Assembly (NCBI GenBank): GCA_019635875.1
Contig: JAHBYP010000002.1
Location: 620,001 to 684,000 of the forward strand
Length of the DNA stretch: 64,000 nucleotides
Reading direction: 5' to 3'
From: Alphaproteobacteria bacterium
GTDB taxonomy: Bacteria > Pseudomonadota > Alphaproteobacteria > Reyranellales > Reyranellaceae
Both the position numbers and the translations under genes were made by a program. Numbering within the stretch: position 1 is the first letter of the stretch; each line of letters opens with the position of its first letter. The notes beneath the pieces are model-generated. The model searched no databases, was not told the origin of the DNA, and worked only from the letters and a program-made list of their open reading frames with translations. Of the stretch, positions 1 through 64,000 are shown piece by piece.

Positions 1-1
1 C

Positions 2-781
2 GGTGGACGCCGCCGCACCGCCGGCCTGCGGCGAGAAGAGGTCGCCGAAGCCGCCGGCATCAGCGCCACCTGGTATGTCTGGCTCGAGCAGGGCCGCGAC
101 GTGAACGCCTCCGCCCATGCGCTGCGCGCGCTCGGCCGGGCGCTGCGGCTGAGCCAGGCGGAGCAGACCTATCTGTTCCGGCTGGCGCGGCCGGACCTCG
201 ACTGGCGCGACGGCCCGGTCGGCGAGGCGATGCCGGCGGCCAACCTGCTGTCGCTGATCGGCGGCTTGGCGCCGCACCCGGCATACATCACCAACCGCTA
301 CCGCCAGGTCGTCGCCACCAACCGGCCAGCCCGCCTGTTGCTGGGCGCCTTCGACAGCGGTGATCCGGCGCGCGGCAGCGTCATCGGCCGCATGTTCCTC
401 GACCCGCTGTGGCGCGAGATCTTCGTCGATTGGAAGACTGTGGCGCGCTCGACGGTGGCGCAGTTCAGGCTGGCGACGGCGGCGATGGCCGACGATCCGG
501 TGCTGGCGTCGCTGGTGGCGCTGCTCATTGCGTCGAGCGAGGAATTCGCGCGCTGGTGGGCCGATCGCGAACTCGCCGAACCGCCGATCTGGCGCAAGAC
601 AGTGCGGCACGGGCTGGTCGGCGACATGGAGTTCGACTTCGCCGTGCTGCAGCCAGCCGGCCGCGACAGCGACTTCGCCGTCTCGCTCTACGCACCGGCC
701 GACGCGACGAGCCGCGAGCGGATGGAACGGCTGGCGAAGACGAATGCGGCGGTCCGGCTTCGGGAGCCGCCATCAAGGTGA
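2..781 (+). CDS. XRE-family transcriptional regulator with MmyB-like ligand-binding domain (5' partial)
   Basis: The frame is open from base 2, so the true start lies before the window; 259 residues are visible. The first ~36 residues are the second half of a Cro/XRE helix-turn-helix (LRREEVAEAAGIS, then WYVWLEQGRD). The rest matches the MmyB-like ligand-binding domain, with the landmarks TNRYRQVVATN, MFLDP, FVDWK and FARWWADRE. Proteins of this build are DNA-binding regulators thought to sense a small hydrophobic ligand; the target is unknown. A GTG inside the frame at base 101 would remove the HTH and is not the real start. The next gene is convergent, on the minus strand. Confidence 0.85.
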   Translation, partial: GGRRRTAGLRREEVAEAAGISATWYVWLEQGRDVNASAHALRALGRALRLSQAEQTYLFRLARPDLDWRDGPVGEAMPAANLLSLIGGLAPHPAYITNRYRQVVATNRPARLLLGAFDSGDPARGSVIGRMFLDPLWREIFVDWKTVARSTVAQFRLATAAMADDPVLASLVALLIASSEEFARWWADRELAEPPIWRKTVRHGLVGDMEFDFAVLQPAGRDSDFAVSLYAPADATSRERMERLAKTNAAVRLREPPSR

Positions 782-821
782 TCCCTGTCATCGCAGCAGG
801 GGATCTTCCATGCGAGCGCCG

Positions 822-2693
822 CTACGCCAGGCTGGCCTGCGGCGCGAAGGCGATGGCGTCGGTCTGGAACTTGAACAGGTCGTGGTACATGCCGCCATGC
901 GCCATCAACTCGGCATGGCTGCCTTCCTCGACGATGCGGCCGTCGTGGATCATGACGATACGGTCGAAATTGGTCGTCGACACCAGCCGGTGCGTCGCGG
1001 CGATCAGGCCGCGCTCCTGCCGCGTCGCCATCAGGTGATCGAAGATCACGCGCTCGGTCTTGATGTCGAGCGCGCTGGTCGCCTCGTCGAGGATGAGGAA
1101 GGCCGGCTGCTGCATCAGCACGCGCGCCAGCGCCACGCGCTGGCGCTGGCCGCCCGACAGCAGCCGGCCGCGATCGCCCATCTCCGCCTCGAGATTGCCG
1201 TTGAAGCCTGCGACGACGTCGGTCAGCGCCGCCATGCGGATGGCTTTCTCGATCTCCTCCTCGCTGGCGTCGGGCTTGGCGAACACCAGGTTGCGCCGCA
1301 GGCTGCCGCTGAAGATGAAAGGCTCCTGGTTGACGTAGCCGATGGCGCCGCGCAGGCCGTTGGCGTCGTAGTCGTCGAGGTCCTTGCCGTCGAGCGTCAC
1401 GCGCCCGCGCTCGGGGAAGCGCAGATGGGCGAGAATCTCCAGAAGGGTCGTCTTGCCCGAGCCCGACAGGCCGACGATCGCCGTGGTCGAGCCGGGGGCC
1501 ACCGAGAAGTTGATGTCCTTCAGCGCCCAGCGATCCTCGACGTAGCGGAACCAGACGCCGTGCACGTCGAGCGCGCCGGCGCCGGTGGGCGGCGGCGGTG
1601 GCTCTTCCGGCCGCGGCGGCTTGGCCTGCTCGACCGCCAGCACGATGTCGGCGTAGCCCCTCACGCGAGGCAGCTGCGGCGCCAGCGAATTGACGTCGGC
1701 CACGATCTGGCGCAGCTGCATATAGGCGCGGATCATCGCGGCGAAGAAGCCGACGCCGATGCCCAGCCGCTCGCCGAAGCTGCCCCAGTCCGAAAGCGCC
1801 AGCACGCCGAACACCGAGCTGATCATCAGCAGGCCGCCGACCTCGAGCACGAAGTTCTGCTCGGACTGCTTGATCGCGAACACGCGGCGCCGCTCGATCA
1901 GGTCGCCGCCGGTATCCGCGTAGGCATCGAGCATCCGCAGTTCCTGGTTGCTCTGCTTGACGACGCGCATGCCCTCGAGCAGCTCGTGCGACTGGCCGGC
2001 GAACTTGATCTCGACCGCGCGCATGGCGGTGAGCAGGCTGAAGATGCGCCGGTGGGTGCGGTTCACCAGGAAGCCGATGATGATGCCCACCGGCACCATC
2101 AGCGCCGTCAGCTGGGTCGACAGCCAGAACAGCACGACGATCGTCGCCGCCAGGCGCACCAGCTGTGAGACGATCTCCTGCAGCCTGAAGATGAAGTGCG
2201 GGATGTCGTTGAGCGGCGGCTCGGTGAGCTTGGCGCGCAGCTCGCCGGTGTTCGAGCGGTCGAAGTACTCGATCGGCATGCCCAGCGCCTTGTCGGCGGC
2301 CAGCACGACGAGGTCGCTGGCGATGCGGGCGTTCACGGTGGCGACGACCCGCGAGTAGAGATAGGCGACCAGGGCGTTGAGCGAGATCTGGAAGAACAGC
2401 ACCACCAGGATGCTGATGATCACGCCACGCTGGCCCTCGAAGGTGTTCAGGCCCGGCAGCTGATGCAGCCACTCGATGATGCCCGACGTGATGCCGTCCT
2501 GCGGCGTTTGCCCGGCGACGGCGCTGACGAACACCGTGATCAGCGGATACTGCAGCGCGCCTACGATGGCGACGACGTTGGAGACGATGAAGACCGTCCA
2601 CAGCCCGCCGCGGTAGCGCCGCGCGATATCCTTCAGCAGACGTCCGATCGGCGATCGCAGGAAGCTGCTGATTGTTTGCCGCATCCCCGACAA
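822..2693 (-). CDS. ABC exporter, fused transmembrane and ATPase domains
   Basis: A 623-residue half-transporter of the type I exporter class, expected to dimerise in the inner membrane and export a substrate that cannot be named from sequence. The N-terminal half has about six membrane segments (for example around residues 29-52, 92-118 and 170-200). The C-terminal half is a complete nucleotide-binding domain: Walker A GLSGSGKTT near residue 408, signature LSGGQRQR near 509, Walker B LILDEATSALD near 531, and the H-loop ATHRL. A proline-rich linker (EEPPPPPTG) joins the halves. It is followed by the convergent XRE gene and has no partner half-transporter nearby, so it is probably a homodimer. 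Confidence 0.88.
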   Translation of the reverse strand: MSGMRQTISSFLRSPIGRLLKDIARRYRGGLWTVFIVSNVVAIVGALQYPLITVFVSAVAGQTPQDGITSGIIEWLHQLPGLNTFEGQRGVIISILVVLFFQISLNALVAYLYSRVVATVNARIASDLVVLAADKALGMPIEYFDRSNTGELRAKLTEPPLNDIPHFIFRLQEIVSQLVRLAATIVVLFWLSTQLTALMVPVGIIIGFLVNRTHRRIFSLLTAMRAVEIKFAGQSHELLEGMRVVKQSNQELRMLDAYADTGGDLIERRRVFAIKQSEQNFVLEVGGLLMISSVFGVLALSDWGSFGERLGIGVGFFAAMIRAYMQLRQIVADVNSLAPQLPRVRGYADIVLAVEQAKPPRPEEPPPPPTGAGALDVHGVWFRYVEDRWALKDINFSVAPGSTTAIVGLSGSGKTTLLEILAHLRFPERGRVTLDGKDLDDYDANGLRGAIGYVNQEPFIFSGSLRRNLVFAKPDASEEEIEKAIRMAALTDVVAGFNGNLEAEMGDRGRLLSGGQRQRVALARVLMQQPAFLILDEATSALDIKTERVIFDHLMATRQERGLIAATHRLVSTTNFDRIVMIHDGRIVEEGSHAELMAHGGMYHDLFKFQTDAIAFAPQASLA

Positions 2694-2867
2694 GGTTCAT
2701 TCACCGACAATGAGTGGGAGCGCCGCGGCGGAGGGAGGCCGCGACAGGACCGCCGGAGGTCGGTCCGGACGCCTTTCGCGGTGACTTTGCACAATTCGAC
2801 CCCCGCCGCAATGCGCGCGGCGACGCGGCTTTCTACCTTCCACCGCCAGCGGGGGAAAGGTAAGGAG

Positions 2868-4544
<1,677 letters not shown>

Positions 4545-4695
4545 CGGGCGATCCTCGGGCAGGGATGTCGGAATTGGCGCGGGTTGTAGCGGCTGGGCGG
4601 CGCCGGATCAACGTGGCGGCCCAGGCGCGCGCATGGACAGCGTCCCGGCCGCGTAGTCTTATGCCTCCTGGGAAGAAACACCTTCGGACGGGACA

Positions 4696-7600
4696 ATGCT
4701 GCAGGAGACAGCGGTCTTCGGCCTCTCGCTCGCCTATCTCGGGCTGCTGTTCGCGGTGGCGTGGCTCGGCGACCGCCACGCGCGCACCTGGTCGACCGGC
4801 GCCATGGGGCCGGTGGTCTACAGCCTGTCGCTGGCGATCTACTGCACGTCGTGGACGTTTTACGGCGCCGTCGGCCGCGCCGCGACCAGCGGACTCGACT
4901 TCGTCCTGATCTATGTCGGCCCGGCGATCGTGGTCATCGCGGGCTATCCGATGCTGCGCAAGATGGTGCAGGCGGCCAAGCGCAACAACGTCACATCGAT
5001 CGCCGACTTCCTCGCCTCGCGCTACGGCAAGAGCCGCGCCGTCGGCGTCACTGCCACGCTGCTCGCCTCGGTGGGCGTGCTGCCCTACATCGCCCTGCAG
5101 TTGCAGGCGGTGTCCTCGAGCTTCAAGGCGATCGCCGGCTCGGGCGACCACAGCGGCGCGTCGGCAGTGGTTTACACCGACACCTCGTTGTTCGTCGCCG
5201 CGCTGATGGCGGTGTTCACCATCCTGTTCGGCGTGCGCAACGTGCAGGCTTCCGAGCAGCATCGCGGCATGATGCTGGCCATCGCCTTCGAGTCGGTGGT
5301 CAAGCTCGCCGCCCTGCTCGCCGTCGGCCCCTTCGTGCTCTTCGTCCTGTTCGACGGGCCGGCCGATCTGCTGGCCAAGGTCGCGGCAGCGCCGGCGATC
5401 GCCGATCGCGTCACCAACCAGGGCTCGACGCTGTCGTGGATCGTGCTCACGCTGCTGGCTGGCACGGCCTTCCTCTGCCTGCCGCGCCAGTTCCACGTCG
5501 CCGTGGTCGAGCACGACCATCCCTCAAGCCTCAGGACCGCGCGCTGGCTGTTCCCGCTCTACATGGTGTTGATCAACCTGTTCGTCGTGCCGCTGGCGGT
5601 AGGCGGGCTGCTGCTGCTGGGACCGGGCAGCGATCCCGACCTCTTCGTGCTTCGCCTGCCGATGAGCGGCGGCGAGAACTGGCTGTCGCTGTTCGTCTTC
5701 ATCGGCGGCCTGTCGGCGGCGACATCGATGGTGATCGTCGCCTGCATGGCGCTCTCCAGCATGATCGGCAACGAGCTGGTGATGCCCTATCTGCTGCGCC
5801 GCGAGGCCGGCCGCGCCAGCGAGATGGGCGGCACGGTCGTGCTGGTGCGCCGCATCGCCGTCGTGCTCATCCTGCTCGCCGGTTACGCCTACGAGCGGGT
5901 GATCTCGGGCTACCTGCCGCTGGCCTCGATCGGCATGATCTCGTTCTGCGCCGTGGCGAATTTCGCGCCCGGACTGGTGCTCGGACTGTACTGGCGGGGC
6001 GCGCACCGCTACGGCGTCGTCGCCGGCCTGGCCGGCGGCTTCGTCGTCTGGCTCTACGCCCTGCTGCTGCCCTCGCTGGGCCAGGCGACCAGCGGCGGCA
6101 GGCAGAGCACGCCGCTGCAGCCGTGGCTGCCCGGATCGCTGGCCGAGCTCGATCCGGTCGGTCAGGGCTTCATCGTCTGCATGCTGGTCAACACGCTGCT
6201 GCTGGTCGGCGTCTCCCTGCTCGCCCGTCCGCTGGGCCGCGATCGCCAGCAAGCCGATTCCTTTGTGCTCGGCACCGATCCCGAGCAGCCCGCCTCGCCG
6301 GTGCCGGTGGCCGCGACGCGCATCGCCGAGCTGCGCGACCTCGTGGCGCGCTTCATCGGGCCGGAGCGCGCCGAGCGTGTCTTCGCCGGCGGGCCGCTCT
6401 CGACACAGGCCGCGCTGGCGCGCACCGAGCGGGCGCTGTCGGGCACGTTGGGCGCCGCCTCGGCACGCGTCATCGTCGCCGCCTCGGCGCGGCGCGGCCT
6501 GATCCTGCCCGGAACGGCGCGCGCCATCATCGACGAGGCGTCGGAGGCGATCCGCTACAACTACGAGATCCTGCGCAACACGCTGGACCATGTCGGCATG
6601 GGCATCGCCGCCTTCGACCGCGAGGGCCGGCTGGAGATCTCCAACGAGCGCTTCACCACCCTGCTGTCGCTCGATCCCGACAAGGTCGCCGTCGGCGCGC
6701 CGGCCGCGCAGCTCGGCGGCCCCGACGAGGTCGAGCGTCTGCTGAGCCGACCCGACACGGCGCAGATCCACGAGCTGGTGAGCGGCGGCCGCGTCGTCGA
6801 GCTCCGGCTCGATCCGCTGCCCGGCAGCGGCTTCGTCGCCACCTGCCACGACGTCACGTCGCGCGTGCGCACGGCCGAGGCGCTGCGCGACAGCGAGCGG
6901 CGCATCCGCGTCTACACCGACAACGTGCCGGTGCTGATCGCCTATCTCGACAAGGACGAGCGCTACCGCTTCACCAACCGGCCCTACCAGCAGGCGCTGA
7001 ACCTCACCGCCCAGCAGACCGAGGGCCGCACGTCGCTGGAGGTGATCGGCGCCGAGCGCTATGGCCAGCTCAAGCCGCATATCGACGGTGTGCTCGCGGG
7101 ACAGGAGCAGCATTTCGAGATCGAGTTCCCGACCAACGACGTGCAGATCGAGGTCGCCGCCGGCACCTATATCCCGCACCTCGACCACAACGGCGACGTC
7201 GTCGGATTCTTCCTGCTTTACCAGGACATCACCCAGGCGCGACGGGCCGAGGCCGACCTCCGCCAGGCCAAGGAGCACCTCGAGCAGCGCGTCATCGAGC
7301 GCACCGCCGAGCTCGAGGCGAGCCGTGCCGAGGCCGAGGCGGCCAACCTCGGCAAGACGCGCTTCATCGCCGCCGCCAGCCACGACCTGCTGCAGCCGCT
7401 GCACGCCGCCCGCCTGTTCACCGCGGCCCTGATCGATCGCGAGCCGCACAACGACCTGGGCGGCAAGATCGACCTCAGCCTCGGCGCCGTCGAATCGCTG
7501 CTCGACGCGCTGCTCGACATCTCCAAGCTTGACGCCGGCGCCTTCCAGCCCGAGACGCGGCCCTTCGCGCTGCAGCCGCTCTTCGAGTCGCTGGCCACCG

Positions 7601-8469
7601 CCTTCGCGCCGCTGGCGCAGCGCCACGGCGTCGAGCTGCGCGTGGTGCCGAGCCGCGCCTTCGTGTCGACCGATCCCGCCTTCCTGCGCCGCATCCTGCA
7701 GAATCTGCTATCCAATGCCATCCGCTACGGCGCCGCCGAGGGCCGGCCGCAGCGCGTGTTGCTCGGCTGCCGCCGCGCCGGCGACCGGCTGCGCATCGAG
7801 GTACGCGACAACGGCCGCGGCATCGCCCACGACAAACAGGCGATGATCTTCGAGGAGTTCGTGCGCCTCAACGCCGACGACGAGCGCGGCGAGCGCGAGC
7901 GCGGCCTCGGGCTCGGGCTGGCCATCGTCGAGCGCATCGCGCGCATGCTCGACCTGCCGATCGGCCTGCGTTCCGCGCCGGGCCAGGGGTCGACCTTTCA
8001 TGTCGACGTGTGCCGCATCGCCTCTGTGATCGCCGCACCGCCGGCGGCACTGACGCAACAGACGGCGCCGGTCTTCGACCCCGAGGCCTTCCTGCTGTGC
8101 ATCGACGACGAGGCACAGGTGCTCGAGGCGATGGCCGCGCTGATCGGCGGCTGGGGCTGCCAGGTCGCGCTCGCCGCCACGCTCGACGAAGCGATCGAGG
8201 CGGTCGACCGCGCCGGTCGCTTCCCCGACCTGGTGGTCGCCGACCTGCATCTCGGCGAAGGGCCGGACGGGCTGGAGATCATCGAGACCCTGCGCCGTCG
8301 CTGGGCGCTCGCCGTGCCCGCCGCGGTGCTTACCGCGGACCGCGATCCGACATTGCGTCCCCGCGCCCGCGCGCGGGGCGTGGAGGTGCTGTACAAGCCA
8401 GTGAAGCCGGCTGCGCTGCGGGCGCTGCTGCGCCTGCGCGGCCGCCCCACGGAGCGGCTGACGGCGTGA
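4696..8469 (+). CDS. CrbS-like hybrid sensor histidine kinase with sodium:solute symporter (SSS) sensor module
   Basis: A 1257-residue membrane kinase. Roughly residues 1-520 form about a dozen membrane helices of the SSS (SLC5-like) fold. A STAC-type connecting region follows (~540-620), then two PAS domains (~625-720 and ~735-850), a short coiled coil, and a HisKA domain with phosphoacceptor His896 in SHDLLQPLHAARLF. The HATPase has NAIRYGA and GLGLAIVERIA, and a C-terminal receiver has Asp1183 in VVADLHLG. This architecture is that of CrbS/MxtR/NahK-type kinases, which control acetate or related carbon-source use with a LuxR-type regulator. The likely partner is the regulator at 10885-11538 and the likely target is the symporter operon at 14424. 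The start ATG follows a weak GGGA. Confidence 0.9.
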   Translation: MLQETAVFGLSLAYLGLLFAVAWLGDRHARTWSTGAMGPVVYSLSLAIYCTSWTFYGAVGRAATSGLDFVLIYVGPAIVVIAGYPMLRKMVQAAKRNNVTSIADFLASRYGKSRAVGVTATLLASVGVLPYIALQLQAVSSSFKAIAGSGDHSGASAVVYTDTSLFVAALMAVFTILFGVRNVQASEQHRGMMLAIAFESVVKLAALLAVGPFVLFVLFDGPADLLAKVAAAPAIADRVTNQGSTLSWIVLTLLAGTAFLCLPRQFHVAVVEHDHPSSLRTARWLFPLYMVLINLFVVPLAVGGLLLLGPGSDPDLFVLRLPMSGGENWLSLFVFIGGLSAATSMVIVACMALSSMIGNELVMPYLLRREAGRASEMGGTVVLVRRIAVVLILLAGYAYERVISGYLPLASIGMISFCAVANFAPGLVLGLYWRGAHRYGVVAGLAGGFVVWLYALLLPSLGQATSGGRQSTPLQPWLPGSLAELDPVGQGFIVCMLVNTLLLVGVSLLARPLGRDRQQADSFVLGTDPEQPASPVPVAATRIAELRDLVARFIGPERAERVFAGGPLSTQAALARTERALSGTLGAASARVIVAASARRGLILPGTARAIIDEASEAIRYNYEILRNTLDHVGMGIAAFDREGRLEISNERFTTLLSLDPDKVAVGAPAAQLGGPDEVERLLSRPDTAQIHELVSGGRVVELRLDPLPGSGFVATCHDVTSRVRTAEALRDSERRIRVYTDNVPVLIAYLDKDERYRFTNRPYQQALNLTAQQTEGRTSLEVIGAERYGQLKPHIDGVLAGQEQHFEIEFPTNDVQIEVAAGTYIPHLDHNGDVVGFFLLYQDITQARRAEADLRQAKEHLEQRVIERTAELEASRAEAEAANLGKTRFIAAASHDLLQPLHAARLFTAALIDREPHNDLGGKIDLSLGAVESLLDALLDISKLDAGAFQPETRPFALQPLFESLATAFAPLAQRHGVELRVVPSRAFVSTDPAFLRRILQNLLSNAIRYGAAEGRPQRVLLGCRRAGDRLRIEVRDNGRGIAHDKQAMIFEEFVRLNADDERGERERGLGLGLAIVERIARMLDLPIGLRSAPGQGSTFHVDVCRIASVIAAPPAALTQQTAPVFDPEAFLLCIDDEAQVLEAMAALIGGWGCQVALAATLDEAIEAVDRAGRFPDLVVADLHLGEGPDGLEIIETLRRRWALAVPAAVLTADRDPTLRPRARARGVEVLYKPVKPAALRALLRLRGRPTERLTA

Positions 8470-8480
8470 CAGCAGCGCCG

Positions 8481-8936
8481 TCAGGGCCGGTACGGAAAGC
8501 CCCTGGCGTAGTGGCGGTCCGCCATCACCGGATCGCCGCCGGCGTAGCGATAGGCGGCGGCAAGGTAGCGGACGCCCCAATGCAGGTTGGTGTCGGGGTC
8601 GAGCAGCCCGTCACGCGTGCCGGCGTAACCCATGCCGCGCGCGGTGCTGAACTTGATCTGCATCAATCCCATGGCGAAGCCGGCGCCGACGACGCGCGGC
8701 TGGTAGCGGCTCTCGCGGCGGATCACCTTGTGCACCAGCTCGACCGGCACCTGGTTGCGATCGGCGTGGAACTGGATCTTCTCCGCGAGACCGGGGTCGA
8801 CGTCGCCGGGATTGTAGACCTGGCGCGGCGGGGCGGGCGGGGCGGCCACCGTCGGCCTGGATCGCTGCGCGCAGCCGCCCAGCGCGACGATCAGTGTCGC
8901 GGCGATGAGGTCGCGCCGGCCCAGTCGATGCTTCAT
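8481..8936 (-). CDS. Lytic transglycosylase, SLT domain, lipoprotein
   Basis: A 151-residue protein. The start at 8936 is chosen because GGGGGAG lies just upstream and the N-terminus (MKHRLGRRDLIAA) then forms a signal peptide ending in a lipobox LGGC, so it is probably a lipoprotein. The soluble part is a compact soluble-lytic-transglycosylase fold. RRESRYQP near residue 70 carries the catalytic Glu, followed by GLMQIKFSTARGMGY and NLHWGVRYLAAAYR. It should cleave peptidoglycan glycan strands to 1,6-anhydromuramyl products. An upstream in-frame ATG at 9023 has no ribosome site and would bury the signal peptide. It is convergent with the hybrid kinase, 11 bases apart. Confidence 0.88.
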   Translation of the reverse strand: MKHRLGRRDLIAATLIVALGGCAQRSRPTVAAPPAPPRQVYNPGDVDPGLAEKIQFHADRNQVPVELVHKVIRRESRYQPRVVGAGFAMGLMQIKFSTARGMGYAGTRDGLLDPDTNLHWGVRYLAAAYRYAGGDPVMADRHYARGFPYRP

Positions 8937-9060
8937 GCTCTCCCCCGTGCCTTCGGGCGGCCACCCTAAAGCAATGCCCGGACGGGCCGAAATCATCTCT
9001 CTCATGCCGAGCGCGGCAAGCAAGGGATTCGCAGCGGCGTGCGGCTGGTCAATTCCCCCT

Positions 9061-9127
9061 TGTCATATCGAGCGTCAGCGAGGGACCCAGGGCCGGCCTG
9101 GACCCCTCGCTTGCGCTCGGGGTGACA
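9061..9127. repeat. Palindromic intergenic repeat, family A, copy 1
   Basis: An imperfect inverted repeat of about 30-base arms, beginning TGTCATATCGAGCG and ending CGGGGTGACA, around a short GC-rich centre. The same unit occurs at 33284-33348 and 58130-58194, with degenerate halves at 30146-30174 and near 33393. It sits in the intergenic space between the transglycosylase start and the end of the ABC-F gene. No coding potential is seen. Confidence 0.8.
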
Positions 9128-9153
9128 CCAGTCAACCCTGCCCTGGCCGCACC

Positions 9154-10659
<1,506 letters not shown>

Positions 10660-10747
10660 GGGAATCTCGCTGGTCTTGCCGTCTTGGAAACGGGCGCGCG
10701 CACGCGCCCTGGGGGCAGACCAGACTTCGTCGGGAACGCCTGCGGCG

Positions 10748-10837
10748 TCAGTCCCTGCTGTCGGCCGGCCCCACGATGCGCTCGGATCGTGGGGCGGTGA
10801 CGGGACCGCGCGTCTGATACTGGTTGTATGTGCCCAA
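10748..10837 (-). CDS. Possible 29-residue leader peptide upstream of the ABC-F gene
   Basis: A short frame with a TTG start six bases after GGGAGG on the minus strand. The peptide begins (M)GTYNQYQTRG and ends in TGA 88 bases before the ABC-F start. It contains the hairpin at 10769-10794. The good ribosome site and the position in a long leader make it a candidate regulatory upstream ORF or a small protein. There is no homology evidence, and a chance frame is possible. Confidence 0.3.
   Translation of the reverse strand: MGTYNQYQTRGPVTAPRSERIVGPADSRD
10769..10794 (-). promoter_or_regulatory. Perfect hairpin in the ABC-F leader
   Basis: CCCCACGAT and ATCGTGGGG are perfectly complementary across an eight-base loop in the region between the response regulator and the ABC-F gene. 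No T-run follows on the minus strand, so it is not a classical terminator. It could be an attenuator element of the ABC-F leader or end processing for the upstream regulator mRNA. Confidence 0.4.
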
Positions 10838-10884
10838 CGCGGTCCTCCCTGGCTGGATGTCGCGGACGCGGCCCGTCTACACCT

Positions 10885-11538
10885 TCACCCCGCCGGCGGC
10901 AAGGCGAGGTGACGCGCCTCGATCACCGCCTGGGTGCGCGAACGCACCCCGAGCTTCCTGAGGATGACGGTGACATGCGCCTTCACCGTGGCCTCGCCGA
11001 CACCCAGCTTGTGGGCGATCACCTTGTTCTGGTCCCCGTGCACCATCAGCGACAGCACCCGCCATTGCTGCGGCGTCAGCTGCTGGGCGCGCTGGGCGAA
11101 TGACTCGGCGGACCCCGACCCGGCCGGCACGCCCGGCGGCGCGAAGACTTCCCCGCGCAGCACGCCGCGCACCACCCCGCCGATCTCGTCGAGCGGCGCC
11201 GATTTTGCGATGAACGCCGAAGCACCGAACTCGATGGTCCGCCGTGCGATCTGCACATCCTGCGCCGCCGAGACGACAATGATCGGCACTGCCGGATAGT
11301 TGGAGCGCAGGAGCGCCAGGCCGGTCAGCCCATCCATGCCGGGCATGTCGAGATCGAGCAGCAGCGCGTCGAACTCAGGCTCGCGCTCCAGCGCCGCCTC
11401 GGTTTCGGCCAGGGTCGAGGCGGTGGCGATAAGCGCGCCGGGGAAGCTTTGGCCCAGCGCGGTGCCCAGCGCATCGCGCACCATCGGGTGATCGTCGGCG
11501 ACGAGGAAGGCCTGCGGCGATGCGGCGGGAACGGCCAT
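10885..11538 (-). CDS. LuxR/NarL-type response regulator (CrbR-like)
   Basis: 217 residues from the ATG at 11538. A TTG at 11574 would add 12 residues and cannot be excluded. The receiver domain (~8-125) has the acidic pair in VADDHPMVRDAL, the phosphoacceptor Asp in LLLDLDMPGMDG and the conserved Lys in FIAKSAP. A C-terminal GerE/LuxR helix-turn-helix (~150-210) reads LTPQQWRVL, NKVIAHKLGVGEATVKAHV. It is the last gene of a minus-strand run with the DUF294 protein, exonuclease and 14298 gene. It probably takes its signal from the hybrid kinase at 4696-8469 and acts on the divergent symporter operon, as in CrbS/CrbR systems; that pairing is inference from context. Confidence 0.88.
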   Translation of the reverse strand: MAVPAASPQAFLVADDHPMVRDALGTALGQSFPGALIATASTLAETEAALEREPEFDALLLDLDMPGMDGLTGLALLRSNYPAVPIIVVSAAQDVQIARRTIEFGASAFIAKSAPLDEIGGVVRGVLRGEVFAPPGVPAGSGSAESFAQRAQQLTPQQWRVLSLMVHGDQNKVIAHKLGVGEATVKAHVTVILRKLGVRSRTQAVIEARHLALPPAG

Positions 11539-11587
11539 CGCCAAACCATCGCTCCCGCCGACCGAAATGGTCAAGGTGCGCCCGCGA

Positions 11588-13036
11588 TCACAGGGCGTCG
11601 CCGACCAAGCCGGGCATCAGCGTCGCCCGCTCGATCGACCAGCGCAGCGCCCGGCGGGCGGGGCGATCCAGGATGCCCGGATCGACGGCATTGCCCGGCG
11701 CTTTGCCGGCGGTGATGTCGGCGATCTGCTGGCGCAGCAATACCGCCATTGCCGTCTCGCGCGCCCTCTCAAGCGCCGTCGCGTCGGCCTCGCTTACCAC
11801 GCCCTGCGCACGAAGCTCCCGCAGGCGCTCTTTCGTGGCCACCTGCTTGATGCCGCGTCGCAGCGCCAGCACGCGCAGCGTCGCCACGATCGGCATGAGG
11901 ACGGCGCGCTTGACGTCCACGCGACCCTCCTTGAGGCGAATGGTGCCGAACCAGCCCAATGCCGCCTCGGCACCGCCCACCGGTTCGGCCAGCCGGCGCA
12001 GGAACAGCGGCGAGCTCGCAACGGCGGCGATCGCGTCCTGGCGCAGCCCGTCGGCCAGCGTCGCGTCGCCGGCCACCGATACGAGGTCGAAAAAGATGTC
12101 AGCCGCCAGCACGGCTTCGCCGTCGGGATTCTCCGCCCAGCGCGCGACGGTCGTGCGCCACCCCGCGCGCGTGCGCCGATAATCAGCCTCGCGGGCCATC
12201 ACGCCACCCTTGCAGAGCGGGATGCCGCCGGAATCCAGGATCGCGTTCAGGCGACCGGCAAAGGCGGCGAACCAGTCGTCGACCGCAGACGCGTCCTGCT
12301 CCGGCCGCGGATCGAGGATCAGCGCATTGTCCTGATCGGGCGCCAGCAGGCTCTCGCCGCGCCCCGCCGATCCCAGCACCAGCAGGCACCACCCGCAGGG
12401 CGCGGGGCCCCTGCCGTCCTCGATCATCGCCGCCTGCGCGAGTGCCGCCGCCCGGCCCGTCATGTCGCGGGTGACGGCGGCGATCACGGCGGCCACGGCA
12501 GGTGGCGACACGTCGTCGGCGAGCAACGCGGTCGCCAGGGCCGGCAGTCGGTCGTGGGTAGCGCGCAGGGCGGCGGCATCGGCAGCCACATCGATCTCGT
12601 CGCCAAGCGCCAGCGCGAAGGCGGCGCGCTGCGCCAGCAACGTACGGGCCGATACCATGCCGACCGGATGGCCTGCCGCATCAACCACCGGCATGTGGCG
12701 GAAGCCGCGCCGCTGCATCCGCGCCAGGGCCCGATAGACGAAGGTGTCGGCCGGCATCGCATCGACCGGCGCGGACATCAGCGAGCCGACCGTATGCGCG
12801 GTGGGCGCGCCGCCCTCGGCAGCGAGCCGCAATGCATCGCGCTCGGACAGGATGCCGATGATGCAGCCACCGTCATCGACCACCGGCAGGGCGCCGATGC
12901 CGGCCTGAACCATCCGGCGAGCGGCTTCGGCCAGCGTGGTGTCGGCCGTCACCGTCGCGACCGGCGTGCGCATCACGTCGGCCAGCCGATGCCGGTAGGG
13001 CCAGCTGTCGAGCGTTCTGAGGGCCGAAACGTCCAT
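11588..13036 (-). CDS. CBS-pair / DUF294 nucleotidyltransferase-like signalling protein
   Basis: 482 residues, cytoplasmic. Two CBS motifs come first (~20-80, VMRTPVATVTADTTL...ALPVVDD; ~90-145, GSLMSAPVDAMPADTF...HMPVVDA), and they normally bind adenosyl ligands. The putative nucleotidyltransferase core (DUF294) follows near residue 215, with LGSAGRGESLLAPDQDNALI, which has the GS and DxD features of the fold. A helical substrate-binding domain (DUF294_C) ends the protein. Such proteins commonly sit beside DUF4212/sodium:solute symporters and DnaQ-like exonucleases, as here. The biochemical activity is not established. It lies 15 bases downstream of the exonuclease. Confidence 0.85.
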   Translation of the reverse strand: MDVSALRTLDSWPYRHRLADVMRTPVATVTADTTLAEAARRMVQAGIGALPVVDDGGCIIGILSERDALRLAAEGGAPTAHTVGSLMSAPVDAMPADTFVYRALARMQRRGFRHMPVVDAAGHPVGMVSARTLLAQRAAFALALGDEIDVAADAAALRATHDRLPALATALLADDVSPPAVAAVIAAVTRDMTGRAAALAQAAMIEDGRGPAPCGWCLLVLGSAGRGESLLAPDQDNALILDPRPEQDASAVDDWFAAFAGRLNAILDSGGIPLCKGGVMAREADYRRTRAGWRTTVARWAENPDGEAVLAADIFFDLVSVAGDATLADGLRQDAIAAVASSPLFLRRLAEPVGGAEAALGWFGTIRLKEGRVDVKRAVLMPIVATLRVLALRRGIKQVATKERLRELRAQGVVSEADATALERARETAMAVLLRQQIADITAGKAPGNAVDPGILDRPARRALRWSIERATLMPGLVGDAL

Positions 13037-13051
13037 CGTGGGGCCGCCTCC

Positions 13052-13654
13052 TCAGCGCAGCGCGTGGGCGCGTTCGGCGAAGGCGGCGGCAGCGGCGACG
13101 GTGTGCACGCCGATCGCCTCGAGGCGACCGACCAGGTGGCCGAACAACCGGGCCGCCGTCAGGGCATCCCCCAAGGCGGTGTGGCGGGCGCCGCACTCCA
13201 CGCCGTGGCGATGGGCGATCTCGGCGAGATCGAGGTGCAGAAGGCGCGGCTCCAGCGCCACCGACAGCGCCCGGGTATCAAGGGTCGGCGGCGCGCGCCA
13301 GGGCAATGCCGCCCGGCGCGCCTCGCGCTTGAGGATGGCCATGTCGAAACCGATGCCATGGCCGACGACCACAGCGCCGTCGAACCCCGTCGTCAGCCGC
13401 GGCCACAGCGACGACAGCGGCGCCGCCGCGGCGACATCGGCGTCGGCGATCCCGTGGATGGCGGTGGCGCTGGCCGGAATCGACCGGCCGGGCCGCACGC
13501 GCGCGTCGATCAGCGGCGCGGCGGCCGGGTGGCCATCGACGAGCTCTACGAGCGCGATCGAGACCACGGCGTCCCGCCATACCGACAGGCCCGTGGTCTC
13601 GGTGTCGAGCGCAACAAACCGGCTGCCCGCGAGCGTGGTCGCCACCCGGCTCAT
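13052..13654 (-). CDS. 3'-5' exonuclease, DnaQ/DEDDh type
   Basis: 200 residues from the ATG at 13654, which overlaps the previous gene's stop by four bases (ATGA) and so is favoured over an upstream ATG at 13681. The exonuclease fold is visible: FVALDTETTGL (Asp17, Glu19), AIHGIADADV, VVGHGIGFDMAIL, and HTALGDALTAARL giving the final His and Asp of a DEDDh active site. It resembles the proofreading epsilon subunit but lacks the polymerase-binding tail. In this symporter-linked context its substrate is not known. It is translationally coupled to the upstream gene. Confidence 0.88.
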   Translation of the reverse strand: MSRVATTLAGSRFVALDTETTGLSVWRDAVVSIALVELVDGHPAAAPLIDARVRPGRSIPASATAIHGIADADVAAAAPLSSLWPRLTTGFDGAVVVGHGIGFDMAILKREARRAALPWRAPPTLDTRALSVALEPRLLHLDLAEIAHRHGVECGARHTALGDALTAARLFGHLVGRLEAIGVHTVAAAAAFAERAHALR

Positions 13655-14298
13655 CGCGCGGGACCGGGCGGATCGCCACAAAGGTCGGCGACGAGCGCCG
13701 CGACATCGATCTCGCCGGCGGCCAGCCCGTCGAAGCGGACCATGGCGAAGCGCAGAGCATTGACCACCATCTCGCCGTCATAAGCCACGACGGCACGATC
13801 GAACGGCAGCGCCTGGAACAGCCGGCGGCCACCATGCCGCGCGATCTCGTCGGGACGGCGCGGAGGCGCGAGACGCGCGTGCGCCAGCCGTGTGGCGAAG
13901 TCCGCTGCCGCCGCTTCCCACCGCGCGGCATCGCCGGCGGGCGGCGGCACGCTTGCAAGCGCAATGACAAAGCCGCGCCGCAGCGCCGCCTCGAAGACCG
14001 CCTCGCGCCCGGCAGGCACCGCCTGGCGCAGCCTGGCCTCGGCAACCAGCACGACGTCCGACAGGCAGGCCGCGAACGCCTCGGCGCGCGCGATGTCGAA
14101 GGCTTCGATGAACGTCTTTTCCTTGGACAGCTTCTCGTAGTTGAAGCCCGAGCGCGCGCGGCAATATTCGATCGTCGTCTTCTGCGCGAGATAGAGCGCC
14201 TCGCGGCCGGCGAAATCGGCGAACGCCGCCGCGTCGGCGATGCGCCGCGACACGCGCCGCGCGCCGAGCGTCGACAGGATGACGCCGAGCAGCTTCAT
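13651..14298 (-). CDS. Conserved protein of unknown function in the symporter-regulator cluster
   Basis: 215 residues. The ATG at 14298 is chosen because GGAGGG lies six bases upstream; a 42-residue upstream extension would run into the divergent promoter region. The protein is soluble, Ala/Arg-rich and mainly helical (for example AFADFAGREALYLAQKTTIEYCRARSG split over two helices). No catalytic motif is recognised. It is the first gene of the minus-strand operon leading to the exonuclease, DUF294 protein and response regulator, and is divergent from DUF4212/symporter, which suggests a role in the same response. The function is unassigned. Confidence 0.7.
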   Translation of the reverse strand: MKLLGVILSTLGARRVSRRIADAAAFADFAGREALYLAQKTTIEYCRARSGFNYEKLSKEKTFIEAFDIARAEAFAACLSDVVLVAEARLRQAVPAGREAVFEAALRRGFVIALASVPPPAGDAARWEAAAADFATRLAHARLAPPRRPDEIARHGGRRLFQALPFDRAVVAYDGEMVVNALRFAMVRFDGLAAGEIDVAALVADLCGDPPGPAR

Positions 14299-14353
14299 CG
14301 CGATCCCTCCTCGAGCCGCGCCACAGAACGGCAAGACCGCCCGATCCGCATTA

Positions 14354-14365
14354 CGACCAAGGTCG
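14354..14365. promoter_or_regulatory. Candidate operator palindrome in divergent promoter region
   Basis: The sequence CGACCAAGGTCG has perfect five-base arms around AA. It lies between the divergent starts at 14298 (minus) and 14424 (plus). LuxR/NarL-type regulators bind such short dyads, and a cognate regulator is encoded at the end of the minus-strand operon. Assignment to that regulator is inference. Confidence 0.4.
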
Positions 14366-14423
14366 AATGGCGGGACGGGCGCGGGCCATGAAACATTACC
14401 GCCAAATTGGGAAGGGAACGCCA

Positions 14424-14693
14424 ATGTCGGATACAGGCCTCACGCCCGAGAAAGCCAAGGCGTACTGGAACAGGACAAGCACGCTGATGTGGGGGGTCCT
14501 GGCCATCTGGTTCATCTTCAGCTTCGCGGTCCACTTCTTCGCCGTGCCCCTGAACGAGGTCAAGATCCTCGGCTTCCCCTTGGGCTTCTACATGGCGGCC
14601 CAGGGATCGCTGATCATCTTCGTCTGGGTGATCTTCTGGTATGGCGGACGGCAGAACGCCATCGATGAAGAGTTCAACGTGGCCGAGGACTGA
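14424..14693 (+). CDS. DUF4212 membrane protein, sodium:solute symporter small subunit
   Basis: 89 residues. The ATG at 14424 follows GGGAAGGGAACG and yields MSDTGLTPEKAKAYWNRTS, the usual N-terminus of this family; longer in-frame starts lack this. Two membrane helices follow (~LMWGVLAIWFIFSFAVHFF and FYMAAQGSLIIFVWVIFWY). Members are found directly upstream of VC_2705-type sodium:solute symporters and are taken to be their small subunit. Here the symporter begins 11 bases downstream, so the two are co-transcribed. The tail NAIDEEFNVAED is acidic and cytoplasmic. Confidence 0.92.
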   Translation: MSDTGLTPEKAKAYWNRTSTLMWGVLAIWFIFSFAVHFFAVPLNEVKILGFPLGFYMAAQGSLIIFVWVIFWYGGRQNAIDEEFNVAED

Positions 14694-14704
14694 GGGGGGC
14701 GATC

Positions 14705-16495
14705 ATGGCGACCAAAGGCGACTTCATCAGCAATCTCGGCCGGATCTACGGCATCTACACCGGCGGCTTCGTGGGGTTCACGATCCTACTGGCCATCCTC
14801 GAGCAGATGGGCCTCGGGCAGAAGATCATCGGCTACTGCTTCATCCTCGGCACGATCCTCGTCTACGCCATCATCGGCTACCTGTCGCGAACCGCGCAGG
14901 TCTCAGAGTACTACGTGGCGGGTCGCGTCGTGCCGGCGTTCTACAACGGCATGGCGACCGGTTCGGACTGGATGAGCGCCGCCTCGTTCATTTCCATGGC
15001 CGGCTCCCTCTATGTGCTGGGCTATGGCGGCCTCGGCTACGTGCTGGGCTGGACCGGCGGCTACGTGCTGGTGGCCATCCTGCTGGCGCCATACCTGCGC
15101 AAGTTCGGCCAGTACACGGTGCCCGACTTCCTCGGCGCCCGTTACGAGAGCAACACCGTGCGGCTGCTGGGCGTCGTCGTGCTGATGGCGGCGTCCTTCA
15201 CCTACGTCGTGGCACAGGTCTTCGGCGTCGGCCTGATCGCCGCCCGGACCATCGGGCTGAACTTCGAGGTCGCCTGCTATGTCGGCCTGCTCGGCATCCT
15301 GGTGTGCTCGATGCTCGGCGGCATGCGGGCGGTGACCTGGACCCAGGTGGCGCAGTACATCATCCTCATCGTCGCCTACCTGATCCCGGTGGTCTGGCTG
15401 TCGGCACAGAAGACCGGGGTTCCGGTGCCGCAGATCATGTACGGCCAGGCGCTCGAGGCGATCACCGCGCTCGAGGACAAGCTGGGTGTGGTCAAGCACC
15501 ACGTCGCGCCCTTCGTCGACGCCAGGGGCCAGTTCAGTACCACCGAGATGCTGAACTTCCTGTTCCTGATCCTCTGCCTGATGATCGGCACGGCTTCGCT
15601 GCCGCACATCCTGATGCGCTACTTCACGACGCCCAACGTCCGTGAAGCCCGCAAGTCAGTGGCCTGGAGCCTGCTGTTCATCTTCCTGCTTTACTTCACA
15701 GCGCCGGCCTATGCCGCCTTCGCGAAGTGGGAGGTCTACGGCAGCCTGGTCGGCACCGAGATCGCCAAGCTGCCGGCCTGGGTCGCCAAATGGGCCGAGA
15801 TCTCCGGCATGCTGTCGATCAAGGATGCCAACGGCGACGGGATCCTGCAGCTGTCGGAGCTGACCTTCCATCCCGACATCATCGTGCTCGCGACGCCGGA
15901 GATTGCCGGCCTGCCCTACGTGATATCGGGTCTCGTGGCCGCCGGTGGCTTCGCTGCCGCGCTGTCGACCGCCGACGGCCTGCTGCTGGCGATCGCCAAC
16001 GCGCTCAGCCACGATCTCTACTACCGCATGATCAACCCCAAGGCCGACGCCAAGGCCAGGCTGATCGTGGCCCGCGTCATCCTGATCTTCGTCGCCATCG
16101 CGGCGGCGGCGACGGCATCGACCCGGCCGTCAACGATCGTGGCGATGGTCGCGTGGGCCTTCTCGCTCGCCGCTTCGGGACTGTTCGCGCCCCTGGTGCT
16201 GGGCGTGTGGTGGAAGCGCACCACGGCCTGGGGTGCCGGCGCCGGCATGGCGGCGGGCTTCGGCCTCTGCCTGTTCTATCTGATCGGCACCCAGTACTAC
16301 GGCATGCCTCTGTGGTTCGGCATTCGCAACATCTCCTGCGGCATCTTCGGCATCCCGGTTGCCTTCCTCGTCACCGTGGTGGTGAGCCTGATGACGCCGG
16401 CCCCGTCGCGCGCGATGCAGGACTTCATCGACTCGATCCGCGTCCCCAAGGGCGGGGTCCGGCTGACCAGCCAGAAGGCGGCGCTGGTCGAATAG
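14705..16495 (+). CDS. Sodium:solute symporter, VC_2705/ActP-like (acetate or related carboxylate)
   Basis: 596 residues with about 13 hydrophobic segments of the SSS fold, beginning ~18-75 and continuing to ~560. Recognisable SSS elements are SEYYVAGRVVPAFYNGMATGSDWMS (residues ~68-92, read in two parts), TVPDFLGARY and ALSTADGLLLAIANALSHDLYY. Between helices there is an EF-hand-like loop, DANGDGILQLSE (residues 374-385), with Asp374, Asn376, Asp378 and Glu385 in calcium-ligand positions. It is coupled to the DUF4212 gene and ends before a strong hairpin. Acetate or pyruvate transport is the usual family assignment; the substrate here is not proven. Confidence 0.9.
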   Translation: MATKGDFISNLGRIYGIYTGGFVGFTILLAILEQMGLGQKIIGYCFILGTILVYAIIGYLSRTAQVSEYYVAGRVVPAFYNGMATGSDWMSAASFISMAGSLYVLGYGGLGYVLGWTGGYVLVAILLAPYLRKFGQYTVPDFLGARYESNTVRLLGVVVLMAASFTYVVAQVFGVGLIAARTIGLNFEVACYVGLLGILVCSMLGGMRAVTWTQVAQYIILIVAYLIPVVWLSAQKTGVPVPQIMYGQALEAITALEDKLGVVKHHVAPFVDARGQFSTTEMLNFLFLILCLMIGTASLPHILMRYFTTPNVREARKSVAWSLLFIFLLYFTAPAYAAFAKWEVYGSLVGTEIAKLPAWVAKWAEISGMLSIKDANGDGILQLSELTFHPDIIVLATPEIAGLPYVISGLVAAGGFAAALSTADGLLLAIANALSHDLYYRMINPKADAKARLIVARVILIFVAIAAAATASTRPSTIVAMVAWAFSLAASGLFAPLVLGVWWKRTTAWGAGAGMAAGFGLCLFYLIGTQYYGMPLWFGIRNISCGIFGIPVAFLVTVVVSLMTPAPSRAMQDFIDSIRVPKGGVRLTSQKAALVE

Positions 16496-16519
16496 CGCTG
16501 CCAGATACGCTAAAGCCAG

Positions 16520-16542
16520 ACGCGGGGCCTGTGGCCCCGCGT
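16520..16542 (+). terminator. Strong hairpin after the symporter gene
   Basis: ACGCGGGGCC pairs perfectly with GGCCCCGCGT across a three-base loop, 24 bases after the symporter stop codon. The following sequence (TCCACTTCC) is only weakly T-rich, so it may act as a terminator or as an mRNA 3'-end stabiliser. Confidence 0.6.
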
Positions 16543-16568
16543 TCCACTTCCGGGCGGCGGAGCGAGGC

Positions 16569-16895
16569 GTGGGCGAGACGGTCAATCTTTTCTGGGCCTA
16601 CTGGCCCTACCAGGTGCCGAACTACCTGCTGTCGGCACTGTTCTGGACGTGCATCGGTCGCTTCGTCCTGGGCCTGTTCTTCCCGCCTGGGCATCCAAAC
16701 TACATCTGGCGGAACTTCTGCCGCCTGACCGACTGGCTGCTGGCACTCGTGCGGCCGATCACCCCCGGCTTCGTGCTCGCGGCCTTTCTGCCGCTCGTCG
16801 CCGGCTTCTGGGTGCTGGTCGCGCGCTACGTCTTCTACGTCGTCATGCGGGTGGCCGGGCTCGTGCCACCCCTCGGCAACATGGTATCCGGCTAG
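16569..16895 (+). CDS. Small membrane protein, YggT-like
   Basis: 108 residues with a GTG start after GGCGGCGGAGCGAGGC. There are two hydrophobic helices, ~16-36 (NYLLSALFWTCIGRFVLGLF) and ~66-92, separated by a loop with NYIWRNFCRLTDWLLALVRP. The arrangement and the VRPITPG element resemble the YggT family of small inner-membrane proteins, but the match is judged by eye. It lies downstream of the symporter, past the hairpin at 16520. The role is unknown. Confidence 0.65.
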   Translation: MGETVNLFWAYWPYQVPNYLLSALFWTCIGRFVLGLFFPPGHPNYIWRNFCRLTDWLLALVRPITPGFVLAAFLPLVAGFWVLVARYVFYVVMRVAGLVPPLGNMVSG

Positions 16896-16948
16896 GGATG
16901 GACCACTCCGGCCGGCCCATCGCATGATGCGCGGCTGGAGGCCGGACC

Positions 16949-17314
16949 ATGAACCGCATCGAGTACGTCGTCGAGATGTGCGTGCTGCGCGGATGCGGTT
17001 TCGGCGTGCTCGCGATCGCCACGACCATGGCCGGGCTGGCCTTCGACCTTGTGCTGAGCTTCAAGGTGGGTGCAGCGCTCACCACCTTCATGTACCTCGT
17101 CCTGGAGTTCCAGCATCGCAATGCGCTGCGAGTCCCGATTCGGCGAACGGAGGCGTGGCTGCTGCTGGATCGGGGGCGTGACCTGCCGCCCGGCTACCCC
17201 GAGACGGTGATCCAGCAGATCCGCAGCGACGTGATCCGCCGTTACGCCGCGTTGGCCGGATACACGGCTCTGTCCATGTGCGTTATCGCGGCCGGGCTGC
17301 ACATGGTGAAGTAA
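16949..17314 (+). CDS. Small membrane protein of unknown function
   Basis: 121 residues starting with ATG after GGAGGCCGGACC. Hydrophobic segments lie at ~16-38 (GFGVLAIATTMAGLAFDLVL), ~42-56 and ~99-118 (YAALAGYTALSMCVIAAGLH). Between them is a polar stretch with RNALRVPIRRTEAWLLLDRG. No family is recognised. It follows the YggT-like gene by 53 bases and may share its transcript. Confidence 0.65.
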   Translation: MNRIEYVVEMCVLRGCGFGVLAIATTMAGLAFDLVLSFKVGAALTTFMYLVLEFQHRNALRVPIRRTEAWLLLDRGRDLPPGYPETVIQQIRSDVIRRYAALAGYTALSMCVIAAGLHMVK

Positions 17315-17361
17315 TGGCAGGCGGCAAGCGCGACACGACGAGCTAGGCTCCATCAGATCTC

Positions 17362-17407
17362 TCGGTTTCAATACGGCCCGGATACTGTCGGTCCATATTG
17401 AAACCGA
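17362..17407. repeat. 12-bp perfect inverted repeat in an AT-richer gap
   Basis: TCGGTTTCAATA (17362-17373) and TATTGAAACCGA (17396-17407) are exact inverse complements separated by 22 bases. The surrounding 180-base gap (17315-17496) is less GC-rich than the rest of the window and has no gene. It lies downstream of the RepA-like fusion gene. It could be an operator, a recombination or replication-linked site, or a transcript 3' structure. Confidence 0.75.
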
Positions 17408-17496
17408 AACACAATAGAACCGACACATGCGGTACAAATCGCAATCACACCCAAAAGGTTCACTCTGGCGGCCCGTTTCGGTTCCCGTTCCGACCC

Positions 17497-18273
17497 CTAA
17501 TCCCGGGATGGGACCATTGTGGTACCGAGCTTTTCTCCGTTGGCTAAGTTACGGCCCTGCCACGCTTTTGTCGCCCTCTCCCCATCGAGATCAAGATCGG
17601 TCATCGCCCACTTGCTGGGAATCCGGCCCTTCCACTGGCCCCGACTGGTCAGGGCTATGAAGCCGGCATCCTGAAGTTCGTCGAAGGCGCGCTTTACGGT
17701 TGCCTTGCCCAGCCGCAGCAGGCGTGCCCCCTCGTCCAGGCTCAAGGTCAGCTGACCGTTGTTGCCGCCCGTGAATCTGCTGCGCAGCTCCAGCCAGACC
17801 TTGACAGCCGGTCCGCTGAGGCCGCGCCACGCTGGGCTGTGCAGAATCTCAGGAGACAAGTGCACGGCTTGTGCCTTGGAGGCCGGCTCCACCTCCCGTA
17901 CCGACCGGCCAACCTGCAGCGGCGCGCCCCGGCCCTCGGCATCCATCTCCGCGAGGGCGGCCTGGGCGACCGCGCGGCCCTGCGCAGCGGCGAGCCGGAA
18001 CCATTTGATCGCCTCGACATCGTCGCGCGGCAGGCCGCGGCCACCGGCGTACATCACCCCCAAGGTCGTCTGGGCACTGGCATCCCCGGCTTCGGCGGCC
18101 AGCCGGAACCACCTGATCGCTTCGGCAAGATTCCTGGGCGTTCCCTGGCCCCGGGCGTGCATCCACCCGAGATTGACCTGGGCACTCGCCTCTCCCCGCA
18201 GCGCGCGAGCCGACCAGAGCTGGAGAGCGGTCGGATAGTCGCCGCGATCGTAGGCAGATTGCGCGTCGCTCAT
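17497..18273 (-). CDS. Sel1-repeat protein fused to a RepA-like winged-helix domain
   Basis: 258 residues from ATG 18273; an in-frame ATG at 18393 would add 40 residues, and neither start has a clear ribosome site. Residues ~5-120 are Sel1-type TPR repeats (NLGWMHARGQGTPRNLAEAIRWFRLAAEAGD, seen here in two copies plus a partial third). From ~150 onward a winged-helix region (SPAWRGLSGPAVKVWLEL, GARLLRLGKATVKRAFDEL, SKWAMTDLDLDGERAT) resembles RepA-like replication-initiator or plasmid/phage helix-turn-helix proteins of alphaproteobacteria. The fusion of the two is unusual. It lies just 3' of a tRNA gene on the same strand, a common integration site. The function is not known; a DNA-binding regulator is the simplest guess. 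Confidence 0.7.
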   Translation of the reverse strand: MSDAQSAYDRGDYPTALQLWSARALRGEASAQVNLGWMHARGQGTPRNLAEAIRWFRLAAEAGDASAQTTLGVMYAGGRGLPRDDVEAIKWFRLAAAQGRAVAQAALAEMDAEGRGAPLQVGRSVREVEPASKAQAVHLSPEILHSPAWRGLSGPAVKVWLELRSRFTGGNNGQLTLSLDEGARLLRLGKATVKRAFDELQDAGFIALTSRGQWKGRIPSKWAMTDLDLDGERATKAWQGRNLANGEKLGTTMVPSRD

Positions 18274-18473
18274 TCCCAGCACCGTAGCCGGTGTGCGGCC
18301 GGACCCGGATTGTCGCAGAAATCGATCGTCACAGGAACGTATTGTTGCCGCGGAGGTGAGAGAATCCGGGTACTGCCCTGATAACTCCGCCATTTCAGCT
18401 GGAGAGCCGGGCAAGAAGCGCAAGGCCGCAGGTCCGATCCACCCATCGTGCCGTCGGGTTCGTGGCGGGTTCG

Positions 18474-18550
18474 TGGTAGGCCCGGCAGGACTTGAACCTG
18501 CGACCAAACCGTTATGAGCGGTCCGCTCTGACCAGCTGAGCTACGGGCCC
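18474..18550 (-). tRNA. tRNA with CAT anticodon, probably tRNA-Ile2 (k2C) rather than elongator Met
   Basis: A complete 77-base cloverleaf on the minus strand: acceptor GGGCCCG / CGGGCCT with discriminator A and encoded CCA; D stem GCTC/GAGC; anticodon stem GACCG/CGGTT around loop CTCATAA (anticodon CAT); T arm GCAGGTTCAAGTCCTGC. The T arm and the GGTCGC segment resemble the lysidine-modified isoleucine tRNA that reads AUA. Initiator features (mismatch at 1-72, three G-C pairs in the anticodon stem) are absent. It is divergent from the rimP operon. Confidence 0.93.
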
Positions 18551-18626
18551 CCGAAAGCGTGGTATCAGCCCGCCCCGATCCGGCGCAAGGGCGGCCCCCG
18601 AAAGGAACGTTTCGGCCCGATTCCGC

Positions 18627-18655
18627 TGGACTCGCGGGGGGCCCTTTACTATATG
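18627..18655 (+). promoter_or_regulatory. Candidate sigma-70-type promoter for rimP-nusA-infB
   Basis: TGGACT (18627-18632) and TATATG (18650-18655) are 17 bases apart in the gap between the divergent tRNA and rimP. Each box matches four of six consensus positions. Transcription would start near 18662 and give a leader with two hairpins. Confidence 0.35.
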
Positions 18656-18673
18656 CAGCGGCACATTACAGGC

Positions 18674-18720
18674 GGTCCGATACCGGACCTAACAACAAAG
18701 AGCGGGCGAAAGCCCGCTCT
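18674..18720 (+). terminator. Tandem hairpins in the rimP leader (attenuator/terminator-like)
   Basis: The first hairpin is GGTCCG-ATAC-CGGACC (18674-18689). The second is AGAGCGGGC-GAAA-GCCCGCTCT (18699-18720), nine perfect pairs and a GAAA tetraloop, followed by TGTCGTTT. They lie 50-100 bases before the rimP start. On the opposite strand the second hairpin is followed by TTGTTGTT, so it may terminate in both directions. In E. coli the equivalent operon has leader terminators tied to NusA control; the same role here is inference. Confidence 0.6.
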
Positions 18721-18770
18721 TGTCGTTTGAAGCACCGGGATCGTGGGCCGCCGGGCAAGACGGAAGGCCA

Positions 18771-19316
18771 GTGGACAACGGTCGACTGACGGAACCGGAA
18801 CGGCGCATCGCGGCCCTGTTGGCACCGACCATCGAGGGGCTGGGTTATGAACTCGTGCGCGTCCTGATGGCCGGAGGTCGTGAGGGCCGGCTGCAGATCA
18901 TGGCCGAGCGCCTCGACGGCGTGGCCATGTCGGTCGAGGATTGCGCCGCGATCAGCCGATCGGTGTCGGCCGTGCTCGATGTCGAGGATCCGATCCCGCA
19001 TGCCTACGAGCTGGAGGTCAGCTCGCCGGGCATCGACCGGCCGCTGACGCGGCGCAAGGATTGGACGCGCTGGGCGGGCCACGTGGCGCGCGTCGAGCTC
19101 AGCGAACCGGTCGACGGCCGCCGCCGGGTCAAGGGCGTGATCCTGGGTCTGGAGAACGACATCGCCCGCCTGCGGATGGACGAGGGCGGCGAGATCGCCA
19201 TCCCGCTCTCGACGGTTCACCGGGCCAAGCTTGTACTGACGGACGCGTTGATCGAGGAGAGTTCGAAGTCCGACGATTCCGGCGCCGCTGGACGCGCGCC
19301 GGCTTCGGCACACTGA
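18771..19316 (+). CDS. rimP: Ribosome maturation factor RimP
   Basis: 181 residues from the GTG at 18771, preceded by GGAAGG; a TTG at 18720 would add 17 non-conserved residues. RimP helps assemble the 30S subunit. Family signs are EGLGYELVRVLMAGG, DCAAISRSVSAVLDVED and YELEVSSPGIDRPL, followed by a C-terminal SH3-like domain (KGVILGLENDIARLRMD). The Ser/Ala-rich tail (SSKSDDSGAAG) is variable in the family. It is the first gene of the operon with nusA 18 bases downstream, as in most proteobacteria. Confidence 0.95.
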   Translation: MDNGRLTEPERRIAALLAPTIEGLGYELVRVLMAGGREGRLQIMAERLDGVAMSVEDCAAISRSVSAVLDVEDPIPHAYELEVSSPGIDRPLTRRKDWTRWAGHVARVELSEPVDGRRRVKGVILGLENDIARLRMDEGGEIAIPLSTVHRAKLVLTDALIEESSKSDDSGAAGRAPASAH

Positions 19317-19334
19317 ACGGATGGGAGCGATGAC

Positions 19335-20906
19335 ATGGTAACGACCGCAGACATCCCCCGCCTGGAGATGCTCCAGGTCGCGGACGCGGTGGCGCGCGAG
19401 AAGAGCATCGACCGCGAGGAGGTCCTCGAGGCGATGGAGATGGCGATCCAGAAGGCCGGCCGCTCCAAGTACGGCCTGGAGCACGACATCCGCGCCGAAA
19501 TCGACCGCCGCAACGGCGAGATCCGCCTGCTGCGCTTCATGCAGGTCGTCGACGTGGTCGAGAACGAGGCGACGCAGATCGCGGTGCCCGAGGCGCAGCG
19601 CCGCAACCCCGAGGCCCAGGTCGGCGACTTCCTCACCGACGAGCTGCCACCGATCGATTTCGGCCGCATTGCCGCGCAGACCGCCAAGCAGGTGATCACC
19701 CAGCGCATGCGCGAGGCCGAGCGCAAGCGGCAATACGAGGAGTTCAAGGACCGCGTCGGCGAGATCGTCTCGGGCGCCGTCAAGCGCGTCGATTTCGGCA
19801 ACGTCATCGTCGATCTCGGCGGCCGCGCCGAGGCCATCATCCGCCGCGACGAAAGCATCCCGCGCGAGGCGCTGCGCCCCAGCGACCGCGTGCGCGCCTA
19901 TATCTACGACGTTCGCGAGGAGCCGCGCGGCCCGCAGATCTTCCTGTCGCGCACCCATCCGCAGTTCATGGCTGCGCTGTTCAAGCAGGAGGTGCCGGAG
20001 ATCTACGACGGCATCATCGAGATCAAGGCGGTGGCGCGCGATTCGGGCAGCCGCGCCAAGATCGCCGTGCTGAGCCACGATCCCAGCATCGATCCGATCG
20101 GCGCCTGCGTCGGCATGCGCGGCGCGCGCGTGCAGGCTGTCGTGCAGGAGCTGCAGGGCGAGAAGATCGACATCATCCCGTGGTCGCCCGAGCCGGCCAA
20201 TTTCGTCGTCAACGCGCTGGCGCCGGCCGAGGTCAGCAAGGTCGTGATGGACGAGGACAATGGCAAGCTCGAGGTCGTGGTGCCCGACGACATGCTGTCG
20301 CTGGCGATCGGCCGGCGTGGCCAGAACGTGCGGCTGGCCTCGCAGCTCACCGGCTGGGACATCGACATCCTGCCCGAGTCCGAGGAGTCGGAGCGCCGCC
20401 AAAAGGAGACACGCGATCGCGTCGATGCCTTCGTCGCCGCGCTTGATGTCGACGAGGTGATAGCCCATCTGCTGGTCGCCGAGGGCTTCACGCGCATCGA
20501 GGAAGTCGCCTATGTCGAGCTCGGCGAGCTGACCTCGATCGAGGGCTTCGACGAGGGCCTGGCGCAGGAGCTGCAGCGCCGCGCCGTCGAGTTCATCGAG
20601 AAGCGCGACGGCGAATTCGAGGAGAAGCGCAAGGAGCTCGGCGTTGCCGACGAGGTGCGCGACATCGAGGGGCTGACGCCGGCGATGCTGGTGAGCCTGG
20701 GCGAGGCCGGCGTGAAGAGCCTCGACGACCTCGCCGACCTGTCGGGCGACGAGTTGGTCGATCCCAAGGACGGCATCCTGCGCGAGTTCGACCTCGACCT
20801 CGACACGGCCAACGCCATCATCATGAAGGCGCGCGCCCACTGGTTCGCCGACGAGGGCCAGGGCGAAGGCCAGGACGAAGGTCAGCAGGACGCGGCGGCG
20901 GAGTAA
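19335..20906 (+). CDS. nusA: Transcription termination/antitermination factor NusA
   Basis: 523 residues. In order: an N-terminal RNA-polymerase-binding domain (~1-125, [15 protein letters not shown]); the S1 domain (~135-200, [16 protein letters not shown]); two KH domains ([17 protein letters not shown] and [18 protein letters not shown]); and two C-terminal helix-hairpin-helix units ([14 protein letters not shown] type and [18 protein letters not shown]), then an acidic, Gln/Glu-rich tail. NusA modulates pausing, Rho-independent termination and antitermination, and its operon is commonly autoregulated. The next gene, ylxR, starts 18 bases downstream. Confidence 0.97.
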
Positions 20907-20924
20907 GGGAGCGACGGAACGGGC

Positions 20925-21617
20925 ATGCTGGACGTGGTGGGTACTGAAACAGCGGACGCAACGGCCGTGGTCGCCTCGGGCGACGACGAGCGCGGGCCGC
21001 TGCGCACCTGCCTGGCCACCGGCGAGGTGCTGCCGCGCGAGCGGCTGATGCGCTTCGTCGTCGGCCCCGACGGCCAGGTCGTGCCCGATCTCGCCGGCAG
21101 GCTGCCGGGCCGCGGCCTGTGGCTGACGCCCACGCGCGCCGCCCTCGAGAAGGCGATCGCCCGCAAAGCCTTCGCGCGCGGCGCCAGGCGCCAGGTCAGC
21201 GTCGATGCCGGCCTCGCCGATCTGATCGAGCGGCAGCTGCTGGAGCGCGCCTTGGGCGCGCTGGGCTTCGCCCGCCGTGGCGGACACGCGGTGTCGGGTT
21301 TCGCCAAGGTCGAGGAACGCCTGCGCGGCCGCAAGATCGCGCTGGTCGTGGTCGCGACCGATGCCCAGGACAGCGACGGGCGCGCCAAGCTCGCCGGCTG
21401 GGGCGTGCGGATGGTCGCGTTCTGCGACGCGGCCACCCTGGGCAGGATCTTCGGTCGCGAGAACGCGACCTATATCGGCATCGCTCGCGGTGCCGCCGCA
21501 TCGGTCGCCGCGGCGATCGATCGCTTCCTGGATTTTCGCGGGCGTATGGACGCCGGCGAGGGCTATGACACCCAGGCGTCGTCGTCGACGGCGTACCGAG
21601 GATCGGAGAACGGCTGA
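20925..21617 (+). CDS. RNA-binding protein YlxR (DUF448) fused to an L7Ae-like domain
   Basis: 230 residues. The N-terminal YlxR domain (~15-95) shows [38 protein letters not shown] and the [15 protein letters not shown] helix, forming a basic RNA-binding face. Residues ~105-205 form an L7Ae/ribosomal L30e-like fold ([46 protein letters not shown]). This two-domain form is usual in alphaproteobacteria between nusA and infB. The gene ends two bases before infB begins, so the genes are coupled. The precise role is not known. Confidence 0.9.
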
Positions 21618-21619
21618 AC

Positions 21620-24600
21620 ATGACGGATAGCACCGAGACCAAGCAGAGCAAGCCGCTGACGCTCGCCGGCGCCGGCCGCCTTGATCTGAAACCGAAGGTC
21701 GAGGCGGGGCAGGTGCGCCAGAAGTTCTCGCATGGGCGCACCAAGGCGGTGACCGTCGAGGTCAAGAAGAAGCGCATCGTCGGCCCGGCGGCGGCCGCGC
21801 CCACAGCGGCGCCTGCGGTCGCTCCGGCCGCACCGGCGGCTCGCGCACTGCCAGCGCGCTCCGCCGAGGCCAGGCCCGCCGAGGCCAGGCCCGCCGAGGC
21901 CAGACCCGCCGAGGCGAGGCCGGCCGCGCCAGCTGCCGCGAAACCGGCAACCGCGCCCGTCAAGGTCGAGGCGCCGCCACCGCCACCGCCAGCGCCATCG
22001 CCGCCTCCGGCGCCGACGTCCGCCCCGGCGGCTGAGCCGGCGACGGCCACGGCGGCGCCCGCGGTTTCCGCGCCGGCGCCCCGCCCGGCCGCGCCGCCGG
22101 CGACACCGGCAGTCACCACCAACCGTCCTGCACCCGCAGCGAACCTGCGCCCGGCCGGCACCACCGCGCCGCGAGGCACGAGCACGGCTCCGGCGACGCC
22201 GGCGAGGATCGTGCGTCCAACGCCAGCCCCGGCAACAAGACCGCAGGGCCGCGGCGTTGTGCTGCGCACGCTGACGCCCGAGGAACGCGAGGCGCGCGCC
22301 AAGGCGCTTGTCGGATCGGTGCGCGACGACGAGGAGCGCCGCAAGCAGCGCGAGGAGGCGGCCAAGCTGCGCGCGGCCGACGAGGAGCGCCAGCGCCGCC
22401 AGCGCGAGGAAGCCGAGCGGCGCGCCGCCGAGGAAGAGGCGCGCAAGAAGGCTGATGAAGAAGCGCGCAAGCGTGCCGAAGGACAGGCGCAGCGCCATCT
22501 GCGCGATGCGCAGGCCAAGGCCGACAACTCGCCGGTCGCGGCGCGCCGAGCCCAGCAACTCGCCGAGATCGGTGCCGAGGACGCGGCGCCGGCGCCTCGC
22601 CGTGCGCCCGGACCCGGGCCGGGACCGCGCCCGCCGGGGTCGGGCCTGGGCCCCTCCGCGCCACGCCGGCCGGCGATGGCGCCGCCAAAGCGGCCGACGA
22701 CGCCGGGCCGCCGCGAGGACCCCAAGCGGCGCACCGGCAAGGTCGACGTCAACGCCGCGCTCAACGACGAGGACACGATTCGCGGGCGTTCGGTCGCCGC
22801 GCTGCGCCGGGCCAACGAGAAGGAAAAGCGCAAGATGCAGACGGGTCAGGCGCAGACCCAGAAGCTCTATCGCGAGGTGACGATCCCCGAGACGATTACG
22901 GTCCAGGAGCTCGCCAGCCGCATGACCGAACGCGGCGTCGACGTGATTCGCATCCTGATGAAGATGGGCCAGCTGGTGACCATCAACCAGGTGATCGACG
23001 CCGACACCGCCGAGCTGGTCGTTTCCGAGATGGGCCACACGCCCAAGCGCGTGACCGAGGCCGACATCGAGGTCGGCCTGGGCACCGTCGTCGACGCCGA
23101 CGAGTCGCTGCTGCCGCGCCCGCCCGTGGTCACCATCATGGGCCACGTCGATCACGGCAAGACGTCGCTGCTCGACGCGCTGCGCTCGACCGACGTCGCC
23201 GCGCACGAAGCCGGCGGCATCACCCAGCATATCGGCGCCTATCAGGTCACGCTGGAAGGCGGCCAGAAGATCACCTTCCTCGATACCCCGGGCCACGAGG
23301 CGTTCACCGCGATGCGCTCGCGTGGCGCCAAGGTGACCGACATCGTCGTGCTGGTGGTTGCGGCCGATGACGGCATCATGCCGCAGACCATCGAGGCCAT
23401 CGCCCACGCCAAGGCGGCGAAGGTGCCGATGATCGTCGCCATCAACAAGATCGACAAGGGCGGCGCCGACCCCGCCCGTGTGCGCCAGGCCCTGCTGCAG
23501 CACGAGGTGCAGGTCGAGGAGTTCGGCGGTGACGTGCAGTCGGTCGAGGTCTCTGCGCTGAAGAAGATCAATCTCGACAAGCTGCAGGAGGCCATCCTGC
23601 TGCAGGCCGAGATTCTCGATCTCAAGGCCAATCCGAACCGCGAGGCCGAGGGCACCATCGTCGAGGCCAAGCTCGATCCGGGCCGCGGCTCGGTGGCGAC
23701 GGTGCTGGTACAGCGCGGCACCTTGCATGGCGGCGACGTCTTCGTCGCCGGCGCCGTGTGGGGCCGCGTGCGTCGTCTGGTCGACGATCGCGGCCAGCAG
23801 GTCGATGCGGCGCCGCCGGCGTATCCGGTCGAAGTGCTGGGTCTCAACGGCACGCCCGAGGCCGGTGACGAGTTCCACGTCGTCGACAGCGAGGCACGCG
23901 CCCGCGAGATCGCCGAGTTCCGCGCCCGGCGCGACCGCCAGGCGCAGCTCGCCAAGGAGGCCGGCGGCCGCGGCAGCCTCGAGGAGATGCTCAAGGGCAT
24001 CCGCGAGGGCACGGCCAAGGATCTGCCCGTGGTCATCAAGGCCGACGTGCAGGGCTCGGTCGAAGCGATCGCCGCCTCGCTGCAGAAGCTCAGCACCGAG
24101 AAGGTCGCGGTGCGGGTGCTCTACAGCGGCGTCGGCGGCATCAACGAGTCCGACGTCACCCTGGCGCGCGCTTCCAACGCCGTGATCATCGGCTTCAACG
24201 TGCGCGCCAATCCGCAAGCTCGCGAGGTCGCCAGGCGCGACAAGATCGAGATCCGCTACTACTCGATCATCTACAACGTCGTCGACGACGTGAAGGCGCT
24301 GATGACGGGTCTGCTGGATCCGACCTACAAGGAGAACTTCCTCGGCTACGCCGAGATCCGGCAGGTCTTCAAGATCACCAAGGTCGGCAACGTCGCCGGC
24401 TGCATGGTCACCGAGGGCGTGGTCAAGCGCGGCGCCAAGGTGCGCCTGCTGCGTGACAACACCGTCATCCACGAAGGCACGCTCAAGACGCTCAAGCGCT
24501 TCAAGGAAGAGGTGCGCGAGGTCAACAACGGCTTCGAGTGCGGCATGGCCTTCGAGAACTACGAGGACATCCGCCCTGCCGACCAGATCGAGTGCTTCGA

Positions 24601-24628
24601 GGTCGAGGAGGTCCGTCCGACGCTGTAG
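21620..24628 (+). CDS. infB: Translation initiation factor IF-2
   Basis: 1002 residues, long for the family because of an extended low-complexity N-terminus. After the IF2 N-terminal domain comes an Ala/Pro/Glu-rich segment (~55-330) with tandem AEARP repeats and a charged coiled coil ([17 protein letters not shown]). The core has the GTPase P-loop GHVDHGKTS (~507), DTPGHEAF and NKID, then domains II-IV with [10 protein letters not shown] and [18 protein letters not shown]. It places initiator tRNA on the 30S subunit. rbfA, which normally follows, is displaced by about 2.9 kb. Confidence 0.97.
21863..21922 (+). repeat. infB: Four tandem 15-bp repeats inside infB
   Basis: The unit GCCGAGGCCAGGCCC occurs twice exactly and twice with one to three changes, coding for AEARP four times in the disordered N-terminus of IF-2. 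Being a whole number of codons, copy-number change would not break the frame. Confidence 0.85.
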
Positions 24629-24717
24629 GGCGTCGGGGAGCACAACCGGACGGAGTGTTCGAGCGGCCTGCGTGTATACTGGTCACTGTCGCGTTGAAAC
24701 CGGGCGATGGCGGGACC

Positions 24718-26298
24718 GTGGACGAGCAGGTTGTCGACATCGGGCGCTGGCGTCTGCTGCCGCGAAGCCGCACTTTGATGGACGGCGAGCGCCGCCAGTC
24801 CCTCGGTGCCCGCACAACGGATCTGCTTCTCGCCCTAATCCGGGCGCGGGGCGAAGTCGTCTCGCAGCAGCAATTGATGGCCGCCGCATGGCCCGGGCGC
24901 GGTGTCGTCGAGCAGGCCAATCTCACCGTCCAGATCTCTGCCCTGCGCAAAGCCTTCGGCGATTCCGGCGCCGCCATGATCATTACCGTGCCCGGACGCG
25001 GCTATCGCTTCGGCGGGACGCTGCCACGGCCCGATTCGGTGCCCGCGGCGCCGGGCGCCCTGGCGTCGGTCGGGATCGGGCAGGGACCGTCGCTGGTCGT
25101 CCTGCCGTTCCGCATGCTGGGCGGTGACGCCGACCAGACGTTCTTTGCCGACGGCCTGGTTGAGGACCTGATCACGGCGCTGTCGCGCGTGCGCTGGTTC
25201 ACCGTGATCGCCCGCGCATCGGCCTTCGCATTGCGCGACCGCGACCTTACGCCGATGGCCATAGGCCGCGAGCTGTCGGTTCGCTACATGATCTCCGGCG
25301 CCGTACGCCGCGCCAACGGCCGCGTTCGCGTCAATGTCGGGCTGATACGCACCGCCGATGGAAGGGAGGTCTGGAGCGACCGCTTCGACGGCGCCGATGC
25401 CGACATCTTTGCGCTGCAGGACCAGATCGTGACCCGCATCGTCTCGGCCATCGAGCCGAATCTGCGGCGATCCGAGATCGAGGAGGTGCGTCGCCGCCCG
25501 ACCGACCGCCGGGACGCCTACGAAGCATACTTGCGGGCGATCTGGCGCATGCACCCGATGACGCGCGAGAACTGCGAGGCGGCACTCGACTGGCTCAACC
25601 AGGCAATCGCGCTCGATCCGACCTTTCCCCTCGCGCTTGCCGCCGCCGGCTGGTGCCGGATGTGGCAGGTCTCACAGATCTTCCCGAACCCGGAGAAGAA
25701 CGCCGCCGAAGCTATCCGGCTGGCCGAAGCGGCCCTGGACCACGGTGCCGACGAGCCGACGGTTCTAGCGCAGGTCGGCATCGTCTTCGCCTATCTCGAG
25801 CATCGGCGCACGACCGCGCTGGAGCTGGTCGAGCGCGCGGTCGCGCTGCATCCAAACTCCGCACTGACTCGGGCCGCCGCCGGCTGGGTACAGCTCTATT
25901 CCGATCGGCCCGAACGCGCGCTGGACCATTTCGACGAGGCAATAAGGCTCGATCCGATCGATCCAGGTGCCGGAGAGCCGATGACCGGCATATCCTACGC
26001 CCACCTCATGCTCGGGCAGCTCAACGAGGCTGTGTCGTGGGCCGAACGTGCGGTCGCGCACAGCGACGACAGGCTGTCGGCATGGCGCGCGCTGGTTGCG
26101 GCGCTGGGTGCCGCGGGCCAACCCGCACAAGAGGCGCTGGCTGCGCTGCTCGTGCGCGATCCCACCTTCAGCATCGCGCGCTTCGTGCAGTTCAACGCCC
26201 GGCGCGCCGGCAAACGGGTGATTCAGGCCGTCGTCGAGGGCTTCGGGCGCGCGGGCGTGCCGCAAGGCGACAGCGGGCCGACGGACGCGGCCCGCTGA
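24718..26298 (+). CDS. CadC-like winged-helix regulator with TolB-like and TPR domains
   Basis: 526 residues from GTG 24718, which follows GGCGGGA; a TTG at 24694 is an alternative. Residues ~5-100 are an OmpR/PhoB-type winged helix (WRLLPRSRTLMDGERR, LIRARGEVVSQQQLM, NLTVQISALRKAFGD, VPGRGYRFGG). Residues ~120-240 match the TolB/FlgO-like domain often linked to adenylate cyclase-type regulators (VVLPFRMLGGDADQTFFADG, ISGAVRRANGRVRVNVGLI). The rest is TPR repeats. There is no membrane helix, unlike CadC itself. It is a transcriptional regulator of unknown target, placed directly after infB, and is not part of the usual operon. Confidence 0.85.
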   Translation: MDEQVVDIGRWRLLPRSRTLMDGERRQSLGARTTDLLLALIRARGEVVSQQQLMAAAWPGRGVVEQANLTVQISALRKAFGDSGAAMIITVPGRGYRFGGTLPRPDSVPAAPGALASVGIGQGPSLVVLPFRMLGGDADQTFFADGLVEDLITALSRVRWFTVIARASAFALRDRDLTPMAIGRELSVRYMISGAVRRANGRVRVNVGLIRTADGREVWSDRFDGADADIFALQDQIVTRIVSAIEPNLRRSEIEEVRRRPTDRRDAYEAYLRAIWRMHPMTRENCEAALDWLNQAIALDPTFPLALAAAGWCRMWQVSQIFPNPEKNAAEAIRLAEAALDHGADEPTVLAQVGIVFAYLEHRRTTALELVERAVALHPNSALTRAAAGWVQLYSDRPERALDHFDEAIRLDPIDPGAGEPMTGISYAHLMLGQLNEAVSWAERAVAHSDDRLSAWRALVAALGAAGQPAQEALAALLVRDPTFSIARFVQFNARRAGKRVIQAVVEGFGRAGVPQGDSGPTDAAR

Positions 26299-26307
26299 GC
26301 CGATCGA

Positions 26308-26784
26308 TCAGGTGAAAAGTCTTGCGCTGCCGGTGCAGGACCACAGCGTGACCGAGATGTGGTCCTTGCCGCGCTTGATCTCGATGCGCTTCAGCGATTT
26401 CCAGTCGCTCTTGTGGCCGACGAAATCGATCCGCCAGCCTTCCTTGCGGTCGAGCACGGTCTTGACGGCATTGTCGAACGTCGTGCCCGGCTTCAGGTAA
26501 AGGTCCCATTCGTTGGTATCGACCGATGGCCAATAGCCGCCGGAGAGCGCCGCCTTCTTGGATGTCGGCTCCCGGTGGTTCGGGCCATGCTTGTTCAAGC
26601 GGTAGCGATAGCTCCTGTAGCTCTTCGTGCAGGCGATTCGGAGATCCCGGTCAGCTTCCATCGTCTCGGAGACGGAGGCTGGTGCGACACTGCGTCCCCG
26701 CACGAAAGGGTCCACGGGTGGAGCTTCCCCTAGCCGAAGGAGCGGTTGCAGGCGTCGCCGCCGCTCCGTCGAAGGCTCGGTCAC
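26308..26784 (-). CDS. Hypothetical protein coupled to the M35-like peptidase
   Basis: 158 residues; the ATG overlaps the stop of the upstream peptidase gene (four bases), so the two are translated together. The N-terminal ~45 residues are Arg/Pro-rich and probably disordered. The C-terminal part has a folded look with aromatic residues (GGYWPSVDTNEWDLYLKPG, EGWRIDFVGHKSDW, HISVTLWSCTG). No signal peptide and no known family are recognised. Pairing with a peptidase could mean an inhibitor or a partner, but nothing in the sequence proves it. Base composition is less GC-rich than its neighbours. Confidence 0.6.
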   Translation of the reverse strand: MTEPSTERRRRLQPLLRLGEAPPVDPFVRGRSVAPASVSETMEADRDLRIACTKSYRSYRYRLNKHGPNHREPTSKKAALSGGYWPSVDTNEWDLYLKPGTTFDNAVKTVLDRKEGWRIDFVGHKSDWKSLKRIEIKRGKDHISVTLWSCTGSARLFT

Positions 26785-27404
26785 GACGATTTGTGGATGC
26801 CCACAGCCTCGACGAAGATGCCCCAGTTCTCGGCGTTCCGCTTCGCTTTGGCCGGATCGTTGACCGCCAGCTTTGCGGATCGCTTCGCTCCATAGGCTTC
26901 CTTGACATCACCGTCGGAATCAAATCCGACCGGCACGTCCTTCGTATTCAGCAACAGGTGCGACAGCTCATGCACGAGAGTTTCGTACTTGCTCTGGCTG
27001 TAGAAGGTCGCATCCACGACGCCTCCTTGCAGCGGCAGGTACTCAGGCAGGCTGCTGAACCCCTCGTCGAGATTCATGTGGTCGTTCGTTCCCGTGCCCG
27101 TGAGCTGCGTCGAAAAATCGAGTCCGTTCTTGGTGCGCCAGGAGGCCGCGTTGGCGCCGCGGTCGTCGCGCGGCGCAAAGCCGACCTTGATCGTCCGGAC
27201 ATTGATGTTCGAACGCCACTTCCTCAGCGTCGTCGCCAGTTCCTTCTTCCACGTTTGGCTGGTGTCGCCAAACCAACGTTGACACGCCGCGTCGGCCTGG
27301 CCGCCCTGGACACGCGCTGCCGCGATCTCGAGGCCGCTCATCAACGGCGCCTGAAGCTTCACCAGGCTCAAGCTAACGTACGGAATGATCCCAACAAGAG
27401 CCAT
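26781..27404 (-). CDS. M35-like (aspzincin) zinc metallopeptidase
   Basis: 207 residues from ATG 27404, preceded by a strong GAGGAGGG; the longer frame to 27449 is not needed. Zinc-site motifs are ETLVHELSHLLLN (HExxH) and, downstream, DGDVKEAYG, equivalent to the aspzincin GTxDxxYG with Asp as third ligand. AKRNAENWGIFVE matches the family's C-terminal Asn-Ala-x-x-Tyr/Trp-x-x-Phe element. This is the pattern of deuterolysin/lysyl-endopeptidase-type M35 enzymes. No clear signal peptide is visible, so the site of action is uncertain. Together with the 158-residue partner it lies between infB and rbfA on the opposite strand. Confidence 0.78.
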   Translation of the reverse strand: MALVGIIPYVSLSLVKLQAPLMSGLEIAAARVQGGQADAACQRWFGDTSQTWKKELATTLRKWRSNINVRTIKVGFAPRDDRGANAASWRTKNGLDFSTQLTGTGTNDHMNLDEGFSSLPEYLPLQGGVVDATFYSQSKYETLVHELSHLLLNTKDVPVGFDSDGDVKEAYGAKRSAKLAVNDPAKAKRNAENWGIFVEAVGIHKSS

Positions 27405-27576
27405 GCGACCCTCCTCTTGCGACAGATGGCGATTGGGGTGAACAATCATTCGTCACGCGACAATAGGTACCGGACGACCACCGCCAAAAGACCCAAAAAA
27501 TTCCAAAAAACCTGCAAAGGGCACAAAGGCAGTGTCCAGGTTGCACATAAGGGCCCGCGCAAGTATTGGGAGCCAT

Positions 27577-28014
27577 ATGAGCCGTCGAAAGTCCTCGGCC
27601 AAAGCCGGCGCCGATCCTGCCGGCCGGCCCAAATCTCCGCGCCAGCTGCGCGTCGGCGAGGAGCTGCGCCACGCCCTGGCGCGGCTGTTCGAGCGCGGCG
27701 ACATGCGCGATCCTGAGCTGCGCGGCGCCTCCGTGACCGTGACCCAGGTCGATTGCAGCCCCGACCTGCGCAACGCCGTCGCCTATGTGATGCCGCTGGG
27801 CGGCGTCGATCGCGAGCGCCTGCTGTCCGCCATGCGCCGCGCTGCGCCCTATTTCCGCTCCCAGCTGGCGCGCATGGTCGAGTTGCGCCACGCCCCCGAG
27901 CTGCAGTTCCGCATCGACGAATCCTTCGACTACGCCGGCCGCATCAACGAGCTGCTGCACTCGCCCGACGTGGCCCGCGATATCGAAGCCGGCAGCGAGG
28001 ACGAAGAGAAGCAG

Positions 28015-28029
<15 letters not shown>
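27577..28029 (+). CDS. rbfA: 30S ribosome-binding factor RbfA
   Basis: 150 residues from ATG 27577; an upstream in-frame ATG at 27532 gives an unrelated 15-residue extension. The KH-like RbfA fold is recognisable: [60 protein letters not shown] and [17 protein letters not shown]. It acts late in 16S 5'-end maturation and in cold adaptation. It normally follows infB directly; here it must have its own promoter, and truB does not follow. The last 15 bases overlap the end of the convergent DUF255 gene. Confidence 0.95.
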
Positions 28030-30063
<2,034 letters not shown>

Positions 30064-30145
30064 GGCAGCTCCTGTAGTCGTGCGGGAGATCGAAGGCAGC
30101 CGCGCGGCTGTGACGACAGAGCACCGTCGGCAGTTCAAGCGCGCC

Positions 30146-30174
30146 TGTCATCCCTCGCTACATTCGGATGGACA
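30146..30174. repeat. Degenerate family A repeat (half copy)
   Basis: TGTCATCCCTCGCTACATTC followed by GGATGGACA keeps one end of the family A palindrome. It lies in the gap between the DUF255 start and the end of the ammonia-lyase gene. Confidence 0.45.
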
Positions 30175-30202
30175 GGGCGGCTTCTCCCTTCTGCTTGCCG
30201 CA

Positions 30203-31393
30203 CTATCGCCGTTCGGCCGTCGCGGTCGCCTGCGCCAGCGAAAGGCCGGTCGCGCGCTCGAACAGGTCGGGCTCGCCGAACGCGCCCTCGCTGTTGATCA
30301 GCAGCACGCGGCTCTTCGCGCCAAGCCCCAGTGCCGCGCGCGCCTGCCGGTCGGCGCACAGACGCAGCAAAGCCGCCATCCCGGATGACCCGGAAGGACC
30401 GGCGACGACTGTCGGGTCGCCGCCGTCTGGACGGGCCAGCACGCGCATGGCCGGTGGCACGTGCTCCTCCTCGATGGTCATGAACCAGTCGGCCCCCAGC
30501 CCAAGGATCGGCCAGGTCAGCGGCGAGATCTCGCGGCATGCCAGGCCACCCATCGACGTCGTGGCGTCACCGCTGGCCAACGCCGGCCGGCCGGAGCGGT
30601 TGCTCTGGAACCAGCAATCGGCGCTGTGCGGCTCGACGATGATCGAGGTCGGGCGGGTATCGCCCAGGCGTTCCCAGAAAAGGCCCAGCACCGCCGCGGC
30701 GAGCCCGCCGACGCCGGCCTGCAACAGCACGTGCGTCGGCGTGGCGCCGGCCTGCTTCAGGATCTCGTCGGCCAGCACGGTGTAGCCCTGCATGACATAT
30801 GTCGGGATCGTCTCGTAGCCCGGCCATGAAGTGTCGGAGATGATCGTCCAGCCCCGCGCCTGCGAGGTTTCGCGGCACTGGGCCACCGCCGCCTCGTAGT
30901 CGCCATCGACCCTGACGATCTCGGCGCCCCGCGCGCGGATCGCGGCTTCCTTCTCCGCGCTGGTGAAGGACGGCAGGAAGATCACGCTCCTGGCGCCGAA
31001 GATCCTGGCGCCGGCCGCGACCGCGCGGCCATGATTGCCCGAGCTCGCCGTGGCGAAGGTGAACTGCGCGTGCGATCGGCCGGCCAGCTGGTCGAAGCCG
31101 CTCGCACCCACCGCATCGCGCAGGACCCGGCCGACCGCGAAAACCCCGCCCAGCGCCTTGAAGGCGCCAAAGCCGAAGCGCAGGCTTTCGTCCTTCACCG
31201 TCAGGGCCTCCAGCCCGAGGCGGCGCGCCATCGCCGGCAGGTCGTGCAGGGGCGTCGACCGATGCGCCGGGCAGCCCGCCAACGCGGCCTCGACCTCGGC
31301 CAGGCCGGCGGCGGAGACAACCGCGCGCTGCGCCGGGCCATATGCGGCGGCAGTGTGGCGGCGGGGATTGATCTGAAGCCAGGATGGGGTCAT
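30203..31393 (-). CDS. dpaL: Diaminopropionate ammonia-lyase
   Basis: 396 residues from ATG 31393, giving MTPSWLQINPRRHTAAAYG as in the family. It is a fold type II PLP enzyme that turns 2,3-diaminopropionate into pyruvate and ammonia. The PLP lysine is Lys79 in RFGFGAFKALGG, with the glycine-rich phosphate loop ATASSGNHGRAVAAGA and LLQAGVGGLAAAVLG further on. The length matches YgeX-type enzymes. It stands alone; the neighbouring genes on either side are divergent or unrelated. Confidence 0.92.
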   Translation of the reverse strand: MTPSWLQINPRRHTAAAYGPAQRAVVSAAGLAEVEAALAGCPAHRSTPLHDLPAMARRLGLEALTVKDESLRFGFGAFKALGGVFAVGRVLRDAVGASGFDQLAGRSHAQFTFATASSGNHGRAVAAGARIFGARSVIFLPSFTSAEKEAAIRARGAEIVRVDGDYEAAVAQCRETSQARGWTIISDTSWPGYETIPTYVMQGYTVLADEILKQAGATPTHVLLQAGVGGLAAAVLGLFWERLGDTRPTSIIVEPHSADCWFQSNRSGRPALASGDATTSMGGLACREISPLTWPILGLGADWFMTIEEEHVPPAMRVLARPDGGDPTVVAGPSGSSGMAALLRLCADRQARAALGLGAKSRVLLINSEGAFGEPDLFERATGLSLAQATATAERR

Positions 31394-31476
31394 GGCGCTC
31401 TGTACCATGGCCGGCAAGTATCTGGCGTGGCTGGATTGTCTCCCCTATTGTTCGGCCAATAACAGGGGTGTCGCCG

Positions 31477-31734
31477 ATGAAGGTCAATGTCGAGATCGAC
31501 TGCACACCGCAGGAAGCGCGTGCCTTCTTCGGGCTGCCCGACCTGCAGCCCATGCAGGGGCGCATTCTCGACGAGATCGAGGCGCGGATGAAGGCGGCGC
31601 TGGCGTCGATGGAGCCGGAAGCGGTGTTCAAGACCTGGCTGCCGGCGACCATGCAGGGCGTCGAGCAGGTCCAGCAGCTGCAGCAGATGTTCTGGTCGCA
31701 ACTGGCCTCGCTCGCCGGTGGCCAGAAGAAGTGA
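31477..31734 (+). CDS. DUF6489-like small protein
   Basis: 85 residues beginning MKVNVEIDCTPQEARAFFGL, followed by DLQPMQGRILDEIEARM and a Gln-rich helical tail (GVEQVQQLQQMFWSQL). This looks like the DUF6489 family, small alphaproteobacterial proteins without known role. The earlier in-frame ATG at 31384 overlaps the divergent lyase and is unlikely. The ferredoxin gene starts six bases downstream, so the two are probably co-transcribed. Confidence 0.72.
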   Translation: MKVNVEIDCTPQEARAFFGLPDLQPMQGRILDEIEARMKAALASMEPEAVFKTWLPATMQGVEQVQQLQQMFWSQLASLAGGQKK

Positions 31735-31739
31735 GCGAG

Positions 31740-32096
31740 ATGAGCGATCCCGCAGCCTACTACCGCGCCCATGTCTTCTGCTGCACCAACCGGCGCCCAG
31801 ACGCGCATCCGCGCGGCTCCTGCGCCGCGCGCGGGTCGGAGGATCTGCGCGATCACATGAAGAACCGGGCGCGCGAGCTGGGGCTCAAGGATGTGCGCAT
31901 CAATGCCTCGGGCTGCCTTGACCGCTGCGAGCTCGGGTCGACGATCGTGATCTATCCCGAGGGCGTCTGGTACAGCGTCGCGACCAGGGAAGACGTCGAG
32001 GAAATTTTGCAGACGCATGTCAGGGATGGCGGTCGCGTGCCGCGCCTGATGCTGCGTCCAACGGACAAGCTGCCGGCCGACCGCGCAGCGGACTAA
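31740..32096 (+). CDS. Thioredoxin-like 2Fe-2S ferredoxin
   Basis: 118 residues. Cysteines at 14 or 15, 28, 59 and 63 (HVFCCTN, RGSCAARG, SGCLDRCE) give the ligand spacing of thioredoxin-fold 2Fe-2S ferredoxins. The rest includes GSTIVIYPEGVWYSVATRED, usual for the single-domain members also seen in NADH-dehydrogenase E-type subunits. It probably carries one electron for an unidentified partner. It is downstream of and close to the DUF6489 gene, and upstream of the OmpA-family gene by 18 bases. Confidence 0.9.
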   Translation: MSDPAAYYRAHVFCCTNRRPDAHPRGSCAARGSEDLRDHMKNRARELGLKDVRINASGCLDRCELGSTIVIYPEGVWYSVATREDVEEILQTHVRDGGRVPRLMLRPTDKLPADRAAD

Positions 32097-32114
32097 GCAA
32101 GGGGGAAGCGCGAG

Positions 32115-33269
32115 ATGGGCCGTGGTCTGGCACTCGCAATCATGCTGCTGGCGGCGGCCGGGGCGGGCCTGGCGTTCGTCAAGCCCTGGGGCTGGCCGCG
32201 CGGCGACCTGATTCGCGCCCAGAACGAGCGGGCGGCGGCGGAGCGCGCGGCGCTCGAACAGTCGCTGCTCCAGGCCAAGGCCGATCTCGCACGCGCGACC
32301 GCGGCAAAGACCGAGGCCGATCGGCTGGCCGGGATGGATCGCGAGCAGGCGGAGCGCAAGCTGACCGACCTCGAAACACATGTGAAAGGCGTGATGGCGC
32401 GCGCCGTCGACGCCGAGCGCGCGCTGGCCGCCGCGCAGGCGGCCGGTGCAGCCGCGCTCGCAAAGGCGAAGGCGGAGATGACGGAAGTCCGCGAGGAGCT
32501 TGCCCGCGCCGTGGCCGCGCGCGACGCGCTGGCGACGCGCCTGGCATCGACACAGGAGGAGTCGCAACGCGCCATCGCCCAGGCTCGCGACGAGGCGGCA
32601 CGCGCCCGCGACGAGGCCGAGCGCGCCCGGGCGGGTCGGCTCGACAACGCCGCCGAGGCCGAGCTGGAGAAGCGCCTGGCAGCGGCGCGCACCGAGGCGG
32701 CCGAGCGCTTCATGGAGGCGCGCAACGAGGCCGACCGGCAGATCACCGCCGCCCAGGCCGACGCCGCGCGATGCCGCGCCGATCTCGAGCAGGCCACCGC
32801 AAAGCTGCCCGAGCCGCCGCCTGAGCCGACCCCGGCCGCGGCCCCTGCCTGCGACCCGGCTGCGGCTGCGGAGCCAGCTTCGGCAAGTGCCGTGATCCCG
32901 GCCACCGCGATCGCCCAGCAGCTCGCCACGTCGGGCCACATATCGCTGTACGTGCCGTTCGACACCGGCAGCGCGGTGGTGAAGCCCAATGCACTGCCCT
33001 CGATCGAGCCGATCGCCGCGGCCCTGCGGCAGGACCCGAAGCTTAAGCTCCTGCTGGTCGGCCATACCGACAGCCAGGGCGATTTCGGCTTCAATCGCCA
33101 GCTGTCGGAGAACCGCGCCAAGGCGATCGTCGACCAGCTGATCGCCAAGCACGGCATCGATCGCGCGCGCCTGGCCTATGCCGGCGTCGCCGACCTGTCG
33201 CCGATCGCCACCAACGACACCGATACCGGCCGCCAGCGCAACCGGCGAGTCGAGCTGGTCAAGCGGTAG
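32115..33269 (+). CDS. OmpA-family peptidoglycan-binding protein with coiled coil
   Basis: 384 residues. An N-terminal hydrophobic segment (GLALAIMLLAAAGAGLAFVK) acts as signal or anchor. A long Ala/Glu/Arg coiled coil spans ~35-235. A proline/alanine linker leads to a C-terminal OmpA-like domain (~265-384) with LYVPFDTGSAVVKPNALPSI, LLLVGHTDSQGD, FNRQLSENRAKAIVDQL and RQRNRRVELV. The Asp and Arg positions that bind meso-DAP are kept. It should link the envelope to peptidoglycan. Homologues include MotB-like and Pal-like proteins, but no ion-channel helix is visible here. Confidence 0.9.
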   Translation: MGRGLALAIMLLAAAGAGLAFVKPWGWPRGDLIRAQNERAAAERAALEQSLLQAKADLARATAAKTEADRLAGMDREQAERKLTDLETHVKGVMARAVDAERALAAAQAAGAAALAKAKAEMTEVREELARAVAARDALATRLASTQEESQRAIAQARDEAARARDEAERARAGRLDNAAEAELEKRLAAARTEAAERFMEARNEADRQITAAQADAARCRADLEQATAKLPEPPPEPTPAAAPACDPAAAAEPASASAVIPATAIAQQLATSGHISLYVPFDTGSAVVKPNALPSIEPIAAALRQDPKLKLLLVGHTDSQGDFGFNRQLSENRAKAIVDQLIAKHGIDRARLAYAGVADLSPIATNDTDTGRQRNRRVELVKR

Positions 33270-33283
33270 AGCGATACTCTCAC

Positions 33284-33421
33284 TGTCTTCCAGAGCGCAG
33301 CGAGGGATCCAGACCGACCGTGGATCCCTCGCTGCGCTCGGAATGACAAGTGAGTTCGATCAACGGCGCGCCGCTCTGGAGCGATACTCTGGCCGTCATC
33401 CCTCGCTACGCTCGTGATGGC
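33284..33421. repeat. Family A palindromic repeat, copy 2, plus a half copy
   Basis: 33284-33348 forms a near-perfect palindrome (GAGCGCAGCGAGGGATCC against GGATCCCTCGCTGCGCTC). A second, incomplete unit follows at 33393-33421. Both are preceded by the same 12 bases, GAGCGATACTCT, at 33269-33280 and 33379-33390, suggesting a local duplication. The first 12-mer overlaps the OmpA-gene stop. Confidence 0.75.
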
Positions 33422-34155
33422 AGAGTCTCGTCGATCAGCAGGTCGGCGAGACGGGCGATGATGCGATCGGGTCGGACATCGCTGCCTTCGGGCAGGCCGT
33501 CGCCATCGGGGTCGTACCAGATGCCCCGCAGGCCCAGACGCTGCGGCGTGACGACCTCCCATTCGACGTTGTCGCCGACCATCCAGGCCTCGCGCGCGCT
33601 GCAGCCCAGCCTGCCCAGCGCGTGGTGATAGACGTCGGGCTCGGGCTTGCCGCGGCCGAACTCGCCTTCGATCTGGATGTGGTCGAAATGCCGCGCGAGA
33701 TCGAAGCGCTCGATCTTGGCGCGCTGGACCTCGCCGCGGCCGTTGGTCACCAGCGCCAGCTTCACCCCGGCCTGGCGCAGCGTCGCCAATGTGTCGTGGG
33801 CGTCGGGATAGAGCCGGTACTCGGCCCGCCGCATCTCGGTGAAGGCATCGGCGATCTCGGCCGCGAGATCATCGTCGCGATGGCCCAGGCGCGCGAAGCC
33901 ACCCTGGACGACCAGCCGCCGCGCGCCAGCGATGTCGATGCGCCAGCGCGCCGCCTCGAGCGGGTCCTTCCAGAAGGCGTTGGCCGACGCCACGATGGCA
34001 TCCCTGACGGCATCGACATCGGCGCCGGGCACACCGTTCGCCAGCGTATCGCGGTAGCGCGCCAGCAGGCGGCCCCATGCCTCGACCGGCCTGGCGTAGG
34101 CACGGATGATCGTGTCGTCGAGATCGAAGAGGATGGCCGCCGGCAGATGCTTCAT
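33406..34155 (-). CDS. HAD-superfamily hydrolase (phosphatase-like)
   Basis: 249 residues with all four HAD motifs: FDLDDT (nucleophile Asp11 and acid Asp13), LVTNGRG, a Lys in RGKPEPDVYH, and VGDNVEWEV. The cap domain (~20-110) is helical. Substrate class cannot be read from sequence; members are often small-molecule phosphatases or 2-haloacid dehalogenase-like enzymes. Its end overlaps the repeat region at 33393-33421. The hisE gene starts 457 bases upstream on the same strand and ends 52 bases before this start. Confidence 0.88.
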   Translation of the reverse strand: MKHLPAAILFDLDDTIIRAYARPVEAWGRLLARYRDTLANGVPGADVDAVRDAIVASANAFWKDPLEAARWRIDIAGARRLVVQGGFARLGHRDDDLAAEIADAFTEMRRAEYRLYPDAHDTLATLRQAGVKLALVTNGRGEVQRAKIERFDLARHFDHIQIEGEFGRGKPEPDVYHHALGRLGCSAREAWMVGDNVEWEVVTPQRLGLRGIWYDPDGDGLPEGSDVRPDRIIARLADLLIDETLPSRA

Positions 34156-34207
34156 CGGCGCTGGCTTACGCCGAACCGGCCGATCACGCCAGACTCGTCA
34201 CGCCCAA

Positions 34208-34612
34208 TCACCTGGCGTTGCGCTTCGCCTTCTCGGTGAGCCCGGATACGCCTTCGCGCCGCGCCAGCTCGCCCCAGACTTCATCCGGCCGGATGCCCAG
34301 CGTCGCCCACAGGGCCAACAGGTGGTAGAGTAGATCGGCGCTTTCGGCCACGAGCTTCTCGGCGTCGCCCTTGATCGCCTCGATGACCGCCTCGGTGGCT
34401 TCCTCGCCGAGCTTCTGGGCGAGCTTGTCGCGACCGCGCGCCATCAGCTTCGCCGTGTACGAGGTCGATGGATCGGCGCCCCGGCGGCTTTCGATGGTGG
34501 CATAGAGGCGATCGAGCATGTGCGCGTCCGGCTCGCCCCGCTCGGCAAGTTGTCGTGCCTGCGCCTTCTTGGATTTGGCAGCCTTCTTCTTGCTGCCCTT
34601 ACTCTTCGCCAT
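34208..34612 (-). CDS. hisE: Phosphoribosyl-ATP pyrophosphatase
   Basis: 134 residues. The all-alpha NTP-pyrophosphohydrolase core shows LYATIESRRGADPSTSYTA, EEATEAVIEA and ESADLLYHLLAL, with the acidic metal-binding residues in EExxE and ExxD. It performs the second step of histidine biosynthesis. The N-terminal ~25 residues are unusually Lys-rich (KSKGSKKKAAKSKK), an extension not needed for catalysis. It lies 73 bases downstream of hisF. Confidence 0.95.
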   Translation of the reverse strand: MAKSKGSKKKAAKSKKAQARQLAERGEPDAHMLDRLYATIESRRGADPSTSYTAKLMARGRDKLAQKLGEEATEAVIEAIKGDAEKLVAESADLLYHLLALWATLGIRPDEVWGELARREGVSGLTEKAKRNAR

Positions 34613-34685
34613 ACTCGGGGTCCACTAGGGGGATAGACGCCGACATTTTCGTCAGTTGTTTAGTTCGTATCGCAACACCGTAATA

Positions 34686-35459
34686 TTACAGGGATTTCGC
34701 AATTTGTCGAACCGGAACGCCGGATTGTGCCAAGTGCGCCTTGGCTTGGGCGATGGAGAAGATCCCGAAATGGAAGATTGAGGCTGCCAGGACGGCGCTG
34801 GCGCCGCCCTTCGTGACACCCTCGACCAGGTGATCGAGCGTGCCGACGCCGCCGGATGCGACCACCGGCACCGACACGGCGTCGCTGACCGCACGCGTCA
34901 GGCCGAGGTCGAAGCCCGACTTGGTGCCGTCGCGGTCCATCGCCGTCAGCAGGATCTCGCCCGCGCCGCTGCTGGCCATGCGCCTGGCCCACTCGACGGC
35001 GTCGAGGCCGGTCCCCTGGCGGCCACCGTGGGTGAAGACCTCCCACTTGCCAGGTCCGACCTGCTTGCAGTCGATCGACACGACGATGCACTGGTCGCCG
35101 AACTTCTCCGCCGCTTCGCTGACGAACTCGGGCCGGCTTACCGCCGCGGAGTTGATCGACACCTTGTCTGCGCCGGCCAGCAGAAGGCGGCGGATGTTCT
35201 CGTTGGTACGCACGCCGCCGCCCACGGTCAGCGGCATGAAGCAGCGCTCCGCCGTGCGGCCGACCACGTCGTAGATCGTGTCGCGGTTCTCGTGGCTGGC
35301 GGTGATATCGAGGAAGGTGAGCTCGTCGGCGCCGGCGGCGTCGTAGACGCTGGCCTGCTCGACCGGATCGCCGGCGTCGACCAGATCGACGAAGTTCACG
35401 CCCTTGACCACGCGGCCGGCATGCACGTCGAGGCAGGGAATGATGCGCACCTTCAGCAT
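34686..35459 (-). CDS. hisF: Imidazole glycerol phosphate synthase, cyclase subunit
   Basis: 257 residues, the standard length. The (beta/alpha)8 barrel has the catalytic Asp in [14 protein letters not shown] and the second in [12 protein letters not shown], with phosphate-binding VGGGVRTNE and [11 protein letters not shown]. It converts PRFAR and ammonia from HisH to IGP and AICAR. hisH is not in the window. In alphaproteobacteria hisA normally abuts hisF; here hisA is 3.5 kb away, beyond a TRAP transporter. Confidence 0.97.
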
Positions 35460-35501
35460 GCGTCCTGACTAGCACGAACGCGCTGCGGATCGGACCTGCG
35501 C

Positions 35502-35529
35502 TTTACAGTCGCGCGCCGCGACCTATAGA
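35502..35529 (+). promoter_or_regulatory. Candidate sigma-70 promoter for the TRAP binding-protein gene
   Basis: TTTACA (35502-35507) and TATAGA (35524-35529) are 16 bases apart, matching five and four of six consensus positions. The start point would be ~90 bases before the ATG at 35627, and no other promoter-like pair is obvious in this 167-base gap. Confidence 0.4.
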
Positions 35530-35626
35530 CTTTCCCGGTTCCGGCCCCGAGCGCGATGCCAGATCGCCCGTCGCTGCAGAGTGTTGTGTCCCGCGACGGC
35601 GGATCAACAACGTTGGGAGATGCTCA

Positions 35627-36733
35627 ATGGCTGCGATACGGCGACGTAAGTTTGCGAAGACCGCTGTGGTCGGCACGGCGGCGGTGGCGGCGACCACGCT
35701 GGCCGCTCCGGCAATCTCACAGCAGCGCACCGAATGGCGCATGGTGACGAGCTGGCCGAAGATGTTCCCGGGCGGCGGCGTCGCGGCCCAGCGCTTTGCC
35801 GACAAGGTCGGCGCGGCGACCAACGGCCGGCTGACCATCAAGGTGTTCGCCGCCGGCGAGCTGGTGCCGGCCTTCGAGGCGTTCGACGCGGTGCAGCGCG
35901 GCACCGCCGACTGCATGCATTCGACGCCCTATTACTGGCAGAACAAGTCGAAGGTGCTCAGCCTGTTCACCACGGTGCCCTTCGGCATGACCAACTACGA
36001 GTCCGTGGCGTGGCTGCGCCACGGCGGCGGCCAGGCCCTGTGGGACGAGATCTACGGCGGCTTCGGACTCAAGGGTTTCCACTCCGGCTCGACCAGCGTG
36101 CAGATGGCCGGCTGGTTCAACCGCGAGATCAAGTCTGCAGCCGACGTGAAGGGCCTGAAGATGCGCATCCCCGGGCTGGGCGGCGAAGCCCTGCGCAAGC
36201 TCGGCGCGACCATCGTCAACCTGCCGGTGGGCGAGATCTTCGGCGCCCTGCAATCGGGTGCGATCGACGCCACGGAATGGGTCGGCCCATGGCAGGACCT
36301 CGCGGCCGGCTACTACAAGGCGGCCAAGTTCTACTACTGGCCCGGCATGCACGAGCCGGCGACGCTCACCGAGATCACCGCCAACAAGGCGAAATGGGAT
36401 GCCCTGCCCAAGGACATCCAGCAGATCTTCGCCTGGGGCTGTGGCGACGAGCACTGCGAGGCGACGGCCGAGAACGACGCCAACAACGCCGGCTCGCTGG
36501 TGACCCTGATCAACCAGCACAAGGTGCAGCTCAAGCGTCTGCCCGACGAGTTCATCGTCGAGTACGGCAAGGCGTGGAACGAAGTGCTGACCGAGTTGCG
36601 CACCACGGGCGACGCCATCACCAAGAAGATCTTCGACTCCTACTACAAGTTCCAGCGCGAGCAGATGGCGTGGTCGCGCATCGGCCTGCAGGAGTACCTG
36701 AACGCCCGCCTCACGGGCTTCAAGTTCAACTGA
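35627..36733 (+). CDS. TRAP transporter substrate-binding protein (DctP/TakP family)
   Basis: 368 residues after GGGAG. An N-terminal export signal with a basic start (AAIRRRKFAKTAVVG) and a twin-Arg-like pair ends near APAISQQR. The mature part is a DctP-type two-lobe receptor: WRMVTSWPKMFPGG, GRLTIKVFAAGELVPAFEAFDAV (in two parts), ADVKGLKMRIPGLGGEALRKLGA with the conserved Arg for the ligand carboxylate, and AIDATEWVGPWQD. It should capture an organic acid in the periplasm for the DctQM permease, which is coded on the other strand and converges on it 15 bases away. Confidence 0.93.
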   Translation: MAAIRRRKFAKTAVVGTAAVAATTLAAPAISQQRTEWRMVTSWPKMFPGGGVAAQRFADKVGAATNGRLTIKVFAAGELVPAFEAFDAVQRGTADCMHSTPYYWQNKSKVLSLFTTVPFGMTNYESVAWLRHGGGQALWDEIYGGFGLKGFHSGSTSVQMAGWFNREIKSAADVKGLKMRIPGLGGEALRKLGATIVNLPVGEIFGALQSGAIDATEWVGPWQDLAAGYYKAAKFYYWPGMHEPATLTEITANKAKWDALPKDIQQIFAWGCGDEHCEATAENDANNAGSLVTLINQHKVQLKRLPDEFIVEYGKAWNEVLTELRTTGDAITKKIFDSYYKFQREQMAWSRIGLQEYLNARLTGFKFN

Positions 36734-36736
36734 TCA

Positions 36737-36764
36737 AAAGGGGCGGCGTCAGTTGCCGCCCTTC
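36737..36764. terminator. Hairpin between the convergent dctP and dctM genes
   Basis: GGGCGGC and GCCGCCC form a seven-pair stem with a seven-base loop just after the binding-protein stop. On the minus strand it is followed by CTTTTGATC, giving a short T-run after dctM. It can serve both convergent transcripts. Confidence 0.55.
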
Positions 36765-38335
36765 AGCAACCGGTCCAATACCGGATCGCCACCGCCGGCC
36801 GGCTTCGCGGCCGGCGGTTTGGCGAGAATGTCGTCGAGGGGCGACGCAGAGGGCGCGGCCGGGGAAGAGGGCGGCGGCGTACCTGCCGGACGCTTCAGCA
36901 GATCGTCGAGGACCGAGCCCGGCGCCTGGCCCGCCGTGGCCGCCGGCGGGGCGAACAGCACGCGCGGCAGCCAGGTGGCCAGGCCGGGCGCCGCCCAGAG
37001 CACGCCGATGGCGACGAGTTGCAGGGCGACGAACGGAATCACTCCGCGATAGATATGCATGGTGGTGATCGATGGCGGTGCCACGCCACGCATGTAGAAC
37101 AACGCGAAGCCGACCGGCGGGGTGATGAACGCGGCCTGCAGGTTCAGGCCGATCATCACGCCCAGCCAGACCGCCTCGACCCCCATGCCGAGGATCGCCG
37201 GCGCCGTCACCGGCACGACGATCAGGATGATCTCCAGCGTGTCCATGAAGAAGCCGAGGATGAACATCACGGCCATCACGGCTATCACCGCCCCGAACGC
37301 CCCACCGGGAGCGCTCGTCAGCAGTTCCTCGATCATGTGCTCGCCGCCCAGGCCACGGAAGACGAGCGAGAAGACGGAAACGCCGAGCACGATGCCGAAG
37401 ACCATGGCGCTGATCATCGCCGTGGTGCGCATCACGGCCTTGAGCATCTCGAAGGAGAAGGCGCGGTTGAGTCCCGCCAGGACCATGGCCCCCACTGCGC
37501 CGATCGACGCGGCTTCGGTCGGCGTGGCGATGCCGCTCAGGATCGAGCCCAGCACGGCCACGATCAGCACCAGGGGCGGCACCAGCGCCCGGATGAAGCG
37601 CCGCCCGAGCGAGGCGCGTTCCTCGTCGGTCATCACCATGGCCGGACAGCTTTGCGGCCGCGCCACTGCGAGGAACAGGACGTAGAGGATGTACAGGCTG
37701 ACCAGGCAGAGGCCCGGGATGAAGGCGCCGGCGAAAAGGTCGCCGACCGACACGGGCTCGACGGCAACACCGCGTTTCATCGCCGCCAGCTGGTTGGCGC
37801 CCATCAGCAGGTCGCCGATGAAGATCAGGATGATCGAGGGCGGAATGATCTGGCCCAGCGTACCCGAGGCGCAGATCACGCCGGTCGCCAGCTTGGGATC
37901 GTAGCCCGCCCGCATCATCGCCGGCAGGCTAAGCAGCCCCATGGTGACCACGGTGGCGCCGACCACGCCGGTCGAGGCCGCCAGCAGCGCACCGACGATC
38001 ACGACGGCGATCGCCAGGCCACCGCGCATCTTGCCGAACATCTGGCCCATGGTCTCGAGCAGGGCCTCGGCGATCTTCGATCGTTCGAGCACCGATCCCA
38101 TGAAGATGAACAGCGGCACCGCGACCAGCACCTCGTTGGTCATGAAGCCGAAATAGCGCGACGGCAGGCTGGTGAGGATGATCGGGTCGAACACGCCCAA
38201 CACCCAACCCAGGCCGGCGAAGATCAGTGCGAAGCCGGCCAGCGAGAAGGCGATCGGGTAGCCGGCCAGCACGCCGAAGATACTGATCGCGAACAGCGCG
38301 ATGGCGAGGATGTCGGCGATCAGGGTCGGTGACAT
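36749..38335 (-). CDS. TRAP transporter large permease (DctM) with repeat-bearing C-terminal tail
   Basis: 528 residues. About 12 membrane helices of the DctM/IT superfamily occupy ~1-465, with GVVGATVVTMGLLSLPAMM and SGTLGQIIPPSIILIFIGDL as typical segments. After the last helix a ~75-residue proline/alanine tail carries three short leucine-acid motifs, VLDDLLKRP, PLDDILAKP and VLDRLLKGG, which are not part of the transport fold. It pairs with DctQ, which starts nine bases upstream, and with the convergent binding protein. Confidence 0.93.
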   Translation of the reverse strand: MSPTLIADILAIALFAISIFGVLAGYPIAFSLAGFALIFAGLGWVLGVFDPIILTSLPSRYFGFMTNEVLVAVPLFIFMGSVLERSKIAEALLETMGQMFGKMRGGLAIAVVIVGALLAASTGVVGATVVTMGLLSLPAMMRAGYDPKLATGVICASGTLGQIIPPSIILIFIGDLLMGANQLAAMKRGVAVEPVSVGDLFAGAFIPGLCLVSLYILYVLFLAVARPQSCPAMVMTDEERASLGRRFIRALVPPLVLIVAVLGSILSGIATPTEAASIGAVGAMVLAGLNRAFSFEMLKAVMRTTAMISAMVFGIVLGVSVFSLVFRGLGGEHMIEELLTSAPGGAFGAVIAVMAVMFILGFFMDTLEIILIVVPVTAPAILGMGVEAVWLGVMIGLNLQAAFITPPVGFALFYMRGVAPPSITTMHIYRGVIPFVALQLVAIGVLWAAPGLATWLPRVLFAPPAATAGQAPGSVLDDLLKRPAGTPPPSSPAAPSASPLDDILAKPPAAKPAGGGDPVLDRLLKGGN

Positions 38336-38344
38336 GGTGTGCGC

Positions 38345-38890
38345 TCAACCCAGCGGCCCGGCGATGCGCTCGACCGGCGGCGGCTCGAGCCCGCGGATCA
38401 CCATCACCGAGCGGCCGATCCAGGCCAGACCCTGCAGCCCCAGCAGCACGGGGAAGATCACGATGGCGCTCTTCAGCACGTACATCGCCGGCATGCCGTT
38501 GCTCTGCACCGAGATCTCGTTGGTCGCCCACGAGTAGCCGACGTAGCGCCAGCCGGTCCAGACGATCAGCGCCAGCCAGGGCAGCAGCAGGAAGACCACG
38601 CCGAACAGATCGATCCACGCCTTCGTTTTCCGACTGGCGCTGGCGTAGAAGATGTCGACGCGGACATGGACGTTGCGCAGATAGGCGTAGCCGGCGCACA
38701 GCATGAACACCAGCGCGTGCGTCCAGACGTAGAGTTCCTGCATCCAGACAAAGCCCGTGCCGGCGGCGTAGCGCAGGAAGACCACGGCGCCGCAGATCAG
38801 CACCGTCGCCAGCGTCAGCCAGGCGACGACCCGCCCCACTCCGTCATTGATCCGGTCAATCGCCCGAATCGCGCGCGCCATTCCGACCAT
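38345..38890 (-). CDS. TRAP transporter small permease (DctQ)
   Basis: 181 residues from ATG 38890, with GGGGAGG upstream. Four membrane helices are visible (VVAWLTLATVLICGAVVFL, ALVFMLCAGYAYL, GVVFLLLPWLALIVW, SAIVIFPVLLGLQGLA) with the family arrangement. Longer starts, up to 38944, lack a ribosome site. It is the first gene of the dctQ-dctM pair and docks with DctM in the inner membrane. Confidence 0.92.
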   Translation of the reverse strand: MVGMARAIRAIDRINDGVGRVVAWLTLATVLICGAVVFLRYAAGTGFVWMQELYVWTHALVFMLCAGYAYLRNVHVRVDIFYASASRKTKAWIDLFGVVFLLLPWLALIVWTGWRYVGYSWATNEISVQSNGMPAMYVLKSAIVIFPVLLGLQGLAWIGRSVMVIRGLEPPPVERIAGPLG

Positions 38891-38978
38891 GGCGTACCTC
38901 CCCTGGCTGCTCTCTGGCGGAGCCATGTGCATCAGGCTTAGCACGATTCACGCCAGCGGCCTAACCGCAGCGGGCGTT

Positions 38979-39707
38979 TCAGGCCTTCAGGAGCTTCAGG
39001 GCTTCGCCGATCGCGATGCGGCCGTCATAGAGCGAACGGCCGGCGACGACGCCGACGATGCCCGAATGCTCGTGCTGCTTGAGCTCGCGCAGATCGTCGA
39101 GCGAGGACACGCCGCCCGAGGCGATCACCGGCGTGGTCAGATGGAAGGCCAGATTCACCGTCTGATCGACGTTGACGCCGCCCATCGCGCCGTCGCGGTT
39201 GATGTCGGTGTAGATCAGTGCGGCGACGCCGGCGTCCTCGAACTTCAGCGCCAAATCGAGCGCCTTGACCGTCGACTGCTTGGTCCAGCCGTCGACCGCC
39301 ACCAGCCCCTCGCGCGCGTCGATGCCGACGGCGACGCGACCGGGCCATTGCTTGCAGGCGTCGCGGACGATCGACGGTTCGTTGACCGCCACCGTGCCGA
39401 GGATCACCCGGCGCACGCCGGCCTCGAGCCACAGCGAGATGGTCTTCAGGTCGCGGATGCCGCCGCCGAGCTGCACCGGCACCTCGCCGATCGCCTCGAG
39501 GATCGACACGACAGCCGCCTTGTTGACCGGCCGGCCCTCGACCGCGCCGTTGAGGTCGACGAGGTGCAGCCATTCGCAACCGGCCTGGACGAAGCGCCCG
39601 GCCTGGTCGGCGGGGTCGCTGTTGAAGACGGTGGCGGCCGCCATGTCACCGCGCAGCAGGCGCACGCACTGGCCGTCCTTCAGATCGATGGCGGGGAACA
39701 GGATCAT
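38979..39707 (-). CDS. hisA: Phosphoribosylformimino-5-aminoimidazole carboxamide ribotide isomerase
   Basis: 242 residues from ATG 39707. A (beta/alpha)8 barrel with the catalytic Asp in PAIDLKDGQCVRLLRGD and the general acid Asp in YTDINRDGAMGG, plus phosphate loops QLGGGIRDL and ASGGVSSLDDL. It turns ProFAR into PRFAR, the substrate of HisF/HisH. It follows the class V aminotransferase on the same strand by 41 bases and is separated from hisF by the TRAP genes. Confidence 0.96.
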   Translation of the reverse strand: MILFPAIDLKDGQCVRLLRGDMAAATVFNSDPADQAGRFVQAGCEWLHLVDLNGAVEGRPVNKAAVVSILEAIGEVPVQLGGGIRDLKTISLWLEAGVRRVILGTVAVNEPSIVRDACKQWPGRVAVGIDAREGLVAVDGWTKQSTVKALDLALKFEDAGVAALIYTDINRDGAMGGVNVDQTVNLAFHLTTPVIASGGVSSLDDLRELKQHEHSGIVGVVAGRSLYDGRIAIGEALKLLKA

Positions 39708-39748
39708 CGGCCGGGGTTTAGCGGACCCCGCCCGGCGATGCAAAGGCG

Positions 39749-40933
39749 TCAACGCCGCGCCGCGTCCAGGGCCGCGACGAAGCGGTCGAGCTCGGCCTCG
39801 GTGTTGTAGATGTGCACGGAGGCGCGCACGACGTCCTTCAGGCCGCGGCCCTCCAGGTCGAGCCGCGAGGAGAACTGGGTCGAGACCGAGCAGTTGATGG
39901 CCTGCGCCCGCAGCCGGGCCTTGATGGCGGTGTGCTCGGCCCCATCGACCGAGAAGGTGACGATGCCACCCCGGACCGCGCCAAGATCGGCGATATGGAT
40001 GCCCTTCAGCGCCGACAGCCGCGCCCGCAGTCCATCGGCCAGCAGCCTGATGCGCGCCCAGACCGCGTCCATGCCCAGCTCGACCGACTGGTCGGCGGCG
40101 GCGGCGAGTCCCAGCACGCCGGCGAAATAGCGCTCCCAGTTCTCGAAGCGCTTGGCGTCGGGCACGACCTTGTATTCCTCCGAGGCCGTCCAGCGCGCCG
40201 CGTGGTTGTCGAGGAAGATCGGCTCCATCTTCTCGTAGGCCGAGCGCCTGGCGTAGAGGAAGCCGGTGCCGCGCGGCCCGCGCATGTACTTGCGGCCGGT
40301 GGCCGACAGGAAGTCGCAGCCCAGCGCCTCGACATCGATCGGCATCTGGCCGACCGACTGGCAGGCATCGAGCAGGTAGGGCACGCCGGCCTGGCGGGCG
40401 ATCCTGCCGACCGCCTCGGCCGGCTGCACCAGGCCGCCCTGCGTCGGAACATGGCTGATCGCGATCAGCCGCACACGTTTGTCGATCAGGCTGGTGAGCG
40501 CGCCGACATCGATCTGGCCGGTGTTGTCGTCGGGCACGGCCACGATCTCGACGCCGGTCTTCTTCGCCACCTGCAGGTAGGAGATGTAGTTGCTCGAGTA
40601 CTCGCTGACGCAGGTCAGGATGCGCTCGCCCGGCCTGTAGCTCTCCGCCAGGGTGTAGAAGGCGAGATCCCAGGCGCGCGTGGCGTTCTCGACGAAGGCG
40701 ATCTCGTCCGCCTGCGCGCCGATCAGCTTCGCGATCGAGGGATAGAACGCGTCGAGCCGCGCGCGCTCGCGATCGGCCGCCTCGTAGCCGCCGATCTCGG
40801 CCTCGAGCCTGAGGTGATCGAGCGTCGCATCGAGCGTGCGCCTGGTCGGCAGCGCGGAGCCGGCGTTGTTGAGATGCAGGACGTGGGCGCAGCCCGGTGT
40901 CTCGGCGCGCAGGCGATCGATGTCGAGAGTCAT
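39749..40933 (-). CDS. Class V aminotransferase (cysteine desulfurase-like fold)
   Basis: 394 residues, PLP-dependent fold type I. Landmarks are HLNNAGSALPT at the N-terminus, LISHVPTQGGLVQPAE written as ISHVPTQGGLVQP, YLLDACQSVGQMPIDV (Asp that holds the pyridine nitrogen), and SATGRKYMRGPRGTGFLYAR with the Schiff-base Lys in GRKYMRG. This resembles isopenicillin-epimerase or ergothioneine-lyase-like members rather than housekeeping IscS, and the active-site cysteine loop is absent. The reaction is not known. It is upstream of hisA, probably co-transcribed. Confidence 0.85.
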   Translation of the reverse strand: MTLDIDRLRAETPGCAHVLHLNNAGSALPTRRTLDATLDHLRLEAEIGGYEAADRERARLDAFYPSIAKLIGAQADEIAFVENATRAWDLAFYTLAESYRPGERILTCVSEYSSNYISYLQVAKKTGVEIVAVPDDNTGQIDVGALTSLIDKRVRLIAISHVPTQGGLVQPAEAVGRIARQAGVPYLLDACQSVGQMPIDVEALGCDFLSATGRKYMRGPRGTGFLYARRSAYEKMEPIFLDNHAARWTASEEYKVVPDAKRFENWERYFAGVLGLAAAADQSVELGMDAVWARIRLLADGLRARLSALKGIHIADLGAVRGGIVTFSVDGAEHTAIKARLRAQAINCSVSTQFSSRLDLEGRGLKDVVRASVHIYNTEAELDRFVAALDAARR

Positions 40934-41057
40934 GGTCGCGACACTAGCGCCTGGCGTCGGGCGCGCGCCACGGAGACATTGTCTCGCACAATCCAGATGT
41001 GGCAGGTTTAGGCAACAAGAGCATCAAGCGTTCGTTCCCCCTCGAGCAAGCAGCCCG

Positions 41058-41852
41058 ATGTCCCTGTCCGACTCGCTGCGCGATCTGTTGCCGGGTGCGT
41101 CCCGGCGGAAGCGTAGTGCGCCCGTAGCGGCCAGGCCGAAGCCGGCCTTGCCGCCACCCGAGGCGATCACCGTCGATCACGCCGGCATGGCGCTGGTCGT
41201 GATCTTCGAGCGCAGCCCCAGGGCGCGGCGCGTGTCGCTGCGCGTCGACCAGCGCAGCGGCCGCGTGCGACTGGTGGCGCCGCCGCGCATGGCGCGCGAG
41301 ACGGCGCTGGGCTTCGCCCGCGCCCAGGCGGCGTGGATCCACAGCCGCACCCTGCGCATGACGCCGCCGGTGCCGTTCGCCGACGGCGCCGAGATCCCGC
41401 TGTTCGGCACGCCGCACGTCGTGCGCCATCGGCCTGAACGGCGCGGCACGGTGTGGCTCGAGGAAGGCGCATTGCATGTCGCCGGTCGCATGGAGCATCT
41501 GCCGCGCCGCCTGCACGACTGGCTGTCCGGCGAGCTGCGCGTGCGCGTCTCGGCGCTGGCGCATGCCAAGGCGGCGAGCATCGCCCGCAGGGTCACGCGC
41601 ATCACCGTGCGCGACACCGCCACGCAGTGGGGCAGCTGCACGCGCACGGGCGGCCTGAGCTTCTCGACAAGGCTGGCCTTCGCGCCGCCGGAGATCGTCG
41701 ACTACGTCGTGGCGCACGAGGTGGCGCATCTCGTGCACGCCAACCATGGCCCGCAATTCTGGGCGCTCACCGAGCGGCTCGCCGAGAGCGATGTCGCCGC
41801 CAGTCGCGCCTGGCTGCGGCGCAACGGCGAGCGCCTGATGCGCCTGGGCTGA
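41058..41852 (+). CDS. SprT/YgjP-like zinc metallopeptidase (DUF45)
   Basis: 264 residues from ATG 41058; upstream in-frame starts lie in the divergent region. The DUF45 core is visible: SPRARRVSLRVDQRSGRVRL, TQWGSCTRTGGLSFSTRLAFAP (in two parts), and the zinc motif HEVAHLVHANHGPQFW (His220, Glu221, His224, third His further on). It is probably a cytoplasmic peptidase; YgjP relatives act on nucleotides or proteins but the function is open. It stands alone on the plus strand. Confidence 0.88.
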   Translation: MSLSDSLRDLLPGASRRKRSAPVAARPKPALPPPEAITVDHAGMALVVIFERSPRARRVSLRVDQRSGRVRLVAPPRMARETALGFARAQAAWIHSRTLRMTPPVPFADGAEIPLFGTPHVVRHRPERRGTVWLEEGALHVAGRMEHLPRRLHDWLSGELRVRVSALAHAKAASIARRVTRITVRDTATQWGSCTRTGGLSFSTRLAFAPPEIVDYVVAHEVAHLVHANHGPQFWALTERLAESDVAASRAWLRRNGERLMRLG

Positions 41853-42560
41853 TCAGGCGCCGAGCTCAGCGCGCAGGCGGTCGAGATCGTCGAGATGCTC
41901 GGAATCGTGCGCCAGCATCGCCGACACCAGACCGTCGATTTCGATCTCGGTCGTGCCCGCCATCAGGCCTGTCCGCCGACGCTCGCCCGGTTGGAGCTTG
42001 CCGAGCCGGCCGACGATCGCCCAGCGCGTCGCGGTGAAGGCGTCGAGCGCGGCGCGCGCGTCCTGCGCCGGATAGTCGCGCTCGATGGCGAGCTTCTCGC
42101 CGTCGATGTCGGGCAGCACCGGGCGGTCCTCTTCCAGCATGCGATCGAGGCGCACGCGGTAGCCATCGCCGTCGATATCGCGCAGATGGCAGACATGCTC
42201 GACGAGCGAGAAGCCGCCCGCCTTCGGATGGAGACGCCACGAAGTCTCGGGGATCGCTTCCAGGATCGCCTTCAGCCGTCCCGGCATCGCCGCCAGCAGC
42301 GCGTTGGCGCGGCCCGGCACCTCGTCGCGGCGCGGCATCAGCTGCTCGATCAGGCAATCGAGCACGCGAGCCAGACGGGCGACGATCTCCAGCGTGCCGG
42401 TGCGCTCGCCGGCCTCGATCTGCGCCAGGTAAGCCCGGCTGATGCCGACGACCAGCGCCAGCTGGGTCTGGGTGAAGCCGCGGAACTCGCGCCAGGCGCG
42501 GACCGGATGGAAGCCGGCATCGCAACGTTCGGAGACAGGCATCGGAAGCGTATGTAGCAT
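41853..42560 (-). CDS. XRE helix-turn-helix / DinB fusion regulator
   Basis: 235 residues. Residues ~18-75 form a Cro/XRE helix-turn-helix (WREFRGFTQTQLALVVGIS, YLAQIEAGERTGTL). Residues ~95-230 form a DinB-like four-helix bundle with SWRLHPKAGGFSLVEHVCHLRD, AMLAHDSEHLDDL and His positions that bind a metal in the DinB superfamily. Regulators with a thiol- or metal-binding DinB domain are rare. The ATG at 42560 sits inside a perfect 17-bp palindrome (42553-42569), suggesting self-repression. A start at the internal ATG 42542 is possible. Confidence 0.82.
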   Translation of the reverse strand: MLHTLPMPVSERCDAGFHPVRAWREFRGFTQTQLALVVGISRAYLAQIEAGERTGTLEIVARLARVLDCLIEQLMPRRDEVPGRANALLAAMPGRLKAILEAIPETSWRLHPKAGGFSLVEHVCHLRDIDGDGYRVRLDRMLEEDRPVLPDIDGEKLAIERDYPAQDARAALDAFTATRWAIVGRLGKLQPGERRRTGLMAGTTEIEIDGLVSAMLAHDSEHLDDLDRLRAELGA

Positions 42561-42569
42561 TTTGCTACA
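42553..42569. promoter_or_regulatory. 17-bp palindrome over the start codon of the XRE-DinB gene
   Basis: TGTAGCATTTTGCTACA has seven-base perfect arms around TTT. It covers the start codon of the minus-strand regulator and is 86 bases before the plus-strand dehalogenase-like gene. A Cro-type regulator binding its own operator would block both transcripts. Confidence 0.65.
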
Positions 42570-42654
42570 CTACTCAAATCCCGCGAGAAATCAACACGGT
42601 ATTGGCACCGAGGAAATCCTTGAATGACCGCAGGCGATCCCTCAGCCTGCGACG

Positions 42655-43389
42655 ATGCTGCTGAAGGATCGGGTCCTGCTGGTCACCCACGTGCGCCGCT
42701 TCGCCGGCCACGGCGTGTCGCGCTTGGCGCTCGCCGAGGGCGCGAAGGTGATCGCCCATGACGAGAGCTTCACCTCGGCTGTCAAACGCAAGGCCTACGA
42801 GTCCGAATTCCCCGGCGCGCGGGCGATCGCCGCGCAGGAGCCGGCGAAGATCGTCGAAGGGGCGTTGAAGCTCGCCGCGCGCATCGACGCGCTGGTCAGC
42901 AACGACGCCTATCCGGCGACGCGCGCAGCGCTCGCCGAGGCGCGCATGGAGGATTTCCGCGCCGCGCTGGAGACGATGGTGGTCAAGCCGTTCGAGCTGG
43001 CGCAGAAGGTGGTGCCCGTCATGCGCCGGCAGAAGGCGGGGCGCATCGTCTTCGTGTCGTCGGCCGCGCCGTTGCGCGGCATTGCCAACTACTCGATGTA
43101 TGTCTCGGCGCGCGCCGGCACGCTGGGCCTCGTGCAATCGCTGGCCAAGGAGCTCGGCCGCGACAACATCACGGTCAATGCCGTGGGCTCGAACTATGTC
43201 GAGAACCCCGACTACTTCCCGCCCTCTCTGCTGGCGAATGCCGAGGCGATGAAGAAGATGACGGCACAGATCCCGCTGGGACGTCTGGGCAAGCCCGAGG
43301 AGCTGGCGGCGGCGGTCTGCTTCCTGTGCTCCGACGGCGCCGGCTTCGTCACCGGCCACACCCTGGCACATGCAGGAGGCTGGGCATGA
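42655..43389 (+). CDS. Halohydrin dehalogenase-like short-chain dehydrogenase
   Basis: 244 residues of the SDR fold with the marks of halohydrin dehalogenases, not NAD(P)-dependent SDRs. The catalytic triad is Ser136, Tyr149, Arg153 (S-x12-Y-x3-R; Arg replaces the usual Lys). The cofactor glycine motif is replaced by T-x4-F-x-G (Thr11, Phe16, Gly18), which forms the halide/nucleophile site. HDESF, QEPAKIVEGA, LVSNDAY and SYMYVSARAG-like YSMYVSARAG also match HheC-type enzymes. The expected reaction is reversible ring closure of vicinal haloalcohols to epoxides. It starts with ATG 42655 without a clear ribosome site, between the XRE-DinB gene and phosphofructokinase. Confidence 0.85.
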   Translation: MLLKDRVLLVTHVRRFAGHGVSRLALAEGAKVIAHDESFTSAVKRKAYESEFPGARAIAAQEPAKIVEGALKLAARIDALVSNDAYPATRAALAEARMEDFRAALETMVVKPFELAQKVVPVMRRQKAGRIVFVSSAAPLRGIANYSMYVSARAGTLGLVQSLAKELGRDNITVNAVGSNYVENPDYFPPSLLANAEAMKKMTAQIPLGRLGKPEELAAAVCFLCSDGAGFVTGHTLAHAGGWA

Positions 43390-43486
43390 TGGCTTCGTCG
43401 GACCACCGGCGCCCCGCCGGCTCTTCGGTGCCGCGACCACGGAAGATGCCGGGGGGACCCTGGCGGTCCCAGGCGAGGGGCAAGCC

Positions 43487-44578
43487 ATGAAACCGAAGAA
43501 GAAGCGCACCGGCCGGATCGGCCTGCTGACCAGTGGCGGCGATTGCGCCGGTCTCAACGCCGTGATCCGCGCCGTGGTACGCCGCGCCGTCGACGGCCAC
43601 GGCTGGGATGTGATCGGCATCCGCAAGGGCACGCACGGCCTGCTGGCGCGCCCGGTCGAGGCCGACGAGCTGCGCCCCGGCGCCGACGATGCATCGCTGT
43701 TGCGCCTGGGCGGCACGATCCTGGGCACCACCAACAAGGGCGATCCCTTCGCCTTCCCGATGCCCGACGGCTCGCTGAAGGACCGTTCGCAGGAGATCGT
43801 CGAGGGTTTCCACGCGCTCGATCTCGACGCGCTGATCGGCGTCGGCGGCGACGGCAGCCTGGAGATCCTCTCCAAGCTCGCCAAGCAGGGCAATATTCCC
43901 TTCGTCGGCATTCCCAAGACGATCGACAACGACGTGGCGCGTACCGAGCGCGCGGTGGGCTTCGCCACCGCCGTGGCCACGGCGACCGAGGCGCTCGATC
44001 GCCTGCAGCCCACCGCGGCGAGCCACGATCGCGTGATGATCCTGGAGGTGATGGGCCGCGACGCCGGGCACATCGCCATCGCCGCGGGCATCGCCGGCGG
44101 CGCCGACATCGTGCTGATTCCGGAGATCACCTGGACGTTTGACGCGGTGTCGCACCACGTGCGCGAGCTGCGCGTCGTCGGCCGCGACTTCGCGCTGGTC
44201 GTGGTGGCCGAGGCGGCGCGCCCCTCGGGCAGCGACGCCACGGCGGTGAAGGATGCCGGCGGCATCGGCCACTGGCTGGCGGCGAAGCTGGGCGCGGCCA
44301 CCGGCGCGGAGACGCGCGTGACGGTGCTGGGCCACGTACAGCGCGGCGGCACGCCGCTGGCCGAGGATCGCCTGCTGGGCTCGGTGCTGGGCGTGCATGC
44401 CGTCGATCTCGTGGCTGAGGGCCGCACCGGCCGCATGGTGGCGTGGTCGAACCGCGAGGTGATCGACGTGCCGCTCGACGAGGTCGTGGGCGTGCCGCAT
44501 GTCGTCGATCCCAACAGCCCGCTGGTGCGCACAGCACGCGGTCTGGGCATCTGCCTGGGCGATGATGCGGTGAGTTGA
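43487..44578 (+). CDS. 6-phosphofructokinase (GGDGS/PKTIDND type)
   Basis: 363 residues from ATG 43487, with GAGGGG upstream; the upstream in-frame frame overlaps the previous gene. PFK motifs are LLTSGGDCAGLNAVIRA, GGDGS (Gly123 at the position that is Asp in PPi-dependent enzymes), PKTIDNDV (Lys144 where ATP-type E. coli PFK has Gly), and EVMGRDAGHIA. Gly plus Lys is the combination found in some ATP-using PFKs of the long-group lineage, so ATP use is likely but not certain. It phosphorylates fructose 6-phosphate. Confidence 0.9.
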   Translation: MKPKKKRTGRIGLLTSGGDCAGLNAVIRAVVRRAVDGHGWDVIGIRKGTHGLLARPVEADELRPGADDASLLRLGGTILGTTNKGDPFAFPMPDGSLKDRSQEIVEGFHALDLDALIGVGGDGSLEILSKLAKQGNIPFVGIPKTIDNDVARTERAVGFATAVATATEALDRLQPTAASHDRVMILEVMGRDAGHIAIAAGIAGGADIVLIPEITWTFDAVSHHVRELRVVGRDFALVVVAEAARPSGSDATAVKDAGGIGHWLAAKLGAATGAETRVTVLGHVQRGGTPLAEDRLLGSVLGVHAVDLVAEGRTGRMVAWSNREVIDVPLDEVVGVPHVVDPNSPLVRTARGLGICLGDDAVS

Positions 44579-44662
44579 GGTGGTGGCGTTGACTCCCGAC
44601 CATCACATCGCCGGGCGCCACCAATGAGCACTCTACCGTCGGCGCGTGACGGAATTATGGCT

Positions 44663-44700
44663 CTTTCTCCCTCTCCCCGCTTGCGGGGAGAGGGAGAGAA
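44663..44700. repeat. Palindromic repeat CTCCCTCTCCCCGC / family C
   Basis: CTTTCTCCCTCTCCCCGC and GCGGGGAGAGGGAGAGAA form a near-perfect inverted repeat with a two-base loop. It stands directly upstream of murJ. This type of element is often scattered in genomes of the class; a single copy is seen here. A role as transcript end or repeat is open. Confidence 0.65.
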
Positions 44701-44719
44701 GGCCGACTCGGCACGGGCT

Positions 44720-46294
44720 ATGAGCCTGGGCCGCGCCATTGCCGTGGTTGGCGGCTTCACCATGCTGAGCCGCCTGCTGGGCTTCGCGCGTGACATGGCG
44801 ATGTCGCGCATCCTGGGCGCCGGGCCGGTGGCCGACGCCTTCTTCATCGCGTTCAAGCTGCCGAACTTCTTCCGCCGCCTGTTCGCCGAGGGCGCCTTCG
44901 CGTCGGCCTTCGTGCCGCTGTTCGCCGCCGAGCGCGCTCGCAGCGGCATCGAGGAAGCCGCCGCCTTCGCGCGCGAGGCGCAGGCGGCGCTGCTGGCGGT
45001 ACTGCTGCCGTTCACGGCGCTGGCGATCATCGCCATGCCCGTCGTCGTGGCACTGATCGCGCCCGGCCTGCGCTCCTCGCCGCAGACCATCGCCTGGGCG
45101 ATCGACTTCGGCCGCATCGCCTTTCCCTATCTGGTGTTCATCTCGCTGGTCTCGCTCTACGGCGGCGCGCTCAACGGGCTGGAGCGCTTCGGCCACGCCG
45201 CCGCGACGCAGATGCTGCTGAACGTCGTGCTGCTGGTTGCGCTGTTCGGGCTCACGCCGCTCATGCCCAATCCCGGCTACGCGCTGGCGATCGGCGTGTT
45301 CACGGCCGGCATCGTGCAATGGCTCTGGCTGCTCGACGCCTGCCGCCGCGCCGGCCTGTCTATGCTGCCGCGCTGGCCGATTCTCAGCCCGCGCATCCGC
45401 CGCATGCTGACCCTGGTCGTGCCGGCGGCGATCGGCGCCGGCGCCTTCCAGATCAACGCCATGCTCGACGTGGTGTGGGCCTCGTTCATGGCCGACGGCA
45501 CGATCTCCGTTCTCTACTACGCCGACCGCATCAACCAGCTGCCGCTGGGTGTGGTCGGCATCGCCATCGGCACCTCGCTGCTGCCCCTGCTGTCGCGACA
45601 GCTGCGCGACGGCTCGACCGAGGCCGCGATGGCCAACCAGAACCGCGCCATCGAGTTCGGCCTGCTGTTCTCGCTGCCGGCGGCGGCGGCGCTGTCGGTC
45701 GCGGCGCTGCCGATCATGGCCACCCTGTTCGAAGGCGGAAAGTTCGGCCCGGCCGAGAGCGCGCGCGCCGCCGCGGCGCTGTCCGCCTTCGCCGCCGGCC
45801 TGCCCGCCTTCATTCTGGTCAAGGCGCTCACGACCGGCTTCTACGCCCGCGAGGACACGCGCACGCCGCTCAACGTGGCGCTCGCCAGCATCGCGCTCAA
45901 CATCGCGCTCAACGTGATCTTCCTGTGGAGCACGAGCCTGCAGCATGTCGGCGTCGCCCTGGCCTCCTCGCTGTCGGGCTGGCTCAACGCGCTACTGCTG
46001 GGCTGGCTGCTGGTCCGCCGCGGGCACCTCGTCGCCGACCCACGCCTGAAGTCGCGCGCCTGGCGCATGCTGGTCGCGGCGCTGGTCATGGGCCTCGTTC
46101 TGTGGCTGGCGCTGCGCTATGCCGGCGGCGCCTTCGCGACGCCGGGCGCGATGCGGTGGCTGGCGCTGGCGGCGCTGTGCCTCGGCGGCGCCGCGCTCTA
46201 TGGCGCCGTCGGCGCGGCGCTGGGCATCGTGCGCCTTTCCGAGATCCGCGGCCTGCTGCGCCGTCAGCCCGGCGTGCGTCCTGAGATCGACTGA
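44720..46294 (+). CDS. murJ: Lipid II flippase MurJ
   Basis: 524 residues from ATG 44720; a longer frame from 44624 runs through the palindrome and is rejected. About 14 membrane helices of the MOP superfamily are visible. It starts SLGRAIAVVGGFTMLSRLLGFARD with the usual ARD (charged pocket) and continues FFIAFKLPNFFRRLFAEGAF. It moves lipid II to the periplasmic face for peptidoglycan synthesis. Its end overlaps the end of the convergent UPF0280 gene by 31 bases. Confidence 0.96.
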   Translation: MSLGRAIAVVGGFTMLSRLLGFARDMAMSRILGAGPVADAFFIAFKLPNFFRRLFAEGAFASAFVPLFAAERARSGIEEAAAFAREAQAALLAVLLPFTALAIIAMPVVVALIAPGLRSSPQTIAWAIDFGRIAFPYLVFISLVSLYGGALNGLERFGHAAATQMLLNVVLLVALFGLTPLMPNPGYALAIGVFTAGIVQWLWLLDACRRAGLSMLPRWPILSPRIRRMLTLVVPAAIGAGAFQINAMLDVVWASFMADGTISVLYYADRINQLPLGVVGIAIGTSLLPLLSRQLRDGSTEAAMANQNRAIEFGLLFSLPAAAALSVAALPIMATLFEGGKFGPAESARAAAALSAFAAGLPAFILVKALTTGFYAREDTRTPLNVALASIALNIALNVIFLWSTSLQHVGVALASSLSGWLNALLLGWLLVRRGHLVADPRLKSRAWRMLVAALVMGLVLWLALRYAGGAFATPGAMRWLALAALCLGGAALYGAVGAALGIVRLSEIRGLLRRQPGVRPEID

Positions 46295-47130
46295 GCGGCG
46301 CCGAGCAGACGCCACCGCCCCTGCAGCGCCAGCGCGGCGCCCTCGATCAAGCCGCGTGCATGGAGATCTAGCGCCCGCTCCAAGCCGCGATCGAGCGCCA
46401 TGGCGAGTACATCGCCCGGCAGAGGTCCGACGGTGACAGTCACCGGCCGCGCACCGAGATCGGTATCGTCGTCGATCGCGTTCGCCGGCCGTCGCTCGAT
46501 GGCGGGATGCTCCGCATCGACGGCATTGGCGACGATGGTCGCCGCCGCGTCGGCCATCGCCGCCGTGCGCGCCAGGACAGTCACCGAATCGGCGATGCCC
46601 AGCGAGAACGAACGCCCGCGCCAGCCGCTGGTCGCGAGTCCGCGCACCGGCAACTCCGACCGCAGCTCGACGCCGCCATCGAGTTCCGGCGCATCGACAT
46701 TGGCCACGATCGCGGCGCGCAGCGCATGGCCCGGCGCGAGGTGAACCGCGATGTCGCCGCCGTTGTTGACGTAGGCCTTCATCAGGTCGCGTCCGCGCAC
46801 CAGCGCGGCCAGCACCTCGTCCGCCACCGATCCGGCCACCGCCGCCATCGGCGTGATGAAGATGTCGCGGTAAGGCCAGACGGCATCGGCCATCCGGCGC
46901 GCGACGGGACCGTTGAGCACAGGCGGTGCACCGCCGACCGGGCTGCGCAGGATCGGCAGCTCGGACACGAGCGTGGCGAGGATGTCGTCGAAGCGTTCGA
47001 TGGCCTGTCGATAGGATGCCTCGACCTCGGCCTGTGCACCGAAGGCTTCGATGATCAGGTCGATGGGGCCGTGCTGCAGATGCAGCCGCCCACCGGGCAG
47101 GCGCGCTGAGATCGGGCCGCCGGGACGCAC
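46264..47130 (-). CDS. UPF0280 family protein
   Basis: 288 residues with a GTG start. Family marks are HGPIDLIIEAFG, YRQAIERFDDIL, MADAVWPYRDIFITPMAAVAGSVADE and YVNNGGDIAVHLAPGH, which correspond to UPF0280. The fold is related to ApbE-type flavin transferases, but the activity is not known. It is the last gene of the minus-strand cluster with the 6-hydroxynicotinate reductase homologue, separated from it by the repeat element at 47143-47394. Confidence 0.88.
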   Translation of the reverse strand: MRPGGPISARLPGGRLHLQHGPIDLIIEAFGAQAEVEASYRQAIERFDDILATLVSELPILRSPVGGAPPVLNGPVARRMADAVWPYRDIFITPMAAVAGSVADEVLAALVRGRDLMKAYVNNGGDIAVHLAPGHALRAAIVANVDAPELDGGVELRSELPVRGLATSGWRGRSFSLGIADSVTVLARTAAMADAAATIVANAVDAEHPAIERRPANAIDDDTDLGARPVTVTVGPLPGDVLAMALDRGLERALDLHARGLIEGAALALQGRWRLLGAAQSISGRTPG

Positions 47131-47142
47131 GGCCTACATCCC

Positions 47143-47394
47143 TCCTCCCTCCCCCCTCGTGGGCAGGACGATCGCATATGGAAATCGGACCTCCCTTCCC
47201 CCGGAGGGGGAAGGGAGCGCGCGCAGCGCGACGGTCAGGGGCCGCGGACGGCCCGGGGGGTGATGCCTCAACGAAGCCGCTGTCCGTCTTCGACATCCCC
47301 CTTCCGCCCTTGGGGCACCTTCCCCCTCCGGGGGAAGGTGCAACCAAGGCAGGTCGGCCATATGCGATTGCCCTCCCGCACAAGAAGGGAGGGA
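47143..47394. repeat. Nested palindromic repeat: family B element inside outer inverted arms
   Basis: Outer arms at 47143-47181 and 47358-47394 are inverse copies that end in the same CATATG-containing motif (ATCGCATATGG / CCATATGCGAT). Inside, 47191-47340 is a family B element bounded by CTTCCCCCGGAGGGGGAAG-like palindromes. The 281-base gap 47131-47411 is thus almost wholly repeat; no gene is seen in it. The outer arms may be an older repeat into which family B was inserted. Confidence 0.7.
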
Positions 47395-47411
47395 TGAAGA
47401 ATGGGGTGCGA

Positions 47412-48860
47412 CTAGTTCGACGACACCGGCCATGGGTTGCCGGCGCGCGAGGGGCGGCGGTCGAGGCGATTGGCGGCCAGCGCCTCGTCGAGCGACACGA
47501 CGCGACCGGTATAACCGCCCAGCGCCTCGTAATGGTCGCGCCGCATGGTGAACTCCAGCGGCGCCACCAGCGCCGGCGTCGGCACGTGGCCGAAAGCGTT
47601 GTCGGGCATGCGCGCGACATCGACCATGTAGGTGATGCCGCCGCCCGGCCAGACGAAGACCGGAGCGCCGCCGCAGGTCACGCGGGTCAGCGCGTCCTTG
47701 ACGCTCAAGGTCAGGCGCACCGGGTTCTCGGTGACGCCGGCGCGCAGCGAGCCGCCGGCGCCGGCCATGAACATCACCGTGCACAAGGCCGGCTCGCAAT
47801 TCTCGGCGATACGCTCGACCACCTTGCGCACCGGGGGCGGCATCTCGGCGGGCTGCGGGCTGAGTGCCTCGTCGAGCACGAACCACGCCGAATGCTCGCC
47901 GGTGGTCGAGACCATCAGCAGGCGCAGCCCAGGCCAGGCGGCCTTGGGATCGATCTTCTCGAGGATCTCCAGCGGATCGGCGATATCGGTGCCGCCCCAG
48001 CCCAGCCCCGGCTCGGCCACCTGGAAGTAGCGGCCCGGCGTCGAGCGGCGGCCGCGCACGCGGATGCCGGCGGGCGGCATGTCGAGGAACTTGCCGCCCT
48101 GGTGCTCCGACAGCACGCCGGTGATGTGGTCGTCGACGACGATCACCTCGTCGACATGGCCGTGCCATTGCGGCGCGAACATGCCGATGGTGGCCGAGCC
48201 GCAGCCCACGCGCATGCGCTCCTCGCGCTGGCCGTTGACCACCGGCGGCTGGCCCGCCTGGACCACGACAGAGGCGCCGCCATCGATGACGAGCTCGACC
48301 GGCTTGCGGTTGCACAGCGCCAGCATGGCGTCGCAGGTGACGACGCCCTCCTTCTTGCTGCCGCCGGTGAGATGGCGCACACCGCCCAGCGACAGCATCT
48401 GCGAGCCGTACTCGGCCGTGGTGACGTGGCCGATCTGCTCGCCCTCGACGCGCACCGCGGCCTGCTCGGGCCCGAGGAAGCGGTCGGTGTCGATCTTCAC
48501 CTTGACGCCGCAGTAGCTGAAGATGCCTTCGGTGACGACGGTCACCATGTCGACGCCGTCATGCTGGCTGGCGACGATGAAGGGCGCCGGCTTGTAGTCG
48601 GGATAGGTCGTGGTCGCGCCGATGCCGGTGACGAAGGTACCCTCCGGCCGGCCAAGCTCGCCGCTCCAGCTCTCGGCGCCCTGCGCGAAGGGCACCAGCG
48701 GCGCCTGCGTGCGTTCGATCACGACCAGCGAATCGACGCGCACCAGATGGCCGTTCTCGTTGGCGTAGCGGTCGCAGGCACCGACCTTGCCGGGCCGGAT
48801 GCGACAGAGCACCGGGCAGGCGTCGCAGCGCACCACGCCGTCTGACACGAGCTCAGACAT
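47412..48860 (-). CDS. 6-hydroxynicotinate reductase homologue (iron-sulfur)
   Basis: 482 residues from ATG 48860, near AAAGGAGGCC in reverse context; the longer frame passes through a repeat. The N-terminal Cys cluster, Cys12, Cys15, Cys19 and Cys29 (RCDACPVLC, VGACDRY), suits a 4Fe-4S centre, and the remaining sequence matches 6-hydroxynicotinate reductases (TYPDYKPAPFIVASQHDGVD, VTEGIFSYCGVKVKID). The enzyme reduces 6-hydroxynicotinate to 1,4,5,6-tetrahydro-6-oxonicotinate with reduced ferredoxin. The upstream neighbour on the same strand is a Mo-hydroxylase, as nicotinate degradation would need. Substrate specificity is not proven. Confidence 0.82.
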   Translation of the reverse strand: MSELVSDGVVRCDACPVLCRIRPGKVGACDRYANENGHLVRVDSLVVIERTQAPLVPFAQGAESWSGELGRPEGTFVTGIGATTTYPDYKPAPFIVASQHDGVDMVTVVTEGIFSYCGVKVKIDTDRFLGPEQAAVRVEGEQIGHVTTAEYGSQMLSLGGVRHLTGGSKKEGVVTCDAMLALCNRKPVELVIDGGASVVVQAGQPPVVNGQREERMRVGCGSATIGMFAPQWHGHVDEVIVVDDHITGVLSEHQGGKFLDMPPAGIRVRGRRSTPGRYFQVAEPGLGWGGTDIADPLEILEKIDPKAAWPGLRLLMVSTTGEHSAWFVLDEALSPQPAEMPPPVRKVVERIAENCEPALCTVMFMAGAGGSLRAGVTENPVRLTLSVKDALTRVTCGGAPVFVWPGGGITYMVDVARMPDNAFGHVPTPALVAPLEFTMRRDHYEALGGYTGRVVSLDEALAANRLDRRPSRAGNPWPVSSN

Positions 48861-48882
48861 GGCAGCACCAAAAGGAGGCCTT

Positions 48883-49008
48883 CCCTTCCCCCGGAGGGGG
48901 AAGGTGCCCGAAGGGCGGATGGGGGATGTCGAAGACGGACACCGATTTCGTTGCAGCATCCCCCATCCGTCGCGCTACGCGCGCCACCTTCCCCCTCCGG
49001 GGGAAGGT
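48883..49008. repeat. Family B palindromic repeat, copy 2
   Basis: About 126 bases with terminal CCTTCCCCCGGAGGGGGAAGG-like ends (two palindromes) and a central GGATGTCGAAGACGG...CGTTGCAGCATCC segment. The reverse complement matches the central part of 47191-47340 and 63845-63965. It fills most of the gap between the Mo-hydroxylase end and the reductase start. Confidence 0.8.
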
Positions 49009-49022
49009 AGTGGGTGACATAC

Positions 49023-51770
49023 TCATGCTGTGCCTCCCCGCAGGGCCGCGCGCAGGCGATGCGGCAGCACCGGCACCTGGCGCATGCGCACCCCGGTCGC
49101 GTCGTGGATCGCGCCGAGGATCGCCGGCGCCGTCGGCACGAGGCCCGGCTCGCCGACACCCTTGGCGCCCGAGGGGCCGAGCGGGTCGGGATCCTCGATC
49201 AGCATCACCTCGATCCGCGGCATGTCTCCGACCGTGGGAATCAGGTAGTCGTGCAGATTCTCGGTGCGGCCGGGGATGTATTCCTCCATCAGCGCCAGGC
49301 CGAGACCCTGCGCGATGCCGCCATGGATCTGGCCCTCGACCTGCAGCGGGTTGATGGCGCGCCCGACATCGTGCGCGGCGGCCATGCGCAGCACCTTCGT
49401 CGTGCCCAGCTCGACATCGACCTCGACCAGGGCGATCTGCGCGGCGAAGGCGTAGCTTGCGTAGGGCACGCCCTGGCCGTCGGCGTCGAGCGGCGAGGTC
49501 GGCGGATCGAAGGTGCCTTCGCCGATCATCACGTCGCCGTCGGCATCGGGCGCCAGGCCGCGCAGGTCGATCGCGCGCGTGCTCTCGCCTTCGTGGACGA
49601 GCAGCGTCGCGTCGCGGATCGACAGCTCGGCATCGGCGCCGGCATTGGCCATGCGCAGGATGCGCGCGCGCAGGTCGCGGCCGGCCAGCTCGGCGGCCCT
49701 GCCTGATACGAAGGTCTGGCGCGAGGCCGAGGTCTTGCCCGCGTCGGCGGTGCGGTCGGTGTCGCCGGTGACCAGGCGAATGCGCGCGAACGGCAGGCCC
49801 AGCGCGTCAGCGGCGATCTGCGTCATGATGGTGTTGCTGCCCTGGCCGATATCGAGCGCGCCGCTGTAGAGCGTGACGCCGCCGTCGCGGCCGATGCCGA
49901 TACGCATGATCGAGGGGTTCGACATCGAGGTATTGCCGATGCCGTACCACATGCAGCCGATGCCGACGCCTCGCCGCGTCGCGCCCGGCCTGCGGTTGAA
50001 CGCGGCCGTCTCGGCCTTCCACTCGGCCCAGCGCTGCCGCAGCGCCTCGAGGCATTGCGCCAGGCCGGCCGAATGCGCAAGGCGCTGACCGGTGGCCGTG
50101 ATGTCGCCGACGCGCAGCGCGTTGCGGTGACGGAACTCGAGCCGGTCGATGCCCAGCCGGTCGGCGAGCGCGTCCATCATCGCCTCGTGCGCGATGGCCG
50201 ATTGCGGCACGCCGAAGCCGCGGAAGGCGCCGGCCGGCGGCCCGTTGGTGAACCACGCCGCGCCCCAGGTCCGCGCGTTGGGCACGCGATAGGGACCGGT
50301 GGCATGCACCGGCACGCGATTGGCGACGGTCGGTCCCCACGAGGCGTAGGCGCCGGTGTCGAAATCGGCGCGCGACTCGCAGGCGGTGAGCCGGCCCTCC
50401 GCGTCGCAGGCGAAGCGCGCCACGACCCGCGCGGGATGGCGCTTGGTGGTCGCCGCCATGCTCTCGGGCCGTGTGTAGACGCAGGCCACCGGGCGGCCGA
50501 ACGTCCACGCCGCCAGCGCGATCAAGGGCTGCACCGACTGGTCGAGCTTGCCGCCGAAGCCGCCGCCGCAGGCGCTGGGCACGATGCGCACCGCCGAGGT
50601 CGGCAGGCGCATCACGCTGGCGACCTCGTCGCGGTCCATGTACGGCGTCTGCGTCGTGACATGCACCTCGATGCGATCGCCGACGCGCCGCGCCCAGCCG
50701 GCTTCCGGCTCGATATAGGCGTGCTCGACGAACGTCGTTTCGAAGATGCCCTCGGCTACGGCCGCCGCCGAGGCGATCGCGGCATCGACATCGCCGCGCC
50801 GCACACCGCCCTCGATCAGCAGGTTGGCCGGCTTGTCCGCCTGCACCAGCGCCGCGCCCGTCGCGCGGGCGGCGTCGATGCCGAGGATCGGCTCCAGCTT
50901 AGTCCAGGCGATCGGCAGTTCCTGGTCGCGTACCGCAAGGACGGCATCGCGCGAACCGACCAGCGCCAGCACGGCCTCGCCGCGATAGCGCACGCGGCCG
51001 TCGGCGAGGACCGGCTGGTCCTTGATGTCTGGATAGATGCCGAAGCCGTTGAACGGCACGTCGGCGGCGGTGAGGATCGCGGTCAGGCCGCGCTTCGCCG
51101 TCGACAGGTCGCCAATGGTGAAGGTCGCGCTGTGATGCGGCGAGCGCACGATACGCAGCCACAGCGCGTCGGCGGGAATGCCATCGGCGCCGTAGATCTC
51201 CGAGCCATCGACCCGCGCCGCGCCATCGACGCGTGGCACGCGCGCGCCGACAGCTTCACCGACTTGCGGTGCGGGCGCGGAGGCGGCCGTCACGTCAAGC
51301 ACCGCCTCGACGATCTTCTGGTATCCCGTGCAGCGGCAGAGCGTGCCGCCCAGCGCGTCCTCGACCTGCGCGCGCGAGGGGTGGCGCTCGCGCCGCAGCA
51401 GGTCGGTCGCCGACATCAGCATGCCCGGCGTGCAGATGCCGCACTGCGCCGCGCCATGGACGAGGAAGGCGCGCTTGAGCGCATCGGCGCTCGCATCGAG
51501 GCCTTCGACGGTGGTCACCGTACGGCCCGCGACCTGGGCCACCGGCGTCAGGCAGGCGCAGACCTGCTGGCCGTCGAGCAGCACGGTGCAGGCGCCGCAA
51601 TCGCCGGCATCGCAGCCGATCTTGGTGCCGGTCAGGCCAAGCTCGTCGCGCAGCGCATGCGCCAGCCGCGTCAGCGGCGGCGATCTCAAGGCCCTCGCGC
51701 TGCCATTGATCGTGCAGCGCACCGTGTCGTCGGCCAGCGCCGGCGCGATGGCGAGATCGTCGGGCGTCAC
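49023..51770 (-). CDS. Molybdopterin hydroxylase, 2Fe-2S and Mo subunits fused (xanthine dehydrogenase family)
   Basis: 915 residues from the GTG at 51770, which overlaps the FAD-subunit stop by four bases (GTGA). Residues ~1-165 hold the plant-type 2Fe-2S site ([16 protein letters not shown]) and the second 2Fe-2S site ([18 protein letters not shown]). From ~185 on is the Mo-cofactor domain: [39 protein letters not shown] and [13 protein letters not shown], which holds the catalytic Glu. Relatives hydroxylate purines, nicotinate or other N-heterocycles. With 6-hydroxynicotinate reductase downstream, nicotinate is a good candidate substrate. The fused form is less common than separate subunits. 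Confidence 0.9.
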
Positions 51771-52618
51771 GACGACACCATGCTGCCGATTTCGTCCAGG
51801 GCCCGGCGAACCACCGTGAGCGCCGCATCGGCGCGGTAGTCCGCCGATGCCCGCACATCGTCGATCGGCGCCAGCGCCGCGAGGTATCGCGGCGTCACCC
51901 GATCGGCCAGCGTGGCGTCGGCGGGGCAGCCCAGCAGCGCCGCCTCCAGGTCGGGCAGGCGGCGCGCGACTTCCGAGCAGGCGCCGACCGCGACGCCGGC
52001 GCGCGTCACGCGGCCGGCCTCGTCGCATTCGATCGCGACGGCGACCATGGCGATGGAGATCACGAGGTAGCGGCGCGCGCCGAGCTTGATGAAGTGGCCG
52101 ACGGCGCGCGGCGAGCGCGGCTTGGGCACACGAATGGCCGTCACGAGCTCGATCGGCGAGCGACGCGTGCGGCGGTTGCCCAGGATGAACTCGGCGAGCG
52201 GAACGGCGACGACGCCGGCCATGCTGGCGAGCTCGACGGACGCGTCGAGGCTGAGCAGCGGCGGCACGCCGTCGGCCGCCGGCGAGGCATTGCAGAGATT
52301 GCCGGCGATCGTGCCGGCGTTCTGGATCTGCGCGCCGCCGACCTCGCGCGCCGCGCGCTTCAGCCCGTCGAACGGCGGCGGCAGGTCGCTGTTCACCAGG
52401 TCGGACCAGGTCGTGGTCGCGCCGATGCGCCAATGGCCGGGAGCATCGGCGATGCCGCGCAGGCCGGCGATGGCGGTGATGTCGAGGACGTCGTCGTCGA
52501 GCGGGCGGCCGACGCGGGCGGGATAGAAATCGGTGCCGCCGGCCAGCACCGTGAGCGGCCGGCTCGCCAATGCCTGGAGCGCCGCGTCGATGCTCGTCGG
52601 TCGCAGATAAGCCGCCAT
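51767..52618 (-). CDS. FAD-binding subunit of xanthine dehydrogenase-type hydroxylase
   Basis: 283 residues. The CO-dehydrogenase-flavoprotein/PCMH FAD domain shows VLAGGTDFYPARVG, AGTIAGNLCNASPAADG and LLSLDASVELAS, followed by the C-terminal CODH_FAD_C domain. It starts AAYLRPTSIDAALQAL, the normal start, and feeds electrons between 2Fe-2S centres and the acceptor. It is the first gene of the cluster and overlaps the Mo subunit gene by four bases. It has 69 bases upstream to the convergent MORN gene on the same strand. Confidence 0.93.
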   Translation of the reverse strand: MAAYLRPTSIDAALQALASRPLTVLAGGTDFYPARVGRPLDDDVLDITAIAGLRGIADAPGHWRIGATTTWSDLVNSDLPPPFDGLKRAAREVGGAQIQNAGTIAGNLCNASPAADGVPPLLSLDASVELASMAGVVAVPLAEFILGNRRTRRSPIELVTAIRVPKPRSPRAVGHFIKLGARRYLVISIAMVAVAIECDEAGRVTRAGVAVGACSEVARRLPDLEAALLGCPADATLADRVTPRYLAALAPIDDVRASADYRADAALTVVRRALDEIGSMVSS

Positions 52619-52687
52619 CAGACCAGCCCGGGCGAGATCGTTCGTAAGCGAACGATCTATTCTAGCCCGCCCCCGATCCGAGTCAAT

Positions 52688-53242
52688 TCACCGGCGGCGA
52701 AAGCCGCATTGCTCAGGCGTGCGGCGCACCACCGCCCAGCGCTCGCCGTGGCGAAAGCAACCCTTGACCCACTGGCCGCCGAAAGTCTGGCCATTGGCCG
52801 TGGTCTTCACGCCGAAGCCGTGCGCGAGGTCGTCGGCCCACTGGCCCTCGTAGCGATCGCCGTTGGGCCAGGTCATGGCGCCGCGGCCGTGGAAGGTGCC
52901 GTTGCGCAGCTGGCCCTCGTAGCGCTGGCCGCTGCGCCAGGCATACAGGCCATGGCCGTGCATGCGGCCGGCCCTCATTTCGCCCTCGTAGCGCGACTCG
53001 GCGATGCCCGCGCGATCATAGAGCTGCACCACACCGCGGCCATGGCCCATGCCCTCGACGCAACGGCCGGACCAGGTCACAGACCAGCCCGATGTGGGAT
53101 TGTCGTCCCAGATGCGGCAGCCCGTGACTCGATCGAAGGTCCAGCCCGGTTCGGCCCGCACCGCGCCCGCGGCCAGCATGGCAGCGACGAACGCCGCCAT
53201 CGCCACTGCCTGACTCCTCGCGCTGCGACCGTCCTTTGCCAT
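52688..53242 (-). CDS. Exported MORN-repeat protein
   Basis: 184 residues from ATG 53242; longer frames lack a signal sequence. The N-terminus (AVAMAAFVAAMLAAGAVRA) is a signal peptide cut near AVRA. The mature part has four to five MORN repeats such as YEGQLRNGTFHGRGAMTWPNG and YEGQWADDLAHGFG, preceded by a Cys pair (GCRIWDD, GRCVEGMG). MORN proteins often bind membranes or scaffolds; the role here is unknown. Confidence 0.85.
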   Translation of the reverse strand: MAKDGRSARSQAVAMAAFVAAMLAAGAVRAEPGWTFDRVTGCRIWDDNPTSGWSVTWSGRCVEGMGHGRGVVQLYDRAGIAESRYEGEMRAGRMHGHGLYAWRSGQRYEGQLRNGTFHGRGAMTWPNGDRYEGQWADDLAHGFGVKTTANGQTFGGQWVKGCFRHGERWAVVRRTPEQCGFRRR

Positions 53243-53305
53243 GCACAGTGATGTTACCACGCGCCGTCTTCGCCAGCTGACGCGGCGTGATAGCCTTCGA
53301 TCCAC

Positions 53306-53881
53306 ATGATCCCTGCCGCGCCATCCCTCCGGCGTCGAGGTCCCGGCAGAGCCAGGCGATATGCCTGCGCGCTGGTCGTCGCCGTCCTCTCGACCGGCGA
53401 TGCGTCGGCGCGCAACGATCCCGACCTCACCGACGTCGCCCGGTTCTGCTCGGCCGTCGCCCATGCCGACAGCGCGACGCTCGATCGGGCGGCGCAGCGG
53501 ATCGACGCCATCAAGCGCGAGATCGCGGCCTTGGCGGCGCTTGAGGCGAAGCGCGACCGGCTGGCGGCCGAGGCTGCGGCGGAGGGGGACCGCGTCGCCG
53601 GCCAACGCCGCGATGTCGAGGCGTTGCGGACACGGCTCACCCACCTGTCGCCGGCGATGTTCGAGGAGCGTCGGCTGACGGGCGCCGATCTGACGGCGCA
53701 TCTCGAGGTGCTCGATCGCTATCGTCAGAGCGAAGCGGTGCTGCTGATCGAGCTCCGCGCCATCGAGGACGAGATCGCCGCGCGGCGCGCGCGTGCCGAT
53801 CTGCCGGCGCAGCGCACAGTCGCGACATCGGAGCGCGAGCTGCGCCGCTGCATCGAGGAGCGCCGCGCCCGCCTTAGATGA
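53306..53881 (+). CDS. Exported coiled-coil protein of unknown function
   Basis: 191 residues. An N-terminal basic stretch and hydrophobic core (ACALVVAVLSTGDASA) make a signal peptide. The rest is an Ala/Glu/Arg-rich coiled coil (AIKREIAALAALEAKRDRLAAEAAAEGDR read in segments) with two conserved-looking cysteines (FCSAVAH, LRRCIEE). No known family. It is divergent from the MORN gene (64 bases apart) and overlaps the end of the convergent MarR gene by eight bases. Confidence 0.68.
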   Translation: MIPAAPSLRRRGPGRARRYACALVVAVLSTGDASARNDPDLTDVARFCSAVAHADSATLDRAAQRIDAIKREIAALAALEAKRDRLAAEAAAEGDRVAGQRRDVEALRTRLTHLSPAMFEERRLTGADLTAHLEVLDRYRQSEAVLLIELRAIEDEIAARRARADLPAQRTVATSERELRRCIEERRARLR

Positions 53882-54317
53882 GGCGCGACAGCAGGCCGAG
53901 CAGCGTGCGCTGCTCGGCGGCGTCGAGCGGCTTGAGCGTCTCGGCGCTGACGCGCGGGCCGTTGGCGATCAGCCGCGCCAGCATCTCCTCGCCTTCGGGC
54001 GTCAGGCGCAGCAAGGTGCGGCGGGCGTCGTCGGGGTCGGGCCGCGCGGCGATCAGGGCGCGGTCGCGCAGCCGGCGCACCACGCCCTGGGTGGTCGCCT
54101 TGTCCATGCCGACCAGGCGGCCGAGATGGTTCTGCGACAGCTCGCCCTGCTCGCCCAGCTTCACCAGGCTGGTGAACTGGGTCGGCGTCGTGCCGGGATC
54201 GCCGATATTGGCCTGAAACAGCGCCGTGGCGCGCTGATGGGCGCGGCGCAGCAGGTACCCGATCTGATGCTCGACTGTATAGGTGCCGCCCTCGGACGGG
54301 TCGTCGCCGTTCTTCAT
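53874..54317 (-). CDS. MarR-family transcriptional regulator
   Basis: 147 residues with the MarR winged helix: QRATALFQANIGDPGTTPTQF, LGEQGELSQNHLGRLVGMDK (recognition helix), TTQGVVRRLRDRALIAARPDPDDARRTLL read in two parts (wing with D-x-R). It most likely represses a nearby or remote gene in response to phenolic ligands; the target is not apparent. The lolA gene is upstream on the same strand, 46 bases away. Confidence 0.93.
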   Translation of the reverse strand: MKNGDDPSEGGTYTVEHQIGYLLRRAHQRATALFQANIGDPGTTPTQFTSLVKLGEQGELSQNHLGRLVGMDKATTQGVVRRLRDRALIAARPDPDDARRTLLRLTPEGEEMLARLIANGPRVSAETLKPLDAAEQRTLLGLLSRLI

Positions 54318-54363
54318 CGCTCCATCAGAGACCGGGGCGAGGCCACACGCAAGCCGCGCGCGC

Positions 54364-55116
54364 TCACCTCGGCCCCGACTTCAGCTCGTTCTCGTTGAAG
54401 CGGAAGGAGACGTTGCCGAGGTCGATGCCGCTTTCGACCCGGGTAAGCGAGACGCTGACCTGGTTGCCCTTGGCATCGGTGATGCTCCAGCCCTTCAGCA
54501 GCATCGGGTTGTCCTGCACGATCATGGTCGCGCGGCCCTCGTTGGGGCGCTTGGTCTGGTACATCGAAATGTGGATGTCGCCGTTGACCAGGCGCGCATC
54601 GGTCACGGTGATGTCGCCCGACAGGCGCAGATTGCTGGAGACCAGGAAGCTCGCCGCCGTCCAGCCGATCGGCCACTGGCTGAAATCCTGCTGCTTGAAA
54701 TCGACCATGGTGACCTGGGTGCCGTCGGCGACGATCAGGATCGGCACCGGCGGATCGTACTCGAAGCGCAGACGGCCGGGCCGGCGCACGTAGTAGGTGC
54801 CCGACGAGACGTTGCCGGCCGCCGAGGTCTGCAGGAAGCGTGCCTTCATCGTGGTGATCGAATTCAGGTACTGCTCGACGCGCGCCACCAGCGCCTGCTG
54901 CTGCGCCGTCACGCCGGCGGCGGGCGGCGGCGCCGGCGTCGTGTCGCGGCGCGGCTTGGCCGGCGCCTGCGCGCGCGCCGATTCGACCGAGAAGATCAGC
55001 CGCTCGCGTTCCTCGTCGAGCGCCGGCGCCAGCAGCCAAGCGGCCACCGCGGTCGACGCCGCGAGCGTCAGGCGCAACACGGAGCGGGCAGGCGGGAACA
55101 GTCGGATCATCGCCAT
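54364..55116 (-). CDS. lolA: Outer-membrane lipoprotein carrier protein LolA
   Basis: 250 residues with a Sec signal (SVLRLTLAASTAVAAWLLAPA). The mature part has the LolA fold, recognisable in VEQYLNSITTMKARFLQTS, SGTYYVRRPGRLRFEYDPP, VTMVDFKQQDFSQWPIG and VIVQDNPMLLKGWSITDA-type elements. It ferries lipoproteins from LolCDE to the outer membrane. It lies 154 bases downstream of ftsK, a conserved alphaproteobacterial neighbour. Confidence 0.92.
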   Translation of the reverse strand: MAMIRLFPPARSVLRLTLAASTAVAAWLLAPALDEERERLIFSVESARAQAPAKPRRDTTPAPPPAAGVTAQQQALVARVEQYLNSITTMKARFLQTSAAGNVSSGTYYVRRPGRLRFEYDPPVPILIVADGTQVTMVDFKQQDFSQWPIGWTAASFLVSSNLRLSGDITVTDARLVNGDIHISMYQTKRPNEGRATMIVQDNPMLLKGWSITDAKGNQVSVSLTRVESGIDLGNVSFRFNENELKSGPR

Positions 55117-55270
55117 ATCCTTTCTCAGCCGTCGGCGGCGATATCGGCGTCAAACCCGGCGGATTCAAGACAGAGGGGTGAGCCGCAACGCCGTGTCACA
55201 CGCCGCCTTGGGACCGCCGGCATCTCGCCGGCTCTTCTCCATGAGGCCGGCGCGACGCCGGCGGTCCCAT

Positions 55271-58093
55271 TCAATCGTCGCGGTCGATGTCGCGCGCCAG
55301 CACCTCGCGCTTGCCGACGCTGTTGGCCGGCGTCACCACGCCCTCGCGCTCCATGCGCTCGACGATGCGGGCGGCGCGGTTGTAACCGATCTGCAGGTGG
55401 CGCTGGATGAAGCTGGTCGAGCACTTGCGCTCGCGCGCCACGATGTCGATGGCGCGATCGTAGAGCTCGTCGGAACCCTCCTCCGCCTCGCCGCCCGAGC
55501 CGCCGCCACTGCCCTCGCCGCCGCCGATGCCGCCCTCGGCATCCTCGGTGATCGAGTCGATATAGGCCGGCTTGCCCTGCTTGCGCAGGTGCTTGACCAC
55601 CTTCTCGACCTCGGCATCGGACACGAACGGACCGTGCACGCGCACGATGCGCCCACCGCCGGCCATGTAGAGCATGTCGCCCTGGCCCAGCAGCTGCTCG
55701 CCGCCTTGCTCGCCCAGGATGGTGCGGCTGTCGATCTTCGACGTCACCTGGAAGGCGATGCGGGTCGGGAAATTGGCCTTGATCGTGCCGGTGATGACAT
55801 CGACCGAGGGGCGCTGCGTGGCCATCACGACATGGATGCCGGCGGCGCGCGCCATCTGCGCCAGGCGCTGCACGGCGATCTCGATGTCCTTGCCGGCGAC
55901 CAGCATCAGGTCGGCCATCTCGTCGATGATGACGACGATGTAGGGCAGCGACACCAGGTCGATCGGCTCGTCTTCCCAGATCTTCTCGCGCGTATCGGGA
56001 TCGATGCCGGTCTGCACGCGCCGCGTCAGCACCTCGCCGGAATCGCGCGCCTCGCCCACGCGCTCGTTGAAGCCGGCGATGTTGCGCACGCCCAGCTGCG
56101 ACATCAGCTGATAGCGCCGCTCCATCTCGCGCACCGTCCACTTCAGCGCCACCACCGCCTTGCGCGGATCGGTGACGACGGGGGTCAGCAAATGCGGAAT
56201 GTCCTGGTAGACGCTCAGCTCGAGCATCTTGGGGTCGATCATGATGAACTTGCAGGTATCCGGCGCCAGCCGATAGAGCAGCGACAGGATCATCGTGTTG
56301 ATGCCCACCGACTTGCCCGAGCCGGTGGTGCCGCCGATCAGCAGATGCGGCATGCGCGCGAGGTCGGCAACCACCGGACCGCCGCCGATGTCCTTGCCCA
56401 GCACCAGCGGCAGATTCAGGCGCTGGTCCTCATAGTCCTTGGTCGACAGCAGCTCGCGCAGGAAGACCATCTCGCGCTTCACGTTCGGCAGCTCGATGCC
56501 GATGACGTTGCGGCCCGGCACGGTGGCGACGCGCACCGAGACCGCGCTCATCGAGCGGGCGATGTCGTCGGCCAGGCCGATGATGCGGCTCGACTTGATG
56601 CCCGGCGCCGGCTCGAGCTCGTAGAGCGTGACGACGGGGCCGGGGCGGACCTTCACTACCTCGCCCTTGACGCCGAAATCGTCGAGCACCGATTCGAGCA
56701 GCCGCGCATTCTGCGCCAGGGCCTCCTCGTCGATGGTCGCGGCGGCCAGCGACCGGGGCGGCGGCGACAGGATGTCGAGCGGCGGCAGGGTGAAGTTCTC
56801 GCCGCCCAGCGCCAGCTCGTGCTGCCGCTCGGCTTGGGCGCGCTTGCCGGGCAGCGGCTTGACCGGCTTGAGCACGACCTTGGGCTGGTAGACCGGCGCG
56901 ACCGGCGGTGCTTGATCGTCGTCCGGCTCGACCACCGGCGCGGGCGTCGGCTTGCGCACCAGATGCAGCACCTTGGCGCCCAACGGCACCACGGCGGGCG
57001 GCGGCTCGACGGCCGGCGGCGGGCTGTCATCGGGCAGCGGTGCTCCGCCTTCGCCCTCGGCGGCGCGCATCAGCACCGGCTCGATGCGTTCCTCGGCGAC
57101 GCCGATGCCTTCGTATTCGTCCGGCGTCGGCTGGGCGCGTCGACGCAGCCAGCCCGGCAGCCAGCCGTGCTCGCGGCGCCGCTGCCCGTGGTCGATCTCG
57201 GGAATCGTCGCGACCTCGCCGTCGGGATGCTTCATCTCAGCAATCGGCGAGAGCGGCGCGTCGACCATCAGCGTGTCGCGCGGCGGCAGCGGGCGATCCT
57301 CGTCGGGGATCGGCTGGAAGCGCGCCGGATCGTACTGCGAGGCGTCGATCTCGCCGGGGATGGTGGCGTAGCCGACCGGCGGTCCGGGCGGCGGCGCGTG
57401 CTCGTCGAGGCGATCGGGGCGGCCGCGCCACAGCGCCACGGCGGCGCGCCACAACCAGCGCAGCAGCTGCAGCGGCAGGACCAGCACGCGGAAGATGAAC
57501 GGCAGATGGCCGCGCCGCATGCCCATCACCGGCACCATCAGGGCCAGCGCCAGCAGCGTGGCGAGCGGCGCCACGACGGCCAGCGGGCCGCCGTCGCTGT
57601 AGGTCAGCACGATCTCGGCGACGTATTTCGCCAGCGCCGCGCCGGTGACGCCGCCGGGGCCGGCGTGCGGCGTCCACTGGCCGATATCGGTGAGACGGCC
57701 GGCGGCGGTCGAGGCGAGCAGCACCGCGGCCAGCAGCAGCGCCAGGCGCAGGCCGAAGAAATGCAGCACGTGATGGCGCGCCAGCATCACGCCCCAGGCG
57801 ATCGCGCCGACCGGCAGCAGGAAGGCGCCCAAGCCGATGCCCTGCATCATCAGGTCGGCGAAAGCGGCGCCGGGAAAGCCCAGCATGTTGCGCGGCGCGA
57901 AGCCGGTGGCGCGGTTCAGCGACGGATCGGTGGCGTGATAGGTGATCAGCGCGATCAGCCCCGCCATGCCCAGCACGATCGCACCGATGCCGAGCAGCTC
58001 CATGGCGCGCTGACGGAAGAACAACGTCGCGCCCGGCGGCAGGAAGCCGCCGCGTGCCGAGCTCATCGTTTCCTTCAGCGTTGCCAGGGCCAT
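55271..58093 (-). CDS. ftsK: DNA translocase FtsK
   Basis: 940 residues. Four N-terminal membrane segments (for example [33 protein letters not shown]) are followed by a long Pro/Ala-rich linker (~200-420). The motor has [18 protein letters not shown] (Walker A), [29 protein letters not shown] (Walker B) and a C-terminal gamma winged helix ([16 protein letters not shown]) that reads the orienting octamers. It segregates chromosome termini at the division septum. The dapC-like gene is upstream and lolA downstream. Confidence 0.97.
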
Positions 58094-58129
58094 GGTCTAG
58101 AGCGCCGTCCGTGCAGGTTGAATCGATCC

Positions 58130-58194
58130 GTCATCCCGAGCGCAGCGAGGGATCCAGGAGGGCCGCATGGATCCCTCGCAGCGCTCGGGATGAC
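58130..58194. repeat. Family A palindromic repeat, copy 3
   Basis: GTCATCCCGAGCGCAGCGAG and the inverse CTCGCAGCGCTCGGGATGAC flank a short centre with GATCCAGG and ATGGATCC. It is the most regular copy. It lies between the start of ftsK and the end of the aminotransferase gene. Confidence 0.85.
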
Positions 58195-58226
58195 AAGGGA
58201 GCCGGTTCGATCTGTTCGTCATGCCT

Positions 58227-59426
58227 CTACAGCAGCTCCGACATGCGGGTGAGCGCGCGCCTGGTGGTGTCGAGGTCCTGCACCAGCGCGACGCGGATGT
58301 AACGCTGGCCGGGATTCACGCCGTCGACCGCGCGCGAGACATAGCCGCCCGGCAGCACCTTGATGCCGCCCTCGGCCCACAGAGTGCGCGCCGCCTTCTC
58401 GCCGTCGCCGACGTCGAGCCAGAGGAAGAAGCCGCCATCGGGCATGAAGAAGCCGCCCTTGTTGTGCAGGATCGACTTCGCCGCCTGGAAGCGCGCCTGG
58501 TACTCGCCGCGGATCGCAGCCACGTGGCTCTCCTCGCCCCACAAGGCCGCGGCGGCGTTCTGGATGGCCAGCGGCACCTGCGGTCCGCCATAGGTCTTCC
58601 AGCGCAGCAGCATGGCGATGATCTTGGGATCGCCGGCGGCGAAGCCGGAGCGCAGGCCGGCGGCGTTGGAGCGCTTCGACAGGGAGTGGAAGACGACGAC
58701 ATTGGCGAAGGGATCCTTGCCGCCGCTCTCGTCCATCGCCAGCGCCGCCTGCAGGCCGCCCGAGGGCGGCTTCTCGTTGTAGATCTCGGCATAGCACTCG
58801 TCGATCGCCAGCACCGCGTCGTGACGGCGACACTGCTCGATCAGCTTCTGCATGTAGGGGATCGAGGCGGTAGCGCCCTGCGGATTGCCCGGCGAGCAGA
58901 GATAGACCAGCGCCGTGCGCTGCCAGGTCTCAAGCGACACCGAATTGAAATCCGGCAGGAAGCCGTTCTCGGCGTTGGTGTTGAGGAACAGCGTCTCGCC
59001 GCCGGCCAGCACCGCGCCGCCGAGATAGGCCTGGTAAAATGGGTTGGGGATCATCACGACCGGCTTGCGCCCGTTCTTCTCGGGCGGCACCGCCACGGTG
59101 GCGATGTTGTAGACGCCCTCCTTCGAGCCGGCGAGCGGCAGCACATGCCGGTTCCACTGCACCAGGCCCTCGGGCAGGCCGTAGCGCCGGCTGAGCCAGC
59201 CGGCGATCGCCTGGCACAGCTCGGGCGTGCCTTGGTTGGGCGGGTACTTGTTCGACAGGCCAAGGTCGCGCGCGACGATGTCGCGGGCGAATTGCGGCAC
59301 CGGGCCCTGCGGCTCGCCGACCGACATGATGATGGGGTTCCTGGGCGCCGGCAGATCCGAGATCAGCTCGTTCAGCCGCGCGAACGGGTATTCGTTGAGA
59401 TCCTGGGCAAGACGCGGATTGATCAT
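58227..59426 (-). CDS. DapC-like aminotransferase (succinyldiaminopimelate type)
   Basis: 399 residues from ATG 59426, with AGGAAAG upstream. Class I/II PLP fold: IIMSVGEPQGPVPQF, KYPPNQGTPELCQAIAGWL, LPLAGSKEGVYNIATVA, IPNPFYQAYLGG, IDECYAEIY, and the Schiff-base Lys near residue 250 in FHSLSKRSNAAG. It resembles the succinyldiaminopimelate transaminases that precede ftsK in alphaproteobacteria, which would serve lysine and peptidoglycan synthesis. The exact substrate is not proven by sequence. Confidence 0.88.
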   Translation of the reverse strand: MINPRLAQDLNEYPFARLNELISDLPAPRNPIIMSVGEPQGPVPQFARDIVARDLGLSNKYPPNQGTPELCQAIAGWLSRRYGLPEGLVQWNRHVLPLAGSKEGVYNIATVAVPPEKNGRKPVVMIPNPFYQAYLGGAVLAGGETLFLNTNAENGFLPDFNSVSLETWQRTALVYLCSPGNPQGATASIPYMQKLIEQCRRHDAVLAIDECYAEIYNEKPPSGGLQAALAMDESGGKDPFANVVVFHSLSKRSNAAGLRSGFAAGDPKIIAMLLRWKTYGGPQVPLAIQNAAAALWGEESHVAAIRGEYQARFQAAKSILHNKGGFFMPDGGFFLWLDVGDGEKAARTLWAEGGIKVLPGGYVSRAVDGVNPGQRYIRVALVQDLDTTRRALTRMSELL

Positions 59427-59715
59427 CTTTCCTATCGCTTTCAGTCCATTCCCGGCCAGCTTGGCGCCGGCCGCGACCAGAAACAACGAGTGCCCAGACC
59501 TTGTGCCGCGGGGGAACGGCATATGGCGGCAGACTAAAGGACGATAGTGTCAATTACAAGAACGACTTACGGGGCTTTTTTAACATAGATTCCAGAGGCT
59601 TGCAGAAACGCACGCCTGATGCCGGCCACACGACCCGGCCGGTAGCTGTTCGGTGCCGCCAGGGCTTCCTCGGGGTTGGTTGTCGCCGGCGAAGAGCCGG
59701 TCGGGTCGCGCCGCC

Positions 59716-60582
59716 TCAGACCGGCGCGCTCGCGCGCCGGCCGATGATGGCGAAGCGCAGGCGGGCGGAGATGAAGTCGATGGCCGCCACGGTCATCAGG
59801 ATCATCAGCACCAGGAAGGCGACGCGGTCCCATTCCAGGGTGCGGATCTCCTCGGCGAGGTGCAGGCCGATGCCGCCGGCGCCGACGATGCCGATGATGG
59901 TCGCCGAGCGCGTGTTGGATTCGATGTAGTAGAGCACCTGGCTCAGCATGACGGGGAAGACCTGAGGCAGCACGCCGAAGCGCACGGCTTGCAGCCCGCC
60001 GCCGCCGCTGGCGAGCACGCCCTCGACCGGCTTGCGGTCGCTGTTCTCGATCGCCTCGGAGAACAATTTGCCGAAGGCGCCGAAATCGGCGGCGGCGATC
60101 GCCAGCATGCCGGCGAAGGGGCCCAGGCCCACGGCGCTGACGAAGATCAGCGCCCAGATCAGCGTGTCGATGCCGCGCACCGTGTCGAGGCTGCGGCGGA
60201 TGAAGAAGTGCAGGATGCGGTTGGCGACCACGTTCTTGGCCGCCAGCACGCCGGCCGGCAGTGCCAGCACGGCCGCCAGCAAGGTACCGAGGAAGGCGAT
60301 GGCGAGTGTCTCGGCCAGCGCGCCGAGATAGAGCGTCAGCTTGCCGCCGTGGCTGGGCGGCACCATCAGATGGAGGAAGTAGCCGAGCTGCACCAGGCCG
60401 GTGCCGATGCGGTCGAAGGAGAAGTCGAGCCGCCACATGGCATAGATCGTGAGCGCCAGCGCCCCCAGCACGACAGCGATGGCCATCGCGCGCGACCTGG
60501 GCGAGGGACGAAAGACCAGGGGATGGCGGTCGTGCAAGCCGGCGCGATCGCCGGTCGCAGCGAGACGCAACGGGCTCTTCAT
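59716..60582 (-). CDS. phnE: Phosphonate-type ABC transporter permease PhnE (second copy)
   Basis: 288 residues; the ATG at 60582 overlaps the first permease's stop (ATGA), so the genes are coupled. Six membrane helices; MetI-like permease loop EAIENSDRKPVEGVLASGG with the conserved Gly, and ESNTRSATIIGIVGAGGIG, the PhnE signature. With the other permease it makes the heterodimeric channel. The 289 bases between 59426 and 59716 hold only a weak hairpin. Confidence 0.92.
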   Translation of the reverse strand: MKSPLRLAATGDRAGLHDRHPLVFRPSPRSRAMAIAVVLGALALTIYAMWRLDFSFDRIGTGLVQLGYFLHLMVPPSHGGKLTLYLGALAETLAIAFLGTLLAAVLALPAGVLAAKNVVANRILHFFIRRSLDTVRGIDTLIWALIFVSAVGLGPFAGMLAIAAADFGAFGKLFSEAIENSDRKPVEGVLASGGGGLQAVRFGVLPQVFPVMLSQVLYYIESNTRSATIIGIVGAGGIGLHLAEEIRTLEWDRVAFLVLMILMTVAAIDFISARLRFAIIGRRASAPV

Positions 60583-61457
60583 CGCGTCACCCCGATCAGG
60601 TGATGGCGCAGCCGCTCGGTCAGCAGGTCGATCACCATCACGGTGGCGATGATGATCAGCAGGATGGCGCTGACATCGGAGTAATGGAACTTGCGGATCG
60701 ACTCGACGAGGTCCTGGCCGATGCCGCCGGCGCCGACGAAGCCCATCACGGCGGCGCCGCGCACGTTGATCTCGAAGCGCAGCAGCGCGTAGGAGGCGAA
60801 GTTCGGCAGAACCTGCGGCACCACGGCGAAGCGCACGGTCTGCGTCCAGCTCGCGCCCGATGCGGTGGCGCCCTCGACCGGGTTCATGTCGATGTTCTCG
60901 ACCACCTCGGCGAACAGCTTGCCCATCGCACCCACGGTATGGATCGCGATCGCCAGCACGCCGGGCAGCGCGCCGAGCCCGAAGGCCACGACGAAGATCA
61001 GCGCGAAGACGATCTCCGGCACCGTGCGGCAGCTCTCGAGGAAGCGCCGCGCGGCGAAGCGCGGCGCGCGCGACCTGGTGAGATTCTCCGCCGCGACGAA
61101 GCACAGGCAGAAGCCGCCGATGGCGCCGAGGAAGGTGCCGAGCCAGGCGATCAGCAGCGTGTCGAAGAGCAGCCGGCTCCAGCGCCCCAGGCCCCAGAAC
61201 CACTCGCCGACATCGGTCCAGACGCGCTGACCGCTATCGAGCCGCAGCAGGCGGTCGAAATAGTCGCCGACGCTGCCGATGCGTGCGACGAAGGTGCCGA
61301 CATCGACCTCGCTGGTGCGCGCCGACAGCGCGATCAGGACGATCAGGATGACGCCGCCCAGCGCCACGCGCATGCGCCGTGCCGAGACGGCCTGGGCATA
61401 GGCGCGCGCCAGAACCTGCTCCTGCGCCTCCGGCAGGCGCTGGATCGCGGTGGTCAC
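60579..61457 (-). CDS. phnE: Phosphonate-type ABC transporter permease PhnE (first copy)
   Basis: 292 residues with a GTG start eight bases after the binding-protein gene. Six membrane helices, and ENIDMNPVEGATASGASW and EINVRGAAVMGFVGAGGIG as PhnE signatures. It is paralogous to the second permease. An N-terminal cytoplasmic helix (EAQEQVLARAYAQ) is longer than in the partner. Confidence 0.92.
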   Translation of the reverse strand: MTTAIQRLPEAQEQVLARAYAQAVSARRMRVALGGVILIVLIALSARTSEVDVGTFVARIGSVGDYFDRLLRLDSGQRVWTDVGEWFWGLGRWSRLLFDTLLIAWLGTFLGAIGGFCLCFVAAENLTRSRAPRFAARRFLESCRTVPEIVFALIFVVAFGLGALPGVLAIAIHTVGAMGKLFAEVVENIDMNPVEGATASGASWTQTVRFAVVPQVLPNFASYALLRFEINVRGAAVMGFVGAGGIGQDLVESIRKFHYSDVSAILLIIIATVMVIDLLTERLRHHLIGVTR

Positions 61458-61464
61458 GTCGCGC

Positions 61465-62400
61465 TTACGAGCGCTTCTTGCGCATCTCGTCGACGTAGCG
61501 GATCATCTGGATCGTCGGTTCGTAGTCCTTGTGCTTCACCGACACAAATTCGCGATCCTTGCCGTCCGACAGCCTGTGGAAGGCGGCCGTGGCCTTGGTC
61601 GGCGACTCCATGAAGGCCTTCGCGATGGCCGACTTCAGGTCGGCGGGCAGCGACGCGAGATAGGCGAACGGGCTGTTGGGCAACAGCTCCGATTTGTAGA
61701 CGATGCGGAAATCCTCGTACTTCATCGGCGTGCCGTCGGCGTGCTTGAGCATGCCCTTCCTGAGCATGCGCGTGAGGTTGGAATCGTCGTCGTCGTTCCA
61801 CCAGTTCGCGGCCGCATCGACCGTACCCTGGGCCAGCGCCAGCACGGCGTTCTCGTGGCTGCCGGCGTACACGTGCTTGCCGAAGAACTTGTCGACGTCG
61901 TAGCCGTCGCGCGCCAGGAAGAAGCGCGGCGCCTGGTTGCCCGACGTGGAGTTGGGATCGACCAGGCCGAGGGTCTTGCCCTTGAGGTCGGTCATCTTCT
62001 GGTACGGGCTCTTGGCCAGCACATAGGTCACCGAGTAGTAGCCCAGCGAGCCATCCTTGTTGCGCGCCGTCGTGAAGGGCTCGACCTTCACGCCGGTGAT
62101 GAAGGCGCGCGAATAGGCGGCCGGACCGTAAAAGCCGATGTGGATGTTGCCGGCACGCTGGCCCTCGATCACGGCGGCATAGTCGTTGGCGATGCGCAGG
62201 GTGACCTTGGTGCCGAGCTCCTTGGACAGGTACTCGATGAACGGTCCGAAGCGTTCGGTGACGCCCGAGGCGTTCTCGGCCGGCACGATCGCCATCACGA
62301 GCTCGGGGTAGCTGCTTTTCCAGCTCTGGGCGAAGGCCGGCGCGGCGGCGAGCACGAAGGTGCCGGCGGCAAGGCCAAGCAGATGGCGGCGGTCGAACAT
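61465..62400 (-). CDS. phnD: Phosphonate/phosphite-type ABC transporter binding protein PhnD
   Basis: 311 residues from ATG 62400. Signal sequence LLGLAAGTFVLAAAPAFA; the mature part is PhnD-like with AIVPAENASGVTERFGPFIEYL (in two parts), GFYGPAAYSRAF, DPNSTSGNQAPRF (Ser/Thr of the phosphonate site) and HENAVLALAQGTVDAAANWW. No C-P lyase or phosphite dehydrogenase gene is in the window, so whether it carries phosphonates, phosphite or another anion is open. The sequence begins 33 bases after phnC. Confidence 0.92.
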   Translation of the reverse strand: MFDRRHLLGLAAGTFVLAAAPAFAQSWKSSYPELVMAIVPAENASGVTERFGPFIEYLSKELGTKVTLRIANDYAAVIEGQRAGNIHIGFYGPAAYSRAFITGVKVEPFTTARNKDGSLGYYSVTYVLAKSPYQKMTDLKGKTLGLVDPNSTSGNQAPRFFLARDGYDVDKFFGKHVYAGSHENAVLALAQGTVDAAANWWNDDDDSNLTRMLRKGMLKHADGTPMKYEDFRIVYKSELLPNSPFAYLASLPADLKSAIAKAFMESPTKATAAFHRLSDGKDREFVSVKHKDYEPTIQMIRYVDEMRKKRS

Positions 62401-62432
62401 GTCAGGTCTCCAGCAGGGGGTACGAAGACACC

Positions 62433-63233
62433 TCAGGCGGCGGCGACGGCGATGCCCTCGGGCATCGGCACGGGCGCGGGCGCGTCGATCACCTCGTCGG
62501 CCTCCAGGCCGTAGAGGTCGCGCGCGATCGATTCGGTGAGCGCCGCCGGGACGTCGTCGAACACGACGCGGCCATGGGCGATGCCGACCAGCCGGTCGCA
62601 GTACTCGCGCGCAAGGTCGAGCGAATGCAGGTTGCAGACAACCGAGATGCCGAAATGCCGGTTGATGCGCGCGAGCGCGTCCATCACCAGGCGCGTGTTG
62701 CGCGGATCGAGCGAGGCCACCGGCTCGTCGGCGAGGATCAGGTCGGGCTCCTGCACCAGGGCGCGGGCGATGGCGACACGCTGCTGCTGGCCGCCCGACA
62801 GCTGCTCGGCGCGCTGCGCGGCGATATTGGCGATGCCGAACTGCTCGAGCGCGGCGAGCGCCAGCGCCTTGTCCTCGTCGGACCACAGCTTGAGCACGGC
62901 GCGCGCCGTCGAGACCTTGTTGAGCCGGCCCATCAGCACGTTGCTCAGCACGTCGAGCCGGCCGACCAGGTTGAACTGCTGGAAGATCATGGCCGAGCGG
63001 GCGCGCCAGGCACGCAGCTCGGCGCCCTTCAGCGCCGTGACGTCGAGCCCGTCGTGCACGATGCGCCCGGCGCTGGGCTCGACCAGCCGGTTGATCATGC
63101 GCAGGAGCGTCGACTTGCCGGCGCCGGAGCGGCCAATCACGCCGACGAAGCCGCCGTCGCCGAACTGAAGACTGATGTCATCGACCGCAAGCTTGGTGCC
63201 GAAGCGACGCGAAACACCTTCGAGCACGAGCAT
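62433..63233 (-). CDS. phnC: Phosphonate-type ABC transporter ATPase PhnC
   Basis: 266 residues. Walker [11 protein letters not shown]-loop [15 protein letters not shown], signature [15 protein letters not shown], Walker [15 protein letters not shown]-loop CNLHSLDLA. The Q-loop and NVLMGRL are as in PhnC. It is the first gene of the phnC-phnD-phnE-phnE operon. A Pro/Ala tail ([17 protein letters not shown]) is outside the fold. Confidence 0.94.
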
Positions 63234-63318
63234 GCCTGACCTCCACGCCGATGTTGCGGGCGCGAAGGTTCTCTAGCCGTCGGATGTAAACGATTTATGA
63301 AAGCCTGTTGACAGAAGC

Positions 63319-63750
63319 TCAGGTGCGTCCACAGGGGCCCGAGCTGCGCTCCCAGCGCATCGACTGCAGACTCTGGCCGCTGATCTGGCTGACGATCAGG
63401 CCGCAGGAGGGCGGCTCGCTGGTCGGCTTGCCGGTGCCGTCGACGCGGACCAGCAGGGTGCGCACGGTGCAGGTGCCGGACGGCGGGCAGTTGTTCTTGC
63501 GCAGGGTCTGCTGGGCCAGCTCGCGGTAGACCGGGCTGCGCACATGGGCCGCCAGCACGCTCTGCACATCGCCCTCGCGGATCGGGCGGCGGAAGGCGGA
63601 CGACACGCCGTCGGCCACCGGATCGGCCGCTTCGTAGAAGCCCCCGCCGGCCGGGGCGCGGCCCGACGAGCCCATGTCGCCGCAGGCGGCCAGCGCCACG
63701 GCGGCGAGGGTGAGCGAGAGCGCAACGCGCGAGGGAAACGATGTGATCAT
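63319..63750 (-). CDS. Small lipoprotein of unknown function
   Basis: 143 residues. Signal peptide LSLTLAAVALAAC with lipobox Cys23. The mature part has a flexible Gly/Ala segment, then four cysteines (NNCPPSGTCTVR, PSCGLIVSQ, SGPCGRT) and the beta-rich VRTLLVRVDGTGKP. This looks like a structured domain with two disulfides. No family is recognised. It is separated from phnC by 85 bases on the same strand. Confidence 0.78.
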   Translation of the reverse strand: MITSFPSRVALSLTLAAVALAACGDMGSSGRAPAGGGFYEAADPVADGVSSAFRRPIREGDVQSVLAAHVRSPVYRELAQQTLRKNNCPPSGTCTVRTLLVRVDGTGKPTSEPPSCGLIVSQISGQSLQSMRWERSSGPCGRT

Positions 63751-63844
63751 GGCGCGACTCCGAGAGGGCGGGCCGGCATTCTTGCGGCGCCGGCGCTGTC
63801 TACCACATCGCCCGGGAAAACGGCGCGATCGTGGCCTTGATCTT

Positions 63845-63965
63845 ACCTTCCCCCGGAGGGGGAAGGTGTCGCGGAGCGACGGAAGGGGGATGCCTCAACG
63901 AAATCGGTGTTCGCCTTCGACATCTCCCTTCCGCCCTTCGGTCACTTTCCCCCGGAGGGGGAAGG
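63845..63965. repeat. Family B palindromic repeat, copy 3
   Basis: ACCTTCCCCCGGAGGGGGAAGG at the left and TTTCCCCCGGAGGGGGAAGG at the right bound a ~120-base element with the central CCTCAACGAAATCGGTGTTC and CGCCTTCGACATCTCCC, closely matching 47191-47340 and the inverse of 48883-49008. It ends the window's last 250-base gap (63751-64000), where no gene is seen. Confidence 0.82.
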
Positions 63966-64000
63966 CAAGACGCTTTACTCCACGCGCTCGCCGTGCAGAT

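Follow-up and report, generated by a model that had tools for sequence, protein, structure and literature searches.

A predicted halohydrin dehalogenase as a near-core chromosomal gene in an alphaproteobacterial order

Described halohydrin dehalogenases and the locus

Halohydrin dehalogenases (HHDHs), which interconvert halogenated alcohols and epoxides, have been described as limited to evolved bacterial enzymes for post-industrial halogenated xenobiotics (PMC9396626), and a review of the class left their physiological function open (PMC4989007). Two motifs define them, an N-terminal T-x4-F/Y-x-G and S-x12-Y-x3-R (PMC4989007). Here we analyse a gene that encodes both, located in a stretch of alphaproteobacterial DNA of 64,000 nucleotides (the window, by which we mean the whole stretch). 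Its features are as follows:

42655..43389, forward strand: predicted HHDH gene, 244 aa, ATG to TGA, the stop codon being counted in the coordinates.
42685..42708, forward strand: motif 1, T11-H-V-R-R-F16-A-G18, putative wall of the nucleophile or halide pocket, replacing the TGxxxGxG loop of SDR enzymes.
42898..42915, forward strand: S82-N83-D84-A85-Y86-P87, replacing the SDR NNAG; N83, D84, A85 and P87 are invariant (n=63).
43060..43113, forward strand: motif 2, the putative catalytic triad S136-x12-Y149-x3-R153, invariant in 63 sequences.
43186..43224, forward strand: G178-SNYVENPDYFPP to P190, aligned with the IGPNYL halide-binding loop of HheC, at the position of the SDR PG motif.

The closest solved structure is PDB 6A41 (labelled 'dehalogenase' and 'Dehalogenation enzyme'), which is 72% identical over all 244 residues and shares the triad, motif 1 and the halide loop. 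It comes from a different genus of the order, with TNVEKFAG in motif 1 against THVRRFAG here, and is 97.5% identical to a protein from a Reyranella MAG; our literature searches found neither a paper on 6A41 nor one on halohydrin dehalogenases from Reyranella. HheA (4Z9F/1ZMO) and HheC (1PWX) are more distant, at 36% and 34% identity respectively, and have in common with the window protein T-x4-F-x-G, S-x12-Y-x3-R and an HDxSF region followed by a Q-x-P stretch. However, they differ from it in several respects: (i) Pro175 of HheC corresponds to Ser179. (ii) The C-terminal extension with Trp249, found only in HheC (PMC4989007), is absent from the window protein, which ends in GGWA. (iii) The window gene is a near-core chromosomal gene of its order, in contrast to the HheA copy found on a plasmid, which is linked to an epoxide hydrolase and insertion sequences. 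Enzymes of the HheB and HheD types (4ZD6, 7B73, 8XXB) show 31–33% identity and share the triad, a similar loop of the N-x-x-x-N-P-x-Y-F-P type (best seen in 7B73 and 8XXB) and the GGW end, the differences being a shorter N-terminal region and a separate 100/100 clade.

Identity of the encoded protein

Motif 1 of the window protein starts at residue 11 and reads THVRRFAG (T11-x4-F16-x-G18), and motif 2 starts at residue 136 and reads SAAPLRGIANYSMYVSAR. In an alignment of 63 HHDH family members, F16 and G18 are invariant, position 11 is T or S, and the loop from G178 to P190 varies only at D186 (D/E). The three classical SDR signatures TGxxxGxG, NNAG and YxxxK are all absent, with THVRRFAG in place of the first, SNDA in place of the second and GSNYVENP in place of the PG loop; R153 is present where SDRs have Lys, and S-x12-Y-x3-K does not occur in the protein. 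Both motifs, correctly spaced, are found in 1 of the 401 open segments of at least 80 codons in the window, namely the HHDH reading frame, whose M1 aligns with M1 in nearly all homologues. Motif 2 is missing from all 29 further SDR-like proteins examined in this genome, most of which have TGxxxGxG and YxxxK. The strings HDESF (residues 35–39) and QEPA (61–64) are both also present in HheC 1PWX. The original prediction had named the intact S136/Y149/R153 triad in this reading frame, the Arg in place of the SDR Lys, the replacement of the NAD-binding glycine loop by T11/F16/G18 and the likeness of HDESF and QEPA to HheC-type enzymes, and the translation and motif positions agree with it on each point.

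Copies from the Vineibacter clade carry Ser at the Thr11 position, and the same change in HheC, T7S, keeps activity (PMC11976700). Three loci of this clade (L064, L067 and L068) have S-x4-F-x-G in motif 1, outside the published pattern.

Sequence searches against the PDB retrieved 6A41 as the best, full-length match (E 1.2e-113), followed by HheA (E=1.2e-45) and HheC (4.6e-41), the best FabG-type entry reaching 8.8e-30. We then considered a maximum-likelihood tree of the window protein, HheA, HheB, HheC, HheD-type structures, alphaproteobacterial relatives and eight classical SDRs, built without HheE, HheF and HheG, in which all HHDHs, the window protein included, split from the classical SDRs with 100/100 support. 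Members of the window's order group with one unplaced MAG in a separate clade (100/100), at the 36% and 34% identity to HheA and HheC given above and on a weak tree backbone; this lineage may already have an HheA number, among HheA10–A15. A nesting of HheA and HheC within alphaproteobacterial diversity is drawn in the tree and compatible with the data, but statistically unneeded, as a single clade of all alphaproteobacterial HHDH proteins is not rejected by the AU test (p 0.2).

The AlphaFold2 model (pLDDT 87.4, pTM 0.88) has an SDR-type Rossmann fold. With this model as query, ranks 1–12 of the Foldseek search are all 6A41, HheA or HheC-type entries, 6A41 being the best with a TM-score of 0.93, and FabG appears first at rank 13. 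Because FabG structures reach TM-scores of 0.80–0.85, the fold search alone gives no strong separation of HHDHs from SDRs, and it is the residue pattern and the tree that carry this argument. The model is also weaker near the pocket (block means of 60–76 for parts of residues 131–210), so the halide pocket is judged by sequence equivalence and not by geometry; from this equivalence, a halide pocket would replace the nicotinamide site. The original prediction had proposed a phylogeny with NAD(P)-dependent SDRs and an inspection of the nucleotide pocket as checks: the protein groups with the HHDHs (100/100), and a normal nucleotide pocket appears to be contradicted by the loss of the nucleotide-binding signatures. 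Since both published motifs, the phylogeny, the fold and model, and the nearest solved structure agree, the window protein is very probably a cofactor-independent HHDH of the A/C-like part of the family, as had been predicted, and is a recognisable member of an already known enzyme family.

By homology with HheC (mechanism in PMC4989007), Ser136 and Tyr149 would hold the substrate hydroxyl, Arg153 would lower the pKa of the tyrosine, and Tyr149 would take the proton; the alkoxide would displace the neighbouring halide, closing the epoxide, and the halide would leave into a pocket made by T11, F16, G18 and the backbone of S179-N180-Y181-V182, at the position of NAD(P) in ordinary SDRs. As the HHDH reaction is reversible, the enzyme might just as well use an anion to open epoxides. 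We infer from the same homology that the window protein is catalytic and would form epoxides from halohydrins in vivo.

Distribution and gene neighbourhood

What sets this locus apart is its distribution and not its motif: an enzyme class whose known members come mostly from degraders of pollutants is here encoded by a near-core chromosomal gene. The HHDH gene is found in 66 of the 75 genomes of the window's family, in all 5 genera and at 65–97% identity, and in 48 of the 51 good-quality genomes, apparent absences being inflated by incomplete MAGs; no other family of the order was part of the sample. Each carrying genome has one copy, except one with a second, partial match. Between close relatives, dN/dS (NG86) is 0.04–0.14, with dS estimates that depend on the method, and the gene is under strong purifying selection in the family. 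Its GC content is like that of the surrounding window and of related copies, and the clades of the HHDH tree match genera. In an even sample of 387 alphaproteobacterial genomes (cut-off E<=1e-40), relatives are present in 43, or in 37 of 381 once the six genomes from the window's family are set aside; the S-Y-R triad was found in a copy at every one of the 33 loci read from these 37, together with canonical motif 1 in the same copy at 27 of the 33. In the plasmid collection only one record matched at E<=1e-25, an HheA at 36% identity from Microbacterium, which lies next to genes for epoxide hydrolase and glycerol kinase and has IS transposases on both sides.

The idea that few genomic examples exist, advanced in the original prediction, is thus not sustained by these counts, which cover most of the family and about 10% of the other alphaproteobacteria sampled. 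Its further statement that no dehalogenation genes lie nearby holds within the window and fails for the genome, which elsewhere encodes three type-II haloacid dehalogenases and two EHN epoxide hydrolases, all above curated cut-offs. Within the window, positions 33517–33825 (reverse strand) give a weak, below-cut-off match to a type-II haloacid dehalogenase model, and are more likely to encode a generic HAD hydrolase.

The genes adjacent to the HHDH in the window are:

43488..44578, forward strand: ATP-dependent 6-phosphofructokinase, downstream of the HHDH gene, with a likely start ATG at about 43488.
41853..42560, reverse strand: HTH + DinB_2 protein, divergent from the HHDH gene and not a consistent neighbour in relatives.

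In the window's genus, the locus order is YgjP-like metallopeptidase, HHDH, ATP-dependent phosphofructokinase and MurJ. The phosphofructokinase also adjoins the HHDH gene in the Vineibacter clade, where nrdB and nrdA lie 3–5 kb beyond the pair, but not in Reyranella, and we read the adjacency as inherited position. In Reyranella-type loci, ubiB (47 of 55) and coaBC lie together on one side of the HHDH gene, and the opposite side frequently carries a dipeptide-type ABC transporter or nrdBA, while in other alphaproteobacterial families an alpha-glucosidase, SIR2, cytochrome b561, recJ or purEK lie near the HHDH gene (named by eye). These neighbourhoods are made of housekeeping genes, and epoxide hydrolase does not occur among the annotated genes that recur at the flanks (genes seen there once were annotated in part). 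YgjP, pfk, murJ, ubiB, coaBC, the ABC transporter, nrdBA and the neighbours in the other families were considered as operon partners and rejected, none being common to all loci; as there is no shared partner gene, we claim no pathway link, nor a functional one for the DinB_2 protein.

Further along the window, a 514-aa protein (47412–48956, reverse strand) has no match in Pfam (E<=1e-5) or NCBIfam (E<=1e-10) and is flanked by a PRK04334-like protein (46264–47127) and a xanthine-dehydrogenase-type molybdoenzyme (49023–52433); the three perhaps form one catabolic cluster.

Native role and competing explanations

An ordinary chromosomal gene in nearly all members of the order suggests a natural job that predates man-made pollutants. 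Judging from distribution only, we give a probability of about 0.6 to an old, lineage-wide native role in natural halohydrin or epoxide turnover, as opposed to recent degradation of industrial halohydrins. The pattern behind this estimate is a usually single-copy gene under purifying selection, with an invariant active site, housekeeping neighbourhoods and no recurrent epoxide hydrolase.

The alternative that survives best is that the HHDH scaffold runs another cofactor-free reaction on a housekeeping metabolite, such as the attack of an anion on an epoxide or some other elimination or addition, dehalogenation being a promiscuous side activity. The near-core presence, the housekeeping contexts and the lack of a recurrent epoxide hydrolase would also fit this explanation, and the review of the class points to possible further physiological functions of HHDHs and to an operon shared with an epoxide hydrolase for only two of the known genes (PMC4989007). 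However, at every motif residue the protein agrees with enzymes whose dehalogenase activity has been confirmed, as it was for 19 motif-selected enzymes (PMC4989007), and we regard this alternative as possible but rather doubtful.

It is very unlikely that the window gene was recently acquired for xenobiotic degradation, like the plasmid-borne or pollutant-enriched hheA and hheC. Classical HHDHs do come from pollutant-enrichment strains (PMC4989007), the Microbacterium HheA does lie on an IS-flanked plasmid segment with an epoxide hydrolase and glycerol kinase, and haloacid dehalogenases and epoxide hydrolases exist elsewhere in the genome, but the distribution largely contradicts this explanation: presence is order-wide, clades match genera, dN/dS is about 0.1, GC is like that of the window and of related copies, no epoxide hydrolase was recognised beside the gene, and the sole plasmid record at E<=1e-25 is the HheA at 36% identity. 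Finally, we give next to no weight to the idea of a usual NAD(P)-dependent SDR whose likeness to the HHDH motifs arose by chance since, although Pfam and NCBIfam go no further than generic SDR models (the NCBIfam scores falling far under cut-offs), the protein is split 100/100 from the eight classical SDRs, has lost the TGxxxGxG, NNAG, YxxxK and PG signatures, and yields both motifs in only 5 of 50,000 shuffles of its sequence.

A wider reading, which we put forward tentatively and would not quite call probable, is that HHDHs are an old chromosomal alphaproteobacterial family, near-core in this order and with a native substrate still unrecognised. If this were true, the pollutant-degrading HheA and HheC would be recruits from an old chromosomal pool and not post-industrial inventions. 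Because the copy is near-universal and apparently vertically kept in an order with cultured Reyranella and Vineibacter, the native function is directly testable. The HHDHs of this order would also add dozens more natural, partly motif-variant enzymes for biocatalysis.

Two further kinds of variant were seen among the loci. Five of them (L110, L111, L139, L140 and L071) carry a natural T-x4-W-x-G form of motif 1, with Trp replacing Phe/Tyr, which would escape a search that uses the published pattern. Three others (L132, L135 and L136, from genomes G321, G246 and G155) are tandem pairs of HHDH-like genes in small alphaproteobacterial genomes of 1.6–2.3 Mb, in which one copy has S-Y-R and the other S-Y-Q with a motif 1 that lacks the aromatic residue, so that the S-Y-Q copy looks, from its sequence, like a putative pseudo-enzyme partner.
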